Shown here piece after piece: positions 1-63,911 of a stretch of 63,911 nucleotides of DNA. Each line of letters starts with the position of its first letter. The first letter of the stretch is position 1. Under the pieces are notes generated by a model that made no database searches, was not told the DNA's origin, and saw nothing but the letters and a program-made list of their open reading frames with translations. The position numbers were made by a program, and so were the translations under genes. This stretch comes from Lentilactobacillus senioris (GTDB lineage: Bacteria; Bacillota; Bacilli; Lactobacillales; Lactobacillaceae), in assembly GCF_026798195.1 (NCBI RefSeq), contig NZ_JAPQEZ010000007.1, forward strand, positions 1 to 63,911, in the 5' to 3' direction.

Positions 1-37
1 GGGGATCGCCCCCTGCGAGGGTAGGACGTTGCCACGC
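1..37 (+). rRNA. rrf: 5S rRNA, 3' end (partial)
   Basis: The first 37 bases match the conserved 3' end of Lactobacillales 5S rRNA (GGGGATCGCCCCCTGCGAGG, then GTAGGACGTTGCCACGC). The rest of the gene lies before the window. A terminator follows about 9 bases later, so this is probably the end of an rRNA operon. Confidence 0.85.
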
Positions 38-45
38 TAATTGAT

Positions 46-79
46 AAAAAGGATCTCTATAAATAGAGGTCCTTTTTTT
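46..79 (+). terminator. Rho-independent terminator of the rRNA operon
   Basis: A 13-bp stem (AAAGGATCTCTAT pairing with ATAGAGGTCCTTT, one G-U) is followed by a run of eight T. It closes the upstream rRNA operon. Confidence 0.85.
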
Positions 80-97
80 TGTGTCCAAAAATAGAAA

Positions 98-148
98 TTG
101 ACAAATTGTTGGTAAAAAGTTATTATAGCTGTAACTTATGTTGTTACA
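98..148 (+). promoter_or_regulatory. Promoter and candidate Rrf2 operator
   Basis: TTGACA at 98-103 and TATTAT at 121-126 are separated by 17 bases. Directly downstream, TGTAAC (130-135) and GTTACA (143-148) form a perfect 6-bp inverted repeat with a 7-base centre, covering the expected transcription start. The placement suits autorepression by the Rrf2 protein encoded 17 bases further on; that assignment is inference. Confidence 0.7.
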
Positions 149-164
149 ATAAAATGGAGGTACT

Positions 165-614
165 ATGAAGTTATCTACACGTTTTAGTGATGCTATCCAT
201 ATCTTAGCGTATCTAAAAATATATCAAAATACTAAGCTTTCCAGTGAAGAAATTGCGGCTAGTATTATGACATCACCAGTAGTAGTTCGTCGGTTAATGA
301 GTAAATTAAAGGCCGCTGGGTTAATTCAAACTATCTCTGGCACTCCAGCCCCCAGTCTAACCAAAGAAACTGATCAAATTACACTGTTAGATATTTATTT
401 TGCAATTGAAGGTCATACGGAACTATTTAATATTGATCACCAAACTAATCCTAATTGTATTGTGGGGGGAAATATTCAACAGGTTTTAGCGCAGTATTAT
501 GATGAAGCTCAGTTAGCTGCTCAACAGAAATTACAATCTATTACTTTAGCGAATATAATTGACAGCATTATGACTAAGCAAGCCTTAAAAGAAAGAGGAA
601 ATTTAAATGACTAA
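165..614 (+). CDS. Rrf2 family transcriptional regulator
   Basis: A 149-residue protein with an N-terminal winged helix (about residues 1-60) and the Rrf2 pattern ending in ITLLDIY. It has a single cysteine, Cys98, in an NPNCIVG motif like that of YwnA-type Rrf2 proteins; it lacks the three-cysteine cluster that binds Fe-S in IscR/NsrR, so a thiol switch is more likely than a cluster. The SD TGGAGG precedes the ATG. The end overlaps the next gene by 8 bases, so the two are probably cotranscribed. Family certain; the signal sensed is unknown. Confidence 0.88.
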   Translation: MKLSTRFSDAIHILAYLKIYQNTKLSSEEIAASIMTSPVVVRRLMSKLKAAGLIQTISGTPAPSLTKETDQITLLDIYFAIEGHTELFNIDHQTNPNCIVGGNIQQVLAQYYDEAQLAAQQKLQSITLANIIDSIMTKQALKERGNLND

Positions 615-1470
615 ATATATAGTTACCGGAGCAACTGGCAATTTAGGTAAACGGGTAGTTGCTGATTTACTAAACTTTACTGTTGCTGGCGATATAACAG
701 CGGCAGTACACAGTCTCAATAAAGCGAAATACCTAGTTCAATCAGAAATTAATGTTCAAGCAATTGACTACCTAAATCCGCAAACGATGGTACCGGTATT
801 TTCTAAAGCAGATGTTTTAGTCTATATTCCCAGCAAAACTTATAACATTGTGCAACGAGTACAGGAATTAGAAAACGTGTTAGCTGCGATGCAAGCTGCT
901 AACATGACAGAAATGATTTTTGTGAGTTTTTACGCTGATCAAGAAAACAATCCATTTACGATGTCAGGATATTACGGTTATGCGCCTAGACGATTGGCAG
1001 CGGCTGGAATTAAATACGCGGTACTGAAAAATTCACTTTATACCGATCCATTAATTCCCTATTTACCAGAATTAATAGAGCGTAAAGCTTTAATTTATCC
1101 GGTTGGTGACCAAAAAATGAGTTTTATTAGTTATGATAATAGTGCTGAAGCGATTGCTAAAGTGGCGGTTACTCCGGAATTACGTAATCAGGGGCAAATT
1201 TACACGTTGACTCAAAATGAGGCACTAGATATGCAGACTTTAGGCAAAATTATGACGACGGTTACTGGTCATCAAATTGGTTATCAACCAGTTAGTGTAA
1301 CTGAGTTTGCGGAAATTTATGCGGCTGAAGGAGACGGGACTGAATTGGCTTCCATGTATCAGGCCGGTAGGCTAGGCTTATTTGATGTTGTCACTAGTGA
1401 TTTTGAGACCATCACCGGTAAACAACCGACAGATATGCTGACCTTTTTAAAACTGAATTATCATGAATAG
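607..1470 (+). CDS. NmrA-like NAD(P)-binding reductase (quinone oxidoreductase 2 type)
   Basis: A 287-residue short-chain-dehydrogenase-like protein. It begins with a beta strand and the dinucleotide loop GATGNLG (residues 8-14), and has the length and overall pattern of NmrA/QOR2-type enzymes (YtfG, YwnB), which reduce quinones or act as NAD(P)H sensors. The start codon overlaps the Rrf2 gene and has SD AGAGGAA. Pairing of an Rrf2 regulator with such a reductase is common and points to electrophile, quinone or disulfide stress. The substrate cannot be read from the sequence. Confidence 0.82.
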   Translation: MTKYIVTGATGNLGKRVVADLLNFTVAGDITAAVHSLNKAKYLVQSEINVQAIDYLNPQTMVPVFSKADVLVYIPSKTYNIVQRVQELENVLAAMQAANMTEMIFVSFYADQENNPFTMSGYYGYAPRRLAAAGIKYAVLKNSLYTDPLIPYLPELIERKALIYPVGDQKMSFISYDNSAEAIAKVAVTPELRNQGQIYTLTQNEALDMQTLGKIMTTVTGHQIGYQPVSVTEFAEIYAAEGDGTELASMYQAGRLGLFDVVTSDFETITGKQPTDMLTFLKLNYHE

Positions 1471-1490
1471 TTACAGTGAAAGGAGTTTAA

Positions 1491-3020
1491 ATGAACGAAT
1501 TAATTAATACTTTTGTAGCTCAACGCCATGAACTGTGGATTGCGCTAGGGCAACATTTGGAAATCTCATTAATTTCTTTGATTATTGCATTAGTGTTAGC
1601 GATGCCACTGGCAATTTGGGCAACTCGGCATAAACGGGTGGCAGAGCTGCTCCTTCAAATTAACAGCGTTTTTCAAACGATTCCGTCCTTAGCACTGCTG
1701 GGGTTATTGATTCCACTGGTAGGGATTGGAACTGCTCCGTCCATTATTGCATTAGTAATTTATGCCTTGCTACCTATATTTCAAAATACATACATAGGAA
1801 TTGCTGAGATCGATCCGTCTCTTGAAGAGGCCGCCGATGCCTTTGGAATGCGACCAATTCAAAAATTATTTAAGGTGGAATTACCAATTGCCATGCCAGT
1901 GATTATCTCGGGTATTAGAACGGCAATGGTTTTAATTGTGGGAACCGCGACTTTAGCTGCGTTAATTGGAGCCGGTGGGTTAGGTAATTTTATTTTGCTG
2001 GGAATTAATCGAGATGATCCAGCATTAATTTTACTAGGAGCAATTAGTTCAGCAGTTTTGGCAATTATTTTAAGTAGTTTAATTAAGTTAGCCGAAAAAT
2101 TGACCCCTAAAAAAATGTTGTTGGTGTTAGGCACAATTTTAGTGCTTTTTGCTGGGGGAGTGGGAATTGCCACCTTAGCTCCTAAACCAGAAAAAATCGT
2201 GATTGCTGGCAAATTAGGATCAGAACCGGATATTTTAATTAATATGTATAAGGATTTGATTAAACAAGAAGATCCAAAAGCTAAGGTAGAATTAAAAAAT
2301 AATTTTGGTGAAACGTCTTTCTTGTTCAGTGCCTTAAAGAGCGATGAAATTGATGTTTATCCGGAATTTACCGGAACGGTATTAACCACGTTAGTTAAAA
2401 ACGGGGCGCCTAGCCAGCCACTGTCTGAACAACAAACTTACAATCGGGCTGCTAAGTTGGTTCAACAGCAATACCAAATGAAGTACTTAGCACCTATGAA
2501 GTACGAAAATACTTTTGCCCTAGCAGTTAAGACTAGTTTTTCCAAGAAATATCATCTCAAATCCATTGCGGATTTAAAGCGGGTGCAATCTAAATTACAT
2601 GCTGGCTTTTCACAAGAATTTGCTAACCGAGAAGATGGTTGGCTGGGAATTCAAAAGAAATATCAAATTGATTTTCCTGTTAAACAAATGCAACCGTCAT
2701 TACGTTACGAAGCCATTACTAAAAATGATATTAATATTTGTGATGTTTACACTACTGACAGCCAGATTAAACAGTACCACCTAACGGTATTGAGTGATCC
2801 GGAGCACGTTTTCCCTCCTTACCAGGGAGCGCCGTTGATGAAAACTCAGTTTGCTGATCAGCACCCTAAGGTAGTAACCGCATTAAATCAACTGCGAGGA
2901 AAAATCACTGCTGAACAGATGCGCCAAATGAATTATGAAGTTAACGTGCAAAAACGCTCAGCGGCTGAGGTGGCAAAACGTTATCTGCAAGAAGAAGGCC
3001 TCTTGAAGGGAAGTGAATAA
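1491..3020 (+). CDS. Fused permease/substrate-binding protein, OpuB/ProWX type (quaternary amine or ergothioneine uptake)
   Basis: A 509-residue fusion. Residues 1-205 form the membrane permease with the EAA loop (about 113-132, EEAADAFGMRP...LP) that docks the ATPase. Residues 209-228 are a further membrane anchor, and 233-509 an extracytoplasmic OpuAC-like binding domain with YPEFTGT and REDGWLG signatures. Known relatives import glycine betaine, carnitine or choline, and a subset (EgtU of pneumococcus and other Firmicutes) imports ergothioneine. It sits 20 bases after the reductase gene and abuts its ATPase gene. Permease/binding fusion is certain; the substrate is open. Confidence 0.88.
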   Translation: MNELINTFVAQRHELWIALGQHLEISLISLIIALVLAMPLAIWATRHKRVAELLLQINSVFQTIPSLALLGLLIPLVGIGTAPSIIALVIYALLPIFQNTYIGIAEIDPSLEEAADAFGMRPIQKLFKVELPIAMPVIISGIRTAMVLIVGTATLAALIGAGGLGNFILLGINRDDPALILLGAISSAVLAIILSSLIKLAEKLTPKKMLLVLGTILVLFAGGVGIATLAPKPEKIVIAGKLGSEPDILINMYKDLIKQEDPKAKVELKNNFGETSFLFSALKSDEIDVYPEFTGTVLTTLVKNGAPSQPLSEQQTYNRAAKLVQQQYQMKYLAPMKYENTFALAVKTSFSKKYHLKSIADLKRVQSKLHAGFSQEFANREDGWLGIQKKYQIDFPVKQMQPSLRYEAITKNDINICDVYTTDSQIKQYHLTVLSDPEHVFPPYQGAPLMKTQFADQHPKVVTALNQLRGKITAEQMRQMNYEVNVQKRSAAEVAKRYLQEEGLLKGSE

Positions 3021-3986
3021 ATGGCAACGCCAATGATTGAATTTCGCCATGTTAAAAAAGAATTTGAAAACACTCAAGCGGTTAAAGATCTTAGTTTTAT
3101 TGTTGCTCAAGGTGAATTATTTGTGTTAGTCGGTACGTCAGGCAGTGGCAAAACCACTACCTTAAAGATGATTAACCAACTGATCGTTCAAACTAGCGGT
3201 GATATTTTAATTGATAACAAACGAGCTAAAGACTATGATCTCCGCCAATTAAGACTCAACATTGGTTATGTGCTTCAACAAATTGCGTTGTTTCCAACGA
3301 TGACCGTGAAACAAAATGTAGCGGTGATCTTAGAATTAAAGCATACGGCTAAAAAAGAAATTGACCAACGAGTAGACGAACTATTAAGGGGCGTGGACTT
3401 AGACCCCGAAAAGTATCGAGATCGTTACCCACGAGAACTATCGGGAGGTGAGCAACAACGTATCGGTATTATTCGAGCCATGGCTGCTAATCCACCAGTA
3501 ATTTTATTTGACGAACCATTTAGTGCCTTAGATCCAATCGTTAGAAACCAACTTCAGGATTTAGTATTACGCATTCACAAACAGTATCAAACTACGATTG
3601 TATTTGTGACTCATGATATGAACGAGGCCCTTAAGTTGGGTGATCGAATTGGAGTAATGAGTCACGGAGAATTACTCCAGGTTGGTATCCCGACGGAAAT
3701 TGCCCAGCATCCAGTGAATCAATTTGTGGAAGACTTTTTTGCGGCAACTGTGGGCAAAAACTTGTATGATACACCTGTGGATAAAATTATTAAAACTGGT
3801 TATCAGATTCAACGCCCAACGGCAGCTACTGATTTGCCGGTAGTAGCTAGCGAGGCGACGTTAGAAGAAGTTTTTGTTATCCTAGCTTCTAACGAGGTAG
3901 TTGAAGTCCGTGATGAAACTGAACAGCCGGTTGGTTGGTTAGACCGGCAATCCATTATACGGTATTTAAGCGAAGTCAAACATTAG
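3021..3986 (+). CDS. ABC transporter ATP-binding protein, OpuA/ProV type
   Basis: A 321-residue ATPase with Walker A GTSGSGKTT (38-46), signature LSGGEQQRIGI, Walker B VILFDEPFSALDP and the H-loop VTHDMNEA. The C-terminal ~70 residues resemble a shortened CBS-like tail, as in OpuCA-type ATPases that respond to ionic strength or c-di-AMP. The gene starts directly after the stop codon of the fused permease, so the two clearly form one transporter. Confidence 0.9.
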   Translation: MATPMIEFRHVKKEFENTQAVKDLSFIVAQGELFVLVGTSGSGKTTTLKMINQLIVQTSGDILIDNKRAKDYDLRQLRLNIGYVLQQIALFPTMTVKQNVAVILELKHTAKKEIDQRVDELLRGVDLDPEKYRDRYPRELSGGEQQRIGIIRAMAANPPVILFDEPFSALDPIVRNQLQDLVLRIHKQYQTTIVFVTHDMNEALKLGDRIGVMSHGELLQVGIPTEIAQHPVNQFVEDFFAATVGKNLYDTPVDKIIKTGYQIQRPTAATDLPVVASEATLEEVFVILASNEVVEVRDETEQPVGWLDRQSIIRYLSEVKH

Positions 3987-3998
3987 TGGAGGTGCAAG

Positions 3999-5327
3999 AT
4001 GAATCAATTTGAAACGGTAATTATCGGTGGCGGTCCTGCAGGATTAGGATTAGCCTATCCACTGCATGCGGCAGGTCAAAAAGTAGCGGTGGTAGAAGAA
4101 AATAAGTGGGGGGGAACTTGTCCTAACCGCGGCTGTGACCCTAAGAAAGTTTTATTGGGTGCGGTAGAAGCTCAGACTAAGAGTAGTCAGTTAGTGGGAC
4201 ACGGGTTAGAACAAGCGCCGCAAATTAACTGGCCCCAACTAATGAAATTTAAACAGACGTTTACCGATCCGGTCTCAGTTAATTCTAGAGCCGGTTTAGT
4301 GGCTGCTGGGATTGACGTTTTTGACGGTCACGCCAGTTTTGTGGATAACCACACCTTAAGTGTTGGTGAACAAACTATCACTGCTGATTGTTTTGTGATT
4401 GCTACTGGTCAACGGCCTGGACGGTTGAATGTTCCAGGGGATGAATACTTACTGACCAGTACCGATTTTTTGGCGTTACCAACCATGCCGGCCAAAGTTG
4501 CGTTTATCGGTGGGGGTTACATTGCTTTTGAATTAGCGGCAATTGCTGCTGCAGCTGGCGCTGAAGTGCATATTATTCATCACAATGAGCGACCATTAAA
4601 ACAATTTGCGCAAGATGCGGTGACTGAATTAATGAAGCAACTCGAAGCTAAGGGTGTTCAATTTGATTTGAATGTAGAAACCCAAGCAATTAAACGTGAA
4701 GCTGATCAAGTCGTGATTCAAGCGGCTGATTATGAACTTTCAGTGGATCAAGCCTTCGTTACTAGTGGCCGGGTTGCTAATGCTGATACGTTAAATTTAG
4801 CTGCTATCGGAGTAGAAGCTGATCGTCACGGAGTGGTGGTTAATGATCATCTCCAAACTGCTCAACCCAATATCTATGCAATGGGGGATGTAGTAGCCAA
4901 ACGGCTGCCTAAGCTAACTCCGGTGGCCGGTTTCGAGGCTGCTTATTTAAGTCGGGAATTGGTTAAAACAGGAGCGGCAATTAACTATCCAGAAATTCCT
5001 ACGGTAGTCTTTGGAATGCCCCGATTGGCTCAAGTAGGAATTAGTTGGCAAACTGATCAGGAGCAATCCGATAAGTATCGTAGTCAAGTAATCGATATGA
5101 CTAATTGGTTTACTTATAAACATTTAAATGAGCCGCTGGCTAAAGCATGGATGGTAGTGGATAAACAAACGGATCAAATTGTGGGAGCTACCGTTATTAG
5201 TAACGAGGCTGAGACCTTAGTGAACTATTTGACTCAGATTATTAATGCTGGTCAAACAATGAAGCAAGTTAAGGACCAAGTTTTCTTATATCCTACGGAA
5301 GCTAGTGATTTAGAATATTTAGGCTAA
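3999..5327 (+). CDS. FAD-dependent NAD(P)-disulfide oxidoreductase (glutathione reductase-like)
   Basis: A 442-residue flavoprotein. N-terminal FAD loop GGGPAGLG (10-17), redox-active CPNRGC (Cys41, Cys46), a second Rossmann loop near GGGYIAFE, and the late FAD motif YAMGDV. The C-terminal dimer-interface motif, normally HPT..E with the catalytic His-Glu pair, is YPTEASD here (Tyr431), so the usual base is missing. SD GGAGGTG precedes the ATG, 12 bases after the ATPase gene. Likely reduces a small disulfide, or is a divergent member whose real substrate is unknown. Confidence 0.85.
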   Translation: MNQFETVIIGGGPAGLGLAYPLHAAGQKVAVVEENKWGGTCPNRGCDPKKVLLGAVEAQTKSSQLVGHGLEQAPQINWPQLMKFKQTFTDPVSVNSRAGLVAAGIDVFDGHASFVDNHTLSVGEQTITADCFVIATGQRPGRLNVPGDEYLLTSTDFLALPTMPAKVAFIGGGYIAFELAAIAAAAGAEVHIIHHNERPLKQFAQDAVTELMKQLEAKGVQFDLNVETQAIKREADQVVIQAADYELSVDQAFVTSGRVANADTLNLAAIGVEADRHGVVVNDHLQTAQPNIYAMGDVVAKRLPKLTPVAGFEAAYLSRELVKTGAAINYPEIPTVVFGMPRLAQVGISWQTDQEQSDKYRSQVIDMTNWFTYKHLNEPLAKAWMVVDKQTDQIVGATVISNEAETLVNYLTQIINAGQTMKQVKDQVFLYPTEASDLEYLG

Positions 5328-5328
5328 T

Positions 5329-5366
5329 AAAAAGGATTTTGACAAAAGTCAAAATCCTTTTTTTGT
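5329..5366. terminator. Bidirectional terminator
   Basis: A perfect 15-bp stem (AAAAAGGATTTTGAC / GTCAAAATCCTTTTT) with an AAAA loop lies between the convergent oxidoreductase and purB genes. A-rich and T-rich flanks let it work on both strands. Confidence 0.88.
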
Positions 5367-5369
5367 TGC

Positions 5370-6665
5370 TCATAACAAGCCTAATCGGCGATAAATATCA
5401 TCTACGTGACGCAAATGGTAGTGGTAATCAAAAGCGTCCGCAATGTCCGCTGCTGAAAGGACGTTAGTGATTTCAGGATTATTCTCTACCAGGGCTCTGA
5501 ATTGAACGTGTTGATCCCATGCTTGAGCAGTTAATGGTTGAACTAGATCGTAGGCTGCTTCTCTAGTCAGACCGGCATCAATTAGTTTTAATAAAACGCG
5601 TTGACTATAAATTAAGCCATAAGTTTTATCCAGATTGGCTTCCATCGTTTCAGGAAAGACATCTAGATTAGTTAGCACTCGATTGAAGCGGTTCAACATG
5701 TAATCCACCAAGGTGGTACTGTCAGCTAGAATGATTCGTTCTGCAGACGAATGGGAAATATCTCGTTCATGCCATAAAGAAACGTCTTCATATGCCGGAG
5801 TGATATAACCACGCAAAACTCTGGCTAGACCGGTAATGTTCTCCGAAGAAATCGGGTTCCGTTTGTGGGGCATAGCCGAAGAGCCTTTTTGACCAGGATT
5901 AAAGTGTTCTTCTACTTCATGAATTTCTGATCGCTGTAGACTTCTAATTTCAGTAGCAAATTCTTCTAAGCTAGTGCCAATTAAGGCTAATTCTGCAATG
6001 TACGCAGCGTGAAGATCGCGTGGTAGGACTTGACTTGAAATTTCTTGAGCTTGTAAGCCTAAGAATTGGCAGGTGAGTTCCTCTAACTCTGGGGGCACGT
6101 TGGCGTAAGTGCCCACTGCACCGCTAATTTTGCCACTTTTTAAGTCAGCAGCAACGGTAGCAAAACGATTAATATGTCGGTTGATTTCTGAATACCAACG
6201 AGCTACTTTTAGGCCAAAGGTGGTTGGTTCAGCCTGCACACCATGCGTTCGACCAATCATAACGGTATCTTTATATTTAAGAGCGAGGTTTCTTAAGGTT
6301 GTTAATAATTCTTGTAAATCAGCTGCAATTACATCATTAGCTTGAGCTAACCGTAAAGCCTGAGCGGTATCCACCACGTCAGTGCTGGTAACACCGTAAT
6401 GAATCCAACGACTTTCATCGCCTAGAGATTCTGACACGTCACGGGTAAATGCTACTACGTCGTGGTGGGTGGTAGCTTCAATTTCAGCAATGCGGTCTGT
6501 ATCGAACTTCGCGTTAGCTTCGATTAAAGCGAGGTCACTATCGGGGACTACTCCCAGTTGATTCCAGGCTTTATCGATGGCAATTTCGACGGTAAGCCAT
6601 GTTTGGTATTGATTTTTTAACGACCAAATTTGTTCCATTACGGGCCGACTGTATCTTGATAGCAT
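5370..6665 (-). CDS. purB: Adenylosuccinate lyase
   Basis: A 431-residue fumarase/aspartase-superfamily enzyme. It has the signature GSSAMPHKRNP (261-271, catalytic serine loop) and the RTHGVQAEP segment with catalytic His141. It cleaves adenylosuccinate to AMP and fumarate, and SAICAR to AICAR. Length is normal. SD GAAGGAG lies before the ATG. It diverges from purA across 232 bases with PurBox-like sites, consistent with PurR control. Confidence 0.97.
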   Translation of the reverse strand: MLSRYSRPVMEQIWSLKNQYQTWLTVEIAIDKAWNQLGVVPDSDLALIEANAKFDTDRIAEIEATTHHDVVAFTRDVSESLGDESRWIHYGVTSTDVVDTAQALRLAQANDVIAADLQELLTTLRNLALKYKDTVMIGRTHGVQAEPTTFGLKVARWYSEINRHINRFATVAADLKSGKISGAVGTYANVPPELEELTCQFLGLQAQEISSQVLPRDLHAAYIAELALIGTSLEEFATEIRSLQRSEIHEVEEHFNPGQKGSSAMPHKRNPISSENITGLARVLRGYITPAYEDVSLWHERDISHSSAERIILADSTTLVDYMLNRFNRVLTNLDVFPETMEANLDKTYGLIYSQRVLLKLIDAGLTREAAYDLVQPLTAQAWDQHVQFRALVENNPEITNVLSAADIADAFDYHYHLRHVDDIYRRLGLL

Positions 6666-6696
6666 ATAAGTTGCTCCTTCGCTAGTTGATGGCTTT

Positions 6697-6721
6697 AGTA
6701 TAACAAAATTAGTTCGGGTTT
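6697..6721 (-). promoter_or_regulatory. purB promoter -10 and PurBox-like site
   Basis: On the minus strand, TATACT (plus 6697-6702) lies about 32 bases upstream of the purB start codon. AAACCCGAACTAA (6709-6721) lies in the spacer and differs from the B. subtilis PurBox AWWWCCGAACWWT at two positions. The -35 is poor (TTTAAA). Confidence 0.6.
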
Positions 6722-6801
6722 TAAAGTTATTTTAAAATTAAAAAAGAATTTAAGTTTATTTATCTACTTAAACACGAATGATGAAGCAATGCTAGTTTTA
6801 A

Positions 6802-6883
6802 ATATTTCGGATTTGCTCTTGACTAATTAATCTAACATCTGCTATTCTAAGGCGGTAGTTATGACAGAAAATAATTCGGATAT
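6802..6883 (+). promoter_or_regulatory. purA promoter with two PurBox-like sites
   Basis: TTGACT (6819-6824) and TATTCT (6843-6848), 18-base spacer. Two sequences on the minus strand fit AWWWCCGAACWWT with one mismatch each: AAATCCGAAATAT (6802-6814, just upstream of -35) and ATATCCGAATTAT (6871-6883, downstream of -10). This would place purA-guaC under PurR. Confidence 0.6.
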
Positions 6884-6897
6884 GAGGTGCTTTATTT

Positions 6898-8184
6898 ATG
6901 GCAACAATCGTTGTGGTCGGAGCTCAATGGGGCGATGAAGGTAAAGGTAAAATTACGGATTTTCTAGGACAAAAGGCGGATGTAATCGCTCGTTATCAAG
7001 GTGGCGACAACGCTGGTCATAGCATTGTTTTCAATGGCAAACGCTTTGCATTACAATTAATGCCGTCTGGTATTTTTGCAGATGATAAGTTATGTGTAAT
7101 TGGCAATGGAGTGGTAGTAAATCCTGAAGCTTTAGTTAAGGAAATTAAATACCTGAATGATAACGGTATTGATACCAGTAATTTACGGATTTCTAACCGT
7201 GCCAACGTAATCTTTCCATATCACCGCCTACAAGACGAATATGAAGAAGAACTCAAAACTAACAAAATCGGTACCACTAAGAAGGGAATCGGTCCGGCTT
7301 ATATGGACAAAGCCGAACGAATTGGCATCCGGATGGTTGATTTGTTAGACGAAGAAATTTTAACTAACAAGTTGCAAGAAAATCTCAAAATTAAAAATAA
7401 ACTCTTTGCGGCAATGTACAATAAACCAGAAATTGAGTTAGAACCATTGTTAAATCGTTACCTAGAGCTAGGGCAACAATTAAAGGACTACATTGTGGAT
7501 ACTTCAGAATTGGTCAATGAAGCTGTGGATAACGGTGAAAAAGTCTTGTTTGAAGGTGCTCAAGGCACCATGTTAGACCTTGATCATGGGACTTATCCAT
7601 TCGTGACCTCCTCTAACCCAGCTGGTGGAGTCACTACCGGGATCGGAATCGGGGCTCCGTTGATTGATAACGTGGTGGGAGTATGTAAAGCCTACACTTC
7701 TAAAGTTGGTGAAGGTCCGTTCCCAACTGAATTGTTAAATGAAACCGGTGATTATATTAGAGAAACTGCACATGAATACGGAGTGGTTACTAAACGGCCA
7801 CGCAGAATTGGCTGGTTTGATGCGGTTGTTTTACAACATGCTAAACGAGTAGCTGGCTTTACGCACTTATCCGTGAACTGTTTGGATGTTTTGTCCCATA
7901 TCGAAACTGTAAAAATTTGTGTGGCTTATCGGCTCAATGGCGAAGTGATTCACCGTTATCCCGCTAGCATCAAAGAAATTGAACAGTGTGAACCAATTTA
8001 TGAAGAAATGCCGGGCTGGGATGAAGACATTACCGGGGTTCATGAATTAGCTGAATTGCCAACTAACGCAAGAAACTATCTTAAGCGTTTAAGTGAAATT
8101 ATTGGGGTGCCAATTGCCACTTTTTCAGTAGGACCAGATCGAGAACAAACTAACGTATTAGATCCAATTTGGGAGAGTAAGTAA
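6898..8184 (+). CDS. purA: Adenylosuccinate synthetase
   Basis: A 428-residue GTP-dependent enzyme that joins IMP and aspartate. The N-terminal loop [11 protein letters not shown] (8-18) carries catalytic Asp13, followed by GGDNAGHS. The IMP-binding segment TKKGIGPAY and the C-terminal GPDREQT are present. Length is typical. SD GAGGTG. Its stop codon overlaps the guaC start by one base, so the two are translationally coupled. Confidence 0.98.
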
Positions 8185-9170
8185 TGAATAATACACCAGT
8201 ATTTGATTATGAAGATGTGCAACTAATACCTAACAAGGGGATTTTGAAGAGCCGTAAAGACGCTGAAACCAGTGTGACCTTAGGACCGATAACGTTTAAA
8301 ATTCCGGTGGTACCCGCTAATATGGAAACCGTGATCGATGAAGATTTAGCCCGCTTATTAGCTAGCAAGCAGTACTTCTACATCATGCACCGGTTTAATC
8401 CAGAACGACGCCTGGGATTTGTGGAACAAATGAAAGCGGAAGGTTTATTCACTTCAATCAGCGTGGGGATCAAGGAAGAAGAACGAGATTTAATTTTAGC
8501 GCTACAAGAACGCCAGTTAACACCAGACTACATTACTATCGATGTGGCTCACGGCCACTGTGATGCCGTAATTGAAATGATTCAGTTCATTAAGGAAAGG
8601 TTGCCAGAAGCATTTGTAATTGCTGGGAACGTGGGGACGCCTGCTGGAGTGCGGGACTTGGAAAATGCAGGCGCCGATGCAGTTAAAGTGGGAATTGGTC
8701 CCGGAAAAGCTTGTATTACTAAACTCAAAACTGGCTTTGGTACCGGTGGTTGGCAATTAGCTGCACTAAGACTATGCGCCAAGGCCGCTAGCAAACCATT
8801 AATTGCTGACGGTGGTATTCGCTATAATGGTGATATTGCTAAGTCTGTACGGTTTGGGGCGACGATGGTTATGATTGGTTCTATGCTGGCTGGTCATCAA
8901 GAATCTCCAGGTAACGAAATCATGATCGACGGCAAACCTTACAAGCAATACTGGGGTTCGGCTTCCGAAAAACAAAAGGGCGCTTACCGCAATGTGGAAG
9001 GTAAGCAAATGTTGGTCCCATACAGGGGTTCTATTTTAGATACCTATACTGAAATTCAAGAAGATTTACAATCATCAATTTCTTATGCTGGTGGTAAAGA
9101 TCTTAATGGATTAAAAACCGTTGACTATGTCATCGTGAAAAATTCGATCACTAATGGTGATAATTATTAA
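8184..9170 (+). CDS. guaC: GMP reductase
   Basis: A 328-residue IMPDH/GMPR-family TIM barrel. The active-site loop [13 protein letters not shown] includes catalytic Cys177, and the length fits the Firmicutes GuaC branch without the CBS insert of IMP dehydrogenase. It converts GMP to IMP with NADPH. Being coupled to purA, and opposite purB, it feeds guanine nucleotides towards AMP. Confidence 0.95.
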
Positions 9171-9177
9171 AAAGATT

Positions 9178-9209
9178 AACGAACCGGGTCCATTTCGGTT
9201 CGTTTTTTT
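9178..9209 (+). terminator. Terminator after purA-guaC
   Basis: AACGAACCG / CGGTTCGTT, a 9-bp stem with an 8-base loop, followed by T7. Confidence 0.88.
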
Positions 9210-9210
9210 G

Positions 9211-9216
9211 TATAAT
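9211..9216 (+). promoter_or_regulatory. -10 element of the tRNA-Thr gene
   Basis: A consensus TATAAT lies 15 bases before the tRNA 5' end, directly after the guaC terminator. No good -35 is visible, since the expected position falls inside the terminator stem. Confidence 0.55.
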
Positions 9217-9231
9217 AAAAGAATGTAAGCT

Positions 9232-9304
9232 GCCGTTTTAGCTCAGAAGGTAGAGCGTTGCCATGGTAAGGCAGAGGTCCCGGGTTCAAATCCCGGAAAC
9301 GGCT
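9232..9304 (+). tRNA. tRNA-Thr (anticodon GGT)
   Basis: Folds as a full cloverleaf: acceptor GCCGTTT/AAACGGC, D stem GCTC/GAGC, anticodon stem TTGCC/GGCAG with loop ATGGTAA (anticodon GGT, reading ACC/ACT), T stem CCGGG/CCCGG with TTCAAAT loop, discriminator T. The 3' CCA is not encoded. It is a lone tRNA with its own -10 and terminator. Confidence 0.95.
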
Positions 9305-9310
9305 TATTAA

Positions 9311-9345
9311 AAAAGAACGACCAGTAAATGGTCGTTCTTTTTGTT
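9311..9345. terminator. Bidirectional terminator between tRNA-Thr and helD
   Basis: AAAAGAACGACCA / TGGTCGTTCTTTTT around a short loop. T-run on the plus side and A-run (T on minus) on the other, so it serves both convergent units. Confidence 0.85.
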
Positions 9346-9349
9346 TAGC

Positions 9350-11647
9350 TTATTTTTGTAATTCGCGTTGAATTTTAACTTGATCCAGTGCTAGGTTTTG
9401 ATTAGCGATTAGTGAGCTTAACTCACCAACTGCAATCAACGTAATGGCGTGCATTGCTCTAGTAATGATGGTGTAAAGGGTTCCTAGAAGAGATTGGTCA
9501 GGATAATTATCCTGGGAAACGTTCCAGGCCACCACTGCATCAAATTCTAACCCTTTGGCTAGGTAGATTGGCAAAACTACTACGCCGGTTGGTAAGGTTC
9601 GATCGGCGTCTTGTAAAAGACTACTATTAAATTCATGAACTAAAGCGGCATTGATTTGTTGGGCTTCCGCCATATTCTTTGTTAAGACTGCGACCGTTTT
9701 AACTTCTTTTAAATAACTAGTGATTTCTTTTTTTAAGGAGTTCATGGCGGACTCATCAGTAGGGTCAATAATAATTTTAGGGAGTTCTCCTGGTCGGTTA
9801 AAAGCTTCGATATCATCACCATTTGGTAGTAACGACTTAGCAAATGTCATAATCGGATAAGTAGAACGATACGACCGCATCAAACTAATTAGCCGAGCTT
9901 TATTAGTCCCAAAAGCAGTTTGTAATTTAGTCAATAATGCTTCCGGGGCTTCTACGTTTTTAAAGAGTGCCTGCTCACTATCACCCAGCAATGTCCATTT
10001 AGTTTTGGGAAAGGCGTACCGTAAATACTTCAGTTGAGCAATAGAGTAGTCCTGCATTTCGTCAATGAACAGGTACTTCATGGTTTGGTTTTGGGCACTC
10101 CCACAGATGTAATCTCGTAGATATAACAGGGGAGCACTGTCCGCTAACTTAATCTGATGTAATTCAATATCGGCATTGAATTGTTCCACGGCTTGAGCGT
10201 TAAATTTAGTCAATAAGGGACATTTTTGTAGATAATCGCCATATTGGAGGTAAGGGTCCAAGAAATTATTATTGAAAATAGCATCGTAAACTTGTCTTAA
10301 ACGAGCGGCAACGATTTTAGTAGCGATATATTTACGTTCAGTGATTTCGTCTTGGAAATCACCTAGCCGTTTATTACCTAATAGTTCGTGATAACGTTCA
10401 TCACTTAATTCATCGATTTCTTCGTTAACCCATTCAGTATCTAGTTCCTGATTGATCCGTCGTTTTAGGCGCTTAATTAATTCATTTTTAGTAGCTAAGA
10501 TGCGATCCGCTACTTTTTTAGCGGTAGGCCACTGAGCAAAAATTTCTTGGATTTCTGCCTTGTTAAAGAAAATTTCACCGTTAAAGAGGATGTGGGTAAA
10601 CTGTAATTCGGTTGCCGTTAGTTGATCGCAATAGGTAGTGAGGGTGTCCATATAGGCACCACTTTCTTTAATTTGGTCAATTGCCACTTCAGTAGCGGAA
10701 AGTTTTTCACTATTTTCATAACGATTGAAGAGTGTTTGAATGTGGAGGCCTTTTAGGCGATTATCGAAAAATTCTGCCAGGGTTACCTGCCGCATATTCC
10801 GTTCCCCCAAGCTGGGGAGTACGTCAGAAATGTAGTGGCTAAATAGTTTGTTAGGGGAAAATAAAATAATTTGGTCAGCTTCTAAGGTGTCACGGCTATG
10901 ATACAGCAAGAAAGCAATCCGTTGTAAAATAGCGGAAGTTTTACCGGACCCGGCTACTCCTTGAACTACTAGTAAATCACTAGTTGTGTCTCTAATGATA
11001 TCGTTTTGTTCACGTTGGATGGTGGCTACGATATTTTGCATCTGTTCATCATTTTGTTGGCCTAAAACGGTTTGCAACATTTCGTCACCCACCGTTTCGT
11101 TGGTGTCGAACATGTTAATAATTTGACCGTCTTTGATTTGAAATTGGCGTTTTTTAATTAAGTCGGTGGATTGTTTGCCCATCGGTGTTTCGTACGTTAC
11201 GTTTCCTAACGTTCCGTTGTAATAGATACTAGAAATGGGCGCTCGCCAATCGTATACCAAGAATTCTCCATCTTCGTCAACAAACGAAGCGGTACCGATA
11301 TAAAGAGACTCTGCTTGGGTCTCACCTGGATCCACAATGTCAATGCGACCAAAATAAGGAGATTTTGCTAATTGGCGGTAAGTTTTTAATTGCCGTTTTA
11401 AAATAGTTTCATTTTCGGTTAGTCGTGAAATCAGGCCCCGTTGCTGTTGTAATTCAGCACTGGTTTCAATTCGGTCATCGACTTCGAAGTAGTTAACCGA
11501 GGTGTTGGTGGAGTAATTTTGTTGCACGTTTTTAGTTTCAGTACGTGCGCGATCATATTCAGCTACCGTCTTAGCAAGTTGAATGCCTAGCTTATTAACG
11601 ACTTGATCGACTCTTTTTTGTTCTTTTTGTTCTTCGTTATTTTTCAA
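9350..11647 (-). CDS. helD: HelD-type superfamily 1 helicase-like ATPase (RNA polymerase recycling factor)
   Basis: A 765-residue UvrD/Rep-like protein. An N-terminal coiled-coil region (1-100) precedes an SF1 core with Walker A GVAGSGKTS (230-238), a Walker B FIDEMQDYS, and late motifs including LMRSYRST and the AKGLEFDAVV segment. In B. subtilis HelD pulls stalled RNA polymerase off DNA and works with the delta subunit; rpoE for delta lies at 33 kb here. The gene is monocistronic, closed by the shared terminator. Length fits HelD better than UvrD or PcrA. Confidence 0.9.
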   Translation of the reverse strand: MKNNEEQKEQKRVDQVVNKLGIQLAKTVAEYDRARTETKNVQQNYSTNTSVNYFEVDDRIETSAELQQQRGLISRLTENETILKRQLKTYRQLAKSPYFGRIDIVDPGETQAESLYIGTASFVDEDGEFLVYDWRAPISSIYYNGTLGNVTYETPMGKQSTDLIKKRQFQIKDGQIINMFDTNETVGDEMLQTVLGQQNDEQMQNIVATIQREQNDIIRDTTSDLLVVQGVAGSGKTSAILQRIAFLLYHSRDTLEADQIILFSPNKLFSHYISDVLPSLGERNMRQVTLAEFFDNRLKGLHIQTLFNRYENSEKLSATEVAIDQIKESGAYMDTLTTYCDQLTATELQFTHILFNGEIFFNKAEIQEIFAQWPTAKKVADRILATKNELIKRLKRRINQELDTEWVNEEIDELSDERYHELLGNKRLGDFQDEITERKYIATKIVAARLRQVYDAIFNNNFLDPYLQYGDYLQKCPLLTKFNAQAVEQFNADIELHQIKLADSAPLLYLRDYICGSAQNQTMKYLFIDEMQDYSIAQLKYLRYAFPKTKWTLLGDSEQALFKNVEAPEALLTKLQTAFGTNKARLISLMRSYRSTYPIMTFAKSLLPNGDDIEAFNRPGELPKIIIDPTDESAMNSLKKEITSYLKEVKTVAVLTKNMAEAQQINAALVHEFNSSLLQDADRTLPTGVVVLPIYLAKGLEFDAVVAWNVSQDNYPDQSLLGTLYTIITRAMHAITLIAVGELSSLIANQNLALDQVKIQRELQK

Positions 11648-11733
11648 AAAGGACCCTCCATTTTCTTGATGACGTTCGAAATTGCTTTGACCATTTTAGT
11701 TGCATTTTTTAGGCATGTCAATGCCATCAACCT

Positions 11734-11762
11734 TTGACTTTTTTACCATTAATAAGTAAAAT
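11734..11762 (+). promoter_or_regulatory. trpS promoter
   Basis: TTGACT (11734-11739) and TAAAAT (11757-11762), 17-base spacer, upstream of the T-box leader. Confidence 0.75.
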
Positions 11763-11774
11763 TATATGTGATTA

Positions 11775-11957
11775 TATTATTGAAAAGTAGCAACCAGACT
11801 TTCAGAGAAAAATGCCCCGGCTGCAAGCATTTTGGTGTTGCGAAATGGTTATTAAATAAAAGGGTAACGCCTTATTGTTGTGAGTGGCAGCATTAGCTGC
11901 AATTTAGGTGGTACCACGTTAAGACGTCCTATTGGTTGTTCAATAGGGCGTTTTTTG
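11775..11957 (+). promoter_or_regulatory. T-box leader (tryptophan)
   Basis: Contains the T-box core TTAGGTGGTACCACG (11904-11918) and a terminator (GTCCTATTG / CAATAGGGC then T6, about 11925-11957). GCAAC near 11790 pairs with GTTGC (11837-11841) to frame a specifier loop holding GAAATGGTT, so TGG (Trp) at 11846-11848 is the likely specifier. An AGAGA element lies near 11803. Uncharged tRNA-Trp would favour the antiterminator and switch on trpS. Confidence 0.92.
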
Positions 11958-11971
11958 AAAGGATGAATAAA

Positions 11972-12988
11972 ATGGCAAAGAAAGTTATTTTAACAGGAGA
12001 TCGCCCAACTGGCAAGTTACACGTCGGACACTACGTCGGCTCATTGAAGAATCGAGTAGCATTACAAAACTCAGGTGAATACGAAACCTACATTATGATT
12101 GCTGATATGCAGGCATTGACTGATAATGCTCGGGACCCAGAAAAAATCCGCAATAGCCTGATTCAAGTCACTTTGGATTATTTGGCAGTGGGAATCGATC
12201 CTAAGAAGTCTACTATTTTAGTCCAATCCCAAATTCCAGCGTTGAGTGAATTAACTCAACACTACTCTAACTTAGTTTCTATGAGTCGGTTGGAACGAAA
12301 CCCAACTGTGAAAAACGAAATTCGGCAAAAGAACTTTGGCCAAAGTGTTCCAGCTGGATTTGTTATGTATCCAATTAGTCAAGCAGCTGATATTACGGCG
12401 TTCAAGGCTACAACTGTTCCCGTTGGTGATGATCAAGAACCAATGTTGGAACAAACTAGAGAAATTGTGCGGACTTTTAATTCCGTATACGATCAACAAG
12501 TTCTTGTAGAACCAGAAGGTTACTTCCCACCTAAGGGTCAAGGCCGAATTCCTGGTTTAGATGGTAACGCTAAGATGAGTAAATCATTGGGTAACGCTAT
12601 TTACCTATCTGATGATGCTGACACTTTAAGTAAAAAAGTAATGTCAATGTATACTGATCCTAACCATATTCACGTGGAAGATCCTGGTCAAGTCGAAGGT
12701 AATACCGTCTTTACTTACCTAGATATTTTTGACGATGATAAAGCCCACGTTGCCGAATTAAAGGAACAATACCGTCATGGTGGCCTTGGTGACGTGAAGA
12801 TTAAACGCTACTTAAACGACGTTTTACAAGCTAAATTAGATCCAATTCGAACCAGAAGAAATGAATACGCTCAAGATATTGCTGGAGTGTACGATATTTT
12901 GAAACAGGGTAGTGATAAAGCCAATACCGTTGCTAACCAGACTTTAAAAGAAGTCCGGGATGCAATTGGAATCAATTATTTTGACTAA
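11972..12988 (+). CDS. trpS: Tryptophanyl-tRNA synthetase
   Basis: A 338-residue class I synthetase with the HIGH-like GKLHVGHY (14-21) and KMSKS (201-205). It charges tRNA-Trp. The start is set at 11972, where GAAAGGA lies nine bases upstream; an in-frame ATG at 11963 has no room for a ribosome site, and the open frame back to 11936 lies in the T-box terminator. Regulation by the preceding T-box. Confidence 0.97.
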
Positions 12989-13011
12989 CGAAGTCAGAAA
13001 GGGTGGCTGGG

Positions 13012-13941
13012 ATGGAAAACCTAGTAATCTTGGATATTGGTTCTAATTCCGTTCGAATGGCAATTAACCAGATTCAAGCAGACGGTTCCTATCGAGAAAT
13101 TAAGCGGGTTAAAAGTGACAGTCGCTTATCTGAGGGAATGGGTCCGCAAAAAATATTGCAGAAAAAAGCGATGGATCGCACCATTGATTCTCTTGCTGAT
13201 TTTCAGAAAATTTACACTCAGTATGATCATACTACTGTAATTGGAATCGCTACAGCAGCCGTTCGCCAGGCTAAAAATCAAGCTGATTTTTTGGCAGCAG
13301 TCAAAAAACGAATTCATATTAACGTAAAAGTGTTAACTGGGCACCAAGAGGCTTATTACGATTATCTGGGCGTAATGAACCGGTTGGGAATTAAAAACTG
13401 CCTCATCTTAGACATTGGGGGCGCTAGCGTTGAAATTGTACAGGTAGAAAATGGTCGAGATGTTCATCTAACCAGCGTTCCAGTCGGCGCGGTAACGTTA
13501 TCGGAGCGTTATCACTTAAATGATTCCATTAGTGGCTCTAACTTATTTAATGCCCAATTTGGATTACGTAAATTATTTGGTCGCGTTAAATGGCTGCACA
13601 CTGCTCGGCGCCAACCATTAGTACTACTGGGAGGTGCTAGTCGCACGTTAGCTCGCATTAATCGGCGCCGGCAACATATGACTCGAGTGGATGCTATTCA
13701 TGGCTATCATTTATCAGCAGAACAAGTAAATCGGACTTTTTTGAACTTACTTCGAGGAAACTTGAAACGCCGGCAGTCTATTCCCGGCTTAGAAGCTGAT
13801 CGAGCTGATATTATCGTGGGAGGACTATTGCCATTAGTAACCTTAATGGAAATGGTCGACTCGCGTAAAATGTACTTTTCGGAAAGTGGTGTCCGCGAAG
13901 GAATTATTACCGAGTATTTAAACGAATACTATAGTAACTAA
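13012..13941 (+). CDS. Ppx/GppA phosphatase family protein
   Basis: A 309-residue protein of the actin/hexokinase fold. N-terminal phosphate loop LDIGSNSVRM, then the LDIGGASVEI segment and LLGGASR. Family members remove phosphate from polyphosphate or pppGpp. It is the short one-module form without the extra C-terminal domains of E. coli Ppx. The start is taken as ATG 13012 with SD AAAGGG eight bases before; GTG at 13003 overlaps that SD. It follows trpS by 23 bases. Confidence 0.85.
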   Translation: MENLVILDIGSNSVRMAINQIQADGSYREIKRVKSDSRLSEGMGPQKILQKKAMDRTIDSLADFQKIYTQYDHTTVIGIATAAVRQAKNQADFLAAVKKRIHINVKVLTGHQEAYYDYLGVMNRLGIKNCLILDIGGASVEIVQVENGRDVHLTSVPVGAVTLSERYHLNDSISGSNLFNAQFGLRKLFGRVKWLHTARRQPLVLLGGASRTLARINRRRQHMTRVDAIHGYHLSAEQVNRTFLNLLRGNLKRRQSIPGLEADRADIIVGGLLPLVTLMEMVDSRKMYFSESGVREGIITEYLNEYYSN

Positions 13942-14004
13942 CGTGGGGCTGGCTAGGAGGAAATCTTAGGCGGCCTTACTTTTGCATTGGCGGAGGCTTT
14001 TATT

Positions 14005-15261
14005 ATGGCAAATCAAATCAAACATTTTTACCGGTTAAGTTATGCCGATCGATTAGCAGCGTTAGCACAACAACGTAAATTAACTTCCGAGCAGGTAACT
14101 ACGATTAAACAAAATGCTACACAAGTGAGTGATTCGTTGATTGAAAACTACTTAACGGATTATCGCTTACCAGAAGGCGTTTTGCCCCAAATTCGGGTTA
14201 ACGATCACGATTACGTGGTGCCAATGGTAACTGAAGAACCATCAGTTATCGCTGCCGCTAGTCATGGTGCTAAACTATTAATGGCGACTGGAATTACCGC
14301 ACAAATATCAGAACGGTTAGTAGAAGGACAAATAATTGTGGCTAGTGCAGAATACGAACAACTAAGCCAATTTGTAACGGTCAATCAAGTAGCTATCCTA
14401 CAAGTGGCCAATGCAAGTCATCCAACTATGCAAAACTATGGTGGCGGCGCTAAAGCCGTTACCGTTCGGCAACTAGATGCAGCTTATTGCTCAGTTGATC
14501 TGCAAGTTGGGGTCGGCGAAGCTATGGGAGCTAACGTAGTCAATACCATGGCGGAGGCAGTTGCCGACTACCTACGACAACATGATTTTACAATTATCAT
14601 GAGCATTTTAACCAATGAGGGGAGTCATCAGTTGGTGACGGTAAGTGCTCAAGTACCGGTGGCCCAACTCGCTAAAGCTCAAATCAGCGGTGCTGAAATC
14701 GCCAAACGGATCCAGGTGGCCAGTCACATTGCTCAAATTGATCCTAAAAGAGCGGTCACCCACAATAAAGGCATCATGAACGGGGTGGATGCCGTGGTAA
14801 TTGCTACTGGTAACGACTGGCGGGCAGTGGAAGCTGCCGTTCAAGCATTTGCCAGCCGTGACGGCCAATACCGGGGGTTAAGCCAATGGCAAGTGGTGGA
14901 CGATCAATTAATTGGTAAAATGACGTTACCATTACCAATGGGGCTAGTGGGAGGAGCTACCAAAGTTTTAAATTTAGTGACGGTTAACCGGCAGCTAAGT
15001 AATTTTCAGACTACTCAAGAGGCAATGAGCGTCATTGCGGCTGTGGGGTTAGCTCAGAATTTGGCGGCCTTATTAGCGTTAGTGAGCGAAGGAATTCAAG
15101 CCGGCCATATGAAACTCCAATTAAAATCAATGGCGATGGCTAACGGGGCGACGCCGACAGAAGTGCCGTTAGTGTTGGCTCAATTAGCCCACCAACAGTC
15201 AATTAATGCTCAATTAGTTAAGGTAACAATTGAAAAAATACGACAAACTAAAGGAGAGTAA
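14005..15261 (+). CDS. mvaA: Hydroxymethylglutaryl-CoA reductase, class II (bacterial)
   Basis: A 418-residue enzyme of the mevalonate route to isoprenoids. Catalytic Glu in EEPS (77-80), SHGAKL, the EAMGANVVNT segment, the HNKGIMNG lysine region and GND aspartate are present. Class II length, no membrane anchor. GGAGG lies nine bases before ATG 14005, so the open frame from TTG 13987 is not used. One base separates it from the next gene. Confidence 0.95.
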   Translation: MANQIKHFYRLSYADRLAALAQQRKLTSEQVTTIKQNATQVSDSLIENYLTDYRLPEGVLPQIRVNDHDYVVPMVTEEPSVIAAASHGAKLLMATGITAQISERLVEGQIIVASAEYEQLSQFVTVNQVAILQVANASHPTMQNYGGGAKAVTVRQLDAAYCSVDLQVGVGEAMGANVVNTMAEAVADYLRQHDFTIIMSILTNEGSHQLVTVSAQVPVAQLAKAQISGAEIAKRIQVASHIAQIDPKRAVTHNKGIMNGVDAVVIATGNDWRAVEAAVQAFASRDGQYRGLSQWQVVDDQLIGKMTLPLPMGLVGGATKVLNLVTVNRQLSNFQTTQEAMSVIAAVGLAQNLAALLALVSEGIQAGHMKLQLKSMAMANGATPTEVPLVLAQLAHQQSINAQLVKVTIEKIRQTKGE

Positions 15262-15262
15262 C

Positions 15263-16225
15263 ATGCCAGAAAACAATATCGAACTAAATTCAGAAGTTCA
15301 AGGACTCATCAACGCAGTTAACAACTATTTCCCCGGTGAAATTAAGGTCACGTTTATTGGCCAACTCCAATCGGGATATGTGCGCCATGATCAAGCTCAA
15401 GCCGTTCAAGATGGCAAAAATATTGATATTCAAATTGCGGATTTAAGTGCCCCTAATTACACTGCCTCTCACGAACTATTGCACGTAATGATGATCTTAC
15501 GAGGCTTTCCTCAATTGTTTTTCTCCCTTACTTCTGGCAACCAAGAATTAGATGAACAGTTGCAAGCAGTGATTACCGAATTGTACGACATCGTTAGTCA
15601 TACGGTGGTAGTAAGTGAACAACGTAAGCATGGTTTAATTAACGAAGAAATTGAAGCAATGTACATGAAGGGCATCTATGCCACTATTAAGCCGGAAAAA
15701 GACACTCCTAGTCAAAAGACCCTGCAATTAATTACGTTATTAGACGCCATGGTCTTTTATGGTGACCGCTTTGAATTAGTTGCTGAGCAATTACAGAATG
15801 ATTTTCCTACTGCTTATGCAGCTGCCGAAAAACTATATCAAACTATTACTGCCAAACCAACGGATTCACCATTTGGGTTAAGAAGAAACGTTGTTAAACT
15901 ATTCAAAGCATTTGACGAACAGCTAGCAGCTTGGAAGTTAGCACCATTACACAGTACTGAAGTTGCCACTTTAACTAGTGTTTTATCAGAACGTCAATTA
16001 GGGTTGAAGGTAAACCAAATGTTTGAACTCTATCACTCTGATATGAAAGAAATTAACTCTGGTAAACAAGGATACGTAGGTTTTAACAAGGTCGACCAAC
16101 AAAATTCTTTCGTGATGACAACGCCTAATGATCAAGACGACCCTGAATTCTTTAAGGCAACTTACAACAAAACAGTTAAGGAACTCTTTGATGAATTGGC
16201 TATGCCATACATTGTGCGGGAGTAA
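15263..16225 (+). CDS. Hypothetical protein with HELLH metallopeptidase-like motif (annotated IpaB/EvcA-like in lactobacilli)
   Basis: A 320-residue protein without a signal peptide. It carries H70-E-L-L-H74 in the setting TASHELLHVMM, a typical zinc-peptidase helix, with several downstream acidic residues that could give the third ligand. Similar proteins are found in lactobacilli under the label IpaB/EvcA family; their function is unknown. Start ATG 15263 has AAAGGAGAG before it. It sits in a run mvaA - this gene - sirtuin - DUF72, all within a few bases of one another, so probably one operon. Confidence 0.75.
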   Translation: MPENNIELNSEVQGLINAVNNYFPGEIKVTFIGQLQSGYVRHDQAQAVQDGKNIDIQIADLSAPNYTASHELLHVMMILRGFPQLFFSLTSGNQELDEQLQAVITELYDIVSHTVVVSEQRKHGLINEEIEAMYMKGIYATIKPEKDTPSQKTLQLITLLDAMVFYGDRFELVAEQLQNDFPTAYAAAEKLYQTITAKPTDSPFGLRRNVVKLFKAFDEQLAAWKLAPLHSTEVATLTSVLSERQLGLKVNQMFELYHSDMKEINSGKQGYVGFNKVDQQNSFVMTTPNDQDDPEFFKATYNKTVKELFDELAMPYIVRE

Positions 16226-16227
16226 TT

Positions 16228-16935
16228 ATGGAAATAACGGAACTACAACAGTTAATTGATCAAGCCCCAAAAATTGTTTTCTTGACCGGAGCGGGGGTCT
16301 CTACCGCTTCCGGGATTCCGGATTATCGTTCCAAAAATGGGCTTTACACCAATAGCCAACAGGATAAGCCAGCTGAGTATTATCTCAGTCATGAATGTTT
16401 AGTGAACGAACCAGAAGTGTTTTACGAGTATTTAAAAACTAACTTGTATTATCCAGACGCTAAGCCCAACGTCATTCACGAACGCCAAGCAGAGTTAACC
16501 AGGCAAGGTAAGGCCACCGTAATTACCCAAAATATTGATGGACTGTACCGTCAGGCTCAAACTGAGAATTTATTGGAATTTCACGGCAATTTGACTGAGA
16601 TTTATTGCCAAAAATGCGGGCAATCAGTTTCATTTGATCAGTATTTGAATTCTCGTTTTCATGAAACTTGTGGTGGAGAATTACGTCCTAACGTGGTGTT
16701 ATATGGTGAAGGGCTTGATGAACAGGTGGTTGCTGATAGCGTGGCAGCTATGCAGGCAGCTGATTTAGTTGTCATCGTGGGGACTTCGATGCGGGTTTAT
16801 CCGTTTGCTGGTTTATTAGATTTTCAACGCTCAGGCCCAGTGGTTGCAATTAACGCGGAACCATTAAATTTGGGCAGTAATGTTCAAATGATGGTGACCG
16901 ATGCAGTTGAAGTGTTTAATGAATTACGGGTTTAA
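16228..16935 (+). CDS. cobB: NAD-dependent protein deacylase, sirtuin family
   Basis: A 235-residue SIR2 enzyme that removes acyl groups from lysine using NAD. NAD site GAGVSTASGIPDYR (21-34), TQNID (100-104), catalytic His119 in EFHGN. Zinc ligands are Cys127 and Cys130, then His145 and Cys148 (HETC), where most sirtuins have a second CxxC. Two bases separate it from the previous stop. Confidence 0.93.
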   Translation: MEITELQQLIDQAPKIVFLTGAGVSTASGIPDYRSKNGLYTNSQQDKPAEYYLSHECLVNEPEVFYEYLKTNLYYPDAKPNVIHERQAELTRQGKATVITQNIDGLYRQAQTENLLEFHGNLTEIYCQKCGQSVSFDQYLNSRFHETCGGELRPNVVLYGEGLDEQVVADSVAAMQAADLVVIVGTSMRVYPFAGLLDFQRSGPVVAINAEPLNLGSNVQMMVTDAVEVFNELRV

Positions 16936-16947
16936 GGAGGGGTAGCA

Positions 16948-17793
16948 GTGATTACAATCGGGTTAACAACTTTTTCTGATCATCCGGCATTAATTGATGG
17001 TGCTAGCCGAAAAGTGCGGTTAACTGAATATAGTGGTCATTTTCCAATCGTGGAATTGGATACTCCTTTTTATGCACTACCAACTATTGAGACGGTGAAA
17101 GGATGGCAGCAACAGGTCCCAGCAGAATTTCAATTTATTTTGAAGGCTAACCGGTTGATGACCCTTCACGATCAAGTAGTGGGGGAACCGGCAACTGGTA
17201 GTGAACGGCAACAGATGTTTAAAGATTACCGCAAAATGATTGCGCCGCTAGTAGCGGCTGGCCAACTCACCGGAGTCTTATTTCAATTTCCACCTTCATT
17301 TAGAAGACGGGTGGAGTCTTTTAATTACCTTCAGCGAATTCGCCATTGGTTGCCAGAAGTACCGATATTAGTAGAATTACGAGATCATAGTTGGTACGCC
17401 AATGGCATCGGTGTTGACGTGGTGCAGTTGGTCAACGAACTAGGGATGTCTCTAGTGGTGGTAGATGAGCCCCATACGGCTAACTTAGGAGTGCCGCTAT
17501 TAGAATTAACCAACCCCAAATTGACAATGGTGCGCCTGCACGGTCGCAACTTAGCTGGTTGGGCCAAAACTGGTAAAGAAGCCAGAAGTGTGCGCACCCT
17601 GTACGATTATTCGACTGAAGAATTAGGTCAGTTAGCTAAAACCATTCAAAACATAGCTGAACATTCTAAACAAGTAGTGGTTATCTTTAATAATAATGCT
17701 GGTCATGCCGCTGCTGGTAATGCACTGGCCTTACAAAAGATACTTAATTTACATTTTGATAATTTATCACCAACGCAACTGGATTTGTTTTAA
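16948..17793 (+). CDS. DUF72 domain protein (YecE family)
   Basis: A 281-residue TIM-barrel-like protein with the DUF72 pattern: VELDTPFYALP early on, FQFPPSF in the middle, VELRDHSW, and a late VVIFNNNAGHAAAGNA. The family's biochemical role is not established. The GTG start has AAGGAGGGG before it. It ends the mvaA-started run. Confidence 0.88.
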   Translation: MITIGLTTFSDHPALIDGASRKVRLTEYSGHFPIVELDTPFYALPTIETVKGWQQQVPAEFQFILKANRLMTLHDQVVGEPATGSERQQMFKDYRKMIAPLVAAGQLTGVLFQFPPSFRRRVESFNYLQRIRHWLPEVPILVELRDHSWYANGIGVDVVQLVNELGMSLVVVDEPHTANLGVPLLELTNPKLTMVRLHGRNLAGWAKTGKEARSVRTLYDYSTEELGQLAKTIQNIAEHSKQVVVIFNNNAGHAAAGNALALQKILNLHFDNLSPTQLDLF

Positions 17794-17818
17794 AATCAGC
17801 ATCAAAATGAGTAAATAT

Positions 17819-17828
17819 TTGCTATACT
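17819..17828 (+). promoter_or_regulatory. metG promoter (extended -10)
   Basis: TTGCTATACT contains an extended -10 (TGcTATACT) about 55 bases before the metG start. No clear -35. Confidence 0.6.
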
Positions 17829-17837
17829 AAACACTAA

Positions 17838-19910
<2,073 letters not shown>

Positions 19911-19915
19911 AACCG

Positions 19916-19947
19916 AAAAAGCTGGTGACCTAGTCCCGGCTTTTTTG
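19916..19947 (+). terminator. Terminator after metG
   Basis: AAAAAGCTGG and CCCGGCTTTTTT form a stem with one G-U pair and a T6 tail. It lies only 16 bases before the tatD start, so partial read-through is possible. Confidence 0.7.
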
Positions 19948-19962
19948 ACTAAGGAGCAATAA

Positions 19963-20736
19963 ATGAAAATTTTTGATTCTCATACTCATTTAAACGATTC
20001 CCAGTTGTTCCCCGAAGCTGAGCAGTATCAAGAACACGCCCGTAAACTAGGGGTGGTTAAAATTGCTAACGTGGGTTCTAATACGGAATTAAATGCGAAG
20101 AGCTTGGAACTGGCTCATCAGTATGCTGATATGTACTCCATTTTGGGTTGGCACCCAGAGGACTCCCTAAACTTTGATCAACATGCTGCAGACGTCTTAA
20201 TCGAACAATTGGCTGATCCTAAGGCAGTAGCAGTGGGTGAAATTGGAATGGATTTTTACCAAACTACTGCCCCTAAAAAAGTTCAAGAACGTGTTTTTCG
20301 CGAACAAATTCAAATTGCTAAGCAGTTAAAATTACCAATTTCAGTGCATAATCGCGATGCCTTTGAAGATACGTACCGTATTTTAAAGGAAGAACACGTA
20401 GAAGCTGTAGGCGGTATTTTGCATAGTTTTAACGGCGATCCAGAGTGGTTAGCTAAGTTCTTAGATTTAGGCATGCACGTTTCTTATAGTGGGGTGGCTA
20501 GCTTTAAGAAAACCCATGAAGTCCATGATGCCGTCCGAAAAACACCATTAGAGCGTATGTTAGTAGAAACGGATGCTCCTTATTTGGCCCCAGAACCGTT
20601 TAGGGGAAAGCAAAATGAGCCAGCGTATACCTTATATACCGTGGAAGCAATTGCCAGAATTCGCGACGTTGATCCGGATGAAATTGCTAGTGCTACCTAC
20701 CAAAATACTTTAGAATTATTTAGAATCGAGGACTAA
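19963..20736 (+). CDS. TatD family metal-dependent hydrolase/DNase
   Basis: A 257-residue amidohydrolase-fold protein. Metal-binding HTH at residues 6-8 (FDSHTHLND), the VGEIGMDFY glutamate, SVHNRD and ETDAPYL are all present. The family acts as metal-dependent DNase or exonuclease. Order metG-tatD-rnmV-rsmA is conserved in Firmicutes. Its stop overlaps the rnmV start by one base. Confidence 0.94.
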   Translation: MKIFDSHTHLNDSQLFPEAEQYQEHARKLGVVKIANVGSNTELNAKSLELAHQYADMYSILGWHPEDSLNFDQHAADVLIEQLADPKAVAVGEIGMDFYQTTAPKKVQERVFREQIQIAKQLKLPISVHNRDAFEDTYRILKEEHVEAVGGILHSFNGDPEWLAKFLDLGMHVSYSGVASFKKTHEVHDAVRKTPLERMLVETDAPYLAPEPFRGKQNEPAYTLYTVEAIARIRDVDPDEIASATYQNTLELFRIED

Positions 20737-21299
20737 TGAAACGAATTAAAGAAGTAATCGTCGTGGAAGGCAAAGACGATACCAAACGAATTCAAATGGC
20801 CGTGGATGCTGATACCATTGAAACTCGCGGGTCAGCTATTCCGGATGAAACTTTAGAATTAATTGAACAATTAGCCCAGCAACGGGGAATTATTATTTTT
20901 ACCGACCCTGACTTTTCGGGAGAGAAAATTCGTAAAACCGTTGCGGCGGCTGTTCCTAATGCCAAACATGCTTTTCTACGTAAAGACCAAGCGGTGCCTG
21001 ACCATAAAGGTTCACTAGGAGTGGAACATGCTAGTTCTCAAGCGATTATTGAAGCTTTATCGCAGGTTTACACCGAAGATGAAGATAGTCCAGAACTTAT
21101 CAGTCAGGCGGAATTAATTGCCGCTGGCTTGATGGGTTCTCCCAAGTCGAAACATCGGCGTCAATTATTAGGCGAACGGCTGGGAATTGGGTACGTAAAC
21201 GGTAAGCAACTTCAACACAGATTGCGAATGTTTGGCATTACCCCGGAAGTTTTTGAAACTACAGTCAAAGAAATTATTGAAGAGGAACGTAATGAATAA
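20736..21299 (+). CDS. rnmV: Ribonuclease M5
   Basis: A 187-residue TOPRIM nuclease that matures 5S rRNA precursor with help of ribosomal protein L18. TOPRIM glutamate in VVEGKDD and the acidic pair in DPDFSGEKIR are present. Start overlaps tatD, and its last 8 bases overlap rsmA, so translation is coupled. Confidence 0.95.
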   Translation: MKRIKEVIVVEGKDDTKRIQMAVDADTIETRGSAIPDETLELIEQLAQQRGIIIFTDPDFSGEKIRKTVAAAVPNAKHAFLRKDQAVPDHKGSLGVEHASSQAIIEALSQVYTEDEDSPELISQAELIAAGLMGSPKSKHRRQLLGERLGIGYVNGKQLQHRLRMFGITPEVFETTVKEIIEEERNE

Positions 21300-22185
21300 T
21301 ATGCCCCCAATTGCAAGTCCCGTTCGGACGCAAGCAATCTTAAATCAGTACCATTTATCAGCTAAGAAGAGTCTTGGCCAAAACTTTTTGACAGATCTAA
21401 ACGTCTTAAATAACATCGTGGAAGCGGCTCAGTTAGGCCCGGATGATAACGTCATCGAAATTGGTCCCGGGATCGGAGGCCTAACCGAATTACTAGCCCA
21501 ACACGCTAAATCCGTCTTAGCCTTTGAAATCGATAGTCAATTGATTCCAGTGCTAGAAGATACCTTGGCCCCTTATGGTAACGTAACCGTTTTAAACCAA
21601 GATATTTTAAAAGCTAACCTACCTGATACGGTCATTGAATACTTTGGCAAGGGAGAAAAGGTGAAAGTAGTAGCGAACTTGCCATACTACATCACTACTC
21701 CTATCGTGTTAGATTTAATTCAAAACCCGGTTAAATTTGATCAAATCGTAGTTATGATGCAAAAAGAAGTTGCTGAACGACTAACTGCTACACCGCGCCA
21801 CAAAGCGTATGGTTCCTTATCAGTTATCGTCCAACAATTGACCACTCCGGAAATCGCCTTTACCGTACCAAGTTCAGCATTTATTCCGGCTCCTAAGGTA
21901 GATTCAGCAATTGTGAGCTTAGTCCCAGCTAAGCCAGAAGAGCGAGAACAACCTTATGATCAAAAGAAATTCATTGGCTTTGTACGGGGATGTTTCATGC
22001 ACCGCCGAAAGAGTTTATGGAATAATTTGCAAGGCGTTTTCGGGAAAAAGCCGGAAGTGAAGGCGCAAATTACTACTGCATTAACTGATTTAGAAATTGA
22101 TCCTAGTGGCAGACCAGAAGAATTGGCTGTGAAACAATTTGTTTTAATGACCAATAAATTCCATGATTTAGGATTATTAAATTAA
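21292..22185 (+). CDS. rsmA: 16S rRNA dimethyladenosine transferase (KsgA)
   Basis: A 297-residue SAM methyltransferase that dimethylates the two adenines of the 16S 3' hairpin. QNFLTD, EIGPGIGGLTE, and the catalytic NLPYYITTP are present. The start is the ATG at 21292 inside the end of rnmV, with SD AGAGGAA; the longer frame from 21232 is only overlap. Confidence 0.97.
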   Translation: MNNMPPIASPVRTQAILNQYHLSAKKSLGQNFLTDLNVLNNIVEAAQLGPDDNVIEIGPGIGGLTELLAQHAKSVLAFEIDSQLIPVLEDTLAPYGNVTVLNQDILKANLPDTVIEYFGKGEKVKVVANLPYYITTPIVLDLIQNPVKFDQIVVMMQKEVAERLTATPRHKAYGSLSVIVQQLTTPEIAFTVPSSAFIPAPKVDSAIVSLVPAKPEEREQPYDQKKFIGFVRGCFMHRRKSLWNNLQGVFGKKPEVKAQITTALTDLEIDPSGRPEELAVKQFVLMTNKFHDLGLLN

Positions 22186-22233
22186 ATTTTCAAAATTTTT
22201 TAGTTGCATTTAAAATCGAGTTGTGATAAAATT

Positions 22234-22262
22234 TTGCTTTTTGTTGTTAAAAGTGATATACT
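22234..22262 (+). promoter_or_regulatory. veg promoter
   Basis: TTGCTT (22234-22239) and TATACT (22257-22262), 17-base spacer. The transcript would start very close to the ribosome site. Confidence 0.7.
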
Positions 22263-22284
22263 GGGCTAATGTGAGGTGAGGGAT

Positions 22285-22518
22285 ATGCCAATTAGCTTAT
22301 CAGTAATCAAGAACAAGTTAGACAACCATATTGGACAACCAATTTTGGTAACTGCCCAGGCTGGCAGGCGCAAAGTTACGGAACGCCACGGTATTTTACG
22401 TGAAACGTATCCCGCCGTATTTGTGGTAGAACTTGATGGGGAAAGTGCCAAGTTTGAACGAGTTTCTTACAGTTACACCGACATCTTAACGCAAAATATT
22501 GCGGTCGATTTTGAATAA
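22285..22518 (+). CDS. veg: Veg family protein
   Basis: A 77-residue small protein matching B. subtilis Veg: GRRKVTERHGILRETYP and FERVSYSYTDIL are near-identical patterns. Veg is abundant and affects biofilm matrix control and spore outgrowth in Bacillus; the role in lactobacilli is unclear. ATG 22285 is preferred over GTG 22276, because the GAGGTGAGGG ribosome site precedes it and the protein then aligns with Veg. Confidence 0.9.
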   Translation: MPISLSVIKNKLDNHIGQPILVTAQAGRRKVTERHGILRETYPAVFVVELDGESAKFERVSYSYTDILTQNIAVDFE

Positions 22519-22532
22519 TATTGCTAAAATGT

Positions 22533-22556
22533 GAGGCCAGCAGGCCTTTTTTATTT
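22533..22556 (+). terminator. Weak terminator after veg
   Basis: AGGCC AGCA GGCCT hairpin followed by a T-rich stretch. The stem is only 5 bp. Confidence 0.5.
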
Positions 22557-22576
22557 TGGCTTAAAAGTAGTGGGAA

Positions 22577-22605
22577 CTGACTTTTGAAGATTTGTCTAGT
22601 ATAAT
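22577..22605 (+). promoter_or_regulatory. ispE promoter
   Basis: CTGACT (22577-22582) and consensus TATAAT (22600-22605), 17-base spacer. Confidence 0.65.
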
Positions 22606-22642
22606 TTTGGTAATTAAATCTTCTGAAGTGGAGGAAACGGCA

Positions 22643-23506
22643 ATGAAACGAATCGTAAGGGCCCCGGCAAAGATTAACTTAGGCTTAGATACGCCCTATG
22701 CTCATGCTAAGGGTGTTTTAGAGTGGAAAATGGTCATGATCTCGGTTGATCTGGCTGATGATGTGCAAATTGAAACCACCAGCGCGAGTTCACACATTCA
22801 AGTTTTCTCCGACAAGGGCTTTTTACCAGAGGGTAATCGTAACTTAGCTTACCAAGCCGCACGCGTGTTTAGACAAGCTGCTCAAATTGATGATGGCATT
22901 GTAATTCATATCCAAAAACGTATTCCAGTCTCAGCTGGATTGGGTGGTGGTTCTTCCGATGCTGCTGCGGTATTACGAACGCTAAATGAGATGTACCAAA
23001 CTAATTTTTCTGATCGTCAATTAGAAGAATTGGGGTTACAGGTAGATTCTGACGTGCCATACTGTGTGTATGGCAAACCGGCGTTAGTGACGGGGAAAGG
23101 TGATCAAATTACCCCGTTACAACCATTACCGGCATGCTGGTTAGTAATCGCTAAACCCAAAGTTAGTATTTCCACGCCCAAGTTATTACGGGCAGTAAAT
23201 CATGATGAACTGATTCATCCTAATATTGATGCATTAATTGCAGCAATTCAATCTGGGGACTATGAGCAAATGGTTGCTAACATGGGCAATGCGTTAGAAA
23301 CGGTAGCAGCAAAAAGTCACCCAGAGGTTAATATTTTAAAAGAACGAATGGTAAAGGCTGGGGCAGATAGTGCTCAAATGAGTGGTTCGGGGCCTACCGT
23401 TTTCGGTATTTGTCGTCAACTTTCTAGGGCTAAACGGGTTTATAATAGTATTTCTGGTTTTTGTCGGGAAGTTTACCTGGTAGCTCCGATTGGTGAAAGT
23501 AACTAA
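22643..23506 (+). CDS. ispE: 4-diphosphocytidyl-2-C-methyl-D-erythritol kinase (IspE)
   Basis: A 287-residue GHMP kinase. PAKINLGLD near the N-terminus, the ATP loop VSAGLGGGSSDAA, and MSGSGPTVFG are intact, so the enzyme looks active. IspE belongs to the MEP isoprenoid route, yet the mevalonate enzyme mvaA is in this window; lactobacilli commonly keep ispE without the rest of MEP. Start ATG 22643 follows GGAGGAAA; the open frame extends upstream over the promoter. Confidence 0.93.
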   Translation: MKRIVRAPAKINLGLDTPYAHAKGVLEWKMVMISVDLADDVQIETTSASSHIQVFSDKGFLPEGNRNLAYQAARVFRQAAQIDDGIVIHIQKRIPVSAGLGGGSSDAAAVLRTLNEMYQTNFSDRQLEELGLQVDSDVPYCVYGKPALVTGKGDQITPLQPLPACWLVIAKPKVSISTPKLLRAVNHDELIHPNIDALIAAIQSGDYEQMVANMGNALETVAAKSHPEVNILKERMVKAGADSAQMSGSGPTVFGICRQLSRAKRVYNSISGFCREVYLVAPIGESN

Positions 23507-23522
23507 AATAATTGAATAACCG

Positions 23523-23567
23523 TGAATAAGAGGGTTCAGCTTTAGATCTGAATGCTCTTATTTTTGA
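23523..23567 (+). terminator. Terminator after ispE
   Basis: AATAAGAGggTTCAG and CTGAATgCTCTTATTTTT form a long, slightly interrupted stem with a T5 tail. Confidence 0.75.
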
Positions 23568-23585
23568 ATAGAGCTTAAAAAACGT

Positions 23586-23631
23586 TTGACATCATGGTAA
23601 AATCCGCTAAACTAAAATAGTAATTGTTACT
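23586..23631 (+). promoter_or_regulatory. Promoter and Zur-like operator of the metal transporter
   Basis: TTGACA (23586-23591) and TAAACT (23608-23613), 16-base spacer. Just downstream, AGTAATTGTTACT (23619-23631) is an inverted repeat with core GTAATtgTTAC, one base off the Bacillus Zur core GTAATNATTAC. It does not match the streptococcal AdcR palindrome. Confidence 0.6.
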
Positions 23632-23666
23632 CTTTACATAAAGTGAGGTACGTCTTGAGGGAAAAA

Positions 23667-24338
23667 ATGCTAAGTGTCAATGATTTGGCAATGAATTTTG
23701 GCAGTACGACGGTTTTTGATCACCTAAGCTTTGAGGTTGATCAAGGAGATTTTTTGGCGGTAGTGGGGGTCAACGGAGTTGGTAAAACCACGTTAATTAA
23801 AACCATTCTGGGGCAGTTAAAACCAACGGCTGGAACAATTGAAACCAGTCCGCAGTTAAAAATTGGTTATGTGCCCCAATTTCGTAATTTAGATTCTGAA
23901 TACCCATTAACGGTGGCAGATTTTATTGGCTTAAACTTTACTGGCTGGAAACTACCGTGGTTGTCTAAGAAAGAACGGCAACGGGTACAGACGGTAATTG
24001 AGCAATTAGAACTTACCAAAATTGCTAAACGACCATTGGGCAGGGCTTCTGGAGGAGAAAAACAAAAGGCCTATTTAGCCCAAGCATTAGTCGCTGAACC
24101 CAATTTATTAATTCTAGATGAATCAACAGCCAGTTTAGATCCAACTACCAAGCAGGAATTATTGTGGGTAGTTAAGGATTTAAATCAACGGCTAGGGCTA
24201 ACTATTATTTTTATTTCCCACGATATGGAATTGGTGAATGAGTATCCCAACAAGTATTTGTGGCTACGCTCAGACGGCTATTCTCAAGGTCCAATTGAGG
24301 AGTTAGAAATGAAATTGGGAGGAAAAGCCCATGTTTAG
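23667..24338 (+). CDS. Metal (zinc/manganese) ABC transporter ATP-binding protein
   Basis: A 223-residue ATPase of the ZnuC/AdcC/MntB type. Walker A GVNGVGKTT, Q-loop YVPQFRNLD, signature RASGGEKQK (a variant of LSGGQ), Walker B LLILDESTASLD. It energises the permease encoded next, with an 8-base overlap. ATG 23667 follows TTGAGGG; the frame opens at 23643. No solute-binding protein gene is adjacent, so it must be elsewhere. Confidence 0.88.
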   Translation: MLSVNDLAMNFGSTTVFDHLSFEVDQGDFLAVVGVNGVGKTTLIKTILGQLKPTAGTIETSPQLKIGYVPQFRNLDSEYPLTVADFIGLNFTGWKLPWLSKKERQRVQTVIEQLELTKIAKRPLGRASGGEKQKAYLAQALVAEPNLLILDESTASLDPTTKQELLWVVKDLNQRLGLTIIFISHDMELVNEYPNKYLWLRSDGYSQGPIEELEMKLGGKAHV

Positions 24339-25137
24339 TTTTGAATTTATGCGCAACGCCTACACTGCTGGTACTTTGATTGCAATTGTCAGTGGGGTGA
24401 TGGGAGTATTTGTGATTGCCAGAAACATGGCTTTTATGACACATACCCTTTCAGAAATTGGGTTTGCCGGTGCCTCATTTGGGATGTTTGCTGGCCTGAG
24501 CCCCTTAAACGGGATGTTACTGTTTACGATCGCTAGTTCAATCTTAGTGGGGCGCCTCAGTGGGACGAATGAATCTCGCCGAGAATCAGTGATTAGTGCC
24601 ATTTCGGGCTTATTTATTGGACTCGGAATTTTGTTTTTAGCCCTATCGGATCAGAGCTCTAGCTATGCTACTAATATTTTGTTTGGTAGTGTGGTTGGTA
24701 TTAGCCGAGCAGATGTTTGGCAAATGTCGATTCTATCACTAGCCATCTTACTAGTGGTATTAGTGGTTTATCGCAATTTAAAGGATGCTTCCTTTGATCC
24801 AACTGGTGCAAGAGCCAACGGCGTAGAGGTGAATGCACTTGGGGTAATCTTTTTAGTACTGTTGGCCCTTAGTGTGAGTGTGGCAGCCCAAATTGTGGGT
24901 TCGCTGTTAATCTTTATCCTACTTACTTTACCGGCTGCCAGTGCCCGTTATTTCGCTCATTCAGTGGCTAGTATGATGTTAACTGCGGTGGGGTTTGCTC
25001 TTTTAGGAGTTTGGCTGGGCTTATACCTAGGTTACGTAACTAATTGGCCAGTTACCTTTTTTATTGCAGTGATCGAGGCAGCTATCTATTGTATCGCTTT
25101 GTTAGTCAATCATTATCAAAGTCAAATAGCAGAATGA
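24331..25137 (+). CDS. Metal ABC transporter permease, ZnuB/AdcB type
   Basis: A 268-residue ABC-3 family permease with about eight hydrophobic segments and the conserved motif IVGSLLIFILLTLPAAS near residues 188-204. Family members import zinc or manganese. The start lies inside the ATPase gene, after GGGAGG. The Zur-like box upstream favours zinc. Confidence 0.88.
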   Translation: MFSFEFMRNAYTAGTLIAIVSGVMGVFVIARNMAFMTHTLSEIGFAGASFGMFAGLSPLNGMLLFTIASSILVGRLSGTNESRRESVISAISGLFIGLGILFLALSDQSSSYATNILFGSVVGISRADVWQMSILSLAILLVVLVVYRNLKDASFDPTGARANGVEVNALGVIFLVLLALSVSVAAQIVGSLLIFILLTLPAASARYFAHSVASMMLTAVGFALLGVWLGLYLGYVTNWPVTFFIAVIEAAIYCIALLVNHYQSQIAE

Positions 25138-25143
25138 TTTTTT

Positions 25144-25177
25144 GAGAACCTGCCGTATTAACGGTAGGTTCTTTTTG
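25144..25177 (+). terminator. Terminator after the metal transporter
   Basis: AGAACCTGCCG and CGGTAGGTTCT pair over 11 bp with one G-U, followed by T5. Confidence 0.82.
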
Positions 25178-25233
25178 TGTGGCTTTTGGAAAATTTTGTT
25201 AAAGCCACTGACTAAATTTGATTAGGCATACTA

Positions 25234-25246
25234 AAACCCGAACATT
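25234..25246 (+). promoter_or_regulatory. PurBox-like site upstream of purR
   Basis: AAACCCGAACATT fits the PurBox AWWWCCGAACWWT with one mismatch, 48 bases before the purR start. It shares AAACCCGAAC with the box at purB and suggests autoregulation. Confidence 0.65.
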
Positions 25247-25293
25247 TATGTTAAAATTTGAAAGGATATTACATGAAACCTGAGGTGAACAAC

Positions 25294-26112
25294 GTGAAAG
25301 CCAGAAGAAGTGACAGATTAATTGACATGACCCGCTACTTATTAGAGCGGCCTCATACCCTTGTTCCACTAACTTTTTTTGCAGACCGGTATGATTCTGC
25401 CAAATCTTCTATTAGTGAAGACTTAACTATTCTTAAGCGAACGTTTCAAGATCGCGGCACCGGACTATTAGAAACTATTCCAGGAGCTGCTGGAGGAACT
25501 CGCTTTTTGCCGTATATGCTTAAGGAAGAAGCGAGCGTGGTGATTGCAGACTTGGCCACCCAAATGGCCACGGCCGACCGTTATTTGCCGGGCGGCTATG
25601 TGTACATGTCTGATTTGCTTGGCGATCCTGCAGTTTTGCGCCAAATCGGCCGCATCTTTGCAACCCAATACTTGAATCAACGGGTGGACGCAGTAATGAC
25701 AATTGCTACTAAAGGGGTGCCTATTGCCCAAAGTGTGGCTAGTTTATTAAACGTGCCATTTGTAATCGTGCGTCACGATACTGAAATTACTGAAGGTTCT
25801 ACCGTTAATGTGAATTATGTATCGGGTTCTTCAACTAGAATTGAAAAAATGTCACTATCTAAGCGCAGTTTAAAGCCGGGCGCCAACGTTTTAATCGTTG
25901 ACGACTACATGCGGGGTGGCGGAACTATTTCCGGAATGATTTCTATGGTGCAGGAGTTTGATGCTAATTTAGTTGGGATCGGGGTAGTAGCTGAAAGCTC
26001 AGACCATCCGAACCGTAAAATTGGCGAGTATACTTCACTACTGCGCGTGGATGCTAACGATGACACCGTTACGGCGGTACCGGGCAATTATTTTGAACAA
26101 ATTTATCAGTAA
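25294..26112 (+). CDS. purR: Pur operon repressor PurR
   Basis: A 272-residue protein with an N-terminal winged helix (1-70, with AKSSISEDLTI) and a PRTase-like effector domain. The PRPP loop reads VLIVDDYMRGGGT. PRPP binding releases Firmicutes PurR from DNA. The GTG at 25294 (preceded by GAGGTG) gives a start aligned with B. subtilis MKFRRSGRL; an in-frame ATG at 25273 with SD GAAAGGA is the alternative. Placed before glmU-prs, whose product Prs makes the PRPP that PurR senses. Confidence 0.94.
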   Translation: MKARRSDRLIDMTRYLLERPHTLVPLTFFADRYDSAKSSISEDLTILKRTFQDRGTGLLETIPGAAGGTRFLPYMLKEEASVVIADLATQMATADRYLPGGYVYMSDLLGDPAVLRQIGRIFATQYLNQRVDAVMTIATKGVPIAQSVASLLNVPFVIVRHDTEITEGSTVNVNYVSGSSTRIEKMSLSKRSLKPGANVLIVDDYMRGGGTISGMISMVQEFDANLVGIGVVAESSDHPNRKIGEYTSLLRVDANDDTVTAVPGNYFEQIYQ

Positions 26113-26130
26113 ATAAGGAGCTCATCACTA

Positions 26131-27507
26131 ATGGCAACGAGAAATACGATTATTTTAGCAGCGGGTAAGGGTACCCGGATGAAATCAAAATTATACAAAG
26201 TGCTACACAGACTTTGTGGTAAATCAATGGTCGATCACGTTTTAACCCAAGTGGAAAAAACTAATATGGACAATGTGGTAACCATCGTAGGTTACGGCGC
26301 TGAATCAGTAGAAGAAGAATTGGGCGATCGAACTAAATACGTTGTGCAAAAAGAACAACTGGGTACTGGTCACGCTGTATTACAAGCAGAAGACCTACTA
26401 GCCAACCTAGACGGCACTACCATGGTAGTTAGTGGTGATACGCCTTTGTTTACTGCTCAAACGTTTGAAAACCTCTTTAAGTACCATGAAGATAAACAAG
26501 CCAAGGCTACTATCTTAACTTCTAAAGCTCCGGACCCAACTGGTTATGGGCGGATTATTCGTAATGAACTGGGGATTGTTACTAAAATTGTTGAACAAAA
26601 GGACGCCACAACTGATGAAGCTGCCATTAACGAAATCAATACTGGCGTTTACGTTTTTGATAATCAGGCTCTCTTTAGCGCGTTACACCAGATTACTAAC
26701 GACAATGCGCAAGGCGAATACTATTTAACTGACGTCATTGAAATTTTAAAGGACCAAGGAGACATTGTGGCGGCCTACCAAATGGCTGATTTCTACGAAT
26801 CTATGGGAGTTAACGATCGCGTAGCCCTTGCTAAAGCTACTAAGATTATGCAAGCCCGAATCAATACTGCTCACATGAAGAACGGCGTTTCAATGGTTGA
26901 TCCAGATGATACTTACATCGATGTGGATGTTCAAATTGGAGCTGATACCATTGTGGAACCAGGAGTTCAACTTAAAGGAAATACCGTTATTGGAGAAGAT
27001 TGTTTTATTGGCGCTAACTCAGAAATTCGGAATTCCACTATTCACAATGGAGTAACCGTTACTTCATCCATGATTGAAGATTCTGAAATGATGGATGGTT
27101 CTAACATTGGTCCAGATAGTCATTTACGTCCTCAATCATTAATCGGCGAAAACGTTCATTTAGGGAACTTTGTAGAAGTGAAGAAATCCGAAATCGGTGC
27201 CGGTACTAAAGTGGGGCATTTGACTTACGTAGGTAACGCCAAACTAGGTAAAAACATTAACGTTGGCTGTGGAGTGGTCTTTGTTAACTACGATGGTTCT
27301 AAGAAACACGAAACTACTGTTGGCGATGATTCCTTCATCGGCAGTAACTCTAATTTGGTAGCTCCATTAAACGTGGCAGATCATTCCTTTATTGCGGCTG
27401 GCTCCACGATTACTGATGATATCAACCAATACGACATGGCGATTGCCCGAGCTCGGCAAACAAATAAGGCGGGTTACTACAAAAAGCTTCCTTATGACGC
27501 CGACTAA
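26131..27507 (+). CDS. glmU: Bifunctional UDP-N-acetylglucosamine pyrophosphorylase / glucosamine-1-phosphate acetyltransferase
   Basis: A 458-residue two-domain enzyme making UDP-GlcNAc for the wall. The N-terminal uridylyltransferase has [11 protein letters not shown] (9-19) and the C-terminal left-handed beta helix (about 255-458) consists of hexapeptide repeats. Starts 18 bases after purR with SD AAGGAG. Confidence 0.98.
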
Positions 27508-27564
27508 TTGGTAAATAAGAGTAATAATAGAATTCTACAGACAATCAAATAAATGGAGGAACAT

Positions 27565-28554
27565 ATGGTTCAGCAATATTTTGACCCTAAGTTAAAAATT
27601 TTCGCCCTTAATTCTAATAAGCCGTTGGCCGAGAAAATCGCTGCTGCGGTTGGTGTGCCGTTAGGAAAGACATCGGTTGATCGTTTTTCCGATGGCGAAA
27701 TTCGGATTAATATCGAAGAAAGTATTCGTGGAGATAATATTTACATTGTGCAGTCAACGTCTGCACCGGTAAATGATAATCTTATGGAATTGCTGATCAT
27801 GATTGATGCGTTAAGAAGGGCCAGTGCTGGTACTATTAACGTTGTTATTCCTTACTACGGTTATGCTCGTCAAGATCGTAAAGCTCGTTCTAGAGAACCA
27901 ATCACCGCTAAATTAGTGGCTAACATGCTGCAAATTGATGGTGCTGATCGGGTAATCACTATGGATTTGCACGCTGCTCAAATTCAAGGATTCTTTGATA
28001 TTCCCGTGGATCATTTGACTGGTGCTCCATTACTAGCTGACTTCTTCTTAAATGCTGGTTTTGATAAGGATACGGTCATCGTTTCTCCTGACCATGGTGG
28101 GGTAACTCGAGCAAGAGCTTTAGCCAACTTCTTGAAAGCCCCTATTGCCATTATCGATAAACGCCGTCCCCGAGCTAACGTGGCAGAGATCATGAATATC
28201 ATTGGTGACGTTAAAGGTAAGCGTTGTTTGATGGTCGATGATATGATTGATACTGCTGGAACTTTAACTTTAGGAGCCCAAGCTTTAATGGATGCGGGTG
28301 CTACTGAAGTGTATGCTTGTGGAACCCATCCAGTACTTTCGGGTCCTGCTATTGAAAGAATTCAAGCTTCTCCAATTAAGGAATTGGTGGTCACTGATAC
28401 CATCCAATTACCAAAGGATAAGCAAATCGACAAAATTCACCAAATTTCAGTTGGGCCTTTAATCGGTGAAGCTATTAAACGAATTAATGAAAATAACGCT
28501 TTAAGTCCGTTATTTGCTACTCGTTTCAATGGTTCTGATCCTGCTAAAGACTAA
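27565..28554 (+). CDS. prs: Ribose-phosphate pyrophosphokinase (PRPP synthetase)
   Basis: A 329-residue enzyme making PRPP from ribose-5-phosphate and ATP. It shows [29 protein letters not shown], the flexible-loop KRRP and the PRPP loop [11 protein letters not shown]. Start at 27565 after TGGAGGA rather than 27553, which lies within the ribosome site. Conserved glmU-prs order. Confidence 0.96.
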
Positions 28555-28564
28555 GCAAAATATT

Positions 28565-28612
28565 GAAGCCAACCAAAAGTTTTTCACAAACTTTTGGTTG
28601 GCTTCTTTTTTT
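28565..28612 (+). terminator. Terminator after prs
   Basis: A perfect 18-bp stem (GAAGCCAACCAAAAGTTT with its complement), 5-base loop, T7 tail: one of the strongest in the window. Confidence 0.93.
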
Positions 28613-28657
28613 ATGCTAAAATAGTATTTTAGCTTTAATCTTATGAAGAGGTGAATC

Positions 28658-29335
28658 ATGCCTAAAAAAGAGACATTAACAGAACTTTATTCGACTCAGT
28701 TTATGGCTAATGCTTTGGTGGCAATTGGAGGCTTTATTGATGCTTATACCTTTGTGCAACGCGGTGGGGTAATGGCTGCTGGTCAAACAGGAAACATTAT
28801 CTTTATGAGTGTTAACGTGGTCAATCGCGATTTTTTGGGAGTTAAGACCAAGTTAGCAACCATGCTGGCCTTTGCGTTAGGTTGTTTTATTGGCCAAATT
28901 ATTAAGGAAGTTCATAAGACTCATTATTGGCGTATTCCAACTTTGATTTTGGAAACATTGGTTTTTTTTATAGTTGGTTGGTTACCGACTAGTTTACCGA
29001 ACGTTGCGATTGTTCCGGCATTAGCATTTGTGATGGCAATGCAAACCACGACTTTTAATGAAATTGAAGGTCAGGGTTACAATAACGTCTTTTCGACCGG
29101 TAACCTGAAAAAATCGATGGTGGGCTTAGCTAGTTATTTATTCACTAAAAACCGTAAACAATTAAAATCCGGTCTCACCTTTTTGGGATTAGTTTTGAGT
29201 TTTGCAATCGGAGCGATGATTTCGGCTGTTATGCAAAATTATTTTGGCTTAGCTACGATTTGGTGGGCCTGTGGCTTCTTAGCGCTACTTACAATTGGTT
29301 ATATGATTGCGATTTATCGACTAGGAACGGAATAA
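28658..29335 (+). CDS. YoaK/DUF1275 family membrane protein
   Basis: A 225-residue protein with about six membrane segments. It has the DUF1275 signatures GGFIDAYTFVQRGG near the start, AAGQTGNIIFMS, and a central TGNLKKS. Function is unknown; some relatives are near oxidative or pH-stress genes. Own SD (AGAGGTG) and terminator, so monocistronic. Confidence 0.85.
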   Translation: MPKKETLTELYSTQFMANALVAIGGFIDAYTFVQRGGVMAAGQTGNIIFMSVNVVNRDFLGVKTKLATMLAFALGCFIGQIIKEVHKTHYWRIPTLILETLVFFIVGWLPTSLPNVAIVPALAFVMAMQTTTFNEIEGQGYNNVFSTGNLKKSMVGLASYLFTKNRKQLKSGLTFLGLVLSFAIGAMISAVMQNYFGLATIWWACGFLALLTIGYMIAIYRLGTE

Positions 29336-29342
29336 CTTAAAT

Positions 29343-29383
29343 AAAAAACGACGGTAAGATTTAGTCTTTACCGTCGTTTTTAT
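29343..29383. terminator. Bidirectional terminator
   Basis: AAAAACGACGGTAAGA / TCTTTACCGTCGTTTTTA between the DUF1275 gene and the convergent HAD phosphatase gene. Confidence 0.85.
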
Positions 29384-29387
29384 TGAT

Positions 29388-30194
29388 TTAAAGAGCGTAA
29401 TTTTTAATTGCTTCGGCTACTCCATTTTCAGCATTGGTAGTGGTAACTTCTTGAGCGACCGCTTTAATTTCTGGAATGGCATTACCCATAGCAACCCCGG
29501 TACCGGCATATTCGATCATACTTAGGTCGTTACCGTTATCGCCGATGGCCATGACTTCAGCAGCCGAGAAGTTAAGATTTTTGGCTAAGTCACTTAAAGC
29601 GTTCCCCTTAGTAGCCTGCTTATTCATGATTTCGATGAAGTAAGTGGCACTTTGGACTACTGAAAGGTGTTCACTCAAGCTAGCAGGTAGTTGAGGCTTT
29701 ACCCGGCTAATAACTTCTGGAAAATCAACGTACATGGCTTTAGACATAACGATTTGATCGTTGAAGTCTTCGGGAGCCATGTATTCAACTGGTAACCGGA
29801 CTAAGAAGCTTTCGGCAGTGGTGTAAGGGCTAATCGCCTTATTAACCGCGTAAATTTTATCAGTAGTTTCAATTTGGTAGTGAACGTTTAACTTACGTCC
29901 CAACATTTCGGTTTCTAAAAAGTCGTCAAATGAAAGGGTGTGGTTGACGATTACTTTACCGTCTAAATTTTGAACCATGGCGCCGTTAAAGGTAATAGCA
30001 TATTGATCTGTACCACTAATTTCTAGTTGATCTAAATATGGTTGCACCCCACTTAATGGGCGACCGGTACATAAAACGACTTTAATGCCGGCTTGTTTGG
30101 CAACCTTGATGGCGTCAATATTGGCTTGGGTTAGTTGGTTACTAGGATCGAGTAGGGTACCATCGATATCGATGGCGATTAACTTGATGGACAT
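29388..30194 (-). CDS. Cof-type HAD-superfamily phosphatase (YidA-like)
   Basis: A 268-residue sugar-phosphate or nucleotide phosphatase candidate. Motif I DIDGTLLD carries Asp9 and Asp11; the cap is the C2 type; motif IV GDNGNDLSMIEYAG is intact. It is the last gene of a three-gene minus-strand operon and overlaps the HD-domain gene by one base. Substrates of this group are broad. Confidence 0.92.
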   Translation of the reverse strand: MSIKLIAIDIDGTLLDPSNQLTQANIDAIKVAKQAGIKVVLCTGRPLSGVQPYLDQLEISGTDQYAITFNGAMVQNLDGKVIVNHTLSFDDFLETEMLGRKLNVHYQIETTDKIYAVNKAISPYTTAESFLVRLPVEYMAPEDFNDQIVMSKAMYVDFPEVISRVKPQLPASLSEHLSVVQSATYFIEIMNKQATKGNALSDLAKNLNFSAAEVMAIGDNGNDLSMIEYAGTGVAMGNAIPEIKAVAQEVTTTNAENGVAEAIKNYAL

Positions 30195-31543
30195 TAATTA
30201 GTCTCCTTTGGGTGAATTAATTGATCGTTTCGAATGTAGTGGTTAAACTCATCGTACTCTGGTTGGAACAAATCTATATTATCAGATTTTTGTAGAATTT
30301 CTCTTGGAAAGAAGAAGCGATGATCTCCAGTAGATTTATCCGCGATAGCACTGACGATGGAACTAACTTTGGACAATTCTGTCAAAGTATGGTCCCGGTT
30401 AATTAGTTTAATTTCCTTGTCGTTAGGCCGATAAGCATCGTACGGTAAATCAAAACTGTCATCGGTAGCGGTATAGTAATTAGGATTAAAACCAGCTTGC
30501 TCTACTAGGCTTCGTAAGCGCGGCAGTAAATCTTCAGTTTCTTTGCCGTATTTTACCGACTTGAGCGGTTTACGATCAATAAATCTGGTAGCTAGGTCAC
30601 TTAAATCATCGTCTCCGTGATTTTTCCAGTGAATAAAATAAGTGTTTAAAACGCCATCGTCTAGTTGTAAGTAGTCATTTAATTCAAAATGTTGATTAAA
30701 AAATGGCAGTAACAAGTAGGGAGTTTGCGGATCAGTAGTAGCTGGTTGTTTAAAGACTTCCGATGCTCGTAGCAAAAGTCGGTTTAACACAACTTCCATT
30801 GAGCGTGAAACTGGATGGAAATACACTTGTTGATACATCTGAAACCGACTGACGATATAGTCTTCTACGGCGTGCATTCCACTCATCTCAAAACCAATTC
30901 CGTCGGTGATGGGTTGCATCACCTCTAAAATGCGGTTTAGATCAAAAGTGCCGTATTTAACGCCGGTAAAGTAAGCATCCCGAAGTAAATAATCCATGCG
31001 ATCCGCGTCTAATTGACTGGAAATCATTGCTACTACTTGCTTGTTGGGATAGGTTTTCGCAATTACACTCGCCACTTGTTCAGGAAATTCAGGACTAACT
31101 TGGCGTAAAACAGCGTTCACTTCCGTTTGGGGAGAAGTAATAATTTCTTGGGTGATTTGCTCATGGTTGGTATGAAAAATGTGCTCAAAGGTGTGAGAAT
31201 AGGCTCCGTGCCCAATATCGTGAAGTAGAGCTGCACAAAGGGCAACTAATTCTTCATTAGGGTCCCAGAGACCATCACCTGCGGTTTGAGTTGCAAAATT
31301 TCTGGCAAACCGATCACAAATTCGACGAGCAATTTCATATACCCCTAAAGAATGGGAGAAGCGAGAATGTTCGGCTCCGTGAAAAGTAAACAGGGTGGTT
31401 CCTAATTGATGAATTCGGCGTAACCGTTGAAATTCGGTGGTATTAATCAAATCCATAATAACCTGATACCGAACGTAAACATAGTTGTGGACTGGATCGC
31501 GAAAGACTTTTTCGCGGTCTAGCATTTGGGAATGCAAGTCCAT
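30194..31543 (-). CDS. HD domain phosphohydrolase (YwfO-like)
   Basis: A 449-residue metal-dependent phosphohydrolase. An arginine-rich start (FQRLRRIHQLG), HSRFSHSLGVYEIARRI and LLHDIGHGAYSH give the HD metal site in the first 130 residues, as in dGTPase/YwfO-type proteins. It may hydrolyse nucleotides; the substrate is not established. It overlaps both neighbours by one base. Confidence 0.88.
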   Translation of the reverse strand: MDLHSQMLDREKVFRDPVHNYVYVRYQVIMDLINTTEFQRLRRIHQLGTTLFTFHGAEHSRFSHSLGVYEIARRICDRFARNFATQTAGDGLWDPNEELVALCAALLHDIGHGAYSHTFEHIFHTNHEQITQEIITSPQTEVNAVLRQVSPEFPEQVASVIAKTYPNKQVVAMISSQLDADRMDYLLRDAYFTGVKYGTFDLNRILEVMQPITDGIGFEMSGMHAVEDYIVSRFQMYQQVYFHPVSRSMEVVLNRLLLRASEVFKQPATTDPQTPYLLLPFFNQHFELNDYLQLDDGVLNTYFIHWKNHGDDDLSDLATRFIDRKPLKSVKYGKETEDLLPRLRSLVEQAGFNPNYYTATDDSFDLPYDAYRPNDKEIKLINRDHTLTELSKVSSIVSAIADKSTGDHRFFFPREILQKSDNIDLFQPEYDEFNHYIRNDQLIHPKETN

Positions 31544-32367
31544 TAGGGTTCCTCCTTAATAAGTACTTGATTTCTGAGCTGCATTTGACGCAGGGCTTTT
31601 TGTTGATCTGCTAAGTACGCGGGACTATTGATGAATTCCTGACCTTGAGCTAATGGGGCAACGGGTTGTTGGCGTTTTAATTCTGTTAGGATCCGCTCTT
31701 TAGCTACGTTGATTGAACCTAATGCAGGGTTTAAATCGTTTAAAGTGGTCATTACACTAGGGTTAACCAGTGGAAATTGACCATCACTATAATTTGCATC
31801 TGCAACGTCATAAAATGATCTAATGGTTTTCCCCCTGGTTAGTTGATCGCCGTTGACCCCTAAGTACAACATCAACGAAATTGCGTTTTTGGTCCGGCGT
31901 TGAGCAATACCAGCGGTCTTTTGGCCGTTCACGCTTAAATCATACGTGCCAGGACAGTAAGAGTCACTGATTTCAAACGCTTTGATGGTCAATTCCGGGA
32001 AACTGTTTTGGATTAGTTGGGTCATGATTTCATAACCGGCATCCACGCTTAACGCTTGCTCCTCATGAAAAATTAAAGAGACGTTTAAAACTCCGGGGTC
32101 ACTAACAACGGCGAGTCCGCCAGAATTTCGCAAAAAATATTGGTAACCATGGGCGGTTAAATCAGTTAGGCCAGCAGTTAAATTAGGAAGACGTTTATCG
32201 TTTAATCCTAAAATTACGGTTGGTGCTGAGGTGGTCCAAAAGTGAAGAAACCCCTGTGTGGTCTGACTAGCAGTATTTAGCAGGGTATTAGTATCTGCAA
32301 ATGATAGTAATTGGTTAGCTGGTGAATAAACCGAATCTACTACCAACGTGGAACTTGAAACAGCCAT
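31543..32367 (-). CDS. lipL: Lipoate-protein ligase family acyltransferase (LipL-like)
   Basis: A 274-residue BPL/LplA/LipB-fold protein. LRNSGGLAV (79-87) is the acyl-binding loop, and DSYCPGTYDLS places Cys138 where B. subtilis LipL has its catalytic cysteine. LipL moves octanoyl or lipoyl groups from GcvH to dehydrogenase E2 subunits; true ligases lack this Cys. First gene of the minus-strand operon, with SD AAGGAG. Confidence 0.8.
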   Translation of the reverse strand: MAVSSSTLVVDSVYSPANQLLSFADTNTLLNTASQTTQGFLHFWTTSAPTVILGLNDKRLPNLTAGLTDLTAHGYQYFLRNSGGLAVVSDPGVLNVSLIFHEEQALSVDAGYEIMTQLIQNSFPELTIKAFEISDSYCPGTYDLSVNGQKTAGIAQRRTKNAISLMLYLGVNGDQLTRGKTIRSFYDVADANYSDGQFPLVNPSVMTTLNDLNPALGSINVAKERILTELKRQQPVAPLAQGQEFINSPAYLADQQKALRQMQLRNQVLIKEEP

Positions 32368-32506
32368 AGTGAAAGCTCCTTCGTTAAAAATAGTTAACCT
32401 TATTATAGCAAAAAAATGATCTTTGAGTTACCACTGTTAAATAGGTGCGAGAATTTGCATTTGGGATTATAATAAATCAATAATGAAATAGAAAAGAAGG
32501 GATAAA

Positions 32507-32941
32507 ATGGCCAATTTACGTGCGGGAGTTCCCGTTCAAATTCATTTGGAAACCATGATGAAAAATGCCGAGGACTCTAACAGTTTTGTATTTGACTTAA
32601 CTGGCCAATTAGTCCAAATCGGAGAAACTATTTATATTCGATACGTTGAACTAGGAGAAGAAGGCGAAGTTCCCGTTACCGTTAAAATTATGCCCAACGG
32701 AGATGTTCGTTTAACGCGGGCAGCCGGTAGTCGGCTACAATTATTATTTAGTCCCGGTAAACGAGTAACGGCCCATTATAAAACTCCGTATGGGTTGATG
32801 GATATTGATACGGTCACACCTAATATGGATATCAATATTTCGGATGGCCCGTTGCGGGGGAATTTAGCAATTGATTATTTGTTGTATGCCGGTGAAGAGT
32901 TATTAGGGAAATACAATATTCGATTGCAATTTACGATTTAA
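32507..32941 (+). CDS. DUF1934 family protein (YwiB-like)
   Basis: A 144-residue calycin-like beta-barrel protein with the DUF1934 pattern: VQIHLETMMKN at the start, IYIRYVE, then a closing region with LLYAGEELLGKYNIRLQF. Function is unknown. It precedes rpoE by 44 bases, as in many lactobacilli. Confidence 0.82.
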   Translation: MANLRAGVPVQIHLETMMKNAEDSNSFVFDLTGQLVQIGETIYIRYVELGEEGEVPVTVKIMPNGDVRLTRAAGSRLQLLFSPGKRVTAHYKTPYGLMDIDTVTPNMDINISDGPLRGNLAIDYLLYAGEELLGKYNIRLQFTI

Positions 32942-32985
32942 TCGAGTATAGTTATCCCTAGACTGTTGAAAGGACGTGTACCAGT

Positions 32986-33624
32986 TTGGAATTAGAAGTC
33001 TTTGAAGGCCAAAATAAAAGTGAATTGTCGATGATTGAAGTTGCCCACGCGATTCTTGCAAAACATGGAGATACCATGCCATTTGCAGATTTAGCAAATG
33101 CGGTGCAGGAATATTTGGGAGATAGTAACAAAGAAATCAGAGAACGACTCGCCCAATTTTATACTGACCTAAACGTTGATGGCAGCTTCATCTCGCTGGG
33201 GGATAATACCTGGGGCTTAAGAACTTGGTACCCATACGATTCGATTGATGAAGCCACTGTCCACACGGATGATGACGATGAAGATCGTCCTAAACGTAAG
33301 AAACGTCGTAAAGTTAATGCCTTCTTGGCGGATGCTTCTGACGACGATGACGTTATCGATTACGATGATGATGATCCAGAAGATCAAGATGATGAAGAAT
33401 TTGTTGACGATGAAGGGGTAGCAGAAGATAGCTCATCTGACCTTGGTAAGTACAGCAAAGACATGGAAGACGTTGATGACACCGATGCTAACGATGATGA
33501 TGATTTACCAGACGGAATCGAAGGTGAATTAACTGATTTAGATGAAACTGAGTTAATTGGTGAAGATGATGACGATGAGTCAGAAGACGATGCTGATTAT
33601 GGTTTCGATAACCGTGATGAATAA
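32986..33624 (+). CDS. rpoE: DNA-directed RNA polymerase delta subunit
   Basis: A 212-residue Firmicutes-specific RNA polymerase subunit. The N-terminal HARE-HTH domain (about 1-85) contains [13 protein letters not shown] and [12 protein letters not shown] lysine/arginine patch (KRKKRRK) leads into a disordered tail of about 110 residues, almost all Asp and Glu, which helps release nucleic acids from polymerase. The TTG start follows AAAGGA. Confidence 0.95.
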
Positions 33625-33632
33625 ATTTTAAC

Positions 33633-35385
<1,753 letters not shown>

Positions 35386-35526
35386 TCCTTAGTTGACATT
35401 AATATTAGATAAATATTACATTTTCACCTAATTTCTCACTTAGTGTTGTATTTTTAATGCTGTTTCTTTAATATATTTGATGATACAGTATATTGGACGA
35501 ATGTAATAAAGTGAGGAAAGTTGTCG

Positions 35527-36810
35527 ATGAATAAATTAATAGTTAAGGGTGGACACCGACTTTCCGGTGAAATAACAATTGGTGGTGCTAAAAATAGCAC
35601 CGTTGCGCTAATTCCTGCTGCGATTTTGGCTGATACACCGGTTAGATTTGATTCGGTTCCCGATATTTTAGATGTCCATAATTTAATGGTCATTCTAGAA
35701 TCCATGAACGTTAAATCAGATTTTACGGGAGACGTGTTAACCATCGATCCTACTAATATTGAAGAGGGGCCATTGCCAAGTAAGGCCATCAAAAGTTTAC
35801 GAGCTTCATATTACTTTATGGGGGCGCTATTAGGACGCTTTCACCGGGCAGTAGTTACTTTTCCGGGTGGTGACAATATTGGTCCTCGACCAATTGATCA
35901 ACATATTAAGGCGTTTCGGGCATTAGGTGCTGAAGTTACCGAAAAAGACGGAACGGTTACTATGAAAACTGGAGAAGACGGCCTTCATGGGGCTCAAATC
36001 TTCATGGACATGGTTTCTGTTGGGGCAACGATTAATGCCATTTTGGCTGCTGTTAAAGCTCCAGGAACTACTACTATTGGTAATGCTGCCAAAGAACCAG
36101 AAATCATTGATATTGCTACTTTCCTTAATAATATGGGGGCTAATATTCGTGGTGCCGGAACTGATGTTATCAGAATCGAAGGGGTAGATAAGCTAGTTGC
36201 TCAAAACACCCACACGATTATTCCGGACCGAATTGAAGCTGGTACTTATCTTTCATTGGCTGCGGCGGTTGGAGACGGAATTCGGATTAATAATATTATT
36301 CCGGAACATCTAGAATCCTTTACCGCTAAGTTAGAAGAAATGGGCTGTGATCTAACTATTTATGAAGACAGTGCCTTTGTAGGACCTTCCAAAGATCTTA
36401 AGCCGGTTTCAGTGAAAGTAATGCCGTTTCCTGGCTTTGCCACTGATTTACAGCAACCCATTACGCCATTATTATTTAAGGCTACTGGTAGAAGTACAAT
36501 TATTGATACTATTTATCCACAACGGGTTAAACACATTGCTGAATTGCAACGGATGGGGGCTCAAATCTACTCTGAAGATATTGAAGAGGGATTGATTGTG
36601 GTGGATCCATCAACTAATTTACACGGTGCAGTTGTAGAAGCTGGAGAAATTAGAGCGGGGGCTGCGTTAGTAATCACCGGTCTGATGGCAGAAGGCACTA
36701 CCGAAATTCGACAGGCTGATAATATCCTGCGAGGATATGGTAGTATTATTGATAAGTTAAGGGCAATTGGCGCTGATGTTTCATTAGCGGCTGAAGAACC
36801 TAAGTTTTAA
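35527..36810 (+). CDS. murA: UDP-N-acetylglucosamine 1-carboxyvinyltransferase with Asp at the fosfomycin-target position
   Basis: A 427-residue EPSP-synthase-fold enzyme that adds enolpyruvate to UDP-GlcNAc, first committed step of peptidoglycan. Lys22 in GGAKNS is present. The active-site loop reads [15 protein letters not shown]: residue 116 is Asp, where E. coli Cys115 is alkylated by fosfomycin. Asp at this site keeps activity and gives fosfomycin insensitivity in other bacteria. Start at ATG 35527 after GAGGAAAG. Confidence 0.95.
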
Positions 36811-36904
36811 CTTGTCAGCAGTTCAAACGTATGCTAAACTAATTAAGTTGACTAATCGATAATCTCTGGATCAACAAATGATTCAGGGCAAAGGAGCGAT
36901 AATT

Positions 36905-37147
36905 ATGAAACAAGGAATTCATCCAGATTACCACGAAGTTGTATTTCAAGATTCAAGTACTGGCGCTAAGTTTTTAGCTGGTTCTACTAAGCATTCTGAC
37001 GAAACTACCGAATTTGAAGGTAAGACTTACCCATTGATTCGTGTTGAAATTTCATCAGATTCACATCCATTCTACACTGGTAAGCAAAAGTTTACTCAAG
37101 CCGACGGTGCAGTGGATCGTTTCAACAAGAAATACGGCCTCAAATAA
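36905..37147 (+). CDS. rpmE2: 50S ribosomal protein L31, type B (zinc-free)
   Basis: An 80-residue L31 of the C-minus type with no cysteine at all, hence no zinc ribbon. It has the type B pattern [16 protein letters not shown] and [11 protein letters not shown]-minus L31 normally lets cells save zinc. ATG 36905 follows AAAGGAG; the frame opens at 36878. Confidence 0.96.
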
Positions 37148-37157
37148 GCAGACCGCT

Positions 37158-37190
37158 AACGACTCTTCTTTGGAAGAGTCGTTTTTTTAT
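37158..37190 (+). terminator. Terminator after rpmE2
   Basis: AACGACTCTTC / GAAGAGTCGTT, 11 bp, TTTG loop, T7 tail. Confidence 0.9.
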
Positions 37191-37202
37191 GGATAATAAA
37201 CC

Positions 37203-37240
37203 AAAAAATCCAGTTAACTCTAATAAGTTAACTGGATTTT
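37203..37240 (-). terminator. Terminator of the MFS gene
   Basis: AAATCCAGTTAACT / AGTTAACTGGATTT, 14-bp perfect stem. On the minus strand it ends in T6, just after the MFS stop codon. Confidence 0.88.
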
Positions 37241-37245
37241 GTAAT

Positions 37246-38463
37246 TTAATGACGACTTCTTAAGCCTTTAGTTTCTTTAGAGACTAACAATAAGTTGATC
37301 AACACTAAGACCGACGTTGAGATGAAAACGCCAGAATAGTTAAAGCGAGTAGAAACTAGTGAACCAATAATAGGACCCACAACGTTTCCTAGTGACTGAA
37401 AGGCTTGATTCCAACTAAAGATTCGTCCAGTTACCTCTGGAGGAGTATTTTTAGCCAGAATGGCTTGAACGGCAGGTAACATGGCGGCGTCAGCAATTCC
37501 CATGATGAACCGTAGCCCAATTAATTGCCAAACATTGGTAACAAAGGCCATTGGGATATAGACGACTACTGCTAAACAAAATCCAGCCATTAAAACCTTC
37601 TCGGTGCCAATTCGATCACCAAGTCCACCTAACTTTGGAGCAGCAACTAACGTAGCAATACCGGGAATCGAAGCAACTATTCCGGCAAAAAAGGTAGCTT
37701 TCAAGCTGCCATGCATAATTTGGCGCACGTAAAGTGATAAAATAGGCGAAATAGAATTATTGGAGGCTTGAATGATCATGGTTGTGATAAACATCCCAAA
37801 AACTAATTTAGGAGCCTTTAGATCCGCAATCACGCCTTTAGTATCCAACATTTCTGTTTTTTTCACCGGAGTAAATTTTTCATGAACAAAGAAAAGGGTT
37901 AAAATAAAGACAGAAAGTAAGATAGCACCGGTAATAAAAAAGGTAACCCGGTAAGTGAAAACAGAGGCTAACGTTCCCCCTAAAAGGGGTCCTAATAAGG
38001 TTCCAGATACTACTCCGGTAGTCAGGGTACCTAGGGCTTGACCACTTTTTTCTTTGGGAACTTGGGTGGCAATTAACGCATTGGCATTGCTAATGTAACC
38101 GGAGAATACCCCTTGAATTAGCCGAGCAACAATTAATTGCCAAACGTTGGTTACTAATCCCATGGAGGCAAAAACAAAGGCCATTCCTAACGATGCCCGC
38201 AATAACATGGCTTTACGGCCAGTACGATCGGCTAGTTGCCCCCAAATTGGTGATGCAATGGCTGAAACTAAGTAGGTGGCCGAAAAGGCTAATCCACTGT
38301 ATAAGCTTAATTGAGCGTGAGTAAAGTTTCCCAGAGAATCAACATAAAGGGATAAAAACGGCATGACTTCACTAAAGCCAATCCCAGTCATAAAGGTCCC
38401 AAACCAGAGAATAAATAAATTTTTGCGCCAACTATTCGGCGCGGAGGATGAATCAGTTGTCAA
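37246..38463 (-). CDS. MFS multidrug-efflux-type transporter
   Basis: A 405-residue major facilitator with 12 predicted membrane segments. The motif between helices 2 and 3 reads GQLADRTGRKAMLL, and the antiporter motif C region reads GVVSGTLLGPLLGG in helix 5, which marks drug/H+ antiporters. It is monocistronic. The exported compound is unknown. Confidence 0.88.
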   Translation of the reverse strand: MTTDSSSAPNSWRKNLFILWFGTFMTGIGFSEVMPFLSLYVDSLGNFTHAQLSLYSGLAFSATYLVSAIASPIWGQLADRTGRKAMLLRASLGMAFVFASMGLVTNVWQLIVARLIQGVFSGYISNANALIATQVPKEKSGQALGTLTTGVVSGTLLGPLLGGTLASVFTYRVTFFITGAILLSVFILTLFFVHEKFTPVKKTEMLDTKGVIADLKAPKLVFGMFITTMIIQASNNSISPILSLYVRQIMHGSLKATFFAGIVASIPGIATLVAAPKLGGLGDRIGTEKVLMAGFCLAVVVYIPMAFVTNVWQLIGLRFIMGIADAAMLPAVQAILAKNTPPEVTGRIFSWNQAFQSLGNVVGPIIGSLVSTRFNYSGVFISTSVLVLINLLLVSKETKGLRSRH

Positions 38464-38523
38464 AGTATCAATCTTCCTTTCTTAAATATTAAATATTGAT
38501 GTTAAAAATTATAGGAGAATCCA

Positions 38524-39216
38524 ATGGCTCGAAATTCAAAAATAAAAACAACTCTAAAAGTGATAGTAGTTACTGTGCTTACGATTGTAGCATTGTTGTT
38601 AATTTTTAACCGCCAAGTTAGTTACTGGTTTATTAAAAGTTATCAACCTAAAATTACCCGTAATGCGGTCGCAAAAGCTAAACCTAAAAAAGCAGATTAC
38701 GATTTTAGTAAGGTTAAAAGCTTAGGGGTCCAACAAGCAGTTGAAGCTCGGTCACAATCTGATAGCATTCAATTGGCTGGCCAAATTTTAATCCCACCTA
38801 TTGGTATTCATCTGCCTATTGGGCTGGGAGTATCTAATACAACCTTAGCGCTAGCTGCAGGAACTATGCGAGCAGATCAAAAAATGGGCACGGGAAACTA
38901 TCCGTTAGCTGGTCACCATATGGTTGATCCCAATGTATTATTTGGTCCATTGTATGCTAAGGCTCGAACGGGCCAATTAATTTATATTACCGATATGAAG
39001 ACTGTTTATGAGTATCGAATCTATAAACGGCAGTTCATCGCGGCGACCGACGTGAACGTGATTAATCAAACTAAACGTAAAATTATTACGCTGATCACTT
39101 GTGATGCTACTGGTGCTGGTCGTTTAATGATTCGCGGGCGGTATTTGAAGAACTATCCACTTAAGCGAGCTAATCCCAAAATAAAACGAGCCTTAAACGG
39201 GCCCGTTAATAGTTAG
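38524..39216 (+). CDS. srtA: Class A sortase
   Basis: A 230-residue membrane-anchored transpeptidase. One N-terminal membrane helix (about 9-28), then the sortase barrel with catalytic His131 (LAGHHM), Cys193 (LITCDATG) and Arg200. It attaches LPxTG-type proteins to the wall. No sorting-signal protein is encoded in the window, consistent with the housekeeping enzyme. Confidence 0.93.
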   Translation: MARNSKIKTTLKVIVVTVLTIVALLLIFNRQVSYWFIKSYQPKITRNAVAKAKPKKADYDFSKVKSLGVQQAVEARSQSDSIQLAGQILIPPIGIHLPIGLGVSNTTLALAAGTMRADQKMGTGNYPLAGHHMVDPNVLFGPLYAKARTGQLIYITDMKTVYEYRIYKRQFIAATDVNVINQTKRKIITLITCDATGAGRLMIRGRYLKNYPLKRANPKIKRALNGPVNS

Positions 39217-39687
39217 TTAAAGTTGATTGTGGCGTTTAATAGCGTCTAACCAAGCTGGAAGGGTCTCAGCTAACTGGCGGTACGTTCGATCAAACCGATG
39301 ATCGTACCAAGGGTCCGGAATTTCTACTCCCTGCATGGTTGGTAAAATGTCGTAACAAAGATGAATTTTATCACGATCGTTAGCTGGAGCCATCCGTTCG
39401 AGATTATGTTTGTTAGAAGCATCCATGGTTAAAATTAAATCTGCAGATTCAAAATCAGCGGTAGTAATGGGCCGAGAAATTAAGTGCGAACCATCAATGC
39501 CGTGAAGTTTTAGTTCGGCTTGGGCACCGGGGTGAGCATGGTTACCTTCCTCTTCACTGCTGGTACCAGCAGAATCTACTATGATTTGGTCACTTAAATT
39601 GTCGTCAGCCACTAGTTTAGTAAACATTGCTTCGGCCATTGGTGAACGACAGATATTGCCTAAGCAAACAAAAAGTACTTTTACCAT
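39217..39687 (-). CDS. Low-molecular-weight protein-tyrosine phosphatase
   Basis: A 156-residue phosphatase with the P-loop CLGNICRS (Cys8, Arg14) and general-acid loop IPDPWYD. It starts opposite and ends directly next to the sortase gene, tail to tail with no space for a terminator. Targets are unknown; relatives act on tyrosine kinases of polysaccharide synthesis or on arginine phosphate. Confidence 0.92.
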   Translation of the reverse strand: MVKVLFVCLGNICRSPMAEAMFTKLVADDNLSDQIIVDSAGTSSEEEGNHAHPGAQAELKLHGIDGSHLISRPITTADFESADLILTMDASNKHNLERMAPANDRDKIHLCYDILPTMQGVEIPDPWYDHRFDRTYRQLAETLPAWLDAIKRHNQL

Positions 39688-39780
39688 AATTAATCAATCC
39701 TCGAAAAATATTAATTAGATTATACTACCAGTAATCTAGCGGAAACGCAAATTAATGAAATTAAGATTTTGTCTTTTTGT

Positions 39781-39811
39781 TAGACACTTTTAATGTGATT
39801 AAGTGTACAAT
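39781..39811 (+). promoter_or_regulatory. Promoter-like region with an imperfect 23-bp palindrome
   Basis: TAGACA (39781-39786) and TACAAT (39806-39811), 19-base spacer. Within it ACACTT (39784-39789) and AAGTGT (39801-39806) are inverted, and TTAAT GTG ATTAA (39790-39802) forms the inner palindrome. It looks like an operator for an unidentified repressor. Confidence 0.45.
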
Positions 39812-39847
39812 TAGAGTTACCAAACTACGAAGAACGGAGGAGAATTG

Positions 39848-40606
39848 ATGCCGGGGAGTTTTGTTTTTATTAATACGAACCCAATTAGTAACATGGTTTT
39901 GTCAATGGGCGTTACCACTGCCGATTATGTGAATGGTTTAGAACAGTTACCAGAAAATATTGTTTTATTACAAGATGATGAAAATTCGGCTAACGGTTAT
40001 AATTCTCATTCCCGTTTTAATTTGGTCAGTGGGGCTAATGAAGTTCGCCACTATTTATTAGCTAAGTCTACTGATCCTAAAAAATTTATTGATTTTAATG
40101 ACGTTGACGGGTTAAATAGTTTAATGGCATCTGAAATTGCAGAACTTTTATATTTAACTCACATGGGAACACCGATGAATCGTCCATTTTCTTCTAAGTT
40201 ATTGAACCAATATATTTACTTAGAACAAGGAGACGGGACGGTTAGATCTTATTATCGCCGGTTTTCAGCGTTTAATCACGTCTTAGAAATCAGTATTAAG
40301 CGTAATCTGCGAGATAGTCATAACTCTCGGCGGGTCTTTTTACGGCCATTAGCGATCAAAGACATTGATCGACCGATTCTGTTAGACTTAATTACAAAGG
40401 GCAATGATGGATTATTTATTTTATTTGATGCGTTAAACGAAAGACGCAAAATTTATCGAATTCCACTGTTGGCTCCTAAGGATCCAGACCAAGCCGCCAT
40501 GATTTTACGAACTCAATCAATTACAGAAAACGCTGAAATCATTGGCAATTTAATGTATAATATTCAAACATCGCAATGGGATCTAGAATGGACCCACAAA
40601 AACTAA
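39848..40606 (+). CDS. Conserved hypothetical protein of lactobacilli
   Basis: A 252-residue soluble protein that I cannot place in a named family. There is no signal peptide, membrane helix or known catalytic motif. The first 60 residues look hydrophobic-to-mixed, the middle part is rich in Tyr, Arg and Asn (IKRNLRDSHNSRRVFLRP), and the end is acidic. ATG 39848 follows GGAGG. It precedes murF by 44 bases with no terminator between, so they may share a transcript. Confidence 0.7.
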   Translation: MPGSFVFINTNPISNMVLSMGVTTADYVNGLEQLPENIVLLQDDENSANGYNSHSRFNLVSGANEVRHYLLAKSTDPKKFIDFNDVDGLNSLMASEIAELLYLTHMGTPMNRPFSSKLLNQYIYLEQGDGTVRSYYRRFSAFNHVLEISIKRNLRDSHNSRRVFLRPLAIKDIDRPILLDLITKGNDGLFILFDALNERRKIYRIPLLAPKDPDQAAMILRTQSITENAEIIGNLMYNIQTSQWDLEWTHKN

Positions 40607-40650
40607 GCGATTAATTCATAAATTTACTAAGCTATTGGAGCGATTTAATA

Positions 40651-42033
40651 ATGAAAATGGCAGTCTCAGAAATTGCCAAAGCAATTAATGCGGATGAAAC
40701 ATATCTAAATGAAGAGCAATTAGCAGTAGAAGTGACCGGTACTAATTTTGACAGCCGCAATATTGAAGCTGGCGATTTATTTGTTCCTTTACAAGGAGCT
40801 CATGATGGTCATGATTACATAGCTAGTGCGATTGCAAATGGCGCCCATGCTACTTTGTGGAGCAAAGAACGGGTGGACTTTCGCCCGCAAGATTTGCCGG
40901 TATTAGTAGTAGATGATCCTTTGACGGCTTATCAACAACTAAGTCAATATTACCTAACTAAAATTAATCCACGAGTGGTAGCAGTGACTGGTAGTAATGG
41001 TAAAACCACTACTAAGGACATGATTGCGGCTATTTTAAGCCAAGATTTTAACGTTACCAAAACCTACGATAATTTTAATAATGAAATTGGGGTTCCTTAT
41101 ACCATCTTACAAATGGAAGCCAACACTGAATTTTTGGTAATTGAACTAGGAATGGACCGCCCAGGACAGTTAGATTTCTTGAGTAAGTTAGTCCAACCAG
41201 ATGTAGCGGTGATTACCATGATTGGTGAAGCCCACATCGAATTCTTTGGCACCAGAGATAAAATTGCGGACGCTAAAATGGAAATTACCCATGGCCTAAA
41301 GGAAGACGGTTTCTTTGTATATAATGGAGACGAACCGCTGTTACGGGAACGAGCAACGACCGTAGAAATGGAACAACGGACCTTTGGTCGCCAAGTCGAA
41401 GATGACCTGTATGCCACAGAGGTGGTTGATGGTCGTTTTGAAACCGACTTTAAGGTTAATGACGATCCCACAATTGAATTTAAAATTCCGTTGATTGGGG
41501 ATTACAATGTGGATAATGCATTGGCGGCCATCGAAGTGGGCCACATTTTTCAAATTCCAGATCGAGTTACTCAAGGAGCCTTGGAACACTTTGCAATCAC
41601 TAAAAACCGGACGGAATGGTTATCTGGTAATAAGGGCGAAGCCATTTTATCAGATGTTTATAATTCTAATCCTACTGCTGCTAAAGAAGTGCTGGCTGCT
41701 TTTAGTAAAACGCAAACAGAAGGCAGACATATTGCAGTTTTAGGGGACATGTTAGAACTAGGCGCTCAATCTGCTAAAATGCACGCAGATTTAGCTGATG
41801 ATTTAGATCCTAAGCAAATCGAAACTGTGTATTTAATTGGAACGGATATGGCCGCTTTGCGTGATCGGTTGTTAACTAAGTATGCACCAGCAAACGTTCA
41901 CTATTATACGGCGGATCAGTTAGCACAATTAAGTGCGGATCTGCAAGCTGACATAACGGCTAATGATGAAGTAATGCTAAAAGCTAGTCATGGTTTACAC
42001 TTAGAAAAAGTGGTAGCTGATTTAACTAAATAG
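40651..42033 (+). CDS. murF: UDP-N-acetylmuramoyl-tripeptide--D-alanyl-D-alanine ligase
   Basis: A 460-residue Mur ligase that adds D-Ala-D-Ala to the wall precursor. N-terminal domain with TNFDSRNIEAGDLFVP, central ATP loop GSNGKTTTK (about 112-120), and C-terminal ligase domain with VYNSNPTA. Alr, which makes the D-alanine, is encoded at 44 kb. Confidence 0.97.
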   Translation: MKMAVSEIAKAINADETYLNEEQLAVEVTGTNFDSRNIEAGDLFVPLQGAHDGHDYIASAIANGAHATLWSKERVDFRPQDLPVLVVDDPLTAYQQLSQYYLTKINPRVVAVTGSNGKTTTKDMIAAILSQDFNVTKTYDNFNNEIGVPYTILQMEANTEFLVIELGMDRPGQLDFLSKLVQPDVAVITMIGEAHIEFFGTRDKIADAKMEITHGLKEDGFFVYNGDEPLLRERATTVEMEQRTFGRQVEDDLYATEVVDGRFETDFKVNDDPTIEFKIPLIGDYNVDNALAAIEVGHIFQIPDRVTQGALEHFAITKNRTEWLSGNKGEAILSDVYNSNPTAAKEVLAAFSKTQTEGRHIAVLGDMLELGAQSAKMHADLADDLDPKQIETVYLIGTDMAALRDRLLTKYAPANVHYYTADQLAQLSADLQADITANDEVMLKASHGLHLEKVVADLTK

Positions 42034-42040
42034 ATATGAA

Positions 42041-42078
42041 GAAAAAGGAAATCCATAAGAATCAGATTTCCTTTTTTG
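42041..42078 (+). terminator. Terminator after murF
   Basis: AAAAAGGAAATC / GATTTCCTTTTTT, 12 bp, with an 11-base loop. Confidence 0.85.
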
Positions 42079-42128
42079 ATTGGTAACGGTGCCACAAAGG
42101 AATTAAGGATTTATTTAAATAATCATGG

Positions 42129-42277
42129 TTGCCTAATGGTATTTAAAGTAGTAAACTAGACAAGTTATTTCGTAATTAATAATTATCTGATCAAGCAGCC
42201 AACGAAGCATGACGGACGGATTTTTCGTTAGTTGACTGTGGAATCACTGATTGTTTCATATATAGGAGGAAACATTT
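42129..42277 (+). promoter_or_regulatory. cshA promoter and long 5' leader
   Basis: TTGCCT (42129-42134) and TAAACT (42152-42157), 17-base spacer. The leader is about 110 bases and holds AACGAA (42201-42206) and TTCGTT (42224-42229) in inverted orientation. Long leaders often give cold or feedback control of DEAD-box helicase mRNAs; that role is inferred. Confidence 0.55.
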
Positions 42278-43834
42278 TTGAAGTTTAGCGAATTAGGATT
42301 ATCAGATAGCATTTTATCAGCTATCGAAGCTAGTGGTTTTGAAGAAGCCACTCCGATTCAAGCGGAAACTATTCCGTTGGTATTAAAGGGCCAAGACGTT
42401 ATTGGCCAAGCCCAAACCGGTACCGGTAAAACGGCCGCTTTTGGTCTACCAATTTTACAACAAATTGACTTAAACGATCCCCACGTTCAAGCGTTGGTTA
42501 TCTCACCAACTCGAGAATTGGCGATCCAAACACAAGAAGAACTTTACCGATTAGGTAAGGATGAACATGCAAAGGTTCAAGTAGTTTATGGTGGGGCTGA
42601 TATTCGTCGTCAAATCAACTCATTGAAGAACAAACCCCAAATTGTGGTGGGAACTCCTGGCCGAATTTTAGACCATATTCACCGCAAGACATTACGCCTT
42701 GATCACTTGAAATTCTTGGTATTAGATGAAGCTGATGAAATGCTTAACATGGGCTTTTTAGAAGACATCGAATCCATCATCAAGGAAACTCCTGAAGAAG
42801 GTCGGCAAACCTTGCTCTTCTCAGCAACTATGCCTCCTGAAATCAAGCGGGTTGGGGTTCAATTCATGAAAGACCCAACTCACGTTAAGATTAAGGCCAA
42901 AGAACTTACTACTGACTTAATCGATCAATACTATGTTCGGGTTAAAGAATACGAAAAGTTTGATACTATGACTCGTTTCTTTGACGTTCAAGAACCAGAA
43001 GTAACTATCGTCTTTGGTCGGACTAAGCGCCGTGTTGATGAAGTTTCTAAGGGACTTGAAATGCGTGGCTACAAGGCTGCCGGCTTGCACGGTGACTTGA
43101 CTCAATCACGTCGGACTCAAATTATGCGTGAATTCAAGCAAGGTAAGATTGATATCTTGGTTGCTACTGATGTGGCTGCTCGAGGAATTGATATTTCTGG
43201 AGTTACCCACGTTTATAACTACGATATTCCTCAAGATCCAGAAAGTTATGTTCACCGGGTAGGTCGGACTGGCCGTGCCGGTCAACACGGGGTGTCAGTC
43301 ACTTTTGCTACCCCTAACGAAATGGATTACTTGCGTGAAATCGAAAAGCTTACCAAGGTGCGGATGTTACCATTGAAGCCACCTTCGGATGCTGAAGCCT
43401 TTGAAGGCCAATTGACTGCTGCTGAAAGTGAAATTGGGGACTTAATCAAGCACACCAACACTGAAAAGTATGCTGATATGGCTAACAAGTTATTGTCAGA
43501 ATACGAAGCTACTGACTTAGTGGCTGCGTTATTAAATGAAACAACTCGCGACAATGTTAAGGTTAAGATTACCCCAGAACGTCCACTTCCTCGTCGTCAT
43601 GGCAAGGGTGGCGGTCGCAACAGCCGTAATGGTGGTGGCCGTGGCGGTAATCGTCATTATGATCGTAACCGTAATGGTGGCCGTGGTGGCAACCGTAACG
43701 GCGGAGGTCGTGGCGGTAATGGTGGCGGTCGTAACCGTGATCGCGATAGAGATCGTGACCGTCGTCGCAATAACAAAGATAATCATGGTAAGGATGGAAA
43801 CAAACGTCGCTTTACCATCAAAAACGGTGACTAG
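42278..43834 (+). CDS. cshA: DEAD-box RNA helicase, CshA type
   Basis: A 518-residue RNA helicase. All core motifs are present: Q motif region ATPIQAETIP, AQTGTGKTAA, PTRELAIQ, VLDEADEML, SAT and HRVGRTGRAG. Residues about 440-505 form a basic, low-complexity tail of repeated GGR, GGN and RDRDRD units that binds RNA. CshA takes part in mRNA turnover with the degradosome and in ribosome assembly at low temperature. The TTG start follows AGGAGGAAA. Confidence 0.96.
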   Translation: MKFSELGLSDSILSAIEASGFEEATPIQAETIPLVLKGQDVIGQAQTGTGKTAAFGLPILQQIDLNDPHVQALVISPTRELAIQTQEELYRLGKDEHAKVQVVYGGADIRRQINSLKNKPQIVVGTPGRILDHIHRKTLRLDHLKFLVLDEADEMLNMGFLEDIESIIKETPEEGRQTLLFSATMPPEIKRVGVQFMKDPTHVKIKAKELTTDLIDQYYVRVKEYEKFDTMTRFFDVQEPEVTIVFGRTKRRVDEVSKGLEMRGYKAAGLHGDLTQSRRTQIMREFKQGKIDILVATDVAARGIDISGVTHVYNYDIPQDPESYVHRVGRTGRAGQHGVSVTFATPNEMDYLREIEKLTKVRMLPLKPPSDAEAFEGQLTAAESEIGDLIKHTNTEKYADMANKLLSEYEATDLVAALLNETTRDNVKVKITPERPLPRRHGKGGGRNSRNGGGRGGNRHYDRNRNGGRGGNRNGGGRGGNGGGRNRDRDRDRDRRRNNKDNHGKDGNKRRFTIKNGD

Positions 43835-43845
43835 TTCACTAACCC

Positions 43846-43875
43846 AACTGAAGTCTGTTGACTTCAGTTTTTTTG
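43846..43875 (+). terminator. Terminator after cshA
   Basis: AACTGAAGTC / GACTTCAGTT with a TGTT loop and T-run. Confidence 0.88.
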
Positions 43876-43973
43876 TGGAGTTAATTAAAGTGACATAAAT
43901 GGGATCACTGCACAAAACTAAAATCTATGGTATTATATAGGCTAACACTTTTAGAGTTCGAGGAAAAAAAGTT

Positions 43974-44336
43974 ATGATTGTAGGAATTGGGGTAGACCTC
44001 ACTGAAATAAACAGAATTGCGACTTTAATTAACCAACATCCAAATTTCTTAACCAAGGTGCTAACCATTGAGGAGTTAGCCGAATATCAACAACGTCAAG
44101 GAATTCATCAGTTGGAGTTTGCCGCAGGCCGTTTTTCAGCGAAAGAGTCTTATACCAAGGCTTACGGGACCGGAATTGGAGCAGAGGTTAGTTTTGCTGA
44201 TATCTGTATTTTAAATAATGAAAAGGGACAACCAGAATTTAAGTATCAACCATTTGCTGGTAGTGCCTTTATTTCCATTTCACACACCAAAGAGCTGGTC
44301 ATGACCGAAGTCATATTAGAACGGGAAGGACGATAA
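43974..44336 (+). CDS. acpS: Holo-[acyl-carrier-protein] synthase
   Basis: A 120-residue phosphopantetheinyl transferase that activates acyl carrier protein. VGIGVDLTEI (Asp8) and RFSAKESYTKA (with metal-binding Glu) are intact; FISISHTKE closes the fold. Four bases separate it from alr; the order acpS-alr-mazEF is a Firmicutes standard. Confidence 0.96.
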   Translation: MIVGIGVDLTEINRIATLINQHPNFLTKVLTIEELAEYQQRQGIHQLEFAAGRFSAKESYTKAYGTGIGAEVSFADICILNNEKGQPEFKYQPFAGSAFISISHTKELVMTEVILEREGR

Positions 44337-44340
44337 TATT

Positions 44341-45468
44341 ATGGCAGTTGGTAACCATCGTTTTGCTCAGTTGATAATTGATCAACAGGCAATCTATGAA
44401 AATATTAAAAACGCTAAACAAAATTTGCCGGATGGCGACGAGTTATTTATGACCGTTAAGGCAAATGGATACGGACACGGCGCTATCCAGGTGGCTCATG
44501 TGGCTCAACGAGCGGGTGCTGATGGCTTTTGTGTTTCCATTATTGACGAAGCTTTAGAATTACGCCGTGGGGGAATTGCTAAAGCTCCTATCTTGGTACT
44601 GGGAATTGGGGACGCCATTGATGTTAAAGTAGCTGCTGATAATAATGTCTCGTTGACGGCAGCTTCTAGCGATTGGTTGGAGAAGGCGGCTGAAGTCTTA
44701 GAACTATATCCAGTGACTCAAAAAGTTAAAATTCATTTAGCCTTAGATACCGGTATGGGCCGAATTGGGTTTCAAACAGCAGCAGAATTGCAAGCAGCTA
44801 TTGAGGTATTAGAGCAGCATTCCGACGTAATGGAATGGGAAGGTTTATTTACTCATTTTGCAACGGCGGACGATCCAGATACTGAATATTTTGAGTTGCA
44901 AAAAAAACGATTTACAGAAATGATGAAGGTAGTTAAGCAACGCCCTAAATACGTGCATATTGCTAATTCGGCTACTAGTTTATGGCACGACTTTAGTGGT
45001 AGTAATATGATTCGGTTAGGCGCGGCTGGTTACGGGCTGAATCCCTCCGGAGACGCTATTCCTACCACTCCTTATCCTTTAAAACCCGCTATGAGTTTTG
45101 TTTCTCAGTTGGTATATACTAAACAAATTGCTGCTGGCAGCTCCGTTGGTTATGGTGCAACCTATGCCGCTAAACAAGCTGAATGGATCGGCACCATTCC
45201 GGTTGGCTATGCCGACGGAGTTCCGCGACGATTACAAGGGTTTCACGTGTTAATTGATGGCCATGAATGTGAAATTGTAGGACGAGTTTGCATGGATCAA
45301 CTGATGGTGCGTTTGCCGTATAAAATGGATCCAGGTACCAAGGTAGTCTTAATGGGTGAATCTAACGATAAAAAAATTACGGCTGAAGATATTGCTGAGT
45401 ACATTGATACTATTGGGTATGACGTAATTTGTGGTTTTAGTGCCCGCCTAGCTCATAGATATGTTTAG
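44341..45468 (+). CDS. alr: Alanine racemase
   Basis: A 375-residue PLP enzyme making D-alanine for the wall. The PLP lysine sits in TVKANGYGHG (near residue 40) and the catalytic tyrosine region is SVGYGATY. Normal length. Works upstream of the MurF step encoded 3 kb before. Confidence 0.97.
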   Translation: MAVGNHRFAQLIIDQQAIYENIKNAKQNLPDGDELFMTVKANGYGHGAIQVAHVAQRAGADGFCVSIIDEALELRRGGIAKAPILVLGIGDAIDVKVAADNNVSLTAASSDWLEKAAEVLELYPVTQKVKIHLALDTGMGRIGFQTAAELQAAIEVLEQHSDVMEWEGLFTHFATADDPDTEYFELQKKRFTEMMKVVKQRPKYVHIANSATSLWHDFSGSNMIRLGAAGYGLNPSGDAIPTTPYPLKPAMSFVSQLVYTKQIAAGSSVGYGATYAAKQAEWIGTIPVGYADGVPRRLQGFHVLIDGHECEIVGRVCMDQLMVRLPYKMDPGTKVVLMGESNDKKITAEDIAEYIDTIGYDVICGFSARLAHRYV

Positions 45469-45537
45469 TGCATGTTTGTTAAAAAAATGATAATATTGTT
45501 CAAGAGATACATTACTGAATAATGGGGGATTTCAAAA

Positions 45538-45822
45538 ATGATCGACGAACAGAATCAGCGTATATTTGCTGTTATGGTGAGTCCTGAAACCGTCAATCGT
45601 GTGGCCCGATTTTATCAGCAATTTGATTTATTGCGGCCCACTGTTGATTTTATTATTGATCGCTATAGCGACGATCCTGATGTAATTAAGTCGTTGGTGG
45701 ACGGTTATGAAGAAATGGCTAATTTAAATCAAGAAATTACCGCTGAGTTCACAAACTCAGAAGAAGATGCGGAGTTGGTGTTAACCCAACTGCGAACCAA
45801 AACGATTAATTTTTTGGGGTAA
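45538..45822 (+). CDS. mazE: Antitoxin of the MazEF/NdoAI type (divergent)
   Basis: A 94-residue protein directly before mazF. The N-terminal half (VMVSPETVNRVARFYQQ) only loosely resembles a ribbon-helix-helix DNA-binding domain. The C-terminal half keeps the pattern GYEEMANLNQEI, which matches the toxin-wrapping GYMEMAKINLNI of B. subtilis EndoAI. Position and this segment support the antitoxin call; on sequence alone it would be uncertain. Confidence 0.75.
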   Translation: MIDEQNQRIFAVMVSPETVNRVARFYQQFDLLRPTVDFIIDRYSDDPDVIKSLVDGYEEMANLNQEITAEFTNSEEDAELVLTQLRTKTINFLG

Positions 45823-45855
45823 TGAATCCTAAAGTGGCAATTAGGAGGTGAACAG

Positions 45856-46233
45856 ATGAGTTCCAATGTTTTTAAACGTGGTGACGTATACTACGCTGAC
45901 CTTTCGCCTGTGGTGGGGTCAGAGCAAGGGGGAATGCGTCCAGTTTTGATTATTCAAAACGATGTTGGTAACCACTACAGTCCTACTGTGATTGTAGCGG
46001 CAGTTACTGCCAGAATTACAAAGCCTAAAATGCCTACTCATGTGGGGGTTTCCGCAAAGGATGGGGTGGAACGTGATTCGGTAATATTATTAGAGCAGAT
46101 TCGGACCATTGATAAGCAACGTTTACGAGATCGAGTCGCTCACTTAGATGATAAGATTATGAAACGAGTGGACAAAGCTCTTAAAATTAGTTTGGGAATT
46201 AATGACACCGTTGCCAGTGCGCAACGTACATAA
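45856..46233 (+). CDS. mazF: MazF/PemK-type mRNA endoribonuclease toxin
   Basis: A 125-residue toxin close to B. subtilis Ndo[29 protein letters not shown] and [13 protein letters not shown] are the family signatures, including catalytic Arg and Thr regions. It cleaves mRNA at short sequence motifs (UACAU for NdoA). SD AGGAGGTG is strong. Confidence 0.94.
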
Positions 46234-46275
46234 ATAAAAAAGGAAGTGACCAATTCGGTCGCTTCCTTTTTATTA
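46234..46275. terminator. Terminator after mazF
   Basis: AAAAAAGGAAGTGACC / GGTCGCTTCCTTTTT with AATTC loop. A-rich on the left, so it may also serve the convergent CBS gene. Confidence 0.88.
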
Positions 46276-46305
46276 ATATCAGTTCTAATATCTTGTAAAT
46301 ATTTT

Positions 46306-46950
46306 TTACTGATTTTCTGCTCTTAGGTTTTCTACTTCAGGTACTTTAAATTCTTTACGTTCTAGTGCAGCGATAATCCGATTTACCCGATCTTGATCAA
46401 CACTAGCTGGCAATGTGAACATAATTCGGTTAAGCAGTTCTCCTTCTTGAGCGTCTAAGGTGATCACACTAGCAATGGCGGTGTATTTAGTAATGATCTT
46501 AGTAATATCTTCTAAGTCGCCACGGGCACCATTAGAAGTAACTGTTAAAACATAACTGCCAATGTTAACGTTCCAGGATTGAGACAACATGTCCAATAAT
46601 CTAGTATGAGTTAAGATCCCGTAGAAGTTGTTTTGTTCGTCTAATACGGCGATGTATGGTAAATCTTTAATGGAGAAGAAAACGTGGAAGAATGCTGAGT
46701 TAACGTTAATGAACTTAGTGGCGTTTTTAAGTAGGGTGGTAACTGGTAATTGCATATCACCACCATTAGCTTTATGCCGGTAAATATGCATTTTATAGAT
46801 GTTACCCCGAAAAATAGTCCCAGTTTCATCTAGGATAGGAACACACCGGTAGTCAGAATCTTCCAACACTTTCAATGCTTCTTCCAAGGTGGCACTTTCA
46901 GTAACGGTGGTAAGACGATCCTTAGGCTTAATTAAGCTTTTTAAAATCAT
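46306..46950 (-). CDS. CBS-ACT domain protein (CbpA-like, possible c-di-AMP receptor)
   Basis: A 214-residue protein with a CBS pair (about 1-135, including RCVPILDETG and YIAVLDEQN) and a C-terminal ACT-like region (about 140-205). This arrangement is that of Listeria CbpA, a cyclic-di-AMP binder. It is monocistronic, between mazF and ldh. Ligand binding is inferred from the fold only. Confidence 0.8.
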   Translation of the reverse strand: MILKSLIKPKDRLTTVTESATLEEALKVLEDSDYRCVPILDETGTIFRGNIYKMHIYRHKANGGDMQLPVTTLLKNATKFINVNSAFFHVFFSIKDLPYIAVLDEQNNFYGILTHTRLLDMLSQSWNVNIGSYVLTVTSNGARGDLEDITKIITKYTAIASVITLDAQEGELLNRIMFTLPASVDQDRVNRIIAALERKEFKVPEVENLRAENQ

Positions 46951-47088
46951 AACAATTCCTCCAATCAGTGATTTGTTCAGTTCTTCATTATAATACCATA
47001 TCCAATAGGAGGTTAACGAGTTTGAATTTAGCTTTTTGATGGAGAAAATAAATATTTATTGAAAATACTTAATAAGTGATTCACAGCA

Positions 47089-47125
47089 CAAAAAAACGAC
47101 CGGAATAAATTCCGATCGTTTAAAA
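47089..47125 (-). terminator. Terminator after ldh
   Basis: AAACGATCGGAAT / ATTCCGGTCGTTT on the minus strand, then T7. Confidence 0.88.
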
Positions 47126-47132
47126 GAGAAGC

Positions 47133-48155
<1,023 letters not shown>

Positions 48156-48191
48156 TCAGACGAAGTCAATTTAGTGAAATAATCTGGGCTA

Positions 48192-48200
48192 TGCTATAAT
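48192..48200 (+). promoter_or_regulatory. pth promoter (extended -10)
   Basis: TGCTATAAT, a consensus extended -10. A hairpin (AGCTGAACG / CGTTCGGCT, 48227-48250) follows in the leader but has no T-run. Confidence 0.6.
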
Positions 48201-48278
48201 GAGACGATAAAAATTTAAGCTAATTAGCTGAACGCAAAGCCGTTCGGCTGTTTGTGTTGGCGATAGGAGTAATTAATA

Positions 48279-48836
48279 ATGAAAATGATCGTGGGTCTTG
48301 GAAATATTGGACCACAATATACTAAAACGCGTCACAATACTGGTTTTATGACGGTGGAGGCGTTTGCCAATGAACATGGCATCTTGTTAAATAACCGTAA
48401 AATGGAAGCCAAATTTGGAATTGGAATAGTCGATGGGCATAAAGTAATTGTAGTAGAACCTACTACGTTTATGAATGAATCCGGTAGGGCGGTACACCCA
48501 TTAATGGACTACTACGACGTGGCGGTAGAAGATGTGATCATCGTGCATGATGATATGGACTTACCACTGGGGAAAATTCGGTTTAGAGATAAAGGATCAG
48601 CAGGTGGTCATAATGGTATTAAGAGCATTATTGAGCACTTAGGCACTAAGGAATTCGCCCGTTTGAAGGTGGGAATTGAACATCCTAAACAAGTTAGCGT
48701 GGTGGATTATGTGTTAGGCAAATTCACTGCCGATCAAACTCCGCTATTGAACCAAGCTATTGATAAGGCTGAAGCGGGACTATTAGACTGGGTAAACGGG
48801 ATGTCAATTAGGGATTTAGAAAACAAGTATAACTAG
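48279..48836 (+). CDS. pth: Peptidyl-tRNA hydrolase
   Basis: A 185-residue esterase that frees tRNA from stalled peptides. GLGNIGPQYTKTRHNTGF holds the catalytic His and Asn, HDDMDLP the Asp. First gene of the pth-mfd-flippase-rqcP-divIC run. Confidence 0.97.
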   Translation: MKMIVGLGNIGPQYTKTRHNTGFMTVEAFANEHGILLNNRKMEAKFGIGIVDGHKVIVVEPTTFMNESGRAVHPLMDYYDVAVEDVIIVHDDMDLPLGKIRFRDKGSAGGHNGIKSIIEHLGTKEFARLKVGIEHPKQVSVVDYVLGKFTADQTPLLNQAIDKAEAGLLDWVNGMSIRDLENKYN

Positions 48837-48846
48837 GAGGCCCATT

Positions 48847-51800
48847 TTGGAATTTGATCAATTACTTACTCAATTGCCGCAGTATCAAGAGTTAATTAAA
48901 AAAATTAAGCCCAAATCTCGTCAGTTGGTAACAGGGATTAATGGCTCGGCAACTACTTTGTTAATGACAAGTACGCTTGAAAGTCAACAAAAGTCCATGG
49001 TAGTAGTGGTGGATACTTTATTTCATGCTGAGCAATTAGTAAGTGACTTAACTAATTTAGTTAATGAAGATCAAGTATCCTTATTTCCAGTTGAAGAGAT
49101 GCCGGCGGCGGAGTTAGCGACTAGCTCTCCCGATTTTAGGGCTCAGCGGGTGCGAGCTTTGCATCAGCTACAGAGTGCGCCAGCTAATATCGTAGTGACC
49201 ACTATTTCTGGTATTCGGCGATTGTTACCAACTCCAGAACAGTTTCAAGCTTCAGCGATAAACTTAGAGATTGGTTCTGACATTGAGATTGCTGATTTGA
49301 AGCTAAGACTTCACCAAATGGGGTATTCACCAGAAAAAATGGTAGCAGCTCCCGGTGAATTTTCGATTCGAGGCTCGATTGTGGATGTTTATCCGTTGAA
49401 CAGCGAGTACCCGGTTCGAATTGATTTTTTTGATACCGAAGTGGATTCGATGCGTATTTTTGATTCAGCAGATCAACGCAGTATTGAAAATATTGAAACG
49501 GTGACGATTTTACCGGCGACGGATCTGTTGATGACTGATGAGCAACGCCAAACGACGGTGGAACAAGTCACTAACGCATTAGCAAAACAAACGGCAGCAA
49601 TGAAGCAAGCGGATCAAGCTGAATTGTTAAACGAGAATCTAAAGCCTCAGTTGGTGGATTTGGCAGCGGGCTTAAACGATAGTAAATGGTTATTATTTTC
49701 TCAGTGGTTATATCCAGAAAAAACGTCCTTGCTAGATTATTTACCATCAGATGGTATTACCTGGTTTGACGATTACGGCCGCTTACAAGAAACGAACCGA
49801 CAATTAGCTGTTGATCAAGGTAACTGGTTAGCTGATCAGCAAATTGACCAACGGGTACTAGCCCAAACAGAATATACTAATGAGTTTGCGACCGTTTTTA
49901 AGGCTGATCAACACGCTCAACTAATCATCGCTTTATTCCAAAAAGGCCTTGGGCAGATGAAGTTAAGCGCCATTGTGGAAATGACGACCAGACCGATGCA
50001 ACAGTTTTTCTCTCAAATGCCACTGCTAAAAACTGAGGTGGGCCGTTGGCGGAAGCAAAAACAAACGGTAGTGATTTTGGTGGCTGACCAGTTACGCGTT
50101 CAAAGAGTGGCTAAAACTTTAGCTGATTTTGAAATTGGAGTTACTCAAACTGACTTGGAAAATATTTTGCCGGCTACCGTCCAAATTGTGCACGGCCAAT
50201 TACAAAGTGGTTTTGAAATTCCCAGTGCTAAATTAGCGGTGGTGACCGAAAAAGAATTATTTGGCCAGGTGACTAAAAAACGCCCCCAACGGCAAACATT
50301 TAACAATGCTGAACGAATCAAAAGCTATTCCGATCTGAAACCGGGCGACTACGTAGTCCACGTCAATCACGGAATTGGTCGTTATGAAGGCATGAAGACC
50401 ATGGAAGTCGATGGTAAGCATCAGGATTATCTCACTATCACTTATAGAGACAATGCCCAGTTATTTATTCCGGTAACGCAATTAAACCTCATCCAAAAGT
50501 ACGTTGCTGGCAACGATAAGCGCCCTACAATTAATAAATTAGGGGGAAGCGAATGGGCTAAGACCAAGCAAAAAGTAGCAGCTAAAATTGAGGATATCGC
50601 TGATGACTTGATTGAACTTTACGCTAAACGAAGCTCGGAACCCGGCTACGCCTTTCCTAAGGATGATAGTTTACAAGATGAATTTGAAGCCGCCTTTCCG
50701 TACTCGGAAACGGCAGACCAGTTGCGTAGTACTGCTGAAATTAAGCATGATATGGAGCGGCCTCACCCAATGGATCGCTTGCTAGTTGGGGATGTTGGCT
50801 ATGGTAAGACCGAAGTGGCTTTACGGGCAGCCTTCAAAGCCATAGAAGTGGGTAAACAAGTGGCCTTTTTAGTTCCTACTACTATTTTGGCCCAACAGCA
50901 TTTTGAAACGATGCAGAACCGGTTTAATAACTTTGCGATTGAAGTGCGGGTTTTATCCCGTTTTCAAACTAGAGCTGAAGTGAAGGATACATTAGCAGGG
51001 TTAGCTGATGGGAGTGTCGACGTGGTAGTTGGTACTCACCGAATTTTGTCCAAGGACGTTCAGTTTCATGATTTAGGTTTGTTAATTATTGATGAAGAAC
51101 AGCGCTTTGGCGTTAAACACAAGGAAAAAATCAAGGAAATTAGTTCGGATGTCGACGTCTTGACCCTCACGGCTACTCCTATTCCCCGGACTTTAAACAT
51201 GTCAATGATGGGAGTGCGCGATCTATCAGTGATTGAAACGCCACCAGCTAACCGTTATCCGATCCAAACTTATGTCATGGAACAAAATACGGGTTCCATT
51301 ATTGACGGTATTCGGCGGGAAATGGAACGCGGCGGGCAGGTTTTTTACTTGCATAACCGGGTGGAAGACATTGAAAAAGTCGTCGCTGAACTAGAAGTAC
51401 TGGTGCCAGAAGCGCGAATTACCTATATTCACGGCCAAATGACGGAAGTTCAAATGGAAAATATCCTCTATGATTTTATTAATGGTGAATACGATGTTTT
51501 AGTGACTACCACCATTATTGAAACCGGGGTGGATATTCCTAATGTAAATACATTGTTCGTGGAAAATGCGGACCAGATGGGACTATCGCAACTCTACCAA
51601 CTTAGGGGCCGTATTGGTCGAAGTAGTCGGGTAGCCTATGCTTACTTTATGTACCGGCCTAATAAGATGCTAACCGAAGTGGGGGAAAAACGTCTAGAAG
51701 CCATTCGTGATTTTACCGAGTTGGGTTCGGGCTTTAAGATTGCGATGCGTGATTTATCCATTCGGGGAGCCGGGAACCTCTTAGGTAAACAACAACACGG

Positions 51801-52374
51801 CTTTGTGGATTCTGTGGGATATGATTTATATACCCAGATGCTGTCTGATGCAGTCGCTAAAAAACAAGGCAAGCAAATTGATAAGAAAACTGATGCGGCA
51901 ATTGAAATTGACGTGGAAGCTTACTTACCTGATGATTATGTGGCTGATGGTCAACAAAAAATTGAGCTTTACAAACGAATTCGCCAGGTGGAAAATCAAG
52001 ATCAACTAGATGAAGTCACCGATGATTTATTAGATCGGTTTGGTGATTACCCAGAGGCAGTTGCTAATTTGTTGGCGGTTGCTAAGTTGAAAATGAATGC
52101 CGATTTCGCTTTGGTAAATAATATTCGCCAGAACGGGGCCAAACTCACTATTAATTTTGCTCCGGAAGCCAGTCAATTGTTTGAAAGCCAAACCGTGCTA
52201 AAAGCAATTGCTCAAACAAAATACCGAGCAACGGTGAATCAAGTTGATGGTCGTTACGTGTTGGGAGTTACAATTCAACCGCAAATGAAGGATTGGTTGA
52301 ATCAACTAATTATTTTGGTGACTAGCTTAGCCGATTACCGTCGGCAAAATCAGGAGGGCCAAGACGCAAAGTAA
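48847..52374 (+). CDS. mfd: Transcription-repair coupling factor
   Basis: A 1175-residue DNA translocase that removes RNA polymerase stalled at lesions and recruits UvrA. UvrB-like N-terminus (1-350), RNA polymerase-interacting domain around PGDYVVHVNHGIGRYEG, RecG-like motor with GDVGYGKTE and IIDEEQRFG, C-terminal TRCF domain. The TTG start follows TAGGAGG. Overlaps the next start by one base. Confidence 0.98.
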   Translation: MEFDQLLTQLPQYQELIKKIKPKSRQLVTGINGSATTLLMTSTLESQQKSMVVVVDTLFHAEQLVSDLTNLVNEDQVSLFPVEEMPAAELATSSPDFRAQRVRALHQLQSAPANIVVTTISGIRRLLPTPEQFQASAINLEIGSDIEIADLKLRLHQMGYSPEKMVAAPGEFSIRGSIVDVYPLNSEYPVRIDFFDTEVDSMRIFDSADQRSIENIETVTILPATDLLMTDEQRQTTVEQVTNALAKQTAAMKQADQAELLNENLKPQLVDLAAGLNDSKWLLFSQWLYPEKTSLLDYLPSDGITWFDDYGRLQETNRQLAVDQGNWLADQQIDQRVLAQTEYTNEFATVFKADQHAQLIIALFQKGLGQMKLSAIVEMTTRPMQQFFSQMPLLKTEVGRWRKQKQTVVILVADQLRVQRVAKTLADFEIGVTQTDLENILPATVQIVHGQLQSGFEIPSAKLAVVTEKELFGQVTKKRPQRQTFNNAERIKSYSDLKPGDYVVHVNHGIGRYEGMKTMEVDGKHQDYLTITYRDNAQLFIPVTQLNLIQKYVAGNDKRPTINKLGGSEWAKTKQKVAAKIEDIADDLIELYAKRSSEPGYAFPKDDSLQDEFEAAFPYSETADQLRSTAEIKHDMERPHPMDRLLVGDVGYGKTEVALRAAFKAIEVGKQVAFLVPTTILAQQHFETMQNRFNNFAIEVRVLSRFQTRAEVKDTLAGLADGSVDVVVGTHRILSKDVQFHDLGLLIIDEEQRFGVKHKEKIKEISSDVDVLTLTATPIPRTLNMSMMGVRDLSVIETPPANRYPIQTYVMEQNTGSIIDGIRREMERGGQVFYLHNRVEDIEKVVAELEVLVPEARITYIHGQMTEVQMENILYDFINGEYDVLVTTTIIETGVDIPNVNTLFVENADQMGLSQLYQLRGRIGRSSRVAYAYFMYRPNKMLTEVGEKRLEAIRDFTELGSGFKIAMRDLSIRGAGNLLGKQQHGFVDSVGYDLYTQMLSDAVAKKQGKQIDKKTDAAIEIDVEAYLPDDYVADGQQKIELYKRIRQVENQDQLDEVTDDLLDRFGDYPEAVANLLAVAKLKMNADFALVNNIRQNGAKLTINFAPEASQLFESQTVLKAIAQTKYRATVNQVDGRYVLGVTIQPQMKDWLNQLIILVTSLADYRRQNQEGQDAK

Positions 52375-53960
52375 TGAAGAATAGTAGTGCGCAAAAAATG
52401 GTTCGGGGGACGGCTATTTTAACCCTTACCGGAATTATCGCTAAGGTATTAAGTGCGGTTTACAAAATTCCGTTTCAAAACTTAGTTGGTAACGTGGGCT
52501 TTTACGTCTATCAACAGGTGTATCCAATTTATGGCATTGGGATGACCGTAGCATTAAGTGGCCTACCAGTGTTTATTTCTCATCTGGTGGCACAAAATGA
52601 TGATCCCCAGTTAAATCGTAAGGTATTAAGTGATATTCAGTGGATATTACTGGGCTTAGTCCTAATTGTTTTTGTGGGGCTTCAGTTAGGTGATCGCACA
52701 ATTGCTGGTTGGATGGGAGATTGGCAGCTAGCTCCGGTAATTCGGGCCGTTAGCTGGATGTTTTTATTCACCCCATTTTTAGCAACGGGACGGGGGTATT
52801 TTCAAGGAATTGGCAATATGTACCCCACCGCTTATTCCCAAGTAGTGGAGCAAGTAGTACGGGTAACTGTGATTTTATCAGTAGCCATTTGGGCAGCTAA
52901 TAATCATATTAGTCCCTATATCATGGGCCGAAATGCAATGCTGTCAGCACCGATAGCAGCAGCATTTGCGTTAATAATTATATTGGTTGCTAAACGAAAG
53001 TTAGTTGCTCCTCAGAATTCAGTAATAGTAGCTGAAAGGCCTAGAAGAATAGCGTTGTTAAAGCAAACGTTGCTAGAAGGGGGCACAGTTTGCTTGGTGG
53101 CGGCAGTAATGGTACTGCTCCAACTAGTCGATTCTTTTTCGGTGATTAAGGGCTTAATTGGGCAAGGATTGCCATTACAAATGGCCCAAAATATTAAGGG
53201 AGCTTATGATCGGGGCCAAACGTTGGTTCAATTCGGTTTGGTGTTAGGGACGGCCGCTGCTACTAGTGGATTACCGTTATTAACTAGATTTTACCAACAG
53301 ACTTATCAACTTTCGTTTGTTCGAGGAGCCAAGACGTTAGCCCACGTTAGCATCTTTTTAGCAGTGGCAGTTAGTGCTGGAATGGCCGCATTAATGCCTC
53401 AAATTAACTTGGTATTATTTGCTTCTTACGACCAGGATTTTGTGTTAGGAGTTTATGGAATTAGCATCGTATTTGCTACTTGTTTATTAGTTCAAAATAG
53501 TATCTTGCAAAGTGTGGGCAGTTTTTATCCCATGATGGTTGCTGTCTTGACTGGGTTAGCTACTAAAGTGCTACTGACTAAATTAATGGTTAGAAGTATC
53601 GGGGTATTAGGAGCGAGTGTTAGCACCGTCTTAGCCTTGATAGTAATGGTTTTAATGGCGAATCGGTTAGGGCGAAAATGGCTCAAACGGATTTTTAAGT
53701 TTCCCAAAATGGGACGGTTACTCGCAATTAGCATAGGAATGATGATTACCGTTAGCATTATTGCGAATACTTTGACTATGTACTTGGGAACTGGTAGGTT
53801 AACGGCAGTGGCAATTTTGATCATTACCGTTCCAATAGGGGTGGTCGAATTTTTAGGACTAAGCTATCGGGCTAAGTTATTGACCAAACGCGAATGGTTA
53901 ACGATTCCATTTATGAAGACGATTTTAAAAAGGATGGTAAAGAAAAATGCGGTTAGATAA
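52374..53960 (+). CDS. Polysaccharide/lipid flippase, MATE-like (SpoVB/YabM type)
   Basis: A 528-residue MOP-superfamily membrane protein with about 14 hydrophobic segments. The start [26 protein letters not shown] is typical of SpoVB/YabM/MurJ-like flippases; the mfd-flippase-S4-divIC order equals mfd-spoVT-yabM-...-yabO-divIC of Bacillus. Likely moves a lipid-linked wall or surface precursor. Which one is not clear. Confidence 0.88.
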
Positions 53961-54219
53961 ATTTTTGAAAGTATCACGAATTGTGAAACGCAGAGCAGTT
54001 GCTAAGGAAATTGCGGATAAAGGTCGAATTACAATTAACGGGCGACCAGCCAAATCATCTTCTGAAGTTCATGTAGGTGATGAAGTTCAAATCACATTTG
54101 GTAATAAAACTTTGACGGTTAAAGTCAGTCAACTCCTTGATACAACTAAGAAAGATGACGCCGCCAACATGTACGAAATTTTAAGTGAAAAATATGCGCA
54201 AGATTTCAAGCAAGAATAA
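53947..54219 (+). CDS. rqcP: S4-domain RNA-binding protein (RqcP/YabO)
   Basis: A 90-residue protein with one S4 domain at its start ([21 protein letters not shown]...[11 protein letters not shown]). It matches RqcP, which joins RqcH on split 60S-like 50S subunits to add alanine tails to stalled chains. It overlaps the flippase gene by 14 bases. Neighbouring pth also rescues stalled peptides. Confidence 0.9.
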
Positions 54220-54330
54220 ATAATTGTTAATGTTTTATAAAGTGAACTAATGGCGTCTAGACAGCCCCTGAATTACTTGGTATACTCAAATTGTAATCGT
54301 TATACTTTTGAATATACTAAGGGGAAAGTT

Positions 54331-54735
54331 ATGGTAGCACGACGAAATAATATTCATCATTTAGAAAATGATTTCACAAGACAACAAAATAATTTAAACG
54401 CCCAACAGGCTTCCAAAACGTTGTTAAAGCAACGACGGAAACGACGAGCAATTATAATCGCTAGTTTTTTTGGAATTTTAGCGTTAATTTCGACGGTGCA
54501 AATTATTCAGGCTAAAGCTAATTTAGCTCACGTGCAAACCCAAATTACTACCCAAAAGCAAAAGATTGCTAAGAAAAAAACAACTCAAAAGAAGTTAAAT
54601 ACTAAAATTAAACAGTTAAACGATAAAGACTATTGTGAAAAAATCATTCGTGACAAGTATTATTACAGCAAATCCGGGGAAACTATTTACAGCTTTCCCA
54701 GCGAAGTAGCTAGTGACGTTTCTAATAGTAAGTAA
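54331..54735 (+). CDS. divIC: Cell division protein DivIC/FtsB family
   Basis: A 134-residue bitopic protein: basic cytoplasmic start with RKRR, one membrane helix (about 46-64), then a coiled coil rich in Lys, Gln and Thr and a small DYCEKIIRDKYYYSKSGE domain. It binds FtsL and DivIB at the septum. ATG 54331 follows AAGGGGAAAG; the open frame to 54250 extends into the promoter region. Confidence 0.9.
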   Translation: MVARRNNIHHLENDFTRQQNNLNAQQASKTLLKQRRKRRAIIIASFFGILALISTVQIIQAKANLAHVQTQITTQKQKIAKKKTTQKKLNTKIKQLNDKDYCEKIIRDKYYYSKSGETIYSFPSEVASDVSNSK

Positions 54736-54738
54736 GTT

Positions 54739-54772
54739 TTAAAAACGGCAGCCGGCAGGCTGTCGTTTTTTG
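54739..54772 (+). terminator. Terminator after divIC
   Basis: AAAACGGCAGCC / GGCTGTCGTTTT with one G-U and T6 tail. It cuts the otherwise conserved divIC-yabR run. Confidence 0.83.
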
Positions 54773-54793
54773 TTAATTTAGGAGGAATAAGGA

Positions 54794-55393
54794 ATGAAAC
54801 ATGAATGGCGAAAAGCAGAAAAAGAATTATATTTACCTAAAACCACTCCAATGTATTTAGAAGTCCCAGCCTTTAACTTTTTAACGATTACCGGGCAGGG
54901 AGATCCTAATGAATCTGCGTTTGGCGACCGAGTTGCAGCGTTATACTCGTTAGCTTATGGTATCCGAATGAAGCTTAAGCAACAGGGATTTGAATATACT
55001 GTCTATCCCTTAGAAGGTTTATGGACTTTGCCGGCTGCGCCAACTGCACCCGGTCAATTCAATAAAGCTGATTTGCAGTATAAAATTATGATTAGACAAC
55101 CCGAATCAGTTACCGAAACGGAATTTGAAGTTATTCGGCAAGCCGTAGAACGTAAAAAGCCTAATATGTATCTAAGTCAGGTGAACTTTGAAACTATTAC
55201 TGATGGTCCAGCAGTTCAAGTTATGCATATTGGACCGTATGATACTGAAAGTGAGTTGTTTGCTAAATTAACAGCGTTTTGTGAAACTAATCAATTAACC
55301 CCTAAGAATCATGTTCACCGTGAGATTTATTTATCGGATGCACGTAGAGTAGCTCCTGAAAAGAGAAAAACCGTGCTGCGGTATTCAGTTTAA
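54794..55393 (+). CDS. GyrI-like domain protein
   Basis: A 199-residue protein with the GyrI-like/SOUL-type small-molecule-binding pattern: LEVPAFNFLTITGQGDP near the start and VMHIGPYDTE in the second half. Relatives bind or hydrolyse small aromatic compounds, or protect gyrase. It has its own SD (AGGAGGA) and lies between divIC and the S1 gene, which are usually neighbours, so it may be an insertion into the cluster. Confidence 0.85.
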   Translation: MKHEWRKAEKELYLPKTTPMYLEVPAFNFLTITGQGDPNESAFGDRVAALYSLAYGIRMKLKQQGFEYTVYPLEGLWTLPAAPTAPGQFNKADLQYKIMIRQPESVTETEFEVIRQAVERKKPNMYLSQVNFETITDGPAVQVMHIGPYDTESELFAKLTAFCETNQLTPKNHVHREIYLSDARRVAPEKRKTVLRYSV

Positions 55394-55506
55394 ATAAGCT
55401 GTTTGTGGCCGATTAGGATTAGAATATTTTAAAGAATCCTTTTCCGTCTAAAACTAAAGTATGCTATACTTATGACACTTATATTTTAGGAGGAACACTT
55501 GGTTAA

Positions 55507-56001
55507 ATGGCAATTGAAGTTGGGGCTAAAGTAACCGGCAAAGTGTCGGGGATTACTAATTTTGGTGCATTTATCGATTTAGGTGACCACCAAACTGGAT
55601 TAGTACATATCAGTGAAGTTTCGGATGGTTTCGTTAAGGATATTCACGATGTATTAAGCGTTGGTGATGAGGTAACTGTAAAGGTTTTAAAGGCTGAAAA
55701 TAATAAAATTAGCCTGTCTATTCGTAAAGCGGTAGGTAAACCAAAAGAAGATAGTCACCCTCATCACAATGGGGAACATCATGATACTCATCGCGACGGT
55801 CATCATGACCGCCGGGAACACAATAACAACCATTCAAATTCGAATCGTGGCCAGCATAACTCCCACGGAAATAATGGTAAGCAAGGCTCAAGTTTTGATG
55901 ATTTGATGTCTGGCTTTTTAAAGGAAAGCGAAGATCGATTAGCTACTTTAAAACGAAATACTGAAGGCAAACGCGGTGGCCGTGGAGGTCGTCGTAGCTG
56001 A
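55507..56001 (+). CDS. S1-domain RNA-binding protein (YabR-like) with His-rich tail
   Basis: A 164-residue protein. Residues 1-75 form an S1 domain (VTGKVSGITNFGAFIDLGDH...GLVHISE). Residues about 83-122 are very rich in His, Asn and Asp (HPHHNGEHHDTHRDGHHDRR), followed by a short helical part and an RGGRGGRRS end. The S1 half matches YabR/GSP13, a ribosome-associated stress protein. The His stretch could bind metal. Confidence 0.88.
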   Translation: MAIEVGAKVTGKVSGITNFGAFIDLGDHQTGLVHISEVSDGFVKDIHDVLSVGDEVTVKVLKAENNKISLSIRKAVGKPKEDSHPHHNGEHHDTHRDGHHDRREHNNNHSNSNRGQHNSHGNNGKQGSSFDDLMSGFLKESEDRLATLKRNTEGKRGGRGGRRS

Positions 56002-56006
56002 TAAAT

Positions 56007-56038
56007 AAGGGGGCAGGCATTGGCCTGGCTCCTTTTGT
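56007..56038 (+). terminator. Possible weak terminator
   Basis: GGGGGCAGGC ATTG GCCTGGCTCC then TTTTG. The stem has mismatches and the tail is short, so read-through into tilS is likely. Confidence 0.45.
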
Positions 56039-56056
56039 ATTAGAAGAGGGAAAAGA

Positions 56057-57421
56057 ATGGATCTAACTACGCGGTTAGGCAAGTTAAACGCAAATAAGCA
56101 GTGGTGGCAACCAGGTGAACGACTGTTAGTGGCAGTTTCTACGGGCGTAGATTCAATGGTGCTGTTAGATTTGTTACAACGGTTGCCAGATGGACCAAAA
56201 GTAGTGGTGGTTCACGTTAACCATCAGCTTAGAGAGCAAAGTCAAGAAGAAGCAGAGTTTTTGACGCAGTATTGTCAAGAAAGACAGTTACCATTAATTA
56301 TTGCGACCTGGCCAATTCAAGACCACCCATCCACTGGGGTAGAAGAAGCCGCTCGAAAATTTCGGTATCAGTTTTTTAAAGAGCAGATGCGCCAACAAAA
56401 GATTAATAAGGTGTTAACTGCTCATCATCAAGGTGATCAGGTGGAAACTATCTTGATGCACCTCACAAGAGGGGGGCAACTGACGGAATTAACTGGTATG
56501 GCAGCCAGACGCTCATTAGGTACAGGACAGCTAATCCGTCCCTTGTTGGATTTTAGTAAGATAGAATTAAAGCATTATGCATTACAGCACGACTTGAAGT
56601 GGTTTGAAGATGAAACCAACCAACAACTTGAGTTCACCCGTAATCGTTATCGCCATAAGGTAATTCCCCTGTTACAAACGGAGAACTTACAAGCTGCTGA
56701 ACATATTCAAAATTACGCTGAGCAGTTGACGGATTCTTTAGCCGCGCTATCATTTTTGTTACACCCCTTGCTTAATAAAGCAATCAGGGTGCAAACCGAC
56801 CGATTTGTTGAACTGGATCTAAAATTACTGCGAAAAACGATGCCACCCGAAACCAAAATCTGGGTGGCGGAAGTATTAACCACTTTGCTAAAACTAAATG
56901 ATGTTAACCAAAACTTGGTAAACGAATTAACGGTATTAGTAGAGTCAGCCAGTGGTAAGTATGTTCAACTTGATCTCCCTAATGATTGGGTAGCAATCAG
57001 AAACTATGATCGGTTAGTTTTTAACCAAAAAATTGAAATTAACGGGCAGGAAAATCAGCAAACTCAAGAGCTTGTGGTAAACTTAAATAAGTGGTATTTA
57101 GGTACTGATCATAACCATTATGGGATTTTTTCAGATTCCAGCATTGTAGGAGCTACAAAGCTAGGTACTTTATCTCTACGAGCATCCGATTTTCCATTAA
57201 CTGTTCGTCCGGTTCAAAGTGGTGATGTCATTGCGGTTAAGGGTGGACATCAAAAAATAACTCGCACTTTGATTAACCAAAAAGTGCCAAAACCTAAGCG
57301 CCAACAAATTCAAGTTTTGGTCAATCAACAACAGGTGATTCTAGCCGTCATTGGTGTTCAGGTAGCCTACCAAGAACATTCTGACGGAGACAGCTATGGT
57401 TTATTTGATAAAAAAGATTGA
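56057..57421 (+). CDS. tilS: tRNA(Ile)-lysidine synthase
   Basis: A 454-residue N-type ATP pyrophosphatase that changes the CAU anticodon of a minor tRNA-Ile to read AUA. The PP-loop is VSTGVDSM, a variant of SGGxDS; HVNHQLR, TAHHQGDQVET and the DETN segment follow, with the TilS C-terminal domain. Order tilS-hpt-ftsH is conserved. Confidence 0.96.
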   Translation: MDLTTRLGKLNANKQWWQPGERLLVAVSTGVDSMVLLDLLQRLPDGPKVVVVHVNHQLREQSQEEAEFLTQYCQERQLPLIIATWPIQDHPSTGVEEAARKFRYQFFKEQMRQQKINKVLTAHHQGDQVETILMHLTRGGQLTELTGMAARRSLGTGQLIRPLLDFSKIELKHYALQHDLKWFEDETNQQLEFTRNRYRHKVIPLLQTENLQAAEHIQNYAEQLTDSLAALSFLLHPLLNKAIRVQTDRFVELDLKLLRKTMPPETKIWVAEVLTTLLKLNDVNQNLVNELTVLVESASGKYVQLDLPNDWVAIRNYDRLVFNQKIEINGQENQQTQELVVNLNKWYLGTDHNHYGIFSDSSIVGATKLGTLSLRASDFPLTVRPVQSGDVIAVKGGHQKITRTLINQKVPKPKRQQIQVLVNQQQVILAVIGVQVAYQEHSDGDSYGLFDKKD

Positions 57422-57442
57422 TTTTGAGAGGGAAAAAAGTTA

Positions 57443-57985
57443 ATGGATAATGATATTTTAAAGACTTTATACAGTCGTCAAGACATCGCTGAAGCATGCC
57501 AACGATTAGGCAAAGAATTAGAAACAGAGTATCAAGATCGTGTGCCAGTAGTAATTGGGGTATTAAGAGGTTCTATTTTCTTCATGGCTGATTTACTTCG
57601 CAATGCTGATACGTATATGGAAATGGACTTTATCGATGTTTCTAGTTATCATGGTGGCTTAGCCTCTAGCGGTGAAGTACAGTTGGTAACGGATATTACA
57701 ACTGATGTGACTGGTCGGGATGTCTTATTAGTAGAAGACATTGTAGATACTGGTCGGACCCTTAAGTATTTGATTGACCTACTGCTCAAACGGGGAGCTA
57801 ATGAAGTAAAAGTATGTACTTTGTTAGATAAACCAACTGGAAGAGTGGTTGAAGCAGAGTCTGATTTCGTTGGTTTTGTGGTTCCCAATGAATTTGTGGT
57901 GGGCTACGGATTGGATTACAAAGAACAATATCGTAACCTTCCATACATTGGAGTTTTAAAACCTGAAATTTATTCAAATAATTAA
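57443..57985 (+). CDS. hpt: Hypoxanthine phosphoribosyltransferase
   Basis: A 180-residue PRTase with the PRPP loop LVEDIVDTGRTL. It salvages hypoxanthine and guanine to IMP and GMP using PRPP made by Prs. SD GAGGG. The IMP it makes is the substrate of the PurA encoded at 7 kb. Confidence 0.97.
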   Translation: MDNDILKTLYSRQDIAEACQRLGKELETEYQDRVPVVIGVLRGSIFFMADLLRNADTYMEMDFIDVSSYHGGLASSGEVQLVTDITTDVTGRDVLLVEDIVDTGRTLKYLIDLLLKRGANEVKVCTLLDKPTGRVVEAESDFVGFVVPNEFVVGYGLDYKEQYRNLPYIGVLKPEIYSNN

Positions 57986-57986
57986 T

Positions 57987-58014
57987 AGTCAAAAAAGGTC
58001 AAATGTGGTAGTAT
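57987..58014 (+). promoter_or_regulatory. ftsH promoter with CtsR box
   Basis: AGTCAAA AAA GGTCAAA (57987-58003) is an exact match to the CtsR operator RGTCAAANANRGTCAAA. It ends five bases before a -10 (TAGTAT, 58009-58014), so bound CtsR would block RNA polymerase. Points to class III heat-shock control of ftsH. Confidence 0.85.
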
Positions 58015-58055
58015 CTTGACTATCAACATGAAAATTTTTTTGTAGGAGGGCGTCG

Positions 58056-60161
58056 ATGAACTCAAATAAAAATGGGCTCTTTAAAAATAGTCTATTTTAT
58101 ATAGTTGTTTTCTTGTTGATCATGGGTGTCATTTACTTCTTCAGCGGAAGCAGTAATGGAACTCAAACACAAGAAATACAATCAAGTCAATTTGTTCAAA
58201 GCTTGAAGGATAATAAAGTCAAAGACTTTTCCATCCAGCCATCTGGTGGAGTTTATAAGGTAACTGGTAATTATCGTAAACCTCAAGAAGCCAAGGTAAA
58301 CTCCGGTTTATTACTTGGTGGTAGTAAAACAGAGGCGGTTACGAAATTTTCAGCTACAGTCTTAGAAAATAATTCTTCAATTGCTGAAATTACCAAAGCA
58401 GCTCAAGCAAACAACGTCAAAATGAATGCCAAACAAGAAGAATCTAGTGGTGTTTGGGTCAACATCTTATTGACTGTTTTACCAATGTTGCTATTTATCT
58501 GGTTCTTCTATATGATGATGGGCCGCGCTGGTGGACAGGGCGGTGGCAACAACAACGTAATGCGTTTTGGCAAGTCTAAAGCTAAGCCTGCAGACAGCAA
58601 AGAAAACAAAGTACGTTTCTCAGATGTTGCTGGTGAAGAAGAAGAAAAACAAGAATTGGTTGAAGTGGTTGAATTTTTGAAAGATCCACGGAAATTCACT
58701 TCGCTAGGCGCTACGATTCCTCATGGTGTTTTACTTGAGGGACCTCCCGGAACTGGTAAAACACTATTGGCTAAAGCGGTAGCCGGTGAAGCTGATGTTC
58801 CGTTCTTCTCGATTTCTGGTTCTGACTTCGTTGAAATGTTTGTCGGGGTTGGTGCTAGTCGAGTTCGTGATTTATTTGACCAAGCTAAAAAAGCTGCTCC
58901 TGCGATTATCTTTATCGATGAAATCGATGCTGTTGGTCGTAAGCGTGGTGCTGGCATGGGCGGTGGTCATGATGAACGTGAACAAACCCTTAACCAATTG
59001 TTAGTTGAAATGGACGGTTTTAGTGGTAACGAAGGTGTGATTGTCATTGCCGCTACTAACCGGGCCGACGTTTTGGATCCTGCCTTGACTCGTCCAGGTC
59101 GTTTTGACCGGAAGATCTTAGTTGGGCGTCCAGACGTTAACGGCCGGGAAGCCATCTTGAAAGTTCATGCTAAGAATAAGCCATTGGCTAACAATGTTGA
59201 CTTACATGAAATTGCTCAACAAACTCCTGGTTTTGTCGGGGCCGATTTGGCTAACTTGTTAAACGAAGCTGCCTTATTGGCTGCTAGAAGAAATAAACGC
59301 CAAATCGATGCTGCTGATGTTGATGAAGCCGAAGACCGCGTTATTGCAGGTCCAGCTAAACGTAACCGGGTAATTTCTGATCAAGAACGGCAAACTGTGG
59401 CTTACCATGAAGCCGGACATACTATCGTGGGCTTAGTCTTAAATGACGCTCGGGTAGTTCATAAAGTTACAATCGTTCCTCGTGGTCGCGCCGGCGGTTA
59501 CGCTATTATGTTGCCTCGAGAAGATCAACAGTTACTATCTAAGAAAGATGCAATGGAACAAATTGCTGGTTTGATGGGTGGTCGAGCTGCCGAAGAAATT
59601 ATCTTTGACTCTCAATCATCAGGAGCTTCTAATGACTTTGAACAAGCCACTAACCTCGCTAGAGCAATGGTTACCCAATATGGGATGAGTGAAAAGCTCG
59701 GCAACGTTCAATTAGAAAATCCAAATCAAGAAGCATACGGTCCTCGCTATTCTCAAGCAACTGCTGCTGAAATTGATGAAGAGGTTCACCGCTTCACCGA
59801 TGAAGGCCATCAAGAAGCTAAGAAGATCATTGAAGCACACCGTGAACAACATAAGGTGATTGCTGAAGCCCTCTTGAAGTACGAAACTCTGGACGAAAAA
59901 CAAATTCTTTCCCTTTACAATACTGGAAAGATGCCTGTTGAAGATGATAGCAACGAATTTCCAAGTGAACACGCTGCTACCTTCGAAGAATCCAAACGAG
60001 AACTAGAACGAAAAGAAGCTGAACGACAAGCTCAAATGGGACGCCAAGCTAAAGCTGACAACGACGATGGGGTTGTTGATCCTAACGAAGACGTTGAAAA
60101 GCCTGATGAATTGGTGGATCCAAAGAAGCCAGATGATCACGATGATTCAAACGACTATTAA
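58056..60161 (+). CDS. ftsH: ATP-dependent zinc metalloprotease FtsH
   Basis: A 701-residue membrane AAA+ protease. Two N-terminal membrane helices (about 11-29 and 131-152), AAA Walker A GPPGTGKT (229-236), Walker [10 protein letters not shown], zinc site HEAGH (451-455). The last 60 residues are an acidic disordered tail. It degrades misfolded membrane proteins and regulators. CtsR box directly upstream. Confidence 0.98.
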
Positions 60162-60171
60162 GTATGAAACT

Positions 60172-60207
60172 AAGCGAGTTTGGGCGTAACCCAAGCTCGT
60201 TTTTGTT
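60172..60207 (+). terminator. Terminator after ftsH
   Basis: AGCGAGTTTGGG / CCCAAGCTCGTT with a G-U pair and T5. It overlaps the leader of hslO. Confidence 0.7.
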
Positions 60208-60223
60208 ATGAAAGGGAATTTAA

Positions 60224-61117
60224 ATGAAAGATTATTTAGTTAAATCATTAACCAAAGACGGTATGTTTCGAGCTTATGCAGTAACTGCAAAGCAAGTCGT
60301 TACTACCGCGCAAGAAAGCCACGATACGTGGAGTGCGGCGTCAGCTGCGTTAGGTCGTACTTTGATCGGAACGCTATTATTAGCAACTTCTGGTGATAAA
60401 TCCGGTAATTCCATTGCCGTTAAAATTAACGGTGGAGGCCCAGTAGGCGGAATTGCTACTGAAGGAAATTCTAATGGGGAAGTCAAGGGCTACGTGGCTA
60501 ATCCCCATACCCATTTGCCACTAAATGATCACCACAAAATTGACGTGGGCCAAGCTGTAGGTCGAGACGGTTTCTTAGAAGTTACTAAGCTTCAAGCCAA
60601 TGGTGAACCGTTTAATAGTAGCGTGCCGTTGGTTTCTGGGGAAATTGGAGATGATTTCACCTTTTATATGGCTCAATCAGAACAGATTCCATCGGCAGTC
60701 GGGGTTTCAGTATTTGTAAATGATGATAACTCGATTGGAGCGGCTGGAGGTTATCTCATTCAGGTAATGCCAGGGGCTAGTGAGGAAGCAATTACTAATT
60801 TAGAACAACGTTTGAAGCAATTACCACCACTATCTGAGTTACTATTAAGTGAACAGACGCCAGAGGAAATTTTGAACTTGATTTTTGGTGAAGGTCAGGT
60901 GGACTTTTTAACCACGATGCCAGTAGAATTCAAGTGTAACTGTTCGAAAGAGCAGTTTGCAGCTGATTTAACTGGGTTGCCATTGGATCAGTTGGAAACT
61001 ATTTTGGCTGAAGATAAACAACTAGAAGTGACTTGCAATTTCTGTCACCGGCAATATCACTATGACGAACAGGAATTAAGTGATATCGTAGCAGAGGCCA
61101 AAGCTAAACAAAGCTAG
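60224..61117 (+). CDS. hslO: Redox-regulated chaperone Hsp33
   Basis: A 297-residue holdase active under oxidising stress. The C-terminal zinc switch is CNC (Cys238, Cys240) and CNFC (Cys271, Cys274), which form disulfides and release zinc. The chaperone domain covers residues 1-230. Next to ftsH and dusB as usual in lactobacilli. Confidence 0.97.
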   Translation: MKDYLVKSLTKDGMFRAYAVTAKQVVTTAQESHDTWSAASAALGRTLIGTLLLATSGDKSGNSIAVKINGGGPVGGIATEGNSNGEVKGYVANPHTHLPLNDHHKIDVGQAVGRDGFLEVTKLQANGEPFNSSVPLVSGEIGDDFTFYMAQSEQIPSAVGVSVFVNDDNSIGAAGGYLIQVMPGASEEAITNLEQRLKQLPPLSELLLSEQTPEEILNLIFGEGQVDFLTTMPVEFKCNCSKEQFAADLTGLPLDQLETILAEDKQLEVTCNFCHRQYHYDEQELSDIVAEAKAKQS

Positions 61118-61146
61118 TCAACGGTTGATAGTGAGGTGTATCAATA

Positions 61147-62157
61147 GTGGAATGGAAAATAGGGGATGTCACCATCCCTAATCAATTGGTAGTGGCTCCC
61201 ATGGCGGGAGTGACCAATTCAGCATTTCGGGTAATTTGTAAGGAATTTGGGGCTGGGTTAGTGGTTTGCGAAATGATTTCGGACCGGGGAATCATGTACC
61301 AGAACCAAAAAACGCTCAATATGATGTTTGTGGACCCTAAAGAACATCCTATGAGTATTCAAATTTTTGGTGGGGACAAGGATACTTTGGTGAACGCTGC
61401 TAAGTTTGTAGATCAAAAAACTAGTGCAGACATTATTGATATTAATATGGGTTGCCCAGTCAACAAGGTAGTTCGTACCGAAGCTGGGGCACGGTGGTTA
61501 TTGGATCCTAATAAAGTCTATGAAATGGTGGCCGCGGTAGTGGATGCGGTTAAGAAACCAGTTACGGTTAAAATGCGAACTGGCTGGGATGAGCACCACG
61601 TTTTTGCAGTGGAAAACGCATTGGCGGCTCAGCGAGCAGGAGCATCAGCTGTAGCTATGCACGGTCGGACTAGAAAACAAATGTACACTGGCGTCGCTGA
61701 CTGGGATATTTTAAAGCAGGTAGCAGATCAATTAACAATTCCGTTTATGGGTAACGGCGATGTTAAAACTCCAGAAGACGCTAAGAAGATGATCGAAGAA
61801 GTCGGAGCCGATGCCGCTATGATTGGTCGGGCAGTGGAAGGCAACCCTTGGATGCTGTCTAGAACTAATCACTATCTAGAAAACGGTGAATTGTTACCAG
61901 AGCCCACCCCAATTGATAAGATTCAAATTGCTAAGGAGCATTTGCAACGATTGGTCGATCTTAAAGGCGAACACGCTGCGAGTCGAGAGTTTAGAACGCA
62001 GATTAGTTACTACATGAAGGGAATTTCCCGCTCTGCTAGAACTAAAGTAGCGATTGTTAATGCTGAAACTGCTATTGAAATGCAGGATTTGATGGATGGA
62101 TTTTTAGATAAATTAGCGGATCGAGAAGCAAAGAAACAAGAGACCGCTAATTTGTGA
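61147..62157 (+). CDS. dusB: tRNA-dihydrouridine synthase, DusB type
   Basis: A 336-residue FMN enzyme that reduces uridines in tRNA. VVAPMAGVTNSAFR at the start, INMGCPVNKV with catalytic Cys, KMRTGWDEHH and GNGDV are the family signatures. The GTG start has GTGAGGTG upstream. Conserved hslO-dusB-lysS order. Confidence 0.95.
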   Translation: MEWKIGDVTIPNQLVVAPMAGVTNSAFRVICKEFGAGLVVCEMISDRGIMYQNQKTLNMMFVDPKEHPMSIQIFGGDKDTLVNAAKFVDQKTSADIIDINMGCPVNKVVRTEAGARWLLDPNKVYEMVAAVVDAVKKPVTVKMRTGWDEHHVFAVENALAAQRAGASAVAMHGRTRKQMYTGVADWDILKQVADQLTIPFMGNGDVKTPEDAKKMIEEVGADAAMIGRAVEGNPWMLSRTNHYLENGELLPEPTPIDKIQIAKEHLQRLVDLKGEHAASREFRTQISYYMKGISRSARTKVAIVNAETAIEMQDLMDGFLDKLADREAKKQETANL

Positions 62158-62169
62158 TATGATAAGTAA

Positions 62170-63702
<1,533 letters not shown>

Positions 63703-63707
63703 ACTTT

Positions 63708-63738
63708 AAAAGCTATCTAAAAAAGATGGCTTTTTTTG
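63708..63738 (+). terminator. Terminator after lysS
   Basis: AAAGCTATCT / GATGGCTTT with A6 loop and T7 tail. Confidence 0.8.
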
Positions 63739-63854
63739 TTGACAACGATTAGGTATAGCTGGTATATTAATACATGCGCTGATTCGTAAGTCGCTGAGAT
63801 GAAAAAAAGAAATTAAAAAAAGTAGTTGACGTAAAGCTTACGAAATGGTATATT
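63739..63854 (+). promoter_or_regulatory. Tandem promoters of the next rRNA operon
   Basis: P1: TTGACA (63739-63744) and TATATT (63763-63768), 18-base spacer. P2: TTGACG (63826-63831) and TATATT (63849-63854), 17-base spacer, with A-rich DNA before it (63801-63820). The end GACCTTTGAAA resembles the leader just before Firmicutes 16S rRNA. The 16S gene itself is outside the window. Confidence 0.75.
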
Positions 63855-63911
63855 TAAATAGTTGTCATGAGCTGATATGAAGCGCTTGCGACAAGTAGTA
63901 GACCTTTGAAA

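Follow-up and report, generated by a model that had tools for sequence, protein, structure and literature searches.

Results

Organization of the five-gene locus

Five open reading frames on the forward strand span 165–5327 of the window (the whole 63,911-nucleotide stretch of DNA analysed), with intergenic gaps of −8, 20, 0 and 12 bases (Table 1). The promoter ahead of them has 11 of 12 matches and ranked top of 17 promoter-like sites in a scan of 1–6600; since that total lies at chance (16.9 ± 4.1 in shuffles), the scan is no evidence for internal promoters or against them. The end terminator lies between the five-gene string and a convergent ORF at 5370–6665. These features confirmed the original prediction of five closely spaced genes with a promoter, a palindrome and a terminator at the end. 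An Rfam scan of 1–6000 found no RNA element up to E 0.1, and a defence-system reading was dropped, as padloc matched the ATPase protein only. By eye, the convergent ORF is adenylosuccinate-lyase-like. The ORF list covered the window up to position 9000.

Table 1. Features of the locus, with positions in the window.
Feature	Position	Strand	Evidence
ORF, Rrf2 repressor, YwnA/SifR type (putative)	165–614	+	ORF list and Pfam
ORF, NmrA-type NAD(P)H-binding reductase	607–1470	+	ORF list and Pfam
ORF, EgtUBC, permease fused to ergothioneine-binding domain (most likely)	1491–3020	+	PDB matches, ligand residues
ORF, EgtUA, transporter ATPase	3021–3986	+	Pfam ABC_tran 3e-35
ORF, FAD/NAD(P)H disulfide reductase (FDR), GbsMerA type	3999–5327	+	8k40 match, motif counts
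Promoter, −35 TTGACA, −10 TATTAT, spacer 17	98–126	+	promoter scan
Operator TGTAAC-N7-GTTACA (= TGTAA-N9-TTACA)	130–148	.	exact palindrome; consensus PMC9218516
Intrinsic terminator, 15-pair stem and T run	5329–5362	+	terminator scan
Terminator-like site upstream, sets the operon apart from preceding DNA	46–77	+	terminator scan

The arms of the operator (TGTAAC at 130–135, GTTACA at 143–148) form a perfect palindrome that begins 3 bases past the end of the −10 element, over the likely transcription start, and equals the published SifR/HypR operator TGTAA-N9-TTACA (PMC9218516). Both arms are identical in the window, L. senioris (L092) and L. kribbianus (L097), three Lentilactobacillus species, while the 7-base spacers all differ (TTATGTT, TTGTTAA and TAATGCG), and dN/dS of the five genes against L. 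senioris is 0.043–0.127. With constant arms, drifting spacers and these dN/dS values, the palindrome and the genes are more than a product of chance. The promoter layout ahead of Rrf2 is also similar in L. senioris and L. kribbianus. A wider regulon in the window genome was rejected: the 1.80-Mb sequence holds one exact operator match and two one-mismatch sites, both inside ORFs, and sites with up to 2 mismatches number 85 vs. 125 for a control pattern, so that nothing of a wider regulon is to be seen.

The regulator matches the one-cysteine YwnA/SifR class

The first protein belongs to the Rrf2 family (Pfam, 8.9e-30), with 1ylf and YwnA (1xd7) as PDB relatives, and has one cysteine, Cys98, which aligns with the YwnA cysteine. 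It thus matches the one-cysteine YwnA/SifR type, as judged from family and alignment. Because this is a monothiol quinone-sensor class, the signal may equally well be quinones and other electrophiles or disulfide stress. The predicted thiol-sensing Rrf2 protein with an operator at the promoter was accordingly borne out in class and operator, with its signal widened by the YwnA/SifR match.

The transporter carries most of the ergothioneine-pocket residues of EgtU

The best solved relatives of the fused transporter are Lmo1422 (BilEB, 4z7e; 6.2e-85) and S. pneumoniae EgtUC (7txl, 2.6e-81; 9egi, 2.9e-81). It has the same architecture, a permease fused to an OpuAC-type binding domain, and the ATPase gene abuts it at 3021. 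In the ligand-pocket signature KLGETFTYNFERYY, 11 of the 14 residues taken from PMC9732360 are identical (Glu375, Arg379, Lys242, Gly244, Phe293, Tyr337, Tyr419, Tyr443, Asn339, Thr275 and Thr296), the differences being I243L, T274E and Y341F. Against the EgtU reading, Y341F falls within the aromatic cage, where an aromatic residue is nevertheless kept and Phe is also present in 10 of the 63 named EgtUs linked to FDR; two FDR-linked EgtUs depart at 375/379 (L075, Asp/Gln; L076, Leu379). E375Q lowers affinity about 500-fold, and Listeria BilEB binds ergothioneine with an affinity equal to that of pneumococcal EgtUC. By these residues, the transporter is most likely EgtU and the imported thiol most likely ergothioneine. 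Of the predicted OpuB-type transporter, the fused importer stands, but the generic OpuB/choline reading was dropped, since the protein carries the ergothioneine determinants. EgtUA scored best against the NCBIfam model ProV (295.9 bits, under the cut-off of 326.6).

On regulation, PMC9732360 describes the pneumococcal egtU operon as regulated in part by SifR in the introduction to its results and also calls egtU regulation not yet known; spd_1642 is not named in the main text of the SifR paper (PMC9218516).

Two putative reductases flank the importer

The second protein matched Pfam NmrA and NAD_binding_10, and its PDB matches include 3e48 (1.9e-56), YtfG (2zcu, 1.2e-21) and triphenylmethane reductase (2jl1, 7e-19), which argues for a YtfG/QOR2-like NAD(P)H reductase of the atypical SDR type. 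The YwnB-type structure 4r01 was not among its 7 PDB matches (E ≤ 0.001); the adjoining reductase thus does not match the YwnB type of quinone-reductase partner, a point that concerns the partner and not the sensor.

The fifth protein, FDR, matched GbsMerA (8k40) over its whole length (1.2e-85, 291 bits; identity not computed). Its motif comprises Cys41-Cys46, Asp47 and Tyr431, and it has the GbsMerA-type Asp after the second Cys and Tyr at the His position. Other assignments were rejected. Canonical glutathione reductase (GR) gave the best NCBIfam score, which is below its cut-off (304.6/480 bits), and FDR has Tyr431 at the catalytic His and Ser96 at the GSSG-site Tyr; classical MerA scored 276.2/454.45 bits, and the C-terminal Cys-Cys pair of that enzyme is absent (cysteines at 41, 46 and 131 only); RclA and Har, the HOSCN reductases, also scored below their cut-offs (204.8/740 and 209.3/650 bits), with Tyr431/Ser436 instead of the His-x4-Glu pair. 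The EgtU-linked group comprised 86 rows, from which a mercuric-reductase-like stray neighbour (L166, 4433–6328) was dropped, leaving 85 rows with 76 distinct sequences. The catalytic His is replaced by Tyr in 85/85, and the position of GR Tyr114 holds Ser or Thr in 80/85 and Tyr in none.

The EgtU–ATPase–FDR core is widespread

Among 80 named loci, the core of EgtU, ATPase and FDR occurs in 63 (14 of 19 genus labels) and FDR is absent at 17; after the ATPase, FDR is the commonest EgtU neighbour, the next best reaching 9 loci. The five-gene unit was seen in three Lentilactobacillus species only. The conserved neighbourhood on which the original prediction was staked thus exists: EgtUBC–EgtUA–FDR, without Rrf2 and NmrA, is its widespread part, and the complete unit is narrow. 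In 151 family genomes, FDR lies beside at least 54 and a near Rrf2 beside at least 11 of 108 EgtU copies, both lower bounds because the linkage lists reach down to 296 bits for FDR and about 107 bits for Rrf2. The linkage was found in several gene orders. A second, separate FDR clade is EgtU-linked in 9 of 10 EgtU genomes of a genus with 6.4–7.6-Mb genomes; across the class, EgtU is present in 82 of 220 genomes, with an adjoining FDR at E ≤ 1e-85 in 10 (the window's own genome and those 9). Among the matches listed (25 of 278 records), 18 of 21 plasmids with EgtU have the core; of the other three records, NZ_CP030101 (2.9 Mb) has EgtU and FDR about 10 kb apart, and two (NZ_CP102520 and NZ_CP064300) are missing from the matches listed. 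The figures of 17 genus labels, 18/21 plasmids and 9 class genomes are hand counts, and some loci belong to both the named and the unnamed set (e.g., L037 = L092).

Sites agreeing with the operator at ≥9/10 positions stand ahead of egtUBC in 12 of 130 upstream regions and are absent from 118, compared with 3, 2, 0, 3 and 1 when five other palindromes were sought in 130 regions; the 12 are partly dependent, with one site in common to L166, L167 and L168. At 7 of the 12, the −10 element of the best-scoring promoter ends 6–8 bases before the site. Of 11 named Lactiplantibacillus loci, 7 have the same kind of operator ahead of the EgtU–ATPase–FDR core; in this genus the regulator is encoded elsewhere. 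Rrf2 relatives of Lactiplantibacillus, among the nearest outside Lentilactobacillus, have a site of ≥9/10 at their own start in 5/5 fetched loci, and these Rrf2 genes adjoin a UbiX-family gene, a pairing that may be linked to phenolic-acid/catechol chemistry. At 10/10 'type B' loci, which were picked for Rrf2/NmrA linkage, the EgtU-like transporter next to Rrf2 and NmrA has Asp375 and Gln/Leu379, so that the pair is not tied to ergothioneine alone.

Discussion

We consider it probable that the locus is a self-regulated redox operon that combines ergothioneine import with two reductases under Rrf2. In the proposed mechanism, an Rrf2 dimer of YwnA/SifR type would bind 130–148, over the transcription start, and repress the five genes, which would form a single transcript. 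Rrf2 would be released once quinones, other electrophiles or oxidants had modified Cys98. Derepression would then supply the YtfG/QOR2-like NAD(P)H reductase against quinones, EgtUBC/EgtUA to scavenge the thiol antioxidant ergothioneine by import, and an NAD(P)H-dependent FDR to keep the imported thiols (ergothioneine, mixed disulfides or both) in the reduced state. For this species, the ergothioneine ligand is presumed, as are the substrates of the two enzymes. From sequence, the mechanism takes the gene order, the operator and its conservation, the EgtU ligand residues, the regulator family and the EgtU–FDR linkage. Several results weigh against it: the Y341F change, the Rrf2/NmrA pair beside EgtU-like transporters with other residues at 375 and 379, the few EgtU copies with a near Rrf2, the 118 upstream regions free of a site, the lack of a further regulon site in the window genome, and the class genomes and named loci whose EgtU has no such FDR beside it. 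The predicted thiol acquisition and recycling unit was largely upheld by the EgtU identity, the common EgtU–ATPase–FDR core and the operator ahead of it: the pocket points to acquisition, recycling is a supposition, and the original interpretation as a whole was supported in part.

Tentatively, we go further and propose that EgtU-linked FDR is a dedicated bacterial ergothioneine (disulfide or mixed-disulfide) reductase, which would supply the recycling step that the use of ergothioneine by bacteria has so far lacked, that EgtUBC–EgtUA–FDR is a mobile, plasmid-borne cassette with which lactic acid bacteria acquire and recycle the thiol, and that Rrf2 quinone control acts in cis in Lentilactobacillus and in trans in Lactiplantibacillus. 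That FDR acts on oxidised ergothioneine is conjecture. Mammalian thioredoxin reductase, a flavin disulfide reductase relative, is reported to do so, and since ascorbate, or glutathione with glutathione reductase, can also repair oxidised ergothioneine (PMC9816654), a dedicated enzyme is not indispensable.

The strongest competitor, quite plausible if somewhat short of even chances, is that FDR has a general role in reducing disulfides (glutathione or mixed) or metals and is co-expressed with the importer merely because the two act against oxidative stress. Its top NCBIfam score is for GR, the nearest solved enzyme, GbsMerA, acts on Hg(II) (474.7 μmol/min/mg) and GSSG (97.3 μmol/min/mg) (PMC10587081), on one L. 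parabuchneri plasmid FDR lies near copper and arsenic genes, and several L. plantarum genes are named gshR, among which GshR1 (lp_0369) was seen in two more bile-tolerant strains and not in a sensitive one (PMC3073879). However, the score stays under the curated cut-off, the two GR features discussed above are missing, no gshF match exceeds the cut-off in the window genome, and this explanation alone does not account for EgtU linkage on plasmids and in two clades. That the transporter takes another quaternary amine (choline, betaine or carnitine) in an osmo/redox operon is improbable: by Pfam and NCBIfam it belongs to the betaine/choline family, EgtUC binds betaine weakly, in the mM range (PMC9732360), and Y341F and T274E lie in the pocket, but Glu375, Arg379, Lys242, Gly244, Phe293 and Tyr337 are retained as in ergothioneine binders, which are also the nearest solved structures, and the linkage is to redox enzymes.

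A HypR-like disulfide/hypochlorite sensor in place of a quinone sensor is unlikely, if less so than a quaternary amine importer. HypR is the best NCBIfam model for the regulator, shares the operator (PMC9218516) and has merA, a flavin disulfide reductase gene, under its control in the hypR-merA operon (PMC10715087), yet the 59.7 bits obtained are far below the cut-off of 180, and HypR senses through a C33–C99 disulfide (PMC9218516, PMC10715087), whereas the window protein has Cys98 only, on which ground HypR membership was dropped. Least credible by far is that horizontal transfer at an rrn operon brought the five genes together by chance, without a shared function. The restriction of the five-gene unit to three species would fit it, as would an EgtU closer to that of a Pediococcus (71%) than to those in four further genomes of its own genus (53–58%) and an L. 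kribbianus unit that follows immediately on a 5S rRNA gene, with NmrA split over two frames; against it, operator arms and reading frames are retained, the regulator type and operator recur with EgtU–FDR in trans, and loci under four other genus labels likewise combine Rrf2, NmrA and EgtU-like genes.

The probable self-regulated redox operon bears on two points that PMC9732360 leaves open, egtU regulation and the role of ergothioneine in import-only bacteria, by naming a candidate regulator, operator and partner enzyme in lactic acid bacteria, some of which (L. plantarum) are genetically workable. If true, it would connect ergothioneine from the diet with quinone stress and with the thiol pools of microbes. 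Titles and abstracts (preprints and subscription papers lay outside the search) described no EgtU-linked reductase or bacterial ergothioneine disulfide reductase. The EgtU-linked FDR gene of L. plantarum is probably lp_0369. Megablast, which detects close DNA only, did not match the L. plantarum FDR gene to phages. The main text of PMC4600210, on phenolics, mentions no glutathione reductase, gshR, choline, glycine betaine, lp0273 or Rrf2. Other gshR genes, gshR2 (lp_1253) and gshR4 (PMC8772861, PMC6759512) and L. buchneri gshR1 and gshR3, which are up under air (PMC4521753), are not tied to the EgtU-linked gene in the available text.

Compared with known systems, as far as the available text of the cited papers describes them, the locus shares with EgtU (S. 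pneumoniae spd_1642-1643, Listeria BilE; PMC9732360) the fused permease/binding domain, the ATPase partner, 11 of 14 pocket residues including Glu375/Arg379 and a reported dependence of expression on a quinone sensor of the Rrf2 family, but adds its own Rrf2, YtfG-like reductase and FDR, in the order BC-A and with the three pocket substitutions. Like SifR/YwnA (PMC9218516), it has a single Cys at the aligned position, the TGTAA-N9-TTACA operator and an adjoining putative quinone reductase gene; unlike them, its Rrf2 lies in cis with an ergothioneine importer, the reductase is of NmrA/YtfG type, unmatched to YwnB (4r01), and iron and CatE genes are absent from the operon. S. aureus hypR-merA (PMC10715087) likewise joins Rrf2 and an FDR in one operon with an identical operator; the window differs in its one cysteine rather than two, its importer and an FDR without the RclA His-Glu pair. 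With GbsMerA (8k40, PMC10587081), FDR shares CxxxxC with Asp after the second Cys, Tyr for the catalytic His and no C-terminal Cys pair, while the GbsMerA type here is linked to EgtU and not to a mercury operon. Mammalian thioredoxin reductase (PMC9816654) is also a flavin disulfide reductase, reported to act on oxidised ergothioneine; it is a selenoenzyme with no importer linkage, in contrast to the importer-linked FDR of the window.

Organization and genomic setting of the five-gene operon

The original prediction placed a promoter, a palindrome, five genes and a terminator at the 5′ end of the window, and all of its coordinates that were checked proved correct. The operon comprises genes for an Rrf2 regulator, an NmrA reductase, both components of the predicted ergothioneine importer EgtU (the permease/binding fusion EgtUBC and the ATPase EgtUA) and a flavin disulfide reductase (FDR). 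We infer a single transcript from this arrangement. A promoter scan of the region returned 17 sites vs. 16.9 by chance, and therefore neither supports nor excludes internal promoters.

Features of the operon region, and genomes carrying the EgtU sister loci
Feature	Position or genome	Detail	Basis
Terminator-like site	46-77		sequence scan
Promoter	98-126		sequence scan
Palindrome	130-148		sequence scan
Rrf2 regulator gene	165-614	five same-strand genes; intergenic gaps -8, 20, 0 and 12 bases	ORF call
NmrA reductase gene	607-1470		ORF call
EgtUBC gene	1491-3020		ORF call
EgtUA gene	3021-3986		ORF call
FDR gene	3999-5327		ORF call
Terminator	5329-5362		sequence scan
Adenylosuccinate-lyase-like ORF	5370	convergent to operon	
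EgtU sister loci L038-L047	G130, G102, G003, G075, G074, G134, G083, G110, G052, G088		

Positions 1-45 of the window resemble what we take to be a 5S rRNA tail; an Rfam scan of positions 1-6000 gave no match. The nearest named locus is that of L. senioris (L092), with an EgtU 97% identical to that of the window. In L. kribbianus (L097), the five genes follow the same order, with the NmrA gene in two frames (7273-7979), and a full 5S gene (6413-6529) precedes the Rrf2 gene, which begins at 6654. The L. kribbianus operon thus directly follows an rrn operon, as the window operon appears to do. This location, together with the finding that the window EgtU is closer to that of Pediococcus than to the EgtU of four other congeneric genomes, suggests that the operon was gained by acquisition.

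The transporter is predicted to import ergothioneine

The best matches of the binding domain (residues 234-509) were Lmo1422/BilEB (4z7e, 6.2e-85) and pneumococcal EgtUC (7txl and 9egi, ~3e-81), and choline/betaine binders matched far less well (1e-46 and weaker). Pocket residues were compared in a 132-row alignment, using the ligand contacts tabulated in PMC9732360. The window retains 11 of the 14 contacts (Lys242, Gly244, Thr275, Phe293, Thr296, Tyr337, Asn339, Glu375, Arg379, Tyr419 and Tyr443) and carries the changes I243L, T274E and Y341F. Leu is the most frequent residue at position 243 in all sets but the Rrf2/NmrA-linked one, and 10 of the 63 FDR-linked named loci likewise have Phe341. 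Both Glu375 and Arg379 are kept in all FDR-linked named loci (63/63), all other named EgtUs (17/17) and all class-level rows (20/20), and among FDR-linked family rows they are found in 20/21 and 19/21, respectively, the exceptions being L075 and L076. The window transporter is thus very likely EgtU, with ergothioneine as its predicted cargo in L. senioris.

Ten family loci (L038-L047) were fetched for their Rrf2/NmrA linkage. None of them carries Glu375/Arg379, and Asp and Gln/Leu are found there instead; judging from these residues, their transporter is probably an EgtU sister with a different ligand. The gene order in these loci is EgtUA-EgtUBC, beside Rrf2 and/or NmrA genes.

EgtU and the flavin disulfide reductase are linked across genomes

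In the family survey, EgtU scored above 500 bits in 100 of 151 genomes (108 copies), and an FDR lay within 6 kb of at least 54 of the 108 copies; these 54 are spread over 52 genomes and represent 17 genus labels. By our estimate, fewer than two such proximities would be expected by chance, given that a 2-Mb genome has roughly one strong FDR. The cassettes differ in order: BC-A-FDR, FDR upstream, divergent, convergent, or with a 2-kb insert. A neighbour count over 80 named loci, made without preselected families, found an FDR near EgtU in 63 of them, covering 14 of the 19 genus labels, and the next neighbour family in 9; the FDR was missing beside EgtU in Tetragenococcus and several others of these loci.

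EgtU was found in 82 of 220 genomes in the class survey. Nine genomes of one genus (6.4-7.6 Mb) carry an FDR just downstream of EgtUBC, in the order EgtUA-EgtUBC-FDR in the five loci fetched, and no adjacent FDR was detected at E <= 1e-85 in the 72 EgtU-bearing genomes other than these nine and the window genome. The FDRs of this genus branch as a clade of their own (100/100), next to unlinked enzymes; at least two origins of the linkage are therefore probable. On plasmids, an FDR lies ~1 kb from EgtU in at least 18 of the 21 records with EgtU.

Plasmid hosts of EgtUBC-EgtUA-FDR include Leuconostoc, Ligilactobacillus salivarius, Liquorilactobacillus, Lacticaseibacillus and Enterococcus, and recombinase or IS genes lie near the cassette in the four plasmid records read (L219, L220, L222 and L229). 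In L. parabuchneri pLPBN-1 (L221), EgtU and the FDR are divergently oriented, a MarR gene follows the FDR, and copper and arsenic genes lie nearby.

Candidate substrates of the reductase

The FDR carries the motif CPNRGC (Cys41 and Cys46) followed by Asp47, and its Tyr431 occupies the position of the catalytic His of glutathione reductase and RclA. Its closest solved relative is GbsMerA (8k40), which shares its Asp and Tyr and is reported to reduce Hg(II), and GSSG more slowly (PMC10587081). All four residues are invariant in 85 EgtU-linked FDR rows (76 distinct sequences); among 13 unlinked FDRs of the family, Tyr431 is found in 3 and Asp47 in 4. Five of seven unlinked enzymes from other Bacilli carry both, so the Asp47/Tyr431 motif also occurs away from EgtU.

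The window FDR fell under the curated cut-offs of the glutathione reductase, MerA, RclA and Har models, and the GSSG-site Tyr is absent from it. The window genome encodes five other members of the FDR class, one of which is rhodanese-fused (L215); none of the other four scored above the glutathione reductase cut-off, and gshF gave no match over cut-off in this genome. Oxidised ergothioneine is a reported substrate of mammalian thioredoxin reductase, which likewise belongs to the flavin disulfide reductases (PMC9816654); this precedent concerns the reaction and does not extend to the window FDR. That the FDR is a dedicated ergothioneine reductase is a tentative proposal, with the odds somewhat against it.

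A second, unlinked FDR (G000:C1:210946-212250) carries the motif GCNAK, with Phe in the position normally occupied by His/Tyr, and FDRs resembling it are present in several other family genomes.

Rrf2 and its predicted operator

The closest solved relatives of the Rrf2 protein are 1ylf and B. subtilis YwnA. Its only cysteine, Cys98, lies at the YwnA-aligned position, where a cysteine is kept in 13 of 15 Rrf2 rows (window counted). The YwnA/SifR class has a single conserved cysteine, SifR is described as a quinone sensor, and its operator TGTAA-N9-TTACA is common to HypR (PMC9218516). The window palindrome matches this operator exactly and begins three bases after the -10 element, so that bound Rrf2 would cover the transcription start. 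Both arms are identical in three Lentilactobacillus species, and the seven-base spacer differs. A whole-genome search found a single copy of the exact palindrome. By all signs in the sequence, Rrf2 is a local, self-regulating repressor, and it very probably controls its genes through this predicted operator.

We propose that an electrophile or oxidant would modify Cys98, releasing the repressor from the palindrome. The derepressed cell would then produce a quinone reductase (the predicted activity of the NmrA protein) and take up ergothioneine through EgtU, and the FDR would maintain the thiol pool reduced, using NAD(P)H. EgtU, SifR, hypR-merA and GbsMerA-type enzymes are each already known, and SifR-EgtU coupling has precedent. 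The literature searched, which covers the field in part, contained no account of the five-gene unit in cis, of Lactiplantibacillus operators in trans or of the EgtU-FDR cassette.

Regulator and operator in other genomes

Rrf2, NmrA and the EgtU-like sister transporter co-occur at loci of four other genus labels. In five Lactiplantibacillus genomes (g38), an Rrf2 relative (162-178 bits) lies distant from EgtU. Sites matching at least 9 of the 10 operator arm bases were found at the Rrf2 gene start in all five fetched Lactiplantibacillus loci (L223-L227) and not in the one locus of another genus (L228). The neighbours of the Lactiplantibacillus gene encode a UbiX-family flavin prenyltransferase, a small protein, TetR and Nramp. 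In the one locus scanned, the UbiX-family gene scored 246.7 bits (cut-off 188) and, against the VdcB model, 270.8 bits, just below the cut-off of 290; VdcB is a subunit of hydroxyarylic-acid decarboxylase. Because Rrf2 adjoins UbiX-family, TetR and Nramp genes in L223-L227, a tie of this sensor to phenolic acids is possible.

Upstream of egtUBC, 12 of 130 regions contain a site of at least 9/10; the five control palindromes gave 3, 2, 0, 3 and 1 such regions. The 12 include 7 of 11 named Lactiplantibacillus loci and one further genome of the same genus label, the rest being an uncultured Lactobacillus and one element shared by Weissella, Liquorilactobacillus and an uncultured Lactobacillus. 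L117 and L126 score 8/10, and no site was found upstream of egtUBC in L154 and L163. The -10 of the best promoter ends 6-8 bases 5′ of the site in 7 of the 12, and not in L135, L169 and L166-L168. Pneumococcal egtU is described as regulated in part by SifR, and elsewhere in the same paper its regulation is called unknown (PMC9732360).

A second shared promoter-like element, TATGCTACGAT, was identified by eye upstream of egtUBC in L134-L155 (absent in L154) and L166-L169, ~45-75 bases 5′ of the start codon and downstream of the operator.
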